From a virus: DNA of 37,838 nt. The stretch is taken from positions 1-37,838 of the IMG/VR virus record IMGVR_UViG_3300027747_000613; one strand, given 5' to 3'. Positions 1 through 37,838 of this stretch are shown piece after piece; the stretch's first letter is position 1; each line of letters opens with the position of its first letter. Made by a program: the position numbers and the translations under genes. The notes beneath the pieces were generated by a model. That model was not told where the DNA came from. It ran no database searches and was given only the letters and a program-made list of their open reading frames with translations.

Positions 1-30
1 ACTCGTATAGACGAGTATGAGAAAATATGA
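1..30 (+). CDS. 3' end of an upstream gene (partial)
   Basis: Reading frame 1 is open from the window edge and ends in TGA at 28-30, giving the last residues TRIDEYEKI. The stop overlaps the ATG of the next gene as ATGA (27-30), the same coupling arrangement seen repeatedly in this window. This makes a real upstream gene on the + strand likely. Nine residues are too few to suggest a function. Confidence 0.4.
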   Translation, partial: TRIDEYEKI

Positions 31-707
31 GTACCAAAAGAAGGCCCTCTAGAAATAGAGAGCATCAGTCTGAGTTTAAGGTCGCACATGTGAGGCCTTT
101 GACTATGAATCAAGCCGTTGTACTAGGAAGTACTAAAAATCAGGTACTAAGTGGTTATGCTGGAACAGGTAAAACTTTTCTAGCCTCTAAGTTAGCATAT
201 GATTCTATTTTTGAGACAAAAGAGTTTAATAAGCTTATTTACATGAGAAGTGCGGTTCCTACTAGAAACTTAGGTTTCTTGCCGGGAACAGATGCTGAAA
301 AGGTCGCAGTATATGAGGCCCCTTATGCGGATACAGCAACTAAGCTATTTGGTCGAGGTGACTCTTATGATATTCTTAAAAAGAAGGGTATTGTACATTT
401 CACGTCAACTTCTTTTGTTAGAGGTATAAACCTAAATGATGCCGTTATTATTGTAGATGAATGCCAAAATATGACATATCACGAGTTAGACTCTATTATC
501 ACTAGATTAGAGGAAAATTGCAGAATCTACTTCTGCGGTGATATGAGGCAGGCGGATCTACAAAAGAACGGACTAGTTGATTTCTACAGAGTATTGGGTG
601 CTATGGATGAGTTTGATTTCGTAGAATTCCAAAAAGATGACATTGTTCGTAGCCAACTGGTTAAGAATTATATTATCAAAAAGGAAGAAATCTTAAACAA
701 AGTGTAA
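27..707 (+). CDS. phoH: PhoH-like P-loop ATPase
   Basis: This 226-residue protein has the core of the PhoH family, ATPases related to the N-terminal half of superfamily 1 helicases. The Walker A motif GYAGTGKT is at residues 43-50. A Walker B block with VDECQNM lies near residues 140-147, followed by a YFCGDMRQAD block typical of PhoH. The length fits the single-domain phage form, which lacks the extra PIN domain of some bacterial homologues. PhoH genes are common in marine and T4-like phages, but their substrate is not settled; roles in RNA or phosphate metabolism have been proposed. The start overlaps the preceding stop by ATGA, suggesting translational coupling. The family call is firm and the cellular role is unknown. 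Confidence 0.88.
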   Translation: MSTKRRPSRNREHQSEFKVAHVRPLTMNQAVVLGSTKNQVLSGYAGTGKTFLASKLAYDSIFETKEFNKLIYMRSAVPTRNLGFLPGTDAEKVAVYEAPYADTATKLFGRGDSYDILKKKGIVHFTSTSFVRGINLNDAVIIVDECQNMTYHELDSIITRLEENCRIYFCGDMRQADLQKNGLVDFYRVLGAMDEFDFVEFQKDDIVRSQLVKNYIIKKEEILNKV

Positions 708-709
708 AG

Positions 710-738
710 GTTAACGCTGGCTAGCTGTCAGCGTTAAC
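710..738 (+). repeat. Perfect inverted repeat between phoH and the helicase gene
   Basis: GTTAACGCTG at 710-719 is exactly repeated in inverse as CAGCGTTAAC at 729-738, with a 9-base spacer that can pair a little further. It begins two bases after the phoH stop. No T-run follows, so it is not a standard intrinsic terminator. It could be an mRNA-processing or stabilising hairpin, a weak terminator, or an operator for a dimeric regulator. Confidence 0.75.
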
Positions 739-743
739 TAAAG

Positions 744-756
744 GAGACGAGGTCTC
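744..756 (+). promoter_or_regulatory. Small hairpin over a Shine-Dalgarno-like sequence
   Basis: GAGAC (744-748) and GTCTC (752-756) form a 5-bp stem with a 3-base loop. The left arm overlaps AAGGAG (741-746), the best ribosome-binding sequence nearby. That sequence is 22 bases from the ATG at 769, too far to act directly. Folding the stem would shorten the distance. The alternative ribosome-binding site, AGAG at 757-760, is weak. Confidence 0.4.
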
Positions 757-768
757 AGAGAATACTTA

Positions 769-2070
769 ATGAAGGCTATTATTAGCAATAAAATTTATAT
801 GACGGTGGAGCCTTCCTTGTATAAGACCTTGGACAAAGAGCTCACTTATACAATTCCGTCCTATAACGAGCCAGAGAAGTTTGTAAGTATTAAAAACTTA
901 AAAGTTATAAATTTCAATATAGCTGGCGGTAAGATGCTAGTTGCGTTTCCAGTTGGGCGCATTGATCTTATTCCTAAAAACTTTGAAGTAGTAGATAAAC
1001 GAGCATTTAATACTATAGAAGACTTTCCCGACTTTAGGTTTCCACTTAGGGCTAGTCAGCAAGAAATCCATGATGACATAGAAGATAACTGTATTATTAA
1101 CGCTAAGGTAGGCTACGGTAAAACGTTCACGGCCTTAGCTATAGCGGCCAAGCTGAAACAGAAGACTCTAGTAGTTACTCATACTGTTGCTCTGCGTAGT
1201 CAGTGGGAAACGGAAGTAGTAAAGACTCTAGGAATTAAGCCTGGGGTTATTGGAAGTGGCAAATTTAACACGGACAGCCATGTAGTAGTGGCTAATATCC
1301 AGAGTCTGGTTAAACATATCGGCAGAATCAACAGGGAATTCGGAACTGTTATTCTAGACGAAATGCATCACGTATCTAGCCCTACTTTTTCTAAGATAAT
1401 TGACGGTATGTTCTCTAGGTATAAGATAGGACTATCTGGTACAATCGAGAGAAAAGATCAAAAGCACGTAGTTTTCAAAGACTACTTTGGCTCTAAGATT
1501 TATAAGCCGGACAAAGAAAACACGATGAAACCTATAGTGCACGTCATCGAAGCTGGAATATACTTTCCAGACGGACAAGGCGCAGCATGGGCTGAGAAAA
1601 TATCAGCATTGATGGAATCATATTTATATAGAGACTTAGTAGTAGCTCTAGCTGATAACTATTCTTCCCAAGGGCACAAGGTCATAGCAGTATCGGAGAG
1701 AGTAGATTTTCTAAAATACTGTAGTTCCGTTTCAACGCACCCTTCTGATGTACTAATCGGAGAGGTTAAAGACAGAGATCCTATTATTAAAGGTATTTCT
1801 AATGGAACGCTTAGTCAGGTATGGGGCACACAAAGCCTAGTATCTGAGGGTCTATCTATCAATCCGTTGAGTTGTCTAATACTTGGCACCCCACTTAATA
1901 ATATGCCACTGCTAGAACAGTTGATTGGTCGTATCATTCGTGAGAGCGAAGGTAAACAACAGCCAGTAATAGTTGATATTAAATTAAGCGGAAACACAGT
2001 TACTCGCCAGTTCAATAATCGCCTAGGTCATTATATGAAAGAAGGTTACGAAATACGGTGGATAAAATAG
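769..2070 (+). CDS. uvsW: UvsW-like superfamily 2 DNA helicase
   Basis: This is a 433-residue DEXH helicase of the T4 UvsW/RAD25 type. UvsW-type enzymes unwind branched DNA such as R-loops, stalled forks and Holliday-type junctions, and so support recombination-dependent replication. Visible motifs: motif I AKVGYGKT (112-119), motif Ia VVTHTVALRSQW (about 135-146), motif II DEMHH (197-201), motif III LSGT (221-224), and motif VI QLIGRIIRE near residue 390. About 90 residues precede the helicase core, as in UvsW, where a small N-terminal DNA-binding domain is present. The only usable in-frame start downstream of the preceding TAA is ATG 769. A promoter -35 box overlaps the end of the gene. The SF2 call is firm; the UvsW assignment rests on the motif set and the phage context. 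Confidence 0.85.
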   Translation: MKAIISNKIYMTVEPSLYKTLDKELTYTIPSYNEPEKFVSIKNLKVINFNIAGGKMLVAFPVGRIDLIPKNFEVVDKRAFNTIEDFPDFRFPLRASQQEIHDDIEDNCIINAKVGYGKTFTALAIAAKLKQKTLVVTHTVALRSQWETEVVKTLGIKPGVIGSGKFNTDSHVVVANIQSLVKHIGRINREFGTVILDEMHHVSSPTFSKIIDGMFSRYKIGLSGTIERKDQKHVVFKDYFGSKIYKPDKENTMKPIVHVIEAGIYFPDGQGAAWAEKISALMESYLYRDLVVALADNYSSQGHKVIAVSERVDFLKYCSSVSTHPSDVLIGEVKDRDPIIKGISNGTLSQVWGTQSLVSEGLSINPLSCLILGTPLNNMPLLEQLIGRIIRESEGKQQPVIVDIKLSGNTVTRQFNNRLGHYMKEGYEIRWIK

Positions 2071-2102
2071 TTCTTGACTTTTACCTCGGATTACATTATA
2101 AT
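2064..2102 (+). promoter_or_regulatory. Sigma-70-type promoter upstream of the ssb gene
   Basis: TTGACT (2074-2079) and a perfect TATAAT (2097-2102) are separated by 17 bases, predicting a transcript start near 2109. The 18 bases AAAATAGTTCTTGACTTT (2064-2081) recur exactly at the minus-strand promoter at 24474-24491. The -10 box overlaps the ATG at 2101, so this promoter mainly serves the ssDNA-binding protein gene further down. Confidence 0.8.
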
Positions 2103-2508
2103 GTTATTATACAACTGGAAGAAGGTACTTAAGTATTCGGGCGGTAGCTCGAAACGTATTATACTGATACTGAAGGCTATGACTCAAGTAGGAATGCCTC
2201 GTAATAAGTATGATCCAGTGTATCAATACTACTACACAGACTTTTCGGGGGACAGTTTCCTAGTTAATCCTCATGCTCTGCTTACCAACCGGAATAAGTG
2301 GAGAGATAAAGAAATAGCGGACTATATTGGTCTAGCTAGCTTTAGAAATACGGGTGAGTATCTAGCAACTGGAAAAATCACATTAGACTTATCTCATAGC
2401 CCCATGGGACAAGACGCTATCAACAACAACAGACTACTTCGTACTGTACGAAATGAAATCCATTTCCTTTACGAAGATTACACAGGAGAAATAAAATGGC
2501 AGGTTTAG
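2101..2508 (+). CDS. Hypothetical protein upstream of ssb
   Basis: I do not recognise this protein, of 135 residues from ATG 2101. A TTG at 2074 would add nine residues, but that TTG is part of a promoter -35 box and lacks a good ribosome-binding site, so I prefer the ATG. It is basic at the N-terminus and has a central conserved-looking segment containing NPHALLTNRNKW and EIADYIGLASFRN. That segment resembles a small helical nucleic-acid-associated module more than a membrane or secreted protein. No signal peptide or membrane segment is visible. The gene overlaps the ssb gene by 13 bases, so the two are probably translated together, and a role in replication or recombination is an inference from position only. 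The start remains uncertain because the strong promoter here begins transcription just inside the coding region. Confidence 0.55.
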   Translation: MLLYNWKKVLKYSGGSSKRIILILKAMTQVGMPRNKYDPVYQYYYTDFSGDSFLVNPHALLTNRNKWRDKEIADYIGLASFRNTGEYLATGKITLDLSHSPMGQDAINNNRLLRTVRNEIHFLYEDYTGEIKWQV

Positions 2509-3131
2509 GATTTGGTTCAGTTAAGGGTTCAGCAGCTAAGAGCAAGGCTGACTCATACAAGATGATTGATGGAGACAACTCAGTTCGTCTCTTTGGTAAT
2601 ATCCTAGCACGTTACGTGTACTGGATTAAGGGTACAAACAACAAGAATCTTCCGTTTGAGTGCCTTGAGTTCAATCGTGAAACTGAAACCTTTGATCGAG
2701 CAGAGAAGGATTGGGTAAAGGAATTTTATCCTGATATCAAGTGCGGCTGGTCATACTCAATGATGTGCCTAGATAATGGCGTTCCAAAGATCTTCAACTT
2801 TAAGAAGAAGCTCTTTGACCAGATCATGGCTAATATTGAAGACCTTGGTGATCCTACTGACCCAGAAGATGGTTGGGTTCTAAAGTTCAGCAAGAAGAAG
2901 ACTGGTCCTCTACCAATTAACGTAGAGTACACACTTCAGACTATGAAGTGCTCTAAGTCAAAGGGACCACTAAGCGATGCTGATCGTGAAGCGATTGCTT
3001 CTTCAAAGACAATCGAAGAGCTACTTCCACGTGCTACCCCAGCTGCCCAGAAGGAGCTTCTAGAGAAGCTACAGAAGGGTGAAGAGGATACTATCGACGA
3101 GTCAGTCGAGGAAGAGCTTAACGTACAGTAA
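2496..3131 (+). CDS. gp32-like single-stranded DNA-binding protein (probable)
   Basis: This 211-residue protein probably coats single-stranded DNA during replication and recombination, as T4 gp32 does. Supporting features: a lysine-rich N-terminal arm (about residues 10-22), an aromatic-rich core with YVYWIKG, EFYPDIKCGWSYS and VEYTLQTMKC, and a strongly acidic C-terminal tail (about residues 194-208). Such tails recruit partners in SSB proteins. It sits beside helicase, gp46/47 and nuclease genes, as gp32 does functionally. AGGAGA lies 6 bases upstream of ATG 2496, and a strong promoter and an 11-bp terminator bracket the unit, consistent with high expression. Lysine is coded almost only by AAG here, unlike the neighbouring endonuclease genes. 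It is shorter than T4 gp32 (about 300 residues) and the gp32 zinc motif is not evident, so the assignment is probable rather than certain. Confidence 0.6.
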   Translation: MAGLGFGSVKGSAAKSKADSYKMIDGDNSVRLFGNILARYVYWIKGTNNKNLPFECLEFNRETETFDRAEKDWVKEFYPDIKCGWSYSMMCLDNGVPKIFNFKKKLFDQIMANIEDLGDPTDPEDGWVLKFSKKKTGPLPINVEYTLQTMKCSKSKGPLSDADREAIASSKTIEELLPRATPAAQKELLEKLQKGEEDTIDESVEEELNVQ

Positions 3132-3139
3132 GCAAATTG

Positions 3140-3175
3140 AACCCGGCTAATGCAAATTAGCCGGGTTTAATTATT
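3140..3175 (+). terminator. Intrinsic terminator after ssb
   Basis: AACCCGGCTAA (3140-3150) and TTAGCCGGGTT (3157-3167) form a perfect 11-bp stem with a 6-base loop. A T-rich tail (TTTAATTATT) follows. It begins nine bases after the ssb stop and should end most transcripts from the promoter at 2074-2102. Confidence 0.88.
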
Positions 3176-3185
3176 CGGAGTAAAT

Positions 3186-3812
3186 ATGGATGATTTACAT
3201 TACTTATACTTAATTACTAGAGATGATGGCGAGAAATATGTTGGAGTAACTATTAACCCACATAAAAGAAAGCAGGAGCACTTTAGTGGCAGGGGTAATA
3301 AGCATTTAATTAATAGAATTTTTAATATGGAAATACTAGATACTGGCAGCAGAGAGCACATTTACGGTCTTGAATCTGAGGCAATACGTTCTCATAATTG
3401 CTCATTAAACATAGCTCCTGGAGGTAGATTTTCTTTTAATCCAGTTAGAGGTGAACAAAGCCACTTCGCCATATTAAATGAAGAAATAGTATTAGAAATA
3501 AAGCAGGCCCTACTACAAAATAGAAATATTAACTACGATGCATTAGCTAAAAAATATAGTGTATCAAGGAATACTATAAGTGGGATTGCTAATAATAGGA
3601 ACTGGAAACACGTCGGCCCTACTATACCTAAACGTACTGGAATTATAAACAATGAAGGGTTTATTAGCACAGTAAAAAAGTTATGGCTTGAAGACAGACT
3701 AACAATAGGACAGATAGCTGGTCTGACCGGAAAAGGTAGAGGTACTATATCTAGGATTGTTAGTAAGTTTAACAAGAAAGCTATAGGAATATTAGGAGAG
3801 CTACAAGTATGA
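3186..3812 (+). CDS. GIY-YIG homing endonuclease with helix-turn-helix DNA-binding domains
   Basis: This 208-residue protein is a free-standing GIY-YIG nuclease of the T4 Seg type. Such enzymes cut related genomes lacking the gene and so spread it by recombination. The nuclease domain fills about residues 5-75: YLYLI (6-10), KYVGVT (17-22), the conserved arginine in HKRK (residue 28), and a catalytic-type glutamate in GLESEA (63 or 65). The C-terminal half has two helix-turn-helix-like segments, at about 97-141 (ALAKKYSVSRNTISGI) and 160-193 (IGQIAGLTGKGRGTISRIV), which would read the target site. GGAG at 3177-3180 is well placed for ATG 3186. The gene lies between the ssb terminator and gp47, and its last bases overlap gp47 as ATGA. 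It is more AT-rich in codon use than ssb. No intron is evident around it. Confidence 0.85.
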   Translation: MDDLHYLYLITRDDGEKYVGVTINPHKRKQEHFSGRGNKHLINRIFNMEILDTGSREHIYGLESEAIRSHNCSLNIAPGGRFSFNPVRGEQSHFAILNEEIVLEIKQALLQNRNINYDALAKKYSVSRNTISGIANNRNWKHVGPTIPKRTGIINNEGFISTVKKLWLEDRLTIGQIAGLTGKGRGTISRIVSKFNKKAIGILGELQV

Positions 3813-4747
3813 TACTATTTACCGCTGATTGGCATATATGCCTTAGACAGAAGAATATTCCCAGAGAGTGGTCAGTGAATCGGTACAGGTCTTTTTTCAG
3901 ACAAGTACATGATATTGAAGCAGATACACATATCATTGGGGGGGATTTATTTGATAGAATGCCATCGTTAGAAGAACTTGATCTTTACTTTGAGTTTATA
4001 AAAGAAGTTAAGATTAAAACTATGATATACACAGGGAATCATGAATCTACAAAAAAGGAAAAGAGCTTCTTTACGTACCTAAAAGGAGTAACGGAAAGAC
4101 TCAATCCTTTAGTAGAAGTGGTTGTTGATTATATTTATGAGAGTGATTTTAATATTGTCCCATATGAGTATATCAAGAAGAAAGAAGTATGGGAAAAACT
4201 AAAACCACTCCCTACGTTTACACATGTCAGAGGAGAGATTCCACCACATGTTAAGTCAGAGATTGATTTACATTGGCTAGATAAGTTTCCAGTAGTTTTT
4301 GCAGGAGACTTACACTCTCATTCTAATACACAACGCAACATTGTATACCCGGGTAGTCCTATGACTACGAGTTTTCATAGATCTAGAGTAGAAACTGGCT
4401 ACCTGCTTATTGACTCAGACTGGAGTTGGAGTTGGAAGCCTTTTGATCTGCCACAACTTATTCGTAAAACAGTATCTAATCCTGCTGATATGCTTCCTAC
4501 AGAATACGATCTTACTATTTATGAGTTGGAAGGTAATATCAAGGACTTAAGTAAAGTAGAGCACTCTGACTTACTTGATAAAAAGATTGTTCGTAGGTCT
4601 TCAGATACAACACTAATTCTTGATAAAAAATTAACAATTAGTGAAGAGTTAGTTGAATATCTTAGATATATTCAAGAGCTGTCAGATAACGAAATAGAAT
4701 CAATTTTAGGAGTATTTCATGAGTACCATAAAACTACGCAGACTTGA
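3809..4747 (+). CDS. gp47/SbcD/Mre11-like recombination nuclease subunit
   Basis: This 312-residue metallophosphoesterase is the nuclease half of the gp46/gp47 (Rad50/Mre11) complex, which resects DNA ends for recombination-dependent replication. Metal-binding motifs are in order: DWH (residues 7-9), GGDLFDR (44-50), GNHE (76-79), a THVRGE block (138-143), and GDLHSH (166-171). The length is close to T4 gp47 (about 340 residues). It overlaps the homing endonuclease by ATGA and overlaps gp46 by 29 bases, so the two complex subunits are very likely translationally coupled. I saw no promoter of its own, so it depends on read-through past the ssb terminator or on a longer upstream transcript. Confidence 0.92.
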   Translation: MILFTADWHICLRQKNIPREWSVNRYRSFFRQVHDIEADTHIIGGDLFDRMPSLEELDLYFEFIKEVKIKTMIYTGNHESTKKEKSFFTYLKGVTERLNPLVEVVVDYIYESDFNIVPYEYIKKKEVWEKLKPLPTFTHVRGEIPPHVKSEIDLHWLDKFPVVFAGDLHSHSNTQRNIVYPGSPMTTSFHRSRVETGYLLIDSDWSWSWKPFDLPQLIRKTVSNPADMLPTEYDLTIYELEGNIKDLSKVEHSDLLDKKIVRRSSDTTLILDKKLTISEELVEYLRYIQELSDNEIESILGVFHEYHKTTQT

Positions 4748-6521
4748 GTGGTCAAAATGCTTTAGTTTTGGTGTAACTAACTATATTCAGTTAGATGAAG
4801 CGCCACTTACACAAATTATTGCACCAAATGGATACGGTAAAAGCTCTATTCCTCTTATAATGGAAGAGTCTTTGTTTAATAAGAATAGTAAAGGAATCAA
4901 AAAAGCTGATATTCCTAATCGTCTTTTAGATGGCGGATATGATATTAGACATGTATTTTCTGTAGACTCAGACGAATATGAAGTAATAACTGAGCGCAAA
5001 AGTGGCATCAAAATTAAGCTTCTAAAAAACCGAGAAGATATTAGTAGTCATACAGCAACTAATACTTTTAAGCAAATAGAGGAATTAATTGGGTTGGACT
5101 TTAAAACTTTCCAACAGTTAGTATATCAATCAACAAGTAGTAGTTTAGAATTTTTGATGGCCACTGATGGCCAGAGAAAAACTTTTCTTGTCAATCTTTT
5201 TGACTTGGAGCATTATACGGAATTATTTGAGGTTTTTAAAAGGGCCACTAAATCTTTAACTACTGAAACAAGCTCGTTAGACGGACGCCTAGATACTATC
5301 AAAAAGTGGATAGCCAGTAACTCTTCAATGAGTTTGGAGCGTTTCGCTTTTGTTGAAATTCCAGATCGTCCTGATTTCAGTACAGAAATGGGGGATTTAA
5401 ACTCAGAACTTTCAAATATAAAATCTCGCAATTCTGCGATTCAAAAGAATAATCTATTGAAAAAGCAGCTAGACGAGATTGATATTTATGAGCTTAGATC
5501 AGCTGACCTTGTTAAGGAGTCTTATGATGAACTTCAGGGGCAAGTCGGTGAGCTGAAGTCAGCAAAGGCAGCAGCCGATGCCGTACTTAAGAAGCTAAAA
5601 GGTCTAGAGGATAAGTGCCCTACATGTCTACAGGATATTGATCGTACATTCTACGAGGATCTTCTAGTAGACAATACTTCTACTTCAGCATATAAGGGCG
5701 GGCGTATCAGTCTGCTAGAGTCTGAGATAGAACGAATCAAAAAGAATAATCGTCTATTCGATACGACACAGGAGCAAATTCGTGAATGGGAAGATATTAG
5801 TTCCCGTATTGATAGTTCTCTTCCCAATAACAAGCTTAACGCTAATGACATTGAAGAAGAACTATCCAGCATTAAAGAAACGCTGGCAACAGCGGAAGCA
5901 GAAATAGCTGCCGCTACAAAAGCGAATAACGAGGCTATGCGCCACAATAGCAAGGTAGATATCTATCTTGAGCAAAATGAAGCATATGCTTTAGAGCTTA
6001 AAGAAACTCAAAATGAACTGAATGATTTAGTAGATAAACTTAAGAATTTAGAAGTTCTAAAGAAGGCGTTTGGCACTAATGGTCTTATTGCTTATAAACT
6101 AGAGAATCTGGTTAAAGATTTGGAAGTTTATACTAATGAATATCTTGCTGATCTTTCTGAAGGTAGATTTACTCTTGAATTTCGTATATCTAGTGATAAG
6201 CTTAATGTTATTGTCACAGATGAAGGTAGAGAGATAAATATTACCGCCCCGTCTAGTGGCGAATTGGCTCGTATCAATATTAGTACCCTTTTGGCTATAA
6301 GAAAGCTAATGGTGGGTATTAGTAAAAATACTTTAAATGTTCTATTCTTAGATGAGGTTATTAGCGTTCTCGACGATGATGGCCGAGAAAAGTTAGTAGA
6401 AGTTTTACTACAAGAAGAAGGATTAAATACCTTTTTAGTCTCTCATTCATGGACACATCCGTTACTAAATAAGTTAGTCCTAAATAAAGAGGACGGCATT
6501 AGCTGGATTGATCGTGGTTAA
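4719..6521 (+). CDS. gp46/SbcC/Rad50-like recombination ATPase subunit
   Basis: This 600-residue SMC-family ATPase partners gp47. It has the Walker A motif APNGYGKS at residues 35-42, then a long coiled-coil arm. A zinc-hook CPTC at 300-303 lies in the middle of the arm, where two Rad50-type molecules join. A returning coiled coil follows, then the ABC signature SSGE (512-515), Walker B LFLDE (542-546) and a switch histidine in VSHSW (576). All essential motifs are present. The arm is short, as in T4 gp46 (about 560 residues), compared with about 1000 residues for bacterial SbcC. GGAG sits a few bases before ATG 4719 within the end of gp47. ATP-driven opening and closing of this subunit controls access of gp47 to DNA ends. 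Confidence 0.93.
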   Translation: MSTIKLRRLEWSKCFSFGVTNYIQLDEAPLTQIIAPNGYGKSSIPLIMEESLFNKNSKGIKKADIPNRLLDGGYDIRHVFSVDSDEYEVITERKSGIKIKLLKNREDISSHTATNTFKQIEELIGLDFKTFQQLVYQSTSSSLEFLMATDGQRKTFLVNLFDLEHYTELFEVFKRATKSLTTETSSLDGRLDTIKKWIASNSSMSLERFAFVEIPDRPDFSTEMGDLNSELSNIKSRNSAIQKNNLLKKQLDEIDIYELRSADLVKESYDELQGQVGELKSAKAAADAVLKKLKGLEDKCPTCLQDIDRTFYEDLLVDNTSTSAYKGGRISLLESEIERIKKNNRLFDTTQEQIREWEDISSRIDSSLPNNKLNANDIEEELSSIKETLATAEAEIAAATKANNEAMRHNSKVDIYLEQNEAYALELKETQNELNDLVDKLKNLEVLKKAFGTNGLIAYKLENLVKDLEVYTNEYLADLSEGRFTLEFRISSDKLNVIVTDEGREINITAPSSGELARINISTLLAIRKLMVGISKNTLNVLFLDEVISVLDDDGREKLVEVLLQEEGLNTFLVSHSWTHPLLNKLVLNKEDGISWIDRG

Positions 6522-6957
6522 TCCTAGAGCCAAAGGTGCTATAGGAGAAAATAAAGTTAAGGAGTTCTTAGATTCTAGGACTCCTTATACTTTTGAGCGT
6601 ACTCCGGGATCAGGTAGTGGTAAAATAAAGGGCGATTTACATATACCAGGTTATCGTAATGTATTCTGCATAGAAGTAAAAAACTATGCTGAAAGTCCAT
6701 TTAATGACAAAATTTTAACAAGCAAAACAAACGATTTCGTACAGTGGTGGACTAAACTTCAGATGCAATCTGGTAGCATGAAACCCCTACTGTTTTTTAG
6801 ATATAATCGTTCAAAGCTATTTGTAACAACTAGTATTAAACCGACTAATGTTAAAAAGTATATTGACATTCATTGGTTGAATTGCTATACTTTACTTGCA
6901 GACGAATGGATAGAGAAAGAACAAATTGTTTGGATACTTTCTTCAGGACAGAAATGA
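6514..6957 (+). CDS. PD-(D/E)XK nuclease, Holliday junction resolvase-like
   Basis: This 147-residue protein (GTG start at 6514; TTG 6508 is an alternative two codons earlier, and neither has a good ribosome-binding site) has the full PD-(D/E)XK active-site layout: Glu12 in GEN, Asp41 in KGD, and Glu54-Val-Lys56 in IEVKNY. The ERTPGSGSGK stretch before the Asp is a loop common in Hjc-like resolvases and in small phage nucleases of this class. It probably cuts branched DNA made by the gp46/47 pathway, although other structure-specific or nicking activities are possible. It overlaps the end of gp46 and ends in ATGA with the next gene. A sigma-70 promoter for that next gene is embedded in its last 100 bases. 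Confidence 0.75.
   Translation: MVNPRAKGAIGENKVKEFLDSRTPYTFERTPGSGSGKIKGDLHIPGYRNVFCIEVKNYAESPFNDKILTSKTNDFVQWWTKLQMQSGSMKPLLFFRYNRSKLFVTTSIKPTNVKKYIDIHWLNCYTLLADEWIEKEQIVWILSSGQK
6863..6891 (+). promoter_or_regulatory. Sigma-70-type promoter for the zinc-finger GIY-YIG gene
   Basis: TTGACA (6863-6868, perfect) and TATACT (6886-6891) are exactly 17 bases apart, predicting a start near 6898. The promoter lies inside the 3' end of the resolvase-like gene, 56 bases upstream of the ATG at 6954. It would give the endonuclease independent expression. Confidence 0.65.
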
Positions 6958-7688
6958 AAAAACGCACAAATGAAGAGTATGTAGAACTACTAAAGCTTTC
7001 CAATAAGTTTAAATCCCTACAAGAATATCAAACAGCTACAAAACCGATTCTGCACAAATGTTTAAAGTGTAAATATGAGTGGTCTGTTAGACCACAACAG
7101 CTTCTAAGACCTAATAGTGGCTGCCCATCTTGTACTAGTTGGAAAAATAGTCAAGCTAAGGTTAATGAAGTATTAAATAGTGCTGGATTAGAAGCTTTAA
7201 CTATATATACTGGCTCTTTAGACCCAATCACGTTAAAACATTTAAAGTGTGGTAATGTATGGACTACAAAGTATAGTTATATTCAACAAGGGTCAGGTTG
7301 TCCTTCCTGTAATATTGGATTTGGATATAAATCTAAAGATAATCTACCTGAAGTAGCCTTTCTATACGTATTAAATATAATCACATACGATAGTGAGCAT
7401 TTCTTAAAAGTAGGAATTACTAGTCAGCAGTTAAATAAACGAATTAACAGCATTTCTTCGGAAATAGGTGAACATCTACTTTTGATAAAACCTATTTTAG
7501 TAGTTAAAGGCTCTGGTGAAAATATCTTAAAACTTGAGAAAAGTATACACGCCAATAAAGACATAGTCCAATTTCTATCTAAACATAAGTTTGATGGATA
7601 CACAGAGACTAAAAGATTTGAACATAAGAGTACAATAGAAAATATAATAAAAGGAGATAATAATGTCGAAGTCATTCTCACGTCCTGA
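6954..7688 (+). CDS. GIY-YIG endonuclease with N-terminal zinc-finger repeats
   Basis: This 244-residue protein (ATG 6954, overlapping the previous stop as ATGA) is a second, differently built homing-type endonuclease. The N-terminal half holds two related finger repeats. The first has Cys36, Cys39, Cys57 and Cys60. The second has Cys99, Cys116 and Cys119, with a histidine at 96 as a possible fourth ligand. Each repeat ends in a GCPSC block, a pattern seen in DNA-binding zinc ribbons of phage endonucleases. The C-terminal half carries a GIY-YIG domain: FLYVLNI (136-142), FLKVGIT (150-156), Arg163 and a later glutamate in LKLEKSI. A longer upstream reading from 6873 is possible but lies within the resolvase gene and lacks support. 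It overlaps the downstream exonuclease gene by 26 bases and has its own promoter. Confidence 0.78.
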   Translation: MKKRTNEEYVELLKLSNKFKSLQEYQTATKPILHKCLKCKYEWSVRPQQLLRPNSGCPSCTSWKNSQAKVNEVLNSAGLEALTIYTGSLDPITLKHLKCGNVWTTKYSYIQQGSGCPSCNIGFGYKSKDNLPEVAFLYVLNIITYDSEHFLKVGITSQQLNKRINSISSEIGEHLLLIKPILVVKGSGENILKLEKSIHANKDIVQFLSKHKFDGYTETKRFEHKSTIENIIKGDNNVEVILTS

Positions 7689-8502
7689 TAATAGGAAGCC
7701 AGAGAACCTACTGATTGTAGACACAATGAATTATGCCTTTAGATTTAAACATACTGGGTCAACAAAATTTGCCCAAGATTTTTTAGGGCAAATTCTATCA
7801 TTGGCCGCATCTTATGATGCTGGGACCATTATTGCCGCCGCAGATTGGGGTGGGTCCACTTATCGCAAGGAAATCTATCCCGATTATAAGGCAAATCGTA
7901 AGGAGCTTGTAGAAAAGCAAACTCCAGAAGAGAAAGAACAATCTCGTCAGTTTTTCAATGAGTACGAACGTACTCTAGAAGTTTTAGACGAACACAAAGA
8001 CATTAAAGTCTTTAGGTACAAAGGAGTAGAGGCCGATGACATTGCAGCGTATATTTGCTCGCGTTTACATGACTATGGCTTTAATCAAGCTTGGCTTATC
8101 AGTTCTGATCGTGACTGGGATCTTCTTATTAACGAGTATGTTTCTCGTTTTTCTTATGTTACTCGAAAAGAGCACACGCTTGACACGTGGGACTATCCGG
8201 TTACTCCAGAACAGTACATTTCTTACAAAGTACTTACGGGCGACTCTGGAGATAATATTCCTGGTATTCCTGGTGTTGGCCCTAAGCGTGCCGCAGCTCT
8301 TATCGAGCAGTATGGTAGTGCTCTGGATATTCACGACGCTCTGCCTCTGCCTGGGAAGCAAAAATTTATACAAGCACTAAATGAAAGTGCTGGATTAATA
8401 CCACTAAACTACGAACTAATGGATCTAGTAAGTTTCTGTCAAGAAGCTATTGGGTACGATAATGTTCAAGATATAGGCCGTCGATTGGCTTTTGGAGAAT
8501 AA
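7663..8502 (+). CDS. FEN-like 5'-3' exonuclease (T4 RNase H / T5 D15 type)
   Basis: This 279-residue protein removes RNA primers and 5' flaps on the lagging strand. Metal ligands of the PIN-like FEN fold are all present: Asp20 (VDTMN), Asp61 (ADWGG), Glu123, Asp125 and Asp126 (VEADD), Asp149, Asp151 and Asp153 (SDRDWD), and Asp194 and Asp197 (GDSGDN). A helix-hairpin-helix of the FEN type (GIPGVGPKRA, 201-210) follows. The segment YPDYKANR (72-79) is the usual helical-arch sequence. The length matches T4 RNase H and T5 D15 (about 290-305). AAGGAG sits well upstream of ATG 7663 inside the endonuclease gene. Function is clear at family level; whether it favours RNA-DNA primers or flaps cannot be told. 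Confidence 0.9.
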   Translation: MSKSFSRPDNRKPENLLIVDTMNYAFRFKHTGSTKFAQDFLGQILSLAASYDAGTIIAAADWGGSTYRKEIYPDYKANRKELVEKQTPEEKEQSRQFFNEYERTLEVLDEHKDIKVFRYKGVEADDIAAYICSRLHDYGFNQAWLISSDRDWDLLINEYVSRFSYVTRKEHTLDTWDYPVTPEQYISYKVLTGDSGDNIPGIPGVGPKRAAALIEQYGSALDIHDALPLPGKQKFIQALNESAGLIPLNYELMDLVSFCQEAIGYDNVQDIGRRLAFGE

Positions 8503-8507
8503 AATAT

Positions 8508-10472
8508 ATGGTAAGCACACGCGCACAGATTATAACACGACGTACATACAACAGGCCTAAGAATGAGGCTGGGACCGAGTTTGAAACTTGGGCTGAAACA
8601 GTAGCCCGAGTTATTGACCACCAAGAGTGGCTTTGGACCCGAGCAGTAAATGGGCGAGAGCTTACAGATGTAGAATACGCAGAACTCTATGATCTAGAAC
8701 GACTTATGCTTGAGCGTAAAATTTCAATGTCAGGTCGCACACTATGGCTAGGAGGTACTACTGTTGCCAAGCATCGTGAGGCAAGTCAATTTAACTGTAG
8801 CTTTACTGAGGTTGAGACTGCATATGACGTAGTTGACTGTCTATGGCTACTACTACAAGGATGTGGAGTAGGATTTAAACCAGTAATTGGAACGCTAAAT
8901 GGTTTTTCAAAACCCATTCAGAATATCGAAGTAGTTCGCAGTGTACGTACAGAGAAGGGTGGCAAGTCATACAATGAAGAATTCTGGGATGATGAGTCCA
9001 AGACATGGACAATCAAAGTTGGTGATAGCGCCGAAGCATGGGCCAAGTCAATTGGAAAGTTACTTGCTGGTAAGTACCCGGCCAGAACACTGGTACTGGA
9101 CTTCTCGGAACTACGTCCTGCAGGGGAACGACTAAAGGGTTACGGCTGGATTAGCAGTGGTGATCGTGCTATCTCTAAAGCATATGTAGCTATTGCAAAG
9201 ATTCTAAATGGTCGTGCTGACTCACTACTAACTAGAATGGATATTTTAGATATCGTAAACTGGCTAGGAACAATTCTTAGTTCACGTCGTTCTGCCGAGA
9301 TCGCACTCTTTGAGTATGGTCAGCCAGAGTGGGAGGAGTTTGCTATAGCGAAGAAGGATTTCTGGCTTTACGATAATGAGCATCGCACACAGTCAAATAA
9401 CAGTCTAGTTTTTAATGATAAGCCAACATATGCCGAACTAGCAAGTATCTTCCAGCTAATGCAGGATGCTGGTGGTTCAGAGCCGGGCTTTATTAATGCT
9501 GTTGAAGCTCGTCGTCGTGCACCTTGGTTTAAGGGATGCAATCCTTGTGTGGAGATTCTACTAGGAAATAAAAGCTTCTGCAACCTAACTGAGATTGACA
9601 TTGGAAAGTTTAAGGGAGATACAGCTGGACTACACTACGCTGTTCGACTCGCAGCAAGAGCTAATTACCGCCAAACTTGTGTCAACCTTAGAGACGGAAT
9701 TCTACAAGAAGCTTGGCATCTTAATAACTACTTCCTCAGACTTTGTGGTGTTGGTCTCACCGGTATCGCAAAGCGTCCCGATATGGACTCATATGCATAT
9801 GAGTACTTAAGCCGTACTGCTACAGCTAGTGCTGTTTCAATGGCTGAAGAGTTTGGTCTTCCTTACCCAAAGAACGTTACTTGTGTTAAGCCAAGTGGAA
9901 CTCTTTCGAAGATCATGGATACCACTGAGGGCGTGCATAAGCCACTAGGTAAGTACCTTTTCAACAATGTTACATTTAGCAAATATGACCCTATCATTGA
10001 TAAGCTTCGTGCAGCTAACTATAAAGTTGTGAATCATCCTACGGATGACGACGGTGTACTAGTAACATTTCCAGTAGCGTATGAAGATGTTCCATTTGAT
10101 AACTTCAATGGAATGGAGGTAAACTTAGAGTCTGCTATTACGCAGCTTGAGCGTTATAAGCTTCTACAGACTAGCTGGACTCAGCAGAATACTTCTGTAA
10201 CAATTAGCTATGATCCAACAGAAATTGAAGATATTATTAATTGGCTACTAGCTAACTGGGATATCTATGTTGGAGTAAGCTTCTTGTACCGTAATGATCC
10301 AACAAAGACTGCTAAAGATCTTGGTTATCTATATCTTCCACAGGAAGTTATCACTAAAGAAACTCATGATAAGTATGTTGCTACTCTACTTCCAGTAGAC
10401 TTTAACGATACTGAGTCATTTGATGAACTAGACGAACAGGGCTGCTCCATAGGCGCCTGTCCAATTAAGTAA
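8508..10472 (+). CDS. nrdJ: Adenosylcobalamin-dependent ribonucleoside-triphosphate reductase (class II)
   Basis: This 654-residue enzyme makes deoxynucleotides from ribonucleotides using a B12-generated radical, in the cytoplasm. Compared with the Lactobacillus leichmannii monomeric enzyme, the key cysteines are all present with the right spacing. Cys97 (NCSF) and Cys358 (FCNL) are the redox pair. Cys347 in NPC with Glu349 is the radical site, 11 residues before Cys358 as in the model. The C-terminal shuttle pair Cys646 and Cys651 is five apart. Other landmarks are MSGRTLWLGGT (74-84) and KPSGTLSK. It is about 85 residues shorter than the Lactobacillus enzyme. GGAG lies 10 bases upstream of ATG 8508. 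No thioredoxin or glutaredoxin is in the window, so reduction and cobalamin would come from the host or from genes elsewhere. Confidence 0.92.
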   Translation: MVSTRAQIITRRTYNRPKNEAGTEFETWAETVARVIDHQEWLWTRAVNGRELTDVEYAELYDLERLMLERKISMSGRTLWLGGTTVAKHREASQFNCSFTEVETAYDVVDCLWLLLQGCGVGFKPVIGTLNGFSKPIQNIEVVRSVRTEKGGKSYNEEFWDDESKTWTIKVGDSAEAWAKSIGKLLAGKYPARTLVLDFSELRPAGERLKGYGWISSGDRAISKAYVAIAKILNGRADSLLTRMDILDIVNWLGTILSSRRSAEIALFEYGQPEWEEFAIAKKDFWLYDNEHRTQSNNSLVFNDKPTYAELASIFQLMQDAGGSEPGFINAVEARRRAPWFKGCNPCVEILLGNKSFCNLTEIDIGKFKGDTAGLHYAVRLAARANYRQTCVNLRDGILQEAWHLNNYFLRLCGVGLTGIAKRPDMDSYAYEYLSRTATASAVSMAEEFGLPYPKNVTCVKPSGTLSKIMDTTEGVHKPLGKYLFNNVTFSKYDPIIDKLRAANYKVVNHPTDDDGVLVTFPVAYEDVPFDNFNGMEVNLESAITQLERYKLLQTSWTQQNTSVTISYDPTEIEDIINWLLANWDIYVGVSFLYRNDPTKTAKDLGYLYLPQEVITKETHDKYVATLLPVDFNDTESFDELDEQGCSIGACPIK

Positions 10473-10473
10473 A

Positions 10474-10512
10474 GAAAAAGCCCCGCTAGAGCAATCTAGC
10501 GGGGCTATTTTT
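10474..10512. terminator. Bidirectional terminator between the converging arms
   Basis: AGCCCCGCTAGA (10479-10490) and TCTAGCGGGGCT (10495-10506) form a perfect 12-bp GC-rich stem with a 4-base loop. On the + strand ATTTTTAT follows it. On the - strand CTTTTTCTTT follows it. It sits between the stops of nrdJ and the last tail gene, so it can end transcription from both sides. Confidence 0.92.
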
Positions 10513-10660
10513 ATGGTTTAGGTAGTCTATCTTTTATTTCTTTGATAGTAGCTTTCCAAGCGTCATACCCTTGGTGGTATAAAATATCAAGTTGATCTTC
10601 TACACTAGGGTATTCCTCTTGTCTACGTAGTACATAATCAACTTCAATTTTGATTTTCAT
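10511..10660 (-). CDS. Short conserved phage protein at the end of the tail-fibre operon
   Basis: This 49-residue reading frame runs from the ATG whose first base is 10660 to TAA ending at 10511. It contains the pattern YPSVEDQLDILYHQG, followed by AWKATIKEIKDRLPKP. A short protein or domain with YP, a DQLD/LYHxG core and a closing PKP recurs near the ends of tail-fibre operons in many phages, which makes this a real gene despite its size. Its role there is not established; help with fibre folding or attachment is a guess. The ATG overlaps the preceding stop as ATGA, and GGAGG lies 10 bases upstream. The stop lies directly next to the shared terminator. Confidence 0.72.
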   Translation of the reverse strand: MKIKIEVDYVLRRQEEYPSVEDQLDILYHQGYDAWKATIKEIKDRLPKP

Positions 10661-11016
10661 ACTTGAGTTACCTCCACATTTTTTTCTTGATAAGGAAAAC
10701 TTGATAAATATACTTTATAAGTACCTGGTAAGCTGAAACTAAGTTCAGCGCTTCCATCCGTTACTGTATATGAGTTACTATTTGTTATTACTGTAGTAGG
10801 TATCGGAAGATTATCTATTGTGGTTCCTGAGATACGTTCGGAGAACGTTGGTCTTGGTGTTACAGTTTGATTTACTATATAAAATTCTGTATCGTTTACT
10901 GAATCATGCATTATATAATCACTATAATCATCAATTTGTAGTTGTATAATGTTCTCTGGGCAATCTATTAATTTTAAAATTTGTCCTGATAGTTTATCAT
11001 AAACTAAGTATTTCAT
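10657..11016 (-). CDS. Small tail-fibre-associated protein
   Basis: This protein has 119 residues. The first 55 are unusually rich in isoleucine and aspartate and match a common layout of short phage fibre proteins: a strand-rich start, a VNQTVTPRP linker, then a small beta domain. That domain ends in PGTYKVYLSSFPYQEKNVEV, a phrase typical of an immunoglobulin-like or prealbumin-like fold used in phage tip proteins. It lies between the large fibre protein and the 49-residue protein, with a 15-base gap upstream and ATGA downstream. It may cap or accessorise the tail fibre. No enzyme motif, signal or membrane segment is visible. The role is inferred from position. Confidence 0.55.
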   Translation of the reverse strand: MKYLVYDKLSGQILKLIDCPENIIQLQIDDYSDYIMHDSVNDTEFYIVNQTVTPRPTFSERISGTTIDNLPIPTTVITNSNSYTVTDGSAELSFSLPGTYKVYLSSFPYQEKNVEVTQV

Positions 11017-11031
11017 TAACGTTCTTTATCC

Positions 11032-12183
11032 TTATTTCTTAGCTTCTAAAGCAAGTAATGATCTATTGGCAGTTACTGCTCCTGATCCAGTACCTAATGG
11101 AGACACTTTTATTGTGTACGTATATGTTCCTGCGCCCGGAGAGTCAGATAAACTTGAAGAGTTAATTGGCTCTATTGAACCGGCAGTATTAGCCCACACT
11201 CTAGCAGTATATAATAACGTAGTTCCCCTATAAAAATTTATATTAAAAAAAGAACCTATTCCAGTAGTTGTCTTTATTTGTATAGAAAATATTACAAATA
11301 TAGTAGCACCAGTAGTAGTAACACTTAAACTTTGTACTGTAGTTTCTGTAGCATCTGGACAACTTATATTACTAGTCGTAAAAGCGCTACTTGGTACAGT
11401 AACAGCATTATTAGCAATTTGAACCGTATTAACACCACTATCAGAAATTTTTAAACTACCGGACACATCCGCAGATAAAGTCACACCGTCTAATATTAGT
11501 TTTGTTGCAGTAACGGATCCTAGTACTAATAAATTTCCGTCTATAACTTGAGCAACTACTGTCCACGTAGTACCATTCCAATATTTAGTTGCTGCAAAAC
11601 CTGCCGTACTACTGCTTATAGTTACTACATCGAGAGTTACTTTAGTAAAGCCTGCTGTAGTAATTGCAGCATCAGCAGCAGCATCAGTCCAAGAAGTTCC
11701 TGAAGCATAAAAAGCTTTTGATCCTCTAGTACCTGCTATACCGTCTGCTCCCACAATTTTTGACCAAGTATAATCCGCTTGAACTGTAGTTTCATTTGTG
11801 TTTGATTTGTTATATGCTACACCCAACCATTGCCTAGTACCCGCGGAAGTTGTGCTAATATTAGTTATGGTTACACCATTATCAACACTATCACCATATA
11901 CAATCCAAGTAAAATTACCTTGTGACCCAACATACTCCCACCAAGTATTAAATACTACTGGTAAAGTGGGTGGAGCATGTATATTACCTGGGGAAAAGTT
12001 AGCAGTTGCACATCTCCATACTACCCCTTGGTTAATAACTGTGGTACCAACAGTATAACTGCCGGTACTCACATAATCATTAGAATTTTTTATTATTGCA
12101 TTAAAAGTAGTATTCCCAAAGTCAGATAAACTCTTTCCTGGAGTAGCTAATGTAGAAGTAAAATCTGAGTAATATGTAGTCAT
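11032..12183 (-). CDS. Tail fibre / receptor-binding protein candidate
   Basis: This 383-residue protein is threonine, serine and glycine rich, as beta-structured fibres are. It has a mixed strand N-terminal part with WWEYVGSQGNFTW (a small carbohydrate-module-like patch near residues 86-98), a short collagen-like stretch GADGIAGTRG (about 143-152), and a segment similar to the C-terminal part of lambda-type tip proteins (VIDGNLLVLGSVTATKLI, about 213-230). A globular beta-rich C-terminal domain follows. It is encoded directly after the gpJ-like protein with an ATGA overlap, so the two probably form one tip structure. The C-terminal domain is the likely host-contact part, an inference from position and fold type. 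The region from about residue 245 on is the part most likely to vary between relatives. Confidence 0.65.
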   Translation of the reverse strand: MTTYYSDFTSTLATPGKSLSDFGNTTFNAIIKNSNDYVSTGSYTVGTTVINQGVVWRCATANFSPGNIHAPPTLPVVFNTWWEYVGSQGNFTWIVYGDSVDNGVTITNISTTSAGTRQWLGVAYNKSNTNETTVQADYTWSKIVGADGIAGTRGSKAFYASGTSWTDAAADAAITTAGFTKVTLDVVTISSSTAGFAATKYWNGTTWTVVAQVIDGNLLVLGSVTATKLILDGVTLSADVSGSLKISDSGVNTVQIANNAVTVPSSAFTTSNISCPDATETTVQSLSVTTTGATIFVIFSIQIKTTTGIGSFFNINFYRGTTLLYTARVWANTAGSIEPINSSSLSDSPGAGTYTYTIKVSPLGTGSGAVTANRSLLALEAKK

Positions 12184-15100
12184 TGAACAACCTTATATCT
12201 TATCCAATAGTACATAGATGTACTACCTCCTGTGTTTGCATCCGGAACAAATTTATCATTATAACTTTGAGTACCACTTACTGCTAATACAGTATCTGTT
12301 AAAGTAGCAGATGCAAGAGTATTAGTAGCTGACCTCCATATTTCTACATAAGTATTAGACATACTAATATCAGTACCATTGGTCCAAGTTAAAATTATTT
12401 GGTTATATTTATCAGTAGAGACAATTAAAGTACCGGGATTTTTACCTGGTTCATACCCTACTGCTGTACCAGAATTAGTTGTAGCCGATGTAGTTGATCC
12501 TGCTGCTTTACGAATATTAGATAGTGAATAAAAACTGTCATCATATTCTTTAGCAACAATATCTACTAGCCCATCCGGCTGATAATTTACAGATTCAATC
12601 CTGAACTTCTTTCCAGGACTACCCCAATTATATCTAGGGTATAGTACTTGTATAACAGTGCCTGCTAATAGTAGCAGCCCATGATACCTAATAGTCATAC
12701 TAATAGATAAACCAAAGCGTGACTTATTAAGAAAACTATCGGCTAACAATCTAGTATTATAATAATTAGTTATTCCTGCAATAGATAGATTACCTTTCTT
12801 TGGTACGTTTCTATCGGCCTTTAAATAATCAGAGTTAAAGAAACTTACATTTCTTGGCTCAAATTTATTTGCAGGATCAGCAAATGCTGCTGTTAATGAG
12901 TTAAACGCAGACCTTGTACCCTCATCAGAAAGCTGAATTTTACCAATAATATCATCGGTAGTAATAGTTCTAATATCAGTAGTATCAATTATACCAGCGG
13001 CTTCCTCTACATCTAAGTAGTATTTACCTGCTGTGTATCTAAGAATACCGTTGAAATGGTCTAATAAACTATTGATGTTATCAAATAAAGGAACGGAAGT
13101 ATCTAAAGTTAAATTAGTTTGGTTTTTTGTAACATAACGCTGTGCATGTTCGTCCCAACCAGATAGTCTCCAATAGTTGATGTCATCTGCATCATATAAT
13201 GAATAACCAGAGTTTTTATTACCATTTTTCCATGTTTGAATTGGGTTACCATCAGCTACGGCTGCAGGTAAAGTAATTGTAGAAGAAGAACCTGTTGCTC
13301 CACTTACTTTAGTAAGTGTAATAGTAGTTATTAAACTAACTCCAGAACTTCCAGAGGTAGGCTCAGTAGTTATTACTCCAGCAGTAGTTACTGTAAAAAA
13401 CTGATAAGATGAGTTATATATAATATCTCCCACTTTCCAAGACTTCCATGAGTTCCATTTATTAGTAAGTTTACCAATATTATTAGTAAAAGTGGTTAAG
13501 TACTTATTTGATCCATTGGCAAATACAGTAGATGTTGGTCCTGTAGTAGTACCTTGCCAAATTATATTACCACTAACTATATATGTATACTTATCTCCTA
13601 CAGATACTGTAGGAAGAGCAGATGATAATATTGTTATATCTGATCTAGTATCACATTTTCTAGCTGCCTCCATCCAAGATGGAAGATCCATATCTTTATA
13701 AGGGTTTAGTCCTCTACCATATGTTTTTGAGGTTATATAATCAAGTAACTGTACTGCTGGATTAATACTCACTCTTCCATCCGCATATTTAGGATAAATT
13801 CTAACAGCATCTGTAGCTTGTGGTATAAAATCCCAAATAGTATCTATAGTTACAATTCTATTAGTACCATTGTAACCTAAAATTTCAGCTGTTTGTACAA
13901 GACTCTTACCTGTTACAGAGTTATACCTTGTTATTTCTATTAAATAATTTTTATAGTAATCATCTACAGAAGAAGCAGAAGTAGGAAGTTTAACAGTATT
14001 TTTAGAGGCTAATATTACATTAGATAGTGCAGAGGCCTCACTACTATAGTCAGAATAAGTATATCCAGTTGTAATAGTAGTACTTGTAATTGCACTTCCT
14101 ACAAATATAGCGTAAGGAAATAAGTTACCGTTACTAACTGGCGTATAATCATTATTTAAAACCTGAAATTTGGCTGTTGTATTAATAGGGTCATTTTCAA
14201 TTGTTAAACTAGTATTTGTAGTATAATTAATAGCTAGTTTACCCGATGAAGTAGAAAAACTAGTTATATTAGAAGCTATTGTCGCAGCTACAAGTTTTCT
14301 ATTTGCTGAGTCAGAGTACTCTGCGCCAAATATATTATAATTATATGTGAGCATAGTCCACTTGTTACCAGACGTATCTTTCATATAAAAACTTGTTATA
14401 GTTGGTTTACCATTTATGTACCCTAAGTCTGGTGCAGTATCATATATAAATCTAATATTGCTGGTTCCATCTGGGTTCATAAAGGTCCACTTATCAATAA
14501 TCTGTACTGAACTATCTATCTGTGTATTGGTATCAGTTCTCCATAAAGTAACAGTTTCCCCTAAAGTAAAGTTGTCAGCCGATTCAGTTGTTTGTTTGGC
14601 GTCATGTAAATAACTATAATCATAATTATAACAGTCTAATACCTTACCTCTAACAACAAGTTTAATTTCTGGAATTGTTGTATCACCTTCGACTATCTTA
14701 TATGTACCTACTATATAGGCAGTATCAGCTAGCTTATGGTTTGGTCCCCAATACTCTGAAGTATCATTTCCCGTCCAATAATTTTTTTGTACTCTAAAAT
14801 TTTTTGCATATGCCACATCACATAATGCTGTTGATGCTTTCTGTCCAGGCTTTCCTGTGAATACATCGAGAGTAAAATTATGTGGCGTTTTTAATGATAT
14901 AGATTCTCCGTCTATAATCCCATAAGTACTAGCAGTAGATAATGTAGAAGGCGCAAGATACGTATTCGAAAACCACTCACTTATATAATTAAAGTTATAT
15001 TTATTAAGTGAAATTCCCTCGCCAGTACCAGTATAAAAAGCCCTAGGTAAATTACTAATGGAAGAAGACCCTTTTAGTACTTCACCGCCGTCAGATCGGC

Positions 15101-16418
15101 CAATACAGCTAAGCTGAATTGAAGCATTTTGATCTGCGGTTCTTACTACTCCAGCAGCTCTAGTATCATAATCAGACTTATCATTACAAATTAAACTTAG
15201 GCCATCTATATAAAGGTCATAAATGCCACCAATTTCTCCCTCACTTAATGCTATAGCAGCATATACAGTTGAGCTATCATCATTTAGTGTATCGGCAAAG
15301 ATTGGAATACCTTCTGCAATTCGTACTCCATAAATAATTGGAATGGCTTTAGCGTTTAACTGAAAATCAAGTACTGTATTTCTATCTTCTGGTACCATTT
15401 GCTTTTTAGTTTTTACACTAGCACCAATACCTAGGAATCCTTTTTTGGAACTTACATCTATCTTTTCTACTTGTACAGTATATTTTGATAGTAACTTAAT
15501 AGATAATTCAGCGTGGTTAAACCCCTTATCATAAGCATACTCGGGTTTAAGTGCTGACTGTGGCTGCGGTATACCATTGGCATCTAAAGCTCTATGAGCA
15601 GAATCTGCTGTTATTCTACCTTTTACTTGAGCAAAATCTCCCCAGTGGCTTGATAACCCCCAGGTAACTTTAATTGCTGGCTCAGAATCCTCAAAAGATA
15701 CATTCTGAATTATACCTTTAAATAGTGGTACAGGATAGCCTACCATTACACCTTCTTGAAAATATGCTCTATAAATATAAACTTCTCTATTAATAAAAGA
15801 AGAATAATTTGCATCATTTTTATCAAGTAGAATACTAATAATTTCCTCTGAAGCGAGTTCAAAGGTACAATTGGCTATAGTTCCAGCAGTAAGAGCATCA
15901 TCAATTTTAGTAACTCTTAACACATTATTCGATCTAAAAGATTGTATATTTACTTTTAAACCACCAACTGTTACTTTATCTCCTTCTCTAAATCCTGCAG
16001 ATAAAAAATCATCTGTAGAAGTCACTTGAAGATCATATACTCCAGTACTTGGTGAAGTGATAGTTACGTTAGTTATAAGATTTGCACCAAGAGCATTACC
16101 ATCAAGCACTACACTAGTATTTGATGTAGTAGCTTTTGTTTGTTCTTGTATAGCGCCCACACTTAAAACTTTATTTGCTAAGTATGTTTGAGTGCCATTT
16201 GCTACACCTTGTAGATCAGTACTACTATCATCAAAGTTAACATTTATACTAGCATCTGTTAGATAAGTGTAACGCTGATATGCAGTAGATACTAGGCCAG
16301 ATAGTGAGTCTGGTCTAGATGGTCTTTCGAACTTAATGAGATGAGCATATTGAAATGGCTCATTATTTACTAACATTGTTTTTAATGTAGAATCAAGTGG
16401 TCTTTCGGTTATACTCAT
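12180..16418 (-). CDS. Central tail-tip protein (lambda gpJ-like host specificity protein)
   Basis: This 1412-residue protein corresponds to the large baseplate or tip protein that closes the tail and carries the central fibre. The N-terminal part has features of tip hub proteins. A block near residues 890-915, AVQLLDYITSKTYGRGL followed by a PSWMEAARKCD segment, matches the conserved centre of the gpJ family. The C-terminal 85 or so residues form a fibronectin type III-like domain (IILTWTNG and a YWIRYKVV end), which gpJ-type proteins use as a stalk. It is longer than lambda gpJ (1132 residues). It overlaps the genes on both sides by ATGA, placing it in the strict lambda-type order after the distal tail protein. 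It should contact the receptor together with the following fibre protein. Confidence 0.85.
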   Translation of the reverse strand: MSITERPLDSTLKTMLVNNEPFQYAHLIKFERPSRPDSLSGLVSTAYQRYTYLTDASINVNFDDSSTDLQGVANGTQTYLANKVLSVGAIQEQTKATTSNTSVVLDGNALGANLITNVTITSPSTGVYDLQVTSTDDFLSAGFREGDKVTVGGLKVNIQSFRSNNVLRVTKIDDALTAGTIANCTFELASEEIISILLDKNDANYSSFINREVYIYRAYFQEGVMVGYPVPLFKGIIQNVSFEDSEPAIKVTWGLSSHWGDFAQVKGRITADSAHRALDANGIPQPQSALKPEYAYDKGFNHAELSIKLLSKYTVQVEKIDVSSKKGFLGIGASVKTKKQMVPEDRNTVLDFQLNAKAIPIIYGVRIAEGIPIFADTLNDDSSTVYAAIALSEGEIGGIYDLYIDGLSLICNDKSDYDTRAAGVVRTADQNASIQLSCIGRSDGGEVLKGSSSISNLPRAFYTGTGEGISLNKYNFNYISEWFSNTYLAPSTLSTASTYGIIDGESISLKTPHNFTLDVFTGKPGQKASTALCDVAYAKNFRVQKNYWTGNDTSEYWGPNHKLADTAYIVGTYKIVEGDTTIPEIKLVVRGKVLDCYNYDYSYLHDAKQTTESADNFTLGETVTLWRTDTNTQIDSSVQIIDKWTFMNPDGTSNIRFIYDTAPDLGYINGKPTITSFYMKDTSGNKWTMLTYNYNIFGAEYSDSANRKLVAATIASNITSFSTSSGKLAINYTTNTSLTIENDPINTTAKFQVLNNDYTPVSNGNLFPYAIFVGSAITSTTITTGYTYSDYSSEASALSNVILASKNTVKLPTSASSVDDYYKNYLIEITRYNSVTGKSLVQTAEILGYNGTNRIVTIDTIWDFIPQATDAVRIYPKYADGRVSINPAVQLLDYITSKTYGRGLNPYKDMDLPSWMEAARKCDTRSDITILSSALPTVSVGDKYTYIVSGNIIWQGTTTGPTSTVFANGSNKYLTTFTNNIGKLTNKWNSWKSWKVGDIIYNSSYQFFTVTTAGVITTEPTSGSSGVSLITTITLTKVSGATGSSSTITLPAAVADGNPIQTWKNGNKNSGYSLYDADDINYWRLSGWDEHAQRYVTKNQTNLTLDTSVPLFDNINSLLDHFNGILRYTAGKYYLDVEEAAGIIDTTDIRTITTDDIIGKIQLSDEGTRSAFNSLTAAFADPANKFEPRNVSFFNSDYLKADRNVPKKGNLSIAGITNYYNTRLLADSFLNKSRFGLSISMTIRYHGLLLLAGTVIQVLYPRYNWGSPGKKFRIESVNYQPDGLVDIVAKEYDDSFYSLSNIRKAAGSTTSATTNSGTAVGYEPGKNPGTLIVSTDKYNQIILTWTNGTDISMSNTYVEIWRSATNTLASATLTDTVLAVSGTQSYNDKFVPDANTGGSTSMYYWIRYKVVQ

Positions 16419-17167
16419 GGTTGTATTTCTTCCAATGATAAGGAGAATTGATATAGATTATCTGTATCAAGATCGTATTCTAGAGTATCTCCTTTTTGAA
16501 TTACTCTGAACTTAGGATTGATGAATACAAGTTCAGCTCCTGCCGCTATGTTTCTAGCAATAGGTGGGTGAGTATGAATTCTAAGTCTACCTGTAGTTAC
16601 TGCTGCCTGATAGGTAGTAGGAGTCTCTATTCTAATTACCTTATAAGCTTTTTTATGGTTTGTATCAGTTGTGTCATTAATAGTAAAAAAGTCACCCAGA
16701 CTAGGTGTACCTAGTATAGCAGTTGAGGCGCTAGTACTAATATTTATGGCTTTTATATCTATTTTACTAGTTCCTGCTGCTACAGCAGATACTGTATTAA
16801 TGGTTTTTACTTGGGGCTCTCCTATAAAAGTATAAAAAGTAGAATCTTTGGGAATTCTATGCTGAGGTAAAATAACATAGAAAGGATTAAGTCTTCCACG
16901 ACGACTTTCAAGAAATGCTCCAATAACATCAAAATCATCACGAGTCATTGGATTATAACTAATATCAAAAGCCCAGTTATGATAAGAAGGAGAAGCAGTC
17001 ACGCCCCTCCCACTTATTGTTCTAGACACTTGTGTCTGATTATTAGAAGCAAACTTAATTTTAGCAAAACCTGGTCCGGCAGTACCGGAGCTATCACTAG
17101 CTCCGGCACTGTTTATTTTATTATTCGGATCTGGTAAAAGATCTGAAAAGCTTGTAAACGTTACCAT
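16415..17167 (-). CDS. Distal/minor tail protein
   Basis: This protein has 250 residues. A segment in the first half (about residues 65-105: WAFDISYNPMTRDDF, then FLESRRGRLNPFYVILP) is the pattern of minor tail proteins that join the tube end to the tip in lambda-like phages. The C-terminal end contains a GDTLEYDLDTDNLYQFSLSLEE block, also typical of this class. It follows the tape measure, sharing one base with its stop (TAATG), and precedes the gpJ-like gene, which is the expected place for a distal tail or gpL-type protein. Whether it also has the iron-sulphur cluster reported for lambda gpL is doubtful, since no cysteine cluster is visible. Confidence 0.7.
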   Translation of the reverse strand: MVTFTSFSDLLPDPNNKINSAGASDSSGTAGPGFAKIKFASNNQTQVSRTISGRGVTASPSYHNWAFDISYNPMTRDDFDVIGAFLESRRGRLNPFYVILPQHRIPKDSTFYTFIGEPQVKTINTVSAVAAGTSKIDIKAINISTSASTAILGTPSLGDFFTINDTTDTNHKKAYKVIRIETPTTYQAAVTTGRLRIHTHPPIARNIAAGAELVFINPKFRVIQKGDTLEYDLDTDNLYQFSLSLEEIQP

Positions 17168-20100
17168 TAAAGTTTCCCTACACTTGGTCTTGTGTAAACA
17201 TTAACGTTTACATCTTCCATGAATGTCTTGCCTGAAGCATTAGCAGCTTCTCTAAGCATTTTAATTATATTCCCTTTTTGACTCACAAGAATGTCTTGAA
17301 CACCGTGTGAGTCTAAAGCGTGTATTGAGACATTAGCATTGATTGGTGCGGCCCCTTGAATATCATTTGCTGGCGTTACTGAGATTGGAGTATCTGGGGT
17401 AATAACCTCAGGTCCCTTCTCACCAACAACGAATCCACGGTTTCCATAACCTCTCATAAGATCGCCACCATAGGCGGAGCCTACTGTGCGATAGTTTGAG
17501 GCATTTGAGCCCTGTCCTTGTGAACCTCTTAAGTAGCCAGCTTCTCCGCCTGCGTTAGCATTTGGTCCTTTAGCTAGGTCTACTGTATCTCCGCGCTTGC
17601 CAATGTTTAGGTTTGTTGGCATAGTTACTGCTTTTGGTGACATAGCGCTTTCATACTGTGTTCCCGCAATGATAGCAATTTGTGCTAATCCCATAGCGCC
17701 TATAACACCGGCCACTATTGGACCTGCGATGGGGCCTAACTGACCTAGAGCCATAGCTATTGCTGCGGCAGTACTTACTACTGCTTGTGCCATCATTAAT
17801 TTCTTTTGAGTATTGAAAGATTTGCGAGCTGTATCATCTTTCTTTTTCTGTAGCTCATTTAACTTAGCAACACTTTGTGCAGATTTACCATCACGCTTTT
17901 CTTCTGCTGCTATTTCTTTATCTATATTAGCTATTTTAGCGTCAGAAGTAGCTTTTAATATTGCTGATACTGCTGATATTCCTGCAGATACTATTTGTAA
18001 TGCTGCTACTGTAATACTACCACCCTCTTGTATAGATTTAAATGAATCTATAAATGATGCACCTATATTTTGTGCTGATTCAGCAATGGCTAAAACTAGC
18101 TCACCTTGTGGTCCCAGCTCTTGAAAGCCTACTTTTACCTGCTCAATATATTTACTCATTTCTTCTAGTACTGTAGTTGATACTCCTTCTATAGAAGTTT
18201 CGGATCTATTTGATTTTTCTCTGACTTTTTGTCTTTCCTCCATATTAGCAGCTCTAGTCATAAAACTATCTTTTACAAGAGGCCCAGAAGTCATAGCTTC
18301 TTCTAATCTAATTGCAGCCGTTTGAGTACCTTTATCTAATGCGTCTTTAAGTGCCTGAGGAACTTTATTTAATGAATCCTCAGTAACTTTGCCCCACTCT
18401 GTTACTAATTCTCCCAAGTACCCTTCTTGTACACCAAACCCAAAAACAGTTTCTTTTAACTGATTCCTTAATTTAGTAGCAGCAATAACTGCCGGGTCAT
18501 CATTAGCACTTTTTGCAGCTTCATTTACAATTTCACCATTAATAAATGTGGCAGCATGCCCAGAATGTTTTGAAGCAGATTCATTAGCTTTTTCACGTGC
18601 AATTTTTAAAGCATCTTCTGCGGCTGTTAATTTTTCATTAGTTTTTTCTTTTAAAGCAGCTAAATTTATTTTGTTTGTTTGTAAATCTAATAAAGATTGC
18701 TCTCTTTTACCTTTTAATAATAAAAATTCTAAGTCTATTTGAGCTTTTTTAATCTCAGCTTCTGATACTGCTAAGTTATAAGTGTCTTGTGCTGTTTTAA
18801 TAGCTTTTAGTTGTTGTGTAGCTTCTGTATCAGTAACTCCTTTTTTCTTAGCATTTAAATCTATTTGAGCCTCATATAAACTTCTATTTGATTCTACTTG
18901 TGCTTGAATAGATTCAAATATTTTTTGATTATAAGTTAATATATCTTGCTTTTTAGCTATTAAATCATCTTCATCTTTTATAGCAATTTTATTTAACACT
19001 TCTAAATCGCTTTGAGATTCTATTAAATTTTGCTGTGATGCATTTTTATTGGCTTCTAGTTCTAATATTTTATTATAATAGTTAACTTGATCTTTTAACC
19101 CTTTATTTATGGCTAAATCTCTATCTAGAGTTAGACTTTGTTTCCTGAAAGAATATTCCTTTCTTTGGGCATCCATTCTAGCAGCAGCGTTCTCTTTTAT
19201 AGTGAGAAGTTCATTTTTTAAAGAATTTCCGCCATCTGATATTATTTCTGTTATTTGCCTTTCTAGTTGTAAGCGCTCTTTATCCGCATCTACTGTAGCT
19301 TTCGATAACTCATACTTTTCCTTAGCAACAACTAAATCTTGTTTAGCAGCTGCTGTATTTTTTTCTGCTGCTGTAAACATCTGCATAGAAGATGCTGCAA
19401 TACTGTTACTAACTGCTGCTGCTCCAGCTTTTAAAGTAGCTTGTGCTTGTTCTGCGTTTTTCCTAGCTCTAGCTAAATCTTCTTCTGATTTTCTTTGATC
19501 TTTAGGCTTTATTAATTCTGTTTCTTGAGCACCTAATTGTATTGCTCTTGGTGACCCTGCCTCTCCCTTAGCTATTAATGCAGATTTTTCTTGTCGAATT
19601 AATGAAAGTAATGAAGCTTGGGCTAAGTCATCCTGTTCTATATGTTGTTTCTTTAGAATTTCTAATAATGCTTGTTGTGCCTCAATTTCTTGAATAGTTA
19701 TATTAAGTTTATCTATATCTAATTTAATGAAAGATAGCTTAACTTTTTCTTGGGCTTGTTGTGCAGCTAATACAGCATTTTGAGCATCCATTTGTCTTTT
19801 AACATCTGCACCTGTCACTGTACCCTGTCTCTGAATAACAGATAATCTAGCTTGTGCTAAAGTAACTTGTGATTGAGCTAAGATTGTTTGTTGTTGTGCT
19901 GAAGCTAATAAGTCTGTATAAGCATCTACTTGTTTAGGAATTTGCTGACCTAAATATTTTTCATATGTAGCCCTCTGTTCTGTGGCTTCTTTAAGTTGAT
20001 TTTCTAAAGCTACTGTATTTTGTTTCTTACTTTTTGCTTCCTCTAAGTCTCTATTAATTCTATTAATTTGTACCCCTACAGCATTATAAGAGGTTAATGT

Positions 20101-22722
20101 TGATTGAGCGCCTGCATCTAATGCAGTAGCTATACCTGGTCCAATTTGAGTTATAATCTTTTGGAAACTACCAGTAAAATCTTTTGAAGCCGCACCTTCC
20201 CTAGAAGACATTAACTTATTTAGTTCTCCCATAGAGTTACTAAGAGCCTGAAAATTAGTTAAAACATTGTCAAATGGAGTAGTAGGCTTTAGGGACTTCA
20301 AAAAATCAACTTGTGCATTTTCAGCGCTTTTTAAAGCTTCCGTAAATTCTGAAAGTTTATCCCGTACAGGTGAGTATTCTGCTTTAACAAGTTTTAAAGC
20401 ATTAGTTAAAAGTTGAATTTTTTCTCCCTGAGTTTTAGCACCTTTAGCTGCCTCAAAAAATCCTTTAGCTAATTCTGGACTTAATTGATTTAATTCATCA
20501 GCAGTTTTAATTGCTTTAATACCTTCTTCGTTCCAACTACCAAGTCCCATAGCTCCTATAGTAAGAGTATTGGAAAATGTATCAATAGCTTTTGAATCAA
20601 AAGATACACCAGCGGTTGTTGCTATACTTTCTTTCTTATTAATTTCTTTAATTCTATTTTGGGCTACTTCAGGTATAGCTAACCTTTTTTCAGTTTCTGT
20701 CATAGAACCTGCTAAAGGAGTAGTTTTTAGGGATGCTCGTGCTGCGGCTGCTTTAAGCTCATTATCTGCCGCTAACTTGGTTGCCTCACTAACTTTAATA
20801 TATGCATCTGCTAGCTCTATTAAAGAGTTAATTTTTATTTCTGCTATTCTTGCATACTTTGATCCTTCTTGAATATCGAGACCAGTTACTCTAGTTACTT
20901 CTTTTATATGGTCTACTGTACTGTCCAGTACGGCCCCTAAATCTTCTAGCGCTTTTTTCTTTGTTTTTTCTGCTTCCGTAACAAAAAATTTATCATAAAG
21001 TAGTTCAGCAGCCGAAGCTAGTAGTGTTAGTATACCAACCCAAGGCAAGATTGTCATAAAAATAGTACCAAGACCTTGCACACTTAATTTTAACCCATAT
21101 AAAGCTACTTTTGCAGTATTTGCTACTGGAGCTATTAAAGCAAATACGGGTATAGACTTACCCATGGCAGATGCAGTAGCTAACGTAGCTAGTTTAGTTG
21201 CATTTAATTCATTTCGATAAGCAACTATACTTTGAATTCCTGCAGTAAATGCCTTTGGTATAGTAGTAAATCCGCCGGCAGCCTCTAATGATGTTGCTGC
21301 ACGAGCTTGCTTAGTTGTTGCATACTGCGCCGCGGAAGCTCTTTCTGATCTAGCTATATTTGAAAATTGGCGTTTAGCAGCATATGTTTGTGCTGCAGCT
21401 AGTTCTTTCTCACTTGCTATTCTTAACTCATTTGCAGCTATTTCTTCCTTAGCTGCAATTATTTTCTTTTGGACTGCTACAGTATTAACGTCCGTAGACG
21501 CTGTTAACCTATCAAGATTACCCTGGTACTTTTTAGTTGAGTTATCTAAGGCCTTTAAGCCGGCTTCTTCTTCTTTAGCTGTTAAAGTACCTTTTTCCCT
21601 ACTTGCTAACATTTCTTTATAGCGTTCTGGCATTTTTTTTGATAAACCTGCTGCAGTAACTACTCCAGCTTCTGCTGTAGATACTTTTACTTTACTTGCC
21701 TGTAAAGCGGCATCTGCTGCACTTTTTTGTGCTATCGCTTGTTTATTAAGGGCGGCCGCTGCTGCTGCTGCGGAAACAGCTAAACCATGTAACCAATTTG
21801 TTACTTTTTGTCCTATTAAACTACCAAATATTGTTAGTGCACCAGCTAATCCATATGTAGTATCTATCAATAAAGATAAAATACCATTAATAGGCTTAGA
21901 GGCAGCAATCCACCCGATAGTTTCATTTGTAAGATTTTGAAATTTAGCAGCTAATTGATCAAATCTATTCATATCTACTTGATCTGATATTCCACCAAAC
22001 TTTAACTCACCTTCTTTTTTAATAGCTTCTACGAAAGCTTTTCTTTTCTCTAACCCAGTTAAACTACTTGCGCTTTTACCTTGTGCTCTTGCGTAATTTT
22101 CAGTAGCTTCTGTTAGTTTGGTCATTAACCCTAGTTCATCTAAAAGCTCTGGCTCTAGTTTAGTAACGCCTTTCATTACTCGATCCATGGAATCGGGTAA
22201 ATTTCTTCCTAAAGCAATTGATGCATTGGTAGCTACTTTTGTTAACTCAGCTATATCTTTGGCCCCTAAACCTGCTGAGAATCCTTGTGAGGACGCTTTC
22301 ATAGCGTCAGCTGCACTTATAGAATTTTTAGTTATCTGTAATATACTATCTGATACTAAAGATAGTGTATGACCAGTTCTGCTACCTTGTACAACTAGTC
22401 CTTGCATAAGCTGTTGAACTTGGGAAGCATTTCTTAACGCACTAAAGGCGGCACTAACAGCGAAAGCATTGGTAGCTAACGTTGCATACGCTGCTACTAA
22501 TCCGCCGTTATTGCCGCCCACTGTTTCTAGTAATTTTGACATACTACGTCCAGCATTGTTAGCACTTGCTACTCCGCCATTCATTACATCATTATGTTTT
22601 TTACCTGACTTGGCTGCACTTTCTTGAGCTTTACCTACTCGATCTAAGTTTTTTGCAGCCCCCACTAACTTGCCGTCTTTTACCTCAAATTCTACTGTAA
22701 ATATTCCAGTACCTGATGCCAT
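17167..22722 (-). CDS. Tail tape measure protein
   Basis: This very long protein (1851 residues) sets tail length and enters the cell with the DNA. Most of it is alanine, lysine, glutamate and glutamine-rich helix with heptad-like coiled coil, especially about residues 880-1480. Hydrophobic segments occur near 278-300, 553-575 and 1660-1688; such segments are thought to help cross the host membrane. The C-terminal region has the YLRGSQGQG...GFVVGEKGPEVI arrangement common in tape measures. It follows two overlapping chaperone-type ORFs and precedes the distal tail gene, which is the canonical place. Compared with lambda gpH (853 residues, tail about 150 nm), simple scaling suggests a tail near 280 nm, unless the protein is cleaved or contains large globular inserts. 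Confidence 0.93.
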   Translation of the reverse strand: MASGTGIFTVEFEVKDGKLVGAAKNLDRVGKAQESAAKSGKKHNDVMNGGVASANNAGRSMSKLLETVGGNNGGLVAAYATLATNAFAVSAAFSALRNASQVQQLMQGLVVQGSRTGHTLSLVSDSILQITKNSISAADAMKASSQGFSAGLGAKDIAELTKVATNASIALGRNLPDSMDRVMKGVTKLEPELLDELGLMTKLTEATENYARAQGKSASSLTGLEKRKAFVEAIKKEGELKFGGISDQVDMNRFDQLAAKFQNLTNETIGWIAASKPINGILSLLIDTTYGLAGALTIFGSLIGQKVTNWLHGLAVSAAAAAAALNKQAIAQKSAADAALQASKVKVSTAEAGVVTAAGLSKKMPERYKEMLASREKGTLTAKEEEAGLKALDNSTKKYQGNLDRLTASTDVNTVAVQKKIIAAKEEIAANELRIASEKELAAAQTYAAKRQFSNIARSERASAAQYATTKQARAATSLEAAGGFTTIPKAFTAGIQSIVAYRNELNATKLATLATASAMGKSIPVFALIAPVANTAKVALYGLKLSVQGLGTIFMTILPWVGILTLLASAAELLYDKFFVTEAEKTKKKALEDLGAVLDSTVDHIKEVTRVTGLDIQEGSKYARIAEIKINSLIELADAYIKVSEATKLAADNELKAAAARASLKTTPLAGSMTETEKRLAIPEVAQNRIKEINKKESIATTAGVSFDSKAIDTFSNTLTIGAMGLGSWNEEGIKAIKTADELNQLSPELAKGFFEAAKGAKTQGEKIQLLTNALKLVKAEYSPVRDKLSEFTEALKSAENAQVDFLKSLKPTTPFDNVLTNFQALSNSMGELNKLMSSREGAASKDFTGSFQKIITQIGPGIATALDAGAQSTLTSYNAVGVQINRINRDLEEAKSKKQNTVALENQLKEATEQRATYEKYLGQQIPKQVDAYTDLLASAQQQTILAQSQVTLAQARLSVIQRQGTVTGADVKRQMDAQNAVLAAQQAQEKVKLSFIKLDIDKLNITIQEIEAQQALLEILKKQHIEQDDLAQASLLSLIRQEKSALIAKGEAGSPRAIQLGAQETELIKPKDQRKSEEDLARARKNAEQAQATLKAGAAAVSNSIAASSMQMFTAAEKNTAAAKQDLVVAKEKYELSKATVDADKERLQLERQITEIISDGGNSLKNELLTIKENAAARMDAQRKEYSFRKQSLTLDRDLAINKGLKDQVNYYNKILELEANKNASQQNLIESQSDLEVLNKIAIKDEDDLIAKKQDILTYNQKIFESIQAQVESNRSLYEAQIDLNAKKKGVTDTEATQQLKAIKTAQDTYNLAVSEAEIKKAQIDLEFLLLKGKREQSLLDLQTNKINLAALKEKTNEKLTAAEDALKIAREKANESASKHSGHAATFINGEIVNEAAKSANDDPAVIAATKLRNQLKETVFGFGVQEGYLGELVTEWGKVTEDSLNKVPQALKDALDKGTQTAAIRLEEAMTSGPLVKDSFMTRAANMEERQKVREKSNRSETSIEGVSTTVLEEMSKYIEQVKVGFQELGPQGELVLAIAESAQNIGASFIDSFKSIQEGGSITVAALQIVSAGISAVSAILKATSDAKIANIDKEIAAEEKRDGKSAQSVAKLNELQKKKDDTARKSFNTQKKLMMAQAVVSTAAAIAMALGQLGPIAGPIVAGVIGAMGLAQIAIIAGTQYESAMSPKAVTMPTNLNIGKRGDTVDLAKGPNANAGGEAGYLRGSQGQGSNASNYRTVGSAYGGDLMRGYGNRGFVVGEKGPEVITPDTPISVTPANDIQGAAPINANVSIHALDSHGVQDILVSQKGNIIKMLREAANASGKTFMEDVNVNVYTRPSVGKL

Positions 22723-22723
22723 T

Positions 22724-23086
22724 TTACTTCTTCTTAACGGAATCCCGCGCTTTTTTCATTTGGTCCGCCGATCTTTTTATAAGAGCAGCATCAAGCCTTA
22801 CTAAGGCCTCTAGAAAAATTTCTTTCTCTTCAACACTTACTACTTCAATATGTAATGGTAGTGCTGTATAATCTTTACCCATATAGCCTATATCAGGGAA
22901 AACTCTATCCCCAAGTCTATTAAATACTTCTATAGCTTGTTGAAGTGGTAGCGGGAAATCCTCATAATCCGGGGGACATTTAGCCTCAGAAGGTTCCTGG
23001 CCAAGTTGTTCACACATGGCCAGGTACTTTTCCTTCGTCATTCCTACATCTAGGTTATTCTGCCACTTTTCCAGCCGCTTCCACAT
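22724..23086 (-). CDS. Tail assembly chaperone, second ORF (gpGT-type extension)
   Basis: The frame is open from just after a TAA near 23140 and ends one base before the tape measure. An ATG with first base 23086 gives 120 residues, with AAAGGG about five bases upstream. The frame overlaps the end of the first chaperone ORF and is offset by +1 (equivalently -2). In siphophages this second ORF is usually reached by ribosomal frameshifting to make a longer chaperone. The protein begins with WKRLEKWQNNLDV and later has a KCPPDYEDFPLPLQQAIEVFNRLG block, a pattern seen in such T-domain ORFs. It has a basic lysine-rich end (KKARDSVKKK). Both separate initiation and frameshifting are possible. Confidence 0.65.
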   Translation of the reverse strand: MWKRLEKWQNNLDVGMTKEKYLAMCEQLGQEPSEAKCPPDYEDFPLPLQQAIEVFNRLGDRVFPDIGYMGKDYTALPLHIEVVSVEEKEIFLEALVRLDAALIKRSADQMKKARDSVKKK

Positions 23087-23501
23087 TAGTTCCCTTTGGT
23101 CCTGCGTGAAAGTTGGCAAGATCAAACACCGTATCGTTTACCCAAGTATCAAACTCTGATGAGTTTGTAACTAGTAGCTTGGCGTTATCCTGCGTATATG
23201 GTAGTTCCTTTTCTGCATCTACATTTGAGAGATCAACAAGTACAAAATCCTGTAGAAACTTATACTTGAATCCCTTCCAACCTTTAATAGTAGCCTTAGT
23301 GAACTCTGAAATGAACTTCTCTTCATTTAGTTCTTCCACAGGCTTACGTGTGGTCTTATCATACTTAGTAATCAGGCAACGCTTACGTAGCGCCGTTAGT
23401 TCTGGACGAGAAAGGTTTACAACCTCTACTTCAAACCCATCATAACCTGGATACTCTACCCATGCTGACTTTGTATCGACCATTAGTTCACTTAAATTCA
23501 T
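23055..23501 (-). CDS. Tail assembly chaperone, first ORF (gpG-type)
   Basis: This 148-residue protein is of the tail assembly chaperone class that coats the tape measure before tube polymerisation. The N-terminal part, with WVEYPGYDGFEVEVVNLSRPELTAL, is the conserved signature region of these chaperones: a beta hairpin, then an SR-EL helix start. The middle contains a KATIKGWKGFKYK helix. It lies between the tail-tube genes and the tape measure, as required. Its last 70 bases overlap the second ORF. GGA AAA GTG at 23072-23064, near the end of the overlap, lets a lysine tRNA slip from AAA to AAG by +1 and stay paired, entering the second frame at TGG. Confidence in the family is good; that in frameshifting is lower. 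Confidence 0.75.
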   Translation of the reverse strand: MNLSELMVDTKSAWVEYPGYDGFEVEVVNLSRPELTALRKRCLITKYDKTTRKPVEELNEEKFISEFTKATIKGWKGFKYKFLQDFVLVDLSNVDAEKELPYTQDNAKLLVTNSSEFDTWVNDTVFDLANFHAGPKGTNVEAAGKVAE

Positions 23502-24401
23502 TTATGCTCCTTTATACTTAATAGTATTTGTTAGTGTGTTAGTATTAAGTCTAAAATCATAGACTCTATTAATTAACTCTTCGAAGTTCAATCTTCTAGT
23601 AAATACAGTAGAAAGTAAATTGAATTCCAGGAGAGTATATGGCCCATTATAAATACTTATTATAATAGGTGAACTTGTACTAGTATCTGCTAGTGTATCC
23701 ACGTTAGCAGAAGTTAAAAATTGTGTTACTGAACCTGATAAAGTTCTTCCTTGCAACACATAAGAATCGGGATACATTATGCCTCCAACAACTGCTTGAT
23801 TAATTGTTGTATATCCGCTCCAATTTATATCATTTTTTAAGTCGATATGAATTGATGCTATGCTATCTAAAGAGTTACCATCAACTGAAATATTCATTTT
23901 ATCAATTGATCCATACTTATTTCCAGAAGCATATACTGGAGTAAATGTAGTACCTGGAATTGTTCCCACATACTTACCTAGTTTAGATGCGGCTCCTGAA
24001 ACGGATACAGTAAGTACAGATTTCATTTCTATATTAAATGTAAGTGTTTCTATGACGCAAGTTGTTAATTTATAAATAACATTATCAGATTGAATATAAA
24101 TATCAAAATTAGTAATATTACCACTACTATACTCTCTACCTAATGTTAGTACTATTGGTACTGTAGTTATGTTAGCAATGGGCATAGTAAAACTAAAATT
24201 AGCTACGTTAGCTTTATTAATTACTGCGTACTCATGCAGGTCAAGCTGACTATGTAAAGTTTTTCTTTTATAGCTTTGCTCATCAAAAGTCTGAGAAGCA
24301 CTAATGTCTGAATATATATCTATAGAATGCTTATTAGTAGCGACTCCGCTACTATCTAGCTCTACGATAAAGAGTTTTGCGTTCTTTTTAAAGTTGTACA
24401 T
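23502..24401 (-). CDS. Second tail-tube-like protein
   Basis: This protein has 299 residues. Its layout parallels the major tail protein encoded just upstream. It has an early ISASQTFDEQ block comparable to YSFTQSTNAS, an NFSFTMPIAN strand comparable to EWSFDSYARP, a CVIETLTFNIEMKSVLTVSVSG segment comparable to CSVNEVTMNFEIDGIATFSWSG, and a RTLSGSVTQFL strand comparable to RSVSGTFTTYL. Both therefore look like tail-tube folds and may be old duplicates. It is shorter and lacks the insertion of the larger protein. It could form the tube together with it, a minor ring at the tube end, or a different layer. It has its own promoter (24453-24481). The ribosome-binding site before ATG 24401 is weak. 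Confidence 0.65.
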   Translation of the reverse strand: MYNFKKNAKLFIVELDSSGVATNKHSIDIYSDISASQTFDEQSYKRKTLHSQLDLHEYAVINKANVANFSFTMPIANITTVPIVLTLGREYSSGNITNFDIYIQSDNVIYKLTTCVIETLTFNIEMKSVLTVSVSGAASKLGKYVGTIPGTTFTPVYASGNKYGSIDKMNISVDGNSLDSIASIHIDLKNDINWSGYTTINQAVVGGIMYPDSYVLQGRTLSGSVTQFLTSANVDTLADTSTSSPIIISIYNGPYTLLEFNLLSTVFTRRLNFEELINRVYDFRLNTNTLTNTIKYKGA

Positions 24402-24413
24402 ATCTTACACAAA

Positions 24414-24441
24414 GGGGGAGCAAAATTGCTTCTGCTCCCCC
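24414..24441 (-). terminator. Hairpin after the major tail gene, within the leader of the next
   Basis: On the - strand, GGGGGAGCA (24441-24433) and TGCTCCCCC (24422-24414) form a perfect 9-bp stem with a 10-base loop. TTTGTGT follows. It should reduce transcription running on from the major tail gene. It also lies about 5 bases from the predicted start of the transcript from the promoter at 24453-24481, where it may act as a 5' stabilising hairpin instead. Confidence 0.72.
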
Positions 24442-24452
24442 AAATTTCTATA

Positions 24453-24491
24453 ATTATAGAATGGTTGGTCCTTAAAGTCAAGAACTATTTT
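24453..24491 (-). promoter_or_regulatory. Sigma-70-type promoter between the two tail-tube genes
   Basis: On the - strand, TTGACT (24481-24476) and TATAAT (24458-24453) are exactly 17 bases apart, predicting a start near 24446. An A-run lies upstream of the -35, as in UP elements. The 18 bases ending in TTGACTTT (24491-24474) are identical to those at the + strand promoter at 2064-2081. Confidence 0.85.
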
Positions 24492-24501
24492 TTTCTACCT
24501 A

Positions 24502-25893
24502 TTAAGCAGGTGCAATACCTACATAACGAATCTTCTTAACTTCATCAGTACCACTAATATTTGAAGGTAAAGCGGTGAAGTTAACTTCAACTGCAATAAC
24601 ATCATCATTATTAATAGCTGGAATTTCAAGATGACACTGTCCCATATCAAATAAGATTCCAGGACCTACTGGGTGAGTACCTGCAGTATTCTTGCCTCCA
24701 ACAAAGAACTGAAGATTAAAGCTATTTGTAATTGTTGAAGTAGCTGTAACTAGGTTCTTATAAAGATCAATGCTTCCGTTTAGTGCTTCATCTAAATATG
24801 TGGTAAATGTACCAGATACTGAGCGAGTACCAGTAACGTGACCTAGTGGCTGGTTAACAACACCTAGTGTCTCTGGAGTCAAGAAGGTCATATTATTGCT
24901 AATAGTAATACTTCCGCCAGTAATAGCTAGAGCGTATGTTGTTGCAGTTGGTGACGTGCTTACAGCGTTTAGAGCGGTTAAACGATTACGAATAAGATTA
25001 TTAGTAATTAGTGCGCCAGAGTTCTTGAATCCGGTAACAATTGCTGCTGAAGCATCAAAAGTATCTACTTCAGTAATTGTCTTACCCATTCCTGACCATG
25101 AAAAAGTTGCGATACCATCAATTTCAAAGTTCATTGTTACTTCATTAACTGAACACTCAGCAATCTGATAAATTGTTGTATCACCATCATTTAGATAGCT
25201 ACCACCAACGATCTGGTTTCCCCCAAGTACGAAGTATAGATCGAATGTACCTAATGTAGTAGTATTTGAACTACCAAAAGTAAAGTCTAACTCTGTAGCA
25301 TTTGAAGTATAACTTGTTGGCTTAGCCGTGGCTGTAGCAGCAGTTACAGTACCTGAAAAAGTTGTTCCAATATTGATAGTTGCACCACTTGTTGTACAAG
25401 TAACTACTGTACCTGAAGTAATTGAACCACCTGTAGCGGCACTTAGTCCTGCTAAAGTTGCTGCATCGCCTACCTTGAATGGAGCTACAGTTGCAGTAAA
25501 TGCAATTGTTAAAATACCTGCAGCAATAGTAGGAGTACCTGTAATAGCTACGCCTGTAGTTGCTAATGCTGGATCATATGCATTACTATTAACTAGTGAA
25601 GCCCATAAAATTTCATCTGTTGAACGCTGCTTGCTACTAACTAGAACGGGGCGGGCATATGAGTCAAAACTCCACTCAGCTGGTGAAAGTGAGTCATTAA
25701 ACACGCGCTGACCACGGCGGCTCTTACCGGTGGCGTCACTCATTTCATTTAGAGTGATTGTGCTAGCGTTAGTTGATTGAGTAAATGAATACCCATTAAG
25801 AACAGGAACTTCCCAAATATTGGTTCCCTGCTTGATATAAACTTTTGTATCTCTACTAAAGAATAGATTTGATGCGCCTGCGGCTACTACCAT
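24502..25893 (-). CDS. Major tail (tube) protein
   Basis: This 463-residue protein is the main subunit of the tail tube. Evidence is its place directly after the tail terminator and before the chaperones, its mostly beta composition, and tube-type segments (EVPVLNGYSFTQ near residues 28-39; CSVNEVTMNFEIDG; TFSWSGMGK). At about residues 110-180 there is a threonine- and glycine-rich insertion (for example FKVGDAATLAGLSAATGG), which resembles an exposed immunoglobulin-like or ramp domain on the tube surface. AGGAG precedes ATG 25893. A stem-loop lies 60 bases after the stop. The larger size compared with lambda gpV (246 residues) is explained by the insertion and extra loops. It should be among the most abundant virion proteins. 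Confidence 0.8.
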   Translation of the reverse strand: MVVAAGASNLFFSRDTKVYIKQGTNIWEVPVLNGYSFTQSTNASTITLNEMSDATGKSRRGQRVFNDSLSPAEWSFDSYARPVLVSSKQRSTDEILWASLVNSNAYDPALATTGVAITGTPTIAAGILTIAFTATVAPFKVGDAATLAGLSAATGGSITSGTVVTCTTSGATINIGTTFSGTVTAATATAKPTSYTSNATELDFTFGSSNTTTLGTFDLYFVLGGNQIVGGSYLNDGDTTIYQIAECSVNEVTMNFEIDGIATFSWSGMGKTITEVDTFDASAAIVTGFKNSGALITNNLIRNRLTALNAVSTSPTATTYALAITGGSITISNNMTFLTPETLGVVNQPLGHVTGTRSVSGTFTTYLDEALNGSIDLYKNLVTATSTITNSFNLQFFVGGKNTAGTHPVGPGILFDMGQCHLEIPAINNDDVIAVEVNFTALPSNISGTDEVKKIRYVGIAPA

Positions 25894-25913
25894 TATTTAT
25901 CTCCTAAAGTACT

Positions 25914-26360
25914 TTATGCGTACTTGACTTGTAGGGTCATTTCTCCTACACCTAATGGTGATAGAGCTCCCTGATCTGTATCTATGTTTGTTATAATAAT
26001 ATCTCTGGTCGTACCAGTGTTACCAGAAGAGTCGACGTACGCCAACCTGCCATTTCTGTCAATAATTATTTCGACATCTTCCAGTAATCTCTCTAAAGCT
26101 AAAATAGAGTCTTCTTCATTTACATAAGCTCTTAGAATGACGTTTAGGTATCTATCTTTTAGCCCGCCTCCCTGATGTACAATAGTCTCTGGTCCTGCTA
26201 CAAGGCATACGCATGGAAACTCCGTGATTTCATCCCAGAAGCGCATACGAGGATATGCCTGATTACCTAAATCTGTTGTATACCCATTAGTTAAACTAAT
26301 ATCTTTAAATTTTTCTGTAAGAGCCTCTACAATAGAGCTTCTACGTGTTCTATTTGCCAT
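25914..26360 (-). CDS. Tail terminator protein
   Basis: This protein has 148 residues. The pattern matches tail terminators of the gpU class and the neck-end proteins of HK97-like phages: an N-terminal helix (SSIVEALTEKFKDI), the RMRFWDEITEFPCVCLVAGPE strand-turn, a central YLNVILRAYV strand, an acidic helix (ALERLLEDVEIIID), and a closing IDTDQGALSPLGVGEMTLQVKY strand pair. It caps the finished tube and offers the surface that joins the head. It lies between the neck protein and the major tail gene in the expected order. It shares one base with the end of the preceding gene (TAATG). Confidence 0.78.
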   Translation of the reverse strand: MANRTRRSSIVEALTEKFKDISLTNGYTTDLGNQAYPRMRFWDEITEFPCVCLVAGPETIVHQGGGLKDRYLNVILRAYVNEEDSILALERLLEDVEIIIDRNGRLAYVDSSGNTGTTRDIIITNIDTDQGALSPLGVGEMTLQVKYA

Positions 26361-27619
26361 TAGGCTCTCCTTGTATAAAATCTGCCTATAGCCATTTCTT
26401 GTACAATTTCTCTAATTGACTTATCAACTAGAGCTCTTGGGTCCCTTGCTGGAGTATTCCATGGTTTAGTACCTTTTGTTTTATCAAATACATCATAAGG
26501 ATCTCTTTTATAATTAAATACTATACTAGGATATCCTTCTTTTGTGCTCTCTATATTAACTATTTCGGCGCTATTAGCAAAACGTCCAGTTCTATATACT
26601 AGTCCAGGTATACCCATATTACGAGCTACCTGTTCTGGTAGCTTTCTATTAATTATTTCCTTTAAAGAAGACCAATTTACTTCTGGGGCACTATTTATTT
26701 TATCACTAGTTAATTTTATAGTATCTGGTCCATCAACTATAGTACTACCTTGTTTAGGGGTTTTTCCTTTTAAAGTTTTACTCTTTGTAGAAGTACCCCC
26801 TTTATCTACCGGCAATTTTTTACTAGTTTTTGCTCCGTATTTTTTGGAAGTATCAAGTAAAGAATTTATTTCTTTATTTATTCTTGGTTTAATAATATTA
26901 GGAGCCTCTTTTTTAATAAACTCCTCACCTATTGCTTCAGCTAGTAATTTTGTAACTTCAGCTTCGAATGTAGTACTTTGATTAGTTAATCCAAAACCAT
27001 CTTCTACACTTAGTGTTGCCATTTTAGTGGATAAAGGATTATACCTTATGGTTGCTTTTAGCTTCTCTATTGCAGCAGTACTAATAGGTATATTTCCAGT
27101 GGACTCAAATCTTACTAGCATTTCTGTAGCAAATTGTTCTGCTACAGTAGAAGATTCCATATGTGTCACATCGATAGCTAATTTTTTGCCTGTCTGACTG
27201 AATAAGTTTTTAATAATATTTGATACCTTGGATATGCCCGCATCTTGTCTTATTAACTTTATGTGATTAAATATTACCCCATCTCCAGTAATTACTGCTT
27301 TAAAGTTTATTGGTGTTCCGCCTATAAATTTATATGAGAATACTTTAGATTTACTATCTCTCGTTAATATAGCATGCATATTAGATAAGTATTCAGTAAT
27401 TGCTGTAGTTAATTTTTCGTCTTGTTTAACTGTGGGCCTCCAGTTTTTAGTTCGCTGAGCTTTTACTCCCTGATAAACACTGGCTTTAAAAGAGTCTAAA
27501 TTACCTACAAATGTATGATTTTTTCTGTCACTTACTGTGCTTCTATATTGCTTTAATAATGGAGATCTTTCTATACTATCTAAAGCTGCTACTGCTAAAT
27601 CATTAGCTATATTAGACAT
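26360..27619 (-). CDS. Neck / tail completion protein with HK97 gp10-like C-terminus
   Basis: From the ATG with first base 27619 (MSNIANDLAV) the protein has 419 residues; the reading frame continues upstream to 27697, but that part lies within the preceding gene. The C-terminal third contains LVYRTGRFANSAEIVNI (about residue 330 on) and ends in LVDKSIREIVQEMAIGRFYTRR. This resembles HK97 gp10-type neck proteins, where a TGR-Sa motif begins the key strand. The N-terminal 250 residues are unfamiliar; they include NFKAVITGDGVIFNHIKL and helical segments. A basic linker with many Lys, Ser and Thr (about 260-295) joins the parts. By gene order it sits between the connector and the tail terminator, so it probably helps close the head or attach the tail. 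Confidence 0.6.
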   Translation of the reverse strand: MSNIANDLAVAALDSIERSPLLKQYRSTVSDRKNHTFVGNLDSFKASVYQGVKAQRTKNWRPTVKQDEKLTTAITEYLSNMHAILTRDSKSKVFSYKFIGGTPINFKAVITGDGVIFNHIKLIRQDAGISKVSNIIKNLFSQTGKKLAIDVTHMESSTVAEQFATEMLVRFESTGNIPISTAAIEKLKATIRYNPLSTKMATLSVEDGFGLTNQSTTFEAEVTKLLAEAIGEEFIKKEAPNIIKPRINKEINSLLDTSKKYGAKTSKKLPVDKGGTSTKSKTLKGKTPKQGSTIVDGPDTIKLTSDKINSAPEVNWSSLKEIINRKLPEQVARNMGIPGLVYRTGRFANSAEIVNIESTKEGYPSIVFNYKRDPYDVFDKTKGTKPWNTPARDPRALVDKSIREIVQEMAIGRFYTRRA

Positions 27620-28184
27620 TCTTATACATATGAAGCACTCTCGAAACGTGAGCAGGCCACTTAGACGCGATCCCCACATATCTATTACTATTATCAACAG
27701 ATACGTTTCCGATTTGCTTTCTTTCTTTGTACTCTTCCTTATAGTAGTGCTGTACTAAATCTAAACAAGCTATTTTTACATCATCTGGAGTAGCACTCCA
27801 TCCAGCAGTATAAGTTACTTTAACGGAAGCGAACCCTGAATACCAATAATCCCCGTTTATTAAATATATAGAGCCAGTCATAGGATCTGTATAATAATTT
27901 GCACTGTCTACTAACACATAGTCAGTATTATATGCTTGTCTAGTATATATAGTAGATATGGCTTTTACGGGCCATTCATTTAACTGGATGGCATTTTGAG
28001 TCATATTATTTATATTAAATATTTCTTGTACTGGAGTAGTATAATAATCTATGAAGGAGTGACCACAATAAGATTTAACCATAGAGCTAACAGAATCTAT
28101 TATAAAACCAATTTCTTCATCGTTATCAGTTTTAGTAAGTTTCTTATATCTTTTATAGTCATCTAATGTTACTAATGCTGTCAT
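27612..28184 (-). CDS. Head-tail connector (gp6-like adaptor)
   Basis: This 190-residue protein starts at the ATG with first base 28184, which is preceded by GGAG; a longer reading to 28223 would include the terminator stem and is rejected. The N-terminal pattern YKRYKKL, then EIGFIIDSVSSMVKSYCGHSF, is the helical signature of HK97 gp6-like adaptors, which attach below the portal. A later segment, SVKVTYTAGWSATPDDVKIACLDLVQHYYKE, is a stock feature of these proteins: a YTAG-- turn and a long helix. The gene is directly after the capsid terminator. It overlaps the next gene by 8 bases. Confidence 0.82.
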   Translation of the reverse strand: MTALVTLDDYKRYKKLTKTDNDEEIGFIIDSVSSMVKSYCGHSFIDYYTTPVQEIFNINNMTQNAIQLNEWPVKAISTIYTRQAYNTDYVLVDSANYYTDPMTGSIYLINGDYWYSGFASVKVTYTAGWSATPDDVKIACLDLVQHYYKEEYKERKQIGNVSVDNSNRYVGIASKWPAHVSRVLHMYKNV

Positions 28185-28202
28185 AGTATCTCCAAATAAG
28201 AA

Positions 28203-28228
28203 GGGGGCTGCTGGTAGCAGCAACCCCC
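28203..28228 (-). terminator. Stem-loop after the major capsid gene
   Basis: On the - strand, GGGGGTTGCT (28228-28219) pairs with AGCAGCCCCC (28212-28203) over 10 bp, with one G-U pair and a 6-base loop, followed by TTCTTATTT. It begins 20 bases after the capsid stop. The T-tract is interrupted, so it is probably a partial terminator that lets some transcripts reach the connector and tail genes. Confidence 0.75.
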
Positions 28229-28247
28229 TCCCCGGTTAATTTAAGAA

Positions 28248-29735
28248 TTAAGAAGTCTGTGTACCTGGGTACTTGATACCAACAACTGCTGGAGCATCTG
28301 CAATGATTTCTCTGAAACCTAGACGCTGTGTGGTTGTTAGTACTCTGTACTGGCTTTCAACTAGGTACTGACTTTCTACAGTTAGGCCACGCTGACGTGT
28401 GATTAGGAAGTTACGTGTATTAACTGCTAGAGCAGCATAAGTTCCCTGTGCACTGCTGTTTGCGAACTCGTCAGAAACTAGTACTGATGATCCGAAGATC
28501 TGACCAACTTCACCGTTCATCTTTGTTGCAATGTTACCTACTAGGTTGAAGTCCTGGAACTCTGAATCCTGTAGTAGATCGAAGTATGCAGTCTGTGAAA
28601 CAATATAAACAACATCAGTTGGGCGAATACCATACTTACCCATTTTCTTACGAGCAGCTAGTAGTGCTATAGCTGTAATACTGGTTTTATCTGATGTACC
28701 TGGTGTTGCCTGATTTATGGTATTTGAGTTAGTGATATAACGAGCAGATGATGTATTACAATAAGTAGTTAGACCACCAAGACCTGTACCAGAAGTAATT
28801 GTTGATGAAGTGTACTGTGCGTTCTGTGCAGCAGCAGTAGCAATATAGTTATCTGTATTGGTAGTTCCTGCAGTACCACCGTGACCACCATGAAGAATCA
28901 TATTCTCAACACCACGAGCGTGCTGACGAATCATTCCCTCACGTAGTAGTGGAAGAATAGGAATGATTGAATCCTCTTCAGTTTCGTTAGCTAGATAAGT
29001 CTTAGCTACCATCTTAACTGTACGAAGATCGATTTCTCTTAGTGTGAAGCCAGCAGTACCTGAACCTGTTCCTGAACGCTCATCTAGAGTAGTGGTACCA
29101 GCGGCTGGTCCACTACCAATTGAGTTGTTGTTAACAGTAGCGTAGCTTGTGTCTGGCATGATTGGTAGAATCATGCTTGCTGAATTCATTTGGATTTCGC
29201 GGAATAGAGGAGCTAGAACTAGCTCTAGCTGGATTTCGCGCTCTAGATTTTGTGAAACTTCACGCTCTAAGCTGTCGCTTGATACAACTACCGATGATAG
29301 TGAGTTAATTGCAGATGCCTTTTGTAGTACTTCCTTTGCGTAGGCTGTTTCATATCCCTTTCCGGTGATACGTCCTAGTAGGAATGCATTCTCCATTTCT
29401 GGTAGAAGTTCCTTCTTCCAAGAGTCACTGACATCGCCGCGATCAGCAAATATGCGCTTGCTGTTAGCAATAGCCTGTAGTTCTGCTGACTTTTCGTTAA
29501 TTTCTGTACGTAGGCCCTCTAGCTTGGTATCTAGCTCGGTCTTATCATTAGCAAAACGCTTTTCTAGTTCTGCATATAGTTTTTCTGAGCCGGTTTCTAG
29601 AACCTTGGCTACGATCTTATCTTCTGCTGCCTTTGCTTCTGCTGCCTTTGCAACTTCTGCTGCTTCAACAGCCTTTTGTGCTGCTAGAGCATCTGCAACT
29701 GCCTTCTGAAGTGTTTCGTTAGTAATTTCGTCCAT
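28248..29735 (-). CDS. Major capsid protein from internal in-frame start (alternative product)
   Basis: An in-frame ATG (29735-29733) at codon 563 of the long fusion is preceded by AAGGAA (29748-29743) with 7-base spacing. It would yield a 495-residue protein: a scaffold (delta) domain of about 90 residues, then the HK97-fold capsid subunit. That is close to the size of ordinary HK97-type capsid precursors (HK97 gp5 is 385 residues with a 102-residue delta domain). The C-terminal end has VLTTTQRLGFREIIADAPAVVGI, a typical closing strand of this capsid class. Since hundreds of capsid copies are needed but few protease copies, separate initiation here would set the ratio. It shares the frame with the fusion, so both products are possible. 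Confidence 0.6.
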   Translation of the reverse strand: MDEITNETLQKAVADALAAQKAVEAAEVAKAAEAKAAEDKIVAKVLETGSEKLYAELEKRFANDKTELDTKLEGLRTEINEKSAELQAIANSKRIFADRGDVSDSWKKELLPEMENAFLLGRITGKGYETAYAKEVLQKASAINSLSSVVVSSDSLEREVSQNLEREIQLELVLAPLFREIQMNSASMILPIMPDTSYATVNNNSIGSGPAAGTTTLDERSGTGSGTAGFTLREIDLRTVKMVAKTYLANETEEDSIIPILPLLREGMIRQHARGVENMILHGGHGGTAGTTNTDNYIATAAAQNAQYTSSTITSGTGLGGLTTYCNTSSARYITNSNTINQATPGTSDKTSITAIALLAARKKMGKYGIRPTDVVYIVSQTAYFDLLQDSEFQDFNLVGNIATKMNGEVGQIFGSSVLVSDEFANSSAQGTYAALAVNTRNFLITRQRGLTVESQYLVESQYRVLTTTQRLGFREIIADAPAVVGIKYPGTQTS

Positions 29736-31421
29736 TTTTAATTTCCTTGACGCCTGTTTAGCGCCCTCTGATGAGCCTCCGGTTTCAGCGGAAGGCTGAC
29801 CACCTAGAGCATTTTCAAATTGTTTTCTAAAGGTTAGATAATCATCTTGATTATCGAATGATTTAGCTACAGAGAATGTAGCGTCTTGGTTACAAGGTAC
29901 TGATACTACAGAAACTTCGAGAAGCTCTGCATCTTTGATTATTAGTCCATCTTTTTCTTGATCATAATCTGCATCCTTAATTAAAAAGCCTACAGAGAAG
30001 GTAGTTAGAACTCCTTCTTTAACAAGATTATAAACATCTCCAGCACTCTTACTGATAATGCCCTTAATTCTTAGACCTTTACTATCTGTACCCATCTCTA
30101 CGACCTTACCAATAGGCTTATCATAGTTATGGTTAAATAGAAGAATCGGATTAGCTTTATAGTTATTTAAGCCACCTGATTTATTCCAAGCAGAAGCTAG
30201 AATTATATCTGCGGAGCGATCCACTGAAATGGTACTTGCATACCCATCAATTTTAAGCTCCTCATTTCCAGTATCTACTGCTTTGATAGTAGAATCAAAT
30301 CTAAAGATCTTAGTTACTGGTTTATTAGCACTAAGAGCCCACATTTGACCATCTAAGTTCGGTACGGCTACTGTAGGTTCCTCGTCACCCATTTCGATCT
30401 CCTCAGTCTCACCCGAGTCATCTGCATCTAGTTCCCAATCAGCACAAGTTCTTATACTGGTGCAAGTTATATCCCACTTGGTGCAATGTCCAGACTCTGC
30501 TGTAACATCTGCCCACTTAGGTGTTAGTGGTAAATCTGATGCTTTAAAAGTAGAGGACTTCAAGCAGTCTAAAATTTTTGGTGAGTTATCATAGTACTCA
30601 CAGTTTTGGCACTGGCGAACTCTAGCTTCATTTGATGAAACCATCCATTGTTCAGCCATGTAGTTCCAATATGTATCACTAGGTGCGGTAGGGTCCGCTG
30701 GGCCTAGGTTAGCTTCTTTAATAGCTACTAAGTGATTAGCTATATTAGCATCAGCATCCTGAGTTACTACAGGACAAGGTGTATCCTCTAGAGATTTTGA
30801 TGATACTTTTGTTAGTGTAGAGAACTTGTGTCCTACTAAAGTATCTGTCTCTTTACCCTCTTTATAAATTCTAATAAGAGCGGCTGGATCCTCAGCGGAT
30901 CCTTCAATAGAAAAAGAGCTATTAGGGACTTTTAAACTGCCGTCTCTAACTATACGCTCTATTTTTCCCTTCGCTGTACCACCTGAAGAACCCCATGTTA
31001 CAAGGTCTCCTACCTTCAGATCTTTTGGACCTGATTTTTCTTCGTCTGTAAACTCTTTAGTATAGTCAAAGCTTTTACCTTCAAGACGATCTAGTGTTGC
31101 TGATTTGGCCTTAGCCCATGTCTGACCGGCGTCTCCGCCCCAAAGTGCCCAAGCAACTCTACCATTAGAAGGATAGCCAGGCTCTCCAGGACTAAAGCCC
31201 TCGCCTTTCTTATCTACTTCATGTCTGCTAAAAAAGCTATGCATTCTTCGTACTGTACTAGGTGATAGCTCTTCTTTACTCACTAGTTGGTGAGCACGAG
31301 CCATACCTACAGCAGTTCCGCCAGCATGTCCTTCTTTTTTCCAGTCTAGTGCTTTTTGAGCTTCTTTAGCCATACCATCAGTAGGAGTTAGATCAATCTC
31401 TTCTCCGCCTACTTTAGCCAT
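28248..31421 (-). CDS. Fused prohead protease, scaffold and major capsid protein with N-terminal accessory modules
   Basis: One uninterrupted 1057-residue frame. Modules in order: residues 1-115, a basic helical module with STVRRMHSFFSRHEVDKK and RVAWALWGGDAG, often found in phage prohead proteins; 131-207, a Tudor-like module like DUF2945 (KVGDLVTWGSSGGTAKGKI...HKFSTLTK); 270-328, a Cys-rich patch (Cys271, 274, 286, 313, 320, 326) that may bind metal; 370-520, an S78-type prohead protease with His431, Ser476 and a Glu in ELLEVS (499 or 502); about 563-655, an Ala/Lys/Glu coiled-coil scaffold (delta domain); about 656-1057, an HK97-fold capsid protein. HK97 itself has protease and capsid as two genes. 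GGGAGA precedes ATG 31421. Methionine 563 has its own perfect ribosome-binding site, so capsid protein can also be made alone. Confidence 0.85.
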   Translation of the reverse strand: MAKVGGEEIDLTPTDGMAKEAQKALDWKKEGHAGGTAVGMARAHQLVSKEELSPSTVRRMHSFFSRHEVDKKGEGFSPGEPGYPSNGRVAWALWGGDAGQTWAKAKSATLDRLEGKSFDYTKEFTDEEKSGPKDLKVGDLVTWGSSGGTAKGKIERIVRDGSLKVPNSSFSIEGSAEDPAALIRIYKEGKETDTLVGHKFSTLTKVSSKSLEDTPCPVVTQDADANIANHLVAIKEANLGPADPTAPSDTYWNYMAEQWMVSSNEARVRQCQNCEYYDNSPKILDCLKSSTFKASDLPLTPKWADVTAESGHCTKWDITCTSIRTCADWELDADDSGETEEIEMGDEEPTVAVPNLDGQMWALSANKPVTKIFRFDSTIKAVDTGNEELKIDGYASTISVDRSADIILASAWNKSGGLNNYKANPILLFNHNYDKPIGKVVEMGTDSKGLRIKGIISKSAGDVYNLVKEGVLTTFSVGFLIKDADYDQEKDGLIIKDAELLEVSVVSVPCNQDATFSVAKSFDNQDDYLTFRKQFENALGGQPSAETGGSSEGAKQASRKLKMDEITNETLQKAVADALAAQKAVEAAEVAKAAEAKAAEDKIVAKVLETGSEKLYAELEKRFANDKTELDTKLEGLRTEINEKSAELQAIANSKRIFADRGDVSDSWKKELLPEMENAFLLGRITGKGYETAYAKEVLQKASAINSLSSVVVSSDSLEREVSQNLEREIQLELVLAPLFREIQMNSASMILPIMPDTSYATVNNNSIGSGPAAGTTTLDERSGTGSGTAGFTLREIDLRTVKMVAKTYLANETEEDSIIPILPLLREGMIRQHARGVENMILHGGHGGTAGTTNTDNYIATAAAQNAQYTSSTITSGTGLGGLTTYCNTSSARYITNSNTINQATPGTSDKTSITAIALLAARKKMGKYGIRPTDVVYIVSQTAYFDLLQDSEFQDFNLVGNIATKMNGEVGQIFGSSVLVSDEFANSSAQGTYAALAVNTRNFLITRQRGLTVESQYLVESQYRVLTTTQRLGFREIIADAPAVVGIKYPGTQTS

Positions 31422-31423
31422 TA

Positions 31424-31684
31424 TTAATCTCCCTTAGTTTTTTGAACTACTGGTGCGACTTCTGGCTTTTTTGGTTCTTCTTTGACAATATCTACTTCGA
31501 TACTGTAATTACTAAGATCTCCGATCATATTGATTAATCTTCCCCAAGAACCGATAGTTCTTTTGATTAAAACGAATCTAATAGGGGCGTCCTCTGCGTT
31601 TTTATATTCCTCCATAGTCATTACTCCGCCCTTAGACGCAAAGTAATTACCAAGTGTAGAAACTATACTTGTTTTTCTTGTCAT
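31424..31684 (-). CDS. Hypothetical protein between portal and protease
   Basis: I do not recognise this 86-residue protein. It starts with MTRKTSIVSTLGNYF, has a middle segment with IRFVLIKRTIGSWGRLINMIGDL, and ends in a Lys/Glu/Pro/Val-rich tail (KEEPKKPEVAPVVQK) that looks disordered. The first ATG overlaps the portal stop by ATGA. The downstream protease-capsid gene starts two bases after its stop. Its place suggests a small head-assembly factor, but nothing in the sequence identifies the function. No membrane segment or cysteine motif is present. Confidence 0.6.
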   Translation of the reverse strand: MTRKTSIVSTLGNYFASKGGVMTMEEYKNAEDAPIRFVLIKRTIGSWGRLINMIGDLSNYSIEVDIVKEEPKKPEVAPVVQKTKGD

Positions 31685-32865
31685 TGTTCACTTCCTGTAT
31701 TGTCTTGAGGCTTACCACCCTGTGAAGGGTCTGCAGCGCTTCCAGCTACATTTTGTGGCACTCTAATATCATTATGGCCCACAAGTGGAAGCCTGCCCAT
31801 GCCTTCTCTAGCTTCATTAGCAGTTAGAATACCGCCGTTTACTAGTGTAGAGTAAAATGCTGCTTCATCTTTTAGTTCTGGCTGTACTGCGGGAATTCCT
31901 GCGACATTTTCTGTTATTTCGAAGCCAAAAAACATTTGGTAAGCAGAGTTCATCTTTTTTATCATAGGTATAATAGTTTCTAAGTAATATAGTCTATGAT
32001 TTGGCCTAAGATTAGCGTTGTTTCCGCTATCTATTAGAACTGGCGGAACTCCCAATGCTTTTAGAATAATTTTTTCGTTAGAGTCTATGGACGCTGTAAA
32101 GTCTAGATCCTTAAAATTAACATTAGATAGGGAATCAACTTCCATACCTCCATCTAGGATCATAGGATTTCGTCCACCAGACTGTGGTCTATAAGACTGC
32201 TTCCAGTCTTCTTTCATTCTCTCTTTAATACGAGAACTTAAAGTATCTGGGCTCTTAATTACTAGTCCTGGAACTGCTCCATTTGTGAAGAAGTTATCTT
32301 GGAAGTCTCTCATGTTTTTCATGAGTTTCATAGTACGAAGAGCAGGTTTTAGTCTAGAGGCTCCTCTATAGAGAGACCTTGAACTATTATCTTTGATATG
32401 AATAATTTCTTCTACTTTAAAGTCTACTGTACCCTGAAATGTATACTTCTCAACATATGTTTTTTGGTCAGAATAAATAATTACTCTATTAGCAGGTAAT
32501 TGATATAAATAGATACCATCATAGTATATGAAGGCATTTCCATCTAGTATTAGATCCATGAAAATATTGCGTCTAAAAGAGTGCATATCCTGATATGGAT
32601 TAGGTTGTACATTTAATAATGTATCAACAGTTTTTCTTTTAATACCAGACTGTTTTGGAAAACCTACTTTTTCAAGTCCTATCTTGTAATTTATTTCTGC
32701 GGCATCATCAACTACCATGTTGACCGCCCTATTAACTATTTCTAATGTTTCGTAATAGTTAACATATAACTGTTCTGGCTCACTGGTAGGACTCTGGGGC
32801 TCCATATAGGAGATCCAGCGCTGACCAGGATTTAATTTCTCAACTAGCCAACTTCCTAGCTTCAT
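31681..32865 (-). CDS. Portal protein (HK97 family)
   Basis: This 394-residue protein forms the ring through which DNA enters and leaves the head. Typical segments are AVNMVVDDAAEINYKI (about 47-62), QPNPYQDMHSFRRNIFMDLILDGNAFIYY (about 87-115), EEIIHIKD (about 153-160), SLYRGASRLKPAL, and a long helical region ending in LGVPPVLIDSGNNAN. The length agrees with HK97 gp3 (about 420). AAGGAG lies 5 bases before ATG 32865. The start overlaps the HNH gene by 26 bases, and the packaging order (terminase, HNH, portal, protease, capsid) is as expected. Confidence 0.92.
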   Translation of the reverse strand: MKLGSWLVEKLNPGQRWISYMEPQSPTSEPEQLYVNYYETLEIVNRAVNMVVDDAAEINYKIGLEKVGFPKQSGIKRKTVDTLLNVQPNPYQDMHSFRRNIFMDLILDGNAFIYYDGIYLYQLPANRVIIYSDQKTYVEKYTFQGTVDFKVEEIIHIKDNSSRSLYRGASRLKPALRTMKLMKNMRDFQDNFFTNGAVPGLVIKSPDTLSSRIKERMKEDWKQSYRPQSGGRNPMILDGGMEVDSLSNVNFKDLDFTASIDSNEKIILKALGVPPVLIDSGNNANLRPNHRLYYLETIIPMIKKMNSAYQMFFGFEITENVAGIPAVQPELKDEAAFYSTLVNGGILTANEAREGMGRLPLVGHNDIRVPQNVAGSAADPSQGGKPQDNTGSEQ

Positions 32866-33232
32866 ATTTCTCCTTTTGGATTCTTACCCAGTTTTTCTGC
32901 TTATCAGCAGTCGAAAGCGCAGGATCCTTACCATAGACACTGTGAAGCTTCAAGTGATGCTCATGACATAACGTTACAGTTTGGTGGTAGACTTTATCTT
33001 CTTCTTCATGTATAAATTCGTCTCTGATTTTCAAGATGTCGTCTACGGTTTTAACTGTATAACCTTTTGTCTTACACCACTTATTAAACAATGGAGTCAT
33101 CGTATAATAATGATGAAAGTCAAGAGAGGTTGTTGCCTCACAAATTTCACATTGAGAACCTTTATCATATCTAGACTTTGCCCGATCGCGAACATATTTA
33201 ATTGGGTCGCGAAGCAGAGTTGTTATTGACAT
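32840..33232 (-). CDS. HNH endonuclease associated with packaging
   Basis: This 130-residue HNH nuclease has the first metal pair CEIC (28-31) followed by LDFHHYY, and a second half VTLCHEHHLKLHSVYG that supplies the closing Cys, the HNH asparagine-position histidine and the metal-side His. Small HNH proteins beside the large terminase are needed with it for cos cleavage in several HK97-like phages, and this gene has that position. A selfish (homing) role cannot be excluded. ATG 33232 has AAAGGAG upstream, and a promoter at 33257-33285 begins a short leader of about 18 bases. Confidence 0.85.
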   Translation of the reverse strand: MSITTLLRDPIKYVRDRAKSRYDKGSQCEICEATTSLDFHHYYTMTPLFNKWCKTKGYTVKTVDDILKIRDEFIHEEEDKVYHQTVTLCHEHHLKLHSVYGKDPALSTADKQKNWVRIQKEKYEARKLAS

Positions 33233-33256
33233 TTTTGTCTCCTTTGTATTTCTGCA

Positions 33257-33285
33257 ATTATATTAGTTTAGTACTCAAAAGTCAA
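33257..33285 (-). promoter_or_regulatory. Sigma-70-type promoter for HNH, portal and capsid genes
   Basis: On the - strand, TTGACT (33285-33280) and TATAAT (33262-33257) are exactly 17 bases apart, predicting a start near 33250. The sequence CTTGACTTTT is shared with the promoter at 2074. It lies in the 91-base gap between the large terminase stop and the HNH gene and should drive the head operon. Confidence 0.85.
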
Positions 33286-33323
33286 GGTGCAAATTACCCG
33301 TGGTACGAAAATAACTTATTGTA

Positions 33324-34613
33324 TTAGAATCCACCAACGCTAATTTTATAGCTATAAAGTGCATACCTAAGAGCATCGGCCATATGGCTTGCTTCATTAT
33401 GTAGTGGCTTTTCTTTTTGAAGGGTCTCATTAGGATTCCATTGATACTGATCTACTGCATATAATACATGCTTAAGTTCTTGATCGATAATGATTCTATC
33501 ATTATCTGCTAATGAAGCAACATAACCAATACCATCTAGTACTGATTTCTTAGCATTAGTTGTTGGAATATCATACTCTTGGGCAAAGTCATATCTCTGT
33601 TGCTGGTTAGCTGAGTCAATATAAATATAATCTATACCCCATTTATCCATTAGCTTTTTGATATTCTTAGCGTGTCCTGAAGTAACTTCCTCGTTATCTA
33701 GGTATTCGTCTAGTATATAAAACTTTTCGTTATCCCAATTGAATGCTATTACGCACATAGCTGTAGGATCTTTAAACCCGAGGTCAAGTCCTGCAAAAAC
33801 ATCACATCTTCTAAAGTCGAGTTCTGGTATAGTTCCAATACAAGAATCCTTAATCTGCCAAATCTTACCTTCGAAGGTGGAAAAATCAGCTTCATATTCC
33901 TGACGAAATTCTGCATCAGACATTCCCTTGCGAGCTTCTGCAACATCTTGCTCAGACATGCGTGGGTTATCTTTATAAGTAGCCTTTACTGAGAACCATT
34001 GTGGAAATTCATCACTGAACCCGCGGTCAAATAGCCTTGAGAACCAATTATTCTTACCACGAGGTGTAGAAATAAAGAGTGCTTTTGAGTTTGGCTTATC
34101 TAGAGTAGGTCTTAGTGACACGTTGAAAGCATCTAAACCATCTGTAAGCGCGGCTTCGTCGAAGATAATAAGATCGTAGGAGCGTCCTACGCAGCTATCA
34201 ACCTGATTAACCGAACCAATTCTAATTGTGGAGCCATTAGATAGCTCAATAACTCTGTCTTTGGCATTATCTTTAGCAACCTCTAGATTGAATCTCTTAA
34301 TAAGAGCTCTCTGTAGATCGAATGAAATACTAGAGAGATTATAGTTTGGTGCCATGATTAGCACATTGGAGCCAGGTACTAATGAAACTACCTGGCCCAC
34401 AACGTTAGCTATATAAGTCTTACCTTGACGGCGAGATAGAGCAGCACACCCAAAGCGATATTTTGGGTTATTTATTCCATTTATAAGAGCTATCTGAGAA
34501 GGTAGAGGGTCAACCTCTAATTCTTTTAGATAGTTCGCAATAGGAACCCGCATAAAAGCATTTGGGTATTGTACAATTACATCCGTAGGGATGTCTGCTC
34601 TGCTTACTATCAT
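33324..34613 (-). CDS. Terminase large subunit
   Basis: This 429-residue motor and nuclease packages DNA into the prohead. ATPase motifs are the Walker A-like SRRQGKT (60-66), Walker B LIIFDEA (148-154) and the coupling motif ISTP (181-184). The RNase H-like nuclease domain has Asp277 (GLDLG), Asp333 (YIDSA) and Asp413 (HMADALRY). All the key residues are present, and the size fits the family (about 420-550). The start lies one base after the stop of the preceding gene. Although it is beside an HNH gene, the cutting mode (cos or headful) cannot be fixed from this alone. Confidence 0.95.
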   Translation of the reverse strand: MIVSRADIPTDVIVQYPNAFMRVPIANYLKELEVDPLPSQIALINGINNPKYRFGCAALSRRQGKTYIANVVGQVVSLVPGSNVLIMAPNYNLSSISFDLQRALIKRFNLEVAKDNAKDRVIELSNGSTIRIGSVNQVDSCVGRSYDLIIFDEAALTDGLDAFNVSLRPTLDKPNSKALFISTPRGKNNWFSRLFDRGFSDEFPQWFSVKATYKDNPRMSEQDVAEARKGMSDAEFRQEYEADFSTFEGKIWQIKDSCIGTIPELDFRRCDVFAGLDLGFKDPTAMCVIAFNWDNEKFYILDEYLDNEEVTSGHAKNIKKLMDKWGIDYIYIDSANQQQRYDFAQEYDIPTTNAKKSVLDGIGYVASLADNDRIIIDQELKHVLYAVDQYQWNPNETLQKEKPLHNEASHMADALRYALYSYKISVGGF

Positions 34614-34614
34614 T

Positions 34615-34944
34615 TTATGCTACCGTAATTACTATAGATGTATTATAGAATCCTAAAGCAGAATTTCCATGACTTAGTACTATAGTGTAGCTTCCAGCTA
34701 CTGCTGCAGTTGCTCCTGCTTTAATCTGTGTTCCTACTAATTTGAATCTACCACTAGCAGTATCCGTAATACTTACAGATGCACCAGGAAGAATATTTAG
34801 TATATTTCCTACTACAGTATCTTGCACACTATTGGCGGGCATAGTAGCATTACTTAGTGTCAATGGCACAGTTTTTAACTTAAATCTACGTTTGCGGCGT
34901 TTGCGTCTAATGGCGCCCGCCGCAGCCATTAGGCCGGCACTCAT
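34615..34944 (-). CDS. Small protein with basic N-terminus and cadherin-like domain
   Basis: This protein has 109 residues. Residues 13-22 form a run of Arg and Lys (RRKRRKRRFK). The rest is a beta-sandwich-like domain containing LTLSNATMPANSVQDTVVG, then SGRFKLVGTQIKAGATAA and a closing NTSIVITVA strand. This pattern (LTLSN--I-ENs--GT-VG, GrF-L-g-----) is known from cadherin-like repeats in phage and marine bacterial surface proteins. Such domains can decorate capsids or bind sugars. The basic stretch might bind nucleic acid or negatively charged surfaces. No signal peptide is visible. It overlaps the upstream gene by ATGA and sits directly before the large terminase gene. The role is unknown. 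Confidence 0.55.
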   Translation of the reverse strand: MSAGLMAAAGAIRRKRRKRRFKLKTVPLTLSNATMPANSVQDTVVGNILNILPGASVSITDTASGRFKLVGTQIKAGATAAVAGSYTIVLSHGNSALGFYNTSIVITVA

Positions 34945-35147
34945 ACTCCTGGTGTCATTGGAGTAGAGCTTGAAGCTCTAACTGGTGCTGAGACTGTCTG
35001 TGAAGAATTTGGGGTAGTTGCCATTCCTGGTGCCATAACTGTTGGTCCCATATTTGGTGATGTTGCTCTTCCTGAATTCCCAACGGTTGGTGTATTCTCT
35101 GATACGCTTGAAATTGATTCTGCGTTATCTACTGGGTAATCGGTCAT
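34941..35147 (-). CDS. Low-complexity Ser/Thr/Pro-rich protein
   Basis: This short frame (68 residues) is rich in serine, threonine, proline, glycine, alanine and methionine. There are recurring TxP and MxP elements (ENTPTVGN, MGPTVMAPGMATTPNSSQ, PMTPGV), so it is probably unfolded. AAGGAG lies well placed before ATG 35147 within the end of the endolysin gene. ATGA overlaps on both sides suggest it is really translated. It has no cysteine lipobox or membrane segment, so I do not consider it a spanin. It may be a linker-like or decoration protein together with the next gene. Function is unknown. Confidence 0.5.
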   Translation of the reverse strand: MTDYPVDNAESISSVSENTPTVGNSGRATSPNMGPTVMAPGMATTPNSSQTVSAPVRASSSTPMTPGV

Positions 35148-35734
35148 TTTAAAATCTCCTTATAAAACTTGTTTGTTTGTAGTATTCTATCATCTAGTCC
35201 GATAGTACCACCATTTACTTTTCTTGTTAATGCTAAAATACTGCTATTATTCACAATATTAGTCAGCGACCATAGTTTATTTTGATTAAAGAAGAATAGG
35301 GCGCTTTCGAAGGCGAACTCAGTAGCTACAGTATCTGGCTCTTTACGAAATAAGATATAATTAGACTTTCCAGTTAGCTGAATAGCGCCTCTTCCTCTGT
35401 ATTTCCAGCCATCTCCCGAGGCCTCATCTCCATTACCCATTCTACCTGCATATACCCGATTCGCAATTTTCATTGGATTTCTAGCATATTGATTGGCGAT
35501 TTCTGCCGTCTTGAAGTATTTTGGAAATATTTTTAGAAGACCACTGTCGGAATAATTAAGATTCTCTTCGAATACTTTAAAACCACCTGTTTCGTGATAG
35601 CACTGCCCAAAAAAGTGAGCAGCCTGTTCATTTGTAAGCTTAAATAACTTGGCTGCAGCTTTTATGGAATTTGGCCCAAAGTCACCATCTGGGGTAACCC
35701 CAGATTTAGCTTGGAGTATTTGTAGTGGGGTCAT
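35144..35734 (-). CDS. GH19 chitinase/lysozyme-type endolysin
   Basis: This 196-residue protein should cut the cell wall at the end of infection. It has a small N-terminal segment, LQILQAKSGVTPDGDFGPNSIKAAAKLF (about 5-32), similar to a short peptidoglycan-binding repeat and to the N-terminus of GH19 endolysins. The catalytic acid is Glu in the CYHETGGF motif (residue 48, which begins the GH19 core). Other GH19 landmarks are RVYAGRMGNG (92-101) and YRGRGAIQLTGKSNY (about 111-125). There is no signal peptide, so a holin is needed. The holin candidate is directly upstream and overlaps by 29 bases. Confidence 0.9.
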   Translation of the reverse strand: MTPLQILQAKSGVTPDGDFGPNSIKAAAKLFKLTNEQAAHFFGQCYHETGGFKVFEENLNYSDSGLLKIFPKYFKTAEIANQYARNPMKIANRVYAGRMGNGDEASGDGWKYRGRGAIQLTGKSNYILFRKEPDTVATEFAFESALFFFNQNKLWSLTNIVNNSSILALTRKVNGGTIGLDDRILQTNKFYKEILK

Positions 35735-35993
35735 TAGATGAATCCTCTATAGAAGCTCCATTTTTATTAACAGAGATTCTTCTTTTTACAAGTAAAGCAG
35801 TAAAGCCTGTCATAATTACAAGAATCTGTAAATGGGCAGCTAGTGCTAGATAAAATACATAGGTTAAGTTGCTTGCTAGCATCCAGAGTGCGATTCCTGA
35901 AAATAGGGTAAATGTCAATGAGCCTCCAAACATCATCCAAATAGCAATATTCTTTCTGCCATTTGTCTCTATATTAAGAATATCAGTAACCAT
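35706..35993 (-). CDS. Holin candidate (two membrane segments)
   Basis: This protein has 95 residues. Two long hydrophobic segments (about residues 17-38 and 43-68) are separated by a short turn. A charged KRRISVNKNG stretch follows, and a hydrophilic Asp/Ser/Thr/Pro tail ends the protein. This is the layout of class II-type phage holins, and the gene lies immediately before the endolysin with overlap. AGGA precedes ATG 35993 within the end of the GAF-like gene. Holins vary too much for sequence to be decisive, so the call rests on size, topology and position. Confidence 0.7.
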   Translation of the reverse strand: MVTDILNIETNGRKNIAIWMMFGGSLTFTLFSGIALWMLASNLTYVFYLALAAHLQILVIMTGFTALLVKRRISVNKNGASIEDSSNDPTTNTPS

Positions 35994-36618
35994 TTGTTAA
36001 GTATCCTGTGACACGCTTGGCAATTGCAGAAGTCTTGCTTATTGCTATAGCCTCATTCGCGTCTCCTTCTGAGAATCCCACGGTGATCGTACCTATAGGA
36101 TAGTTCAGTAAATTAGTTAGTGGGCATTGTATTACCTTATGTAGGTTATACGCTTTAAAATATCTTCTGGACGAAGAATCTACTGGTCCATATAGGACGG
36201 TACATTCCGGCTTATCAATTTGTGTCCATATTTTTCGTAGGCTTTCATTCATTGAAGACACGGGCTCATCCCCAGATAGCTCATAAGCATCTGTATAGTA
36301 TGTTGCTGTTGTCTCTGTAAATGGTATTCCAGTTAGATCATGTCTACCATTATGAAACTGTCTTATGATCACACTGTGAGCACCTAAGTCAGCGTTCAAC
36401 TGATTTAAACTCTCATTTACAAGCTTTGTGCTTTCCAGTTGCTCTTTGAATCTGCTAGCCTCCTCTGCAGGAGTAACTATCATTTCCTCTAGTGTACTGT
36501 AGCTTCTATAGCTTACATAGCCTAAACAAATAATAAGGACTGCCATTAGCGTAGCTACTGGCCTAACTGATAAGGAAGCGACAAGCGATTTAAATCCGTC
36601 ACTTAGCTCCTTTATCAT
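35983..36618 (-). CDS. Membrane-anchored GAF-like protein next to the lysis genes
   Basis: This protein has 211 residues. One membrane segment near the N-terminus (about residues 20-37, VRPVATLMAVLIICLGYV) is followed by a short coiled-coil linker (about 48-78). A globular domain then starts at HSVIIRQFHNGRHDLTGIPFTETTATYYTD (about 81-110) and ends with the strand PIGTITVGFSEGD. The RQFHNG--DL-G-PF pattern matches the opening of GAF-like sensory domains in phage and bacterial membrane proteins. It overlaps the small terminase gene by 20 bases and the holin gene by 11, so it is part of the lysis and packaging operon. A sensor that tunes holin timing is an attractive inference but unproven. It does not look like a spanin, as no lipobox partner is visible. 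Confidence 0.6.
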   Translation of the reverse strand: MIKELSDGFKSLVASLSVRPVATLMAVLIICLGYVSYRSYSTLEEMIVTPAEEASRFKEQLESTKLVNESLNQLNADLGAHSVIIRQFHNGRHDLTGIPFTETTATYYTDAYELSGDEPVSSMNESLRKIWTQIDKPECTVLYGPVDSSSRRYFKAYNLHKVIQCPLTNLLNYPIGTITVGFSEGDANEAIAISKTSAIAKRVTGYLTNGY

Positions 36619-37027
36619 TGGTGAGAAGTCTCTCCATCAACTGTCCATAGTTTCCTTGGCCAAAGTTAGCAATGTTAACTGTAGGGCCACTGTTTCCACT
36701 TTCTTGTTTAAGCTCATCCATGCGGATCTTATGAGCAAACTGAAGTAGTTCTAATAAATCTTTACTAGTATACATTCCTGACTCTTCAGCTTCTTCTAGC
36801 TTAGCGTCGATCATTCTATCTAGTACCTGACCCAACTTGTGTCTGTTTCTAAAGCCTCTATCGAGGTAAACTCCGGTTATATAGTCTTTGACGTCCTTAC
36901 GCTCTAGAAAAGAGATTACCTGATATTCAGGAATCTGAAGCTGGTTGGCTGTTTCCTGTGCCGAACCATATTCAAGATAGGCGTTCGCAATGTCAAGGCA
37001 TTCTGGTGTAAGTGCAATCTGTGTCAT
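36599..37027 (-). CDS. Small terminase subunit (probable)
   Basis: This 142-residue helical protein has an N-terminal helix-turn-helix (about 12-50: LDIANAYLEYGSAQETANQLQ, then IPEYQVISFLERKDV) and a later helix pair with EEAEESGMYTSKDLLELLQFAHKIRMDE. This agrees with DNA-recognition small terminases, which choose the packaging start. The tail region TVNIANFGQGNYGQLMERLL resembles the portal-contacting ends of this class. It is separated from the large subunit by the lysis genes, which is unusual but known. The promoter's -10 ends only six bases before the ATG, so the mRNA is predicted to start at the ATG itself. Confidence 0.72.
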   Translation of the reverse strand: MTQIALTPECLDIANAYLEYGSAQETANQLQIPEYQVISFLERKDVKDYITGVYLDRGFRNRHKLGQVLDRMIDAKLEEAEESGMYTSKDLLELLQFAHKIRMDELKQESGNSGPTVNIANFGQGNYGQLMERLLTNDKGAK

Positions 37028-37033
37028 ACTCGA

Positions 37034-37062
37034 ATTATACCAGCGGAGCGATTATACGTCAA
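37034..37062 (-). promoter_or_regulatory. Sigma-70-type promoter directly before the small terminase
   Basis: On the - strand, TTGACG (37062-37057) and TATAAT (37039-37034) are exactly 17 bases apart. The predicted start, about 7 bases downstream, falls on position 37027, which is the A of the ATG. A second TATAAT (37056-37051) lies just after the -35 but has no matching -35. Confidence 0.82.
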
Positions 37063-37084
37063 GATCTTTTTAGGAGCAGTTTCC

Positions 37085-37825
37085 TTATTGCTTATATGGG
37101 TATACAATTTCCCACTCCCCGTTTCCATGCTCCACTAGGGCGGACATTGATTCGACCCAGTCGCCATCGTTCATATAAACGATACCGTCTACTTCCTTTA
37201 TCTCCGCGTGATGAATGTGCCCGCAGATTACGCCGTCAAATCCCTTCTTTCTAGCATAACTAGTGATGGTTCTCTCGAACTCAAAGATGAAATCGACGGC
37301 CTTCTTTACGCGATGCTTGAGCCACTTCGAAAGTGACCAGTATCCGAAGCCCATTCTATGCCTTACCCAATTATAGCGGCTATTAAACGACAATATGAAG
37401 TCGTAAGCCTTGTCGCCCAGGAAGCTAATCCAAGGGGCTAATCTCGTGATTCCATCGAAGAGGTCTCCGTGGGTCACGAGATACTTTTTACCATCTACGC
37501 CAAGGTGGGTTGCCTGATTGCAGATCTCGATGTTTCCAAAGCTCGCCGCATACTTTATCATGGGGCGTAGAAACTCATCGTGGTTTCCAGCCACATAAAC
37601 GACTCTAGTACCTCTCTTTGAATGTTTCAGGATTCGACGAAAGACCCCCGTATGTGAATCCTTCCACTTCAGCTTGTTCTGCTGAATCTTCCACGCATCT
37701 ATAATATCACCCACTAGATATAGCGTATCGCAGGTATTATTCTTTAGAAACTCGTTCAGCTCACGAGCCTTACAATCCCTAGTACCCAGATGCACATCGC
37801 TTATAAATATAGTTCTGTATTTCAT
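37085..37825 (-). CDS. LpxH-like (COG2908-type) metallophosphoesterase
   Basis: This 246-residue calcineurin-like phosphoesterase has all metal motifs in order: SDVHLG (9-14), VGDIIDAW (39-46), AGNHDEF (79-85), THGDLFD (about 118-124) and CGHIHHAE (about 200-207). The closing MNDGDWVESMSALVEH is typical of the family annotated as UDP-2,3-diacylglucosamine diphosphatase, which acts in lipid A synthesis. Many members, including phage ones, have not been tested, so the substrate is uncertain. Counted 60-base stretches (37201-37260 and 37501-37560) have 30 and 29 G+C, higher than the neighbouring phage sequence appears. This fits recent acquisition from a bacterium. GAGAG precedes ATG 37825. It is separated from the small terminase by a 57-base gap with a promoter. 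Confidence 0.8.
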   Translation of the reverse strand: MKYRTIFISDVHLGTRDCKARELNEFLKNNTCDTLYLVGDIIDAWKIQQNKLKWKDSHTGVFRRILKHSKRGTRVVYVAGNHDEFLRPMIKYAASFGNIEICNQATHLGVDGKKYLVTHGDLFDGITRLAPWISFLGDKAYDFILSFNSRYNWVRHRMGFGYWSLSKWLKHRVKKAVDFIFEFERTITSYARKKGFDGVICGHIHHAEIKEVDGIVYMNDGDWVESMSALVEHGNGEWEIVYPYKQ

Positions 37826-37838
37826 GAATCTCTCTTTT

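Follow-up and report, generated by a model that had tools for sequence, protein, structure and literature searches.

A conserved internal start in a protease–capsid fusion gene of aquatic phages points to a probable nested gene pair

The window, the whole 37,838-nucleotide stretch of lake-phage DNA analysed here (IMG/VR record IMGVR_UViG_3300027747_000613), carries on its minus strand one long frame in which three accessory modules, an S78-type protease, a scaffold domain and an HK97-fold capsid subunit are fused. We propose, at a probability of roughly 0.84, that this frame is a nested gene pair with a shared stop codon, in which an internal start would supply a free scaffold–capsid precursor beside the 1057-residue fusion. 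Sequence comparison reveals the fusion itself, a conserved internal start site, constraint at the nucleotide level and a predicted hairpin. The sequence-only reading of the same DNA had described the fusion and overlooked its regulatory part, the putative internal start at the joint.

Architecture of the fused gene and its relatives

The frame runs uninterrupted from the ATG at 31421 to the stop at 28248 (Table 1), and profile matches agree with the order of parts first read from the sequence. The protease scores above the curated cut-offs of its families (PF04586, 69.2 bits vs 21; TIGR01543, 76.8 vs 59), and PHROG 80 matches residues 203-632 (E 8e-48). Its supposed catalytic residues, already named in the sequence-only reading (His431, Ser476, Glu499 and Glu502), are invariant in a 33-row alignment. 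Phage_capsid (PF05065) matches residues 771-1037 (E 4e-4), scoring 20.3 bits on the protein against a cut-off of 24.2, and 26 bits once neighbouring stretches are included. A profile of seven relatives matched the solved T5 major head protein far more strongly (8ho3, E 1.8e-77, chain residues 17-444, from the scaffold domain to near the C-terminus; 5tjt, E 4e-68). Homology to this T5-type protein (pb8) spans the scaffold and capsid domains, here encoded within a longer gene rather than a gene of their own.

The scaffold domain is predicted to form long helices from residue 566, at low to medium confidence, and a cleavage point before the capsid subunit, near residue 701, would be expected from T5. 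The modular picture is borne out by profiles for modules 1 and 2, the protease and the capsid, whereas module 3 has no Pfam match and the structure models reach pLDDT values of 48 for the N-terminal part and 54 at full length, too low to support fold searches. No second capsid gene was found elsewhere in the contig. Two other ORFs, judged from their sequences, appear to encode endonucleases, one of GIY-YIG type at 3186-3812 and one of HNH type at 32840-33232, between the terminase and portal ORFs.

Table 1 Features of the fused gene and of its joint, in window positions
Feature	Position	Strand	Basis
Long ORF, 1057 aa (accessory modules, S78 protease, scaffold domain, capsid protein)	28248..31421	-	frame and profile searches
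Shine-Dalgarno of long ORF, AAGGGAG then ATTAATA then ATG	31429..31435	-	-7.7 kcal/mol
Module 1, residues 9-112, PHROG 2859	31086..31397	-	E 9e-32
Module 2, residues 138-191, Hva1_TUDOR domain	30849..31010	-	Pfam E 1.6e-5
Module 3, residues 262-333, Cys-rich CQNCEYY...CLK...GHCTKWDITC...TC	30423..30638	-	sequence; presence varies
Peptidase S78 domain, residues 379-524	29850..30287	-	Pfam E 5.9e-19; TIGR01543 above cut-off
Linker codons 538-562, strongest gene-wide excess of synonymous-codon identity	29736..29810	-	holds after relatedness control
Predicted hairpin GGCGCU-AAACA-GGCGUC, directly 5' of internal Shine-Dalgarno	29749..29765	-	freshwater 5-6 bp, one double change
Internal Shine-Dalgarno AAGGA, 8 nt before ATG563	29744..29748	-	conserved
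Internal start codon ATG, Met563, proposed start of free 495-aa capsid precursor	29733..29735	-	conservation; alignment with T5-like major capsid protein start
Scaffold (delta) domain, residues 563 to ~700	29322..29735	-	predicted long helices; aligned with T5 pb8 residues 1-159
Capsid subunit, HK97 fold of T5 type, residues ~701-1057	28251..29321	-	profile and structure-database matches

The accessory modules vary among relatives. Module 1 occurs in every freshwater relative whose N-terminus is covered, in shortened form in one (L024), and the TUDOR and Cys-rich modules have been gained or lost independently of each other. The TUDOR domain is the best-predicted portion of the N-terminal structure model; a stretch resembling module 3 is annotated as ‘high potential iron-sulfur protein’ in other phages. 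A marine clade is devoid of accessory modules, and its ORFs start at the protease.

Protease and capsid share one frame in 80/80 of the nearest viral contigs (the best 80). After second and third scans the set comprised 162 fused loci with 148 distinct ORFs, of which 160 loci were tabulated and two (L139, L142) recognised as fused on inspection of their frames; these relatives come from top-80 lists and are weighted to near relatives rather than forming a census. The possibility, raised earlier, that a sequencing error, frameshift or hidden stop had created the fusion is thereby ruled out, the near relatives all being open. The earlier reading had also held that relatives with two separate genes throughout would count against it, and the opposite was found: in the set compared, only T5-like phages keep the two genes apart, with a gap of 3-17 nt between protease stop and capsid start (four annotated records). 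In an unrooted tree of protease and capsid, a branch with 100/100 support separates the fused sequences from the rest. Two distant fused loci (L183, L184), which carry an insertion before the joint start, branch beside the T5-like split group. The head gene region of Aeromonas phage AhP_Mru1 (PV190393.1) is fragmented into numerous short hypothetical ORFs, a pattern that resembles frame errors in the deposited sequence. Bacterial genomes yielded just seven weak loci, in contigs of metagenome-assembled genomes and all fused, which point to no firm host.

A putative internal start site at the joint

At Met563 the DNA reads AAGGA-AATTAAAA-ATG. Within the freshwater clade, both the methionine and a Shine-Dalgarno sequence are present in 28/28 rows, the sole internal column with that property. 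The marine clade has mostly GGAGA or AGGAG at about 5-6 nt from the start, in other codon registers. Overall, an in-frame ATG with a Shine-Dalgarno sequence occurs at the joint in 148/148 distinct fused ORFs; 146 of these pass a threshold of -4 kcal/mol by automatic scan, and those of L183 and L184 were found by reading (joint start at Met256, GAGG-AAAACTCA-ATG, -5.8). As the joint peptide differs between sequences (SRKLKM vs TETKMS) and the Shine-Dalgarno falls in different codon registers, it is the RNA, not the peptide, that is conserved.

Chance occurrence of this motif was ruled out by redrawing codons for the same peptide and by using other methionine columns as controls. Over 60 distinct contexts, the mean pairing energy at the joint is -6.64 kcal/mol, vs -2.48 kcal/mol with redrawn codons, and 14/15 control columns have no comparable excess. 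The exceptional column lies in the protease (peptide KDADYM, alignment column 129), where the Shine-Dalgarno exceeds the redrawn-codon prediction. The joint is also more accessible than other methionine sites (0.56 vs 0.42), with a value of 0.67 for the inner site of the window. Met563 aligns with the first methionine of the separate major capsid protein genes of T5-like phages, and the internal product would have a median length of about 485 residues (495 here), vs 458 for pb8. As in nested genes of the lambda C/Nu3 type, the inner ORF has the same frame and the same stop as the outer one, and its internal ribosome site is conserved by selection.

In the window the site is of moderate strength. 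Its pairing energy of -4.9 kcal/mol is weaker than the -7.7 of the long ORF, whose Shine-Dalgarno is kept across the freshwater clade (median -7.2); all such energies assume an E. coli-type anti-Shine-Dalgarno, which may differ from that of the host. Of the other internal ATGs, three outscore Met563, by margins from slight to clear, and two score about equally, so that Met563 is singled out by conservation only, not by site strength. The predicted strengths alone do not favour the inner start, though its site is unusually open.

The strongest of the internal ATGs is Met344 (30390-30392, minus strand), just before the protease, with the Shine-Dalgarno GAGGAGA at -8.3 kcal/mol. It is kept in only 4/15 relatives; the start-like sites nearby vary, and many relatives use another position within this linker for theirs. 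Start-like sites in this linker exceed redrawn codons modestly (-5.6 vs -3.6). A third nested product, a protease–capsid protein lacking the modules, is therefore possible from the Met344 region.

Constraint on synonymous codons marks the same joint. Wherever two sequences share an amino acid we compared their codons, correcting for the amino acid itself and for pairwise relatedness. Codon identity peaks directly 5' of the joint, independently in each clade (z 3.5 and 4.4), and these windows rank highest in the whole alignment of either clade. The constrained stretch is about 75-90 nt long and returns to baseline within a few codons past the start, or at the start codon itself in the marine clade. 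Relatedness within a variable linker was considered as a source of this signal and rejected, as the signal persists after per-pair normalisation.

Most sequences also have a short predicted stem upstream of the Shine-Dalgarno, ending 13-20 nt before the ATG. Its letters vary by lineage (GGGA/UCCC, GAGGA/UCCUC, GGGC/GCCC, GCGAC/GUCGC, GUGAC/GUCAC, GUGGGA/UCCCAC), and the 33-nt hairpin window folds better (-7.1) than other windows of the same ORFs (-3.8) or codon-redrawn sequences (-3.7). In an alignment of 45 marine sequences, 34 cells of the 4-bp core are changed on both sides and zero on a single side. The marine covariation score is 0.361, vs 0.094 in shuffles (0/500 as high) and 0.000-0.104 when the hairpin is slid; relatedness inflates such scores, yet pair 23-34 uses GC, AU, CG and UA. 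The stem reads GGCGCU/GGCGUC in the window's own clade, and the case for a freshwater hairpin rests on position and constraint because only one double change occurs there. No known RNA family matching the joint element was found in Rfam. A similar stem is common ahead of the capsid start in T5-like phages, which suggests that the entire initiation region either predates the fusion or persisted through it.

A capsid-only transcript beginning at a promoter within the ORF, with the internal ribosome site as its ordinary start, is an unlikely source of these signals. Herpesvirus UL26.5 is made in this manner, from a separate transcript with an internal promoter, and the constrained stretch is long enough to fit a promoter plus leader. 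However, what is conserved is the hairpin, not a -10 box. No sigma-70-like site, the type searched for, is present in the ~150 nt upstream on the minus strand, and regional matches to this type number 22 vs a shuffled expectation of 20.7.

Proposed nested products and capsid assembly

We infer from the comparisons how the internal start may be used, the ratio of the products, their co-assembly, the self-release of the protease and the role of the hairpin. In the nested-gene reading, initiation at the ATG at 31421 would give the 1057-residue fusion, probably made in smaller amounts and serving to bring the protease and accessory modules into the prohead. Initiation at the ATG at 29735 would give the 495-residue scaffold–capsid precursor, the equivalent of T5 pb8 and the bulk product. 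Both products would co-assemble through their identical scaffold–capsid parts, so that every fusion molecule would add one protease to the prohead interior; the proposal of the earlier reading, that the protease is delivered as part of a capsid subunit, is plausible. The predicted protease would then remove the scaffold domains, including its own tether, such that the accessory modules leave with the protease and not with every subunit. The small hairpin probably holds the internal Shine-Dalgarno open during translation of the upstream codons. In T5, 775 copies of pb8 have their scaffold removed by pb11 (PMC5292684), and by this measure a minority of fusions would suffice.

A single polyprotein would instead be the only product (1057 residues here, ~690 in the marine clade), the protease trimming itself and the accessory parts off every subunit, as proposed for PAJU2. 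The continuous frame in all relatives compared and the intact protease agree with such a scheme. So does virion proteomics of phage B8b, where 937 spectra cover 42.7% of a 685-residue peptidase ORF, which fits survival of the capsid part alone. It would nevertheless load each prohead with proteases by the hundred, together with bulky accessory modules, and it leaves unexplained why an in-frame start, a Shine-Dalgarno, a hairpin and synonymous constraint are kept in every lineage. The sequence-only reading had argued that, if the whole fusion is one product, its ratio to capsid must be controlled. The need for ratio control stands, and a single product is very unlikely given the conserved Shine-Dalgarno and ATG at residue 563; an internal start there for the capsid precursor would answer the ratio question. 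That the site is a now unused relic of an ancestral separate capsid gene is scarcely credible in spite of its alignment with the T5-like gene start, as a relic should decay, and the site is present in 148/148 ORFs with diverged joint peptides, accompanied by synonymous constraint and covariation.

We tentatively suggest, at somewhat less than even confidence, that a covarying RNA element within the coding sequence (hairpin plus open Shine-Dalgarno) sets how many subunits bear a protease relative to plain ones, and might also regulate this ratio. The element would be the translation start of the ancestral capsid gene, kept intact inside the fused gene across a large group of aquatic phages.

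Relation to known systems and implications

In T5-like phages (Demerecviridae), protease and capsid belong to the same families as in the window and follow each other in the same order (pb11 protease, pb8 major head protein). The ribosome site for their capsid gene is at the 3' end of the protease gene, in several cases with a small upstream hairpin. Unlike the window, they keep two genes with a stop between them and a protease without accessory modules.

Protease–capsid fusions as such are already known (NF045541, PAJU2, PPpW-3 and many isolates), and PAJU2 has been described as encoding a capsid polyprotein, according to work cited in PMC8306868. These known fusions (NF045541, PAJU2, PPpW-3, VP882, phiHAP-1) resemble the window in joining S78 protease, scaffold and HK97-fold capsid in one frame, but belong to another capsid lineage, and the annotations compared contain no internal start, though several have a joint site. 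The window protein scores 51.1 bits against NF045541, below its cut-off of 525, with the best stretch at residues 422-682.

We also compared fourteen fusions from cultured phages, CRP-811 among them, whose capsids are of a different lineage. In CRP-811, CRP-822, R4C, VP882 and phiHAP-1, no internal site anywhere in the ORF looks more like a start than the one at the joint, and the joint site ranks near the top in PPpW-3, Persinger and RcCronus; S-CBS1, S-CBS3, FoX2 and Mano have no good joint site. Codon redrawing gives a strong result only for CRP-822 and VP882 and a weak one for most of these fusions. The pattern suggests that internal initiation may be a general way of running protease–capsid fusions. 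In the Synechococcus phages S-CBS1 and S-CBS3 and the Roseobacter phages CRP-811 and CRP-822, a single ORF, annotated only as major capsid or head protein, encodes module 1, an S78 protease and a capsid, plus a TUDOR domain in CRP-811; this architecture therefore exists in isolates. They differ from the window in capsid lineage, and the internal Shine-Dalgarno is strong in the CRP phages but absent in the S-CBS phages.

Nested starts in protease genes have precedents. In lambda C/Nu3, an in-frame internal start in the protease gene yields a C-terminal scaffold product, and Mu I/Z likewise has an in-frame start within the protease gene. In both, the inner product is scaffold only and the capsid a separate gene, whereas the inner product of the window would comprise scaffold and capsid. 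An in-frame internal start giving a C-terminal product of the protease gene has been reported for the Mu-like phage PaMx73 (PMC4378225). An inner start that yields scaffold plus capsid within a protease–capsid fusion, with a selected RNA element, was not found in the open-licence papers searched.

Many phages have single-ORF fusions whose annotation is a lone major capsid protein of 600-1000 residues; taken as annotated, every subunit would come with its own protease. With a hidden internal start, this puzzle of the protease-to-capsid ratio would be settled, and the capsid precursor predicted for a large group of uncultured aquatic phages would need correction. The signature described here, a joint ribosome site with synonymous constraint and a covarying hairpin, is searchable in other fused viral genes. 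A hidden start of this kind would show how two genes can lose the stop codon between them and yet keep separate control.
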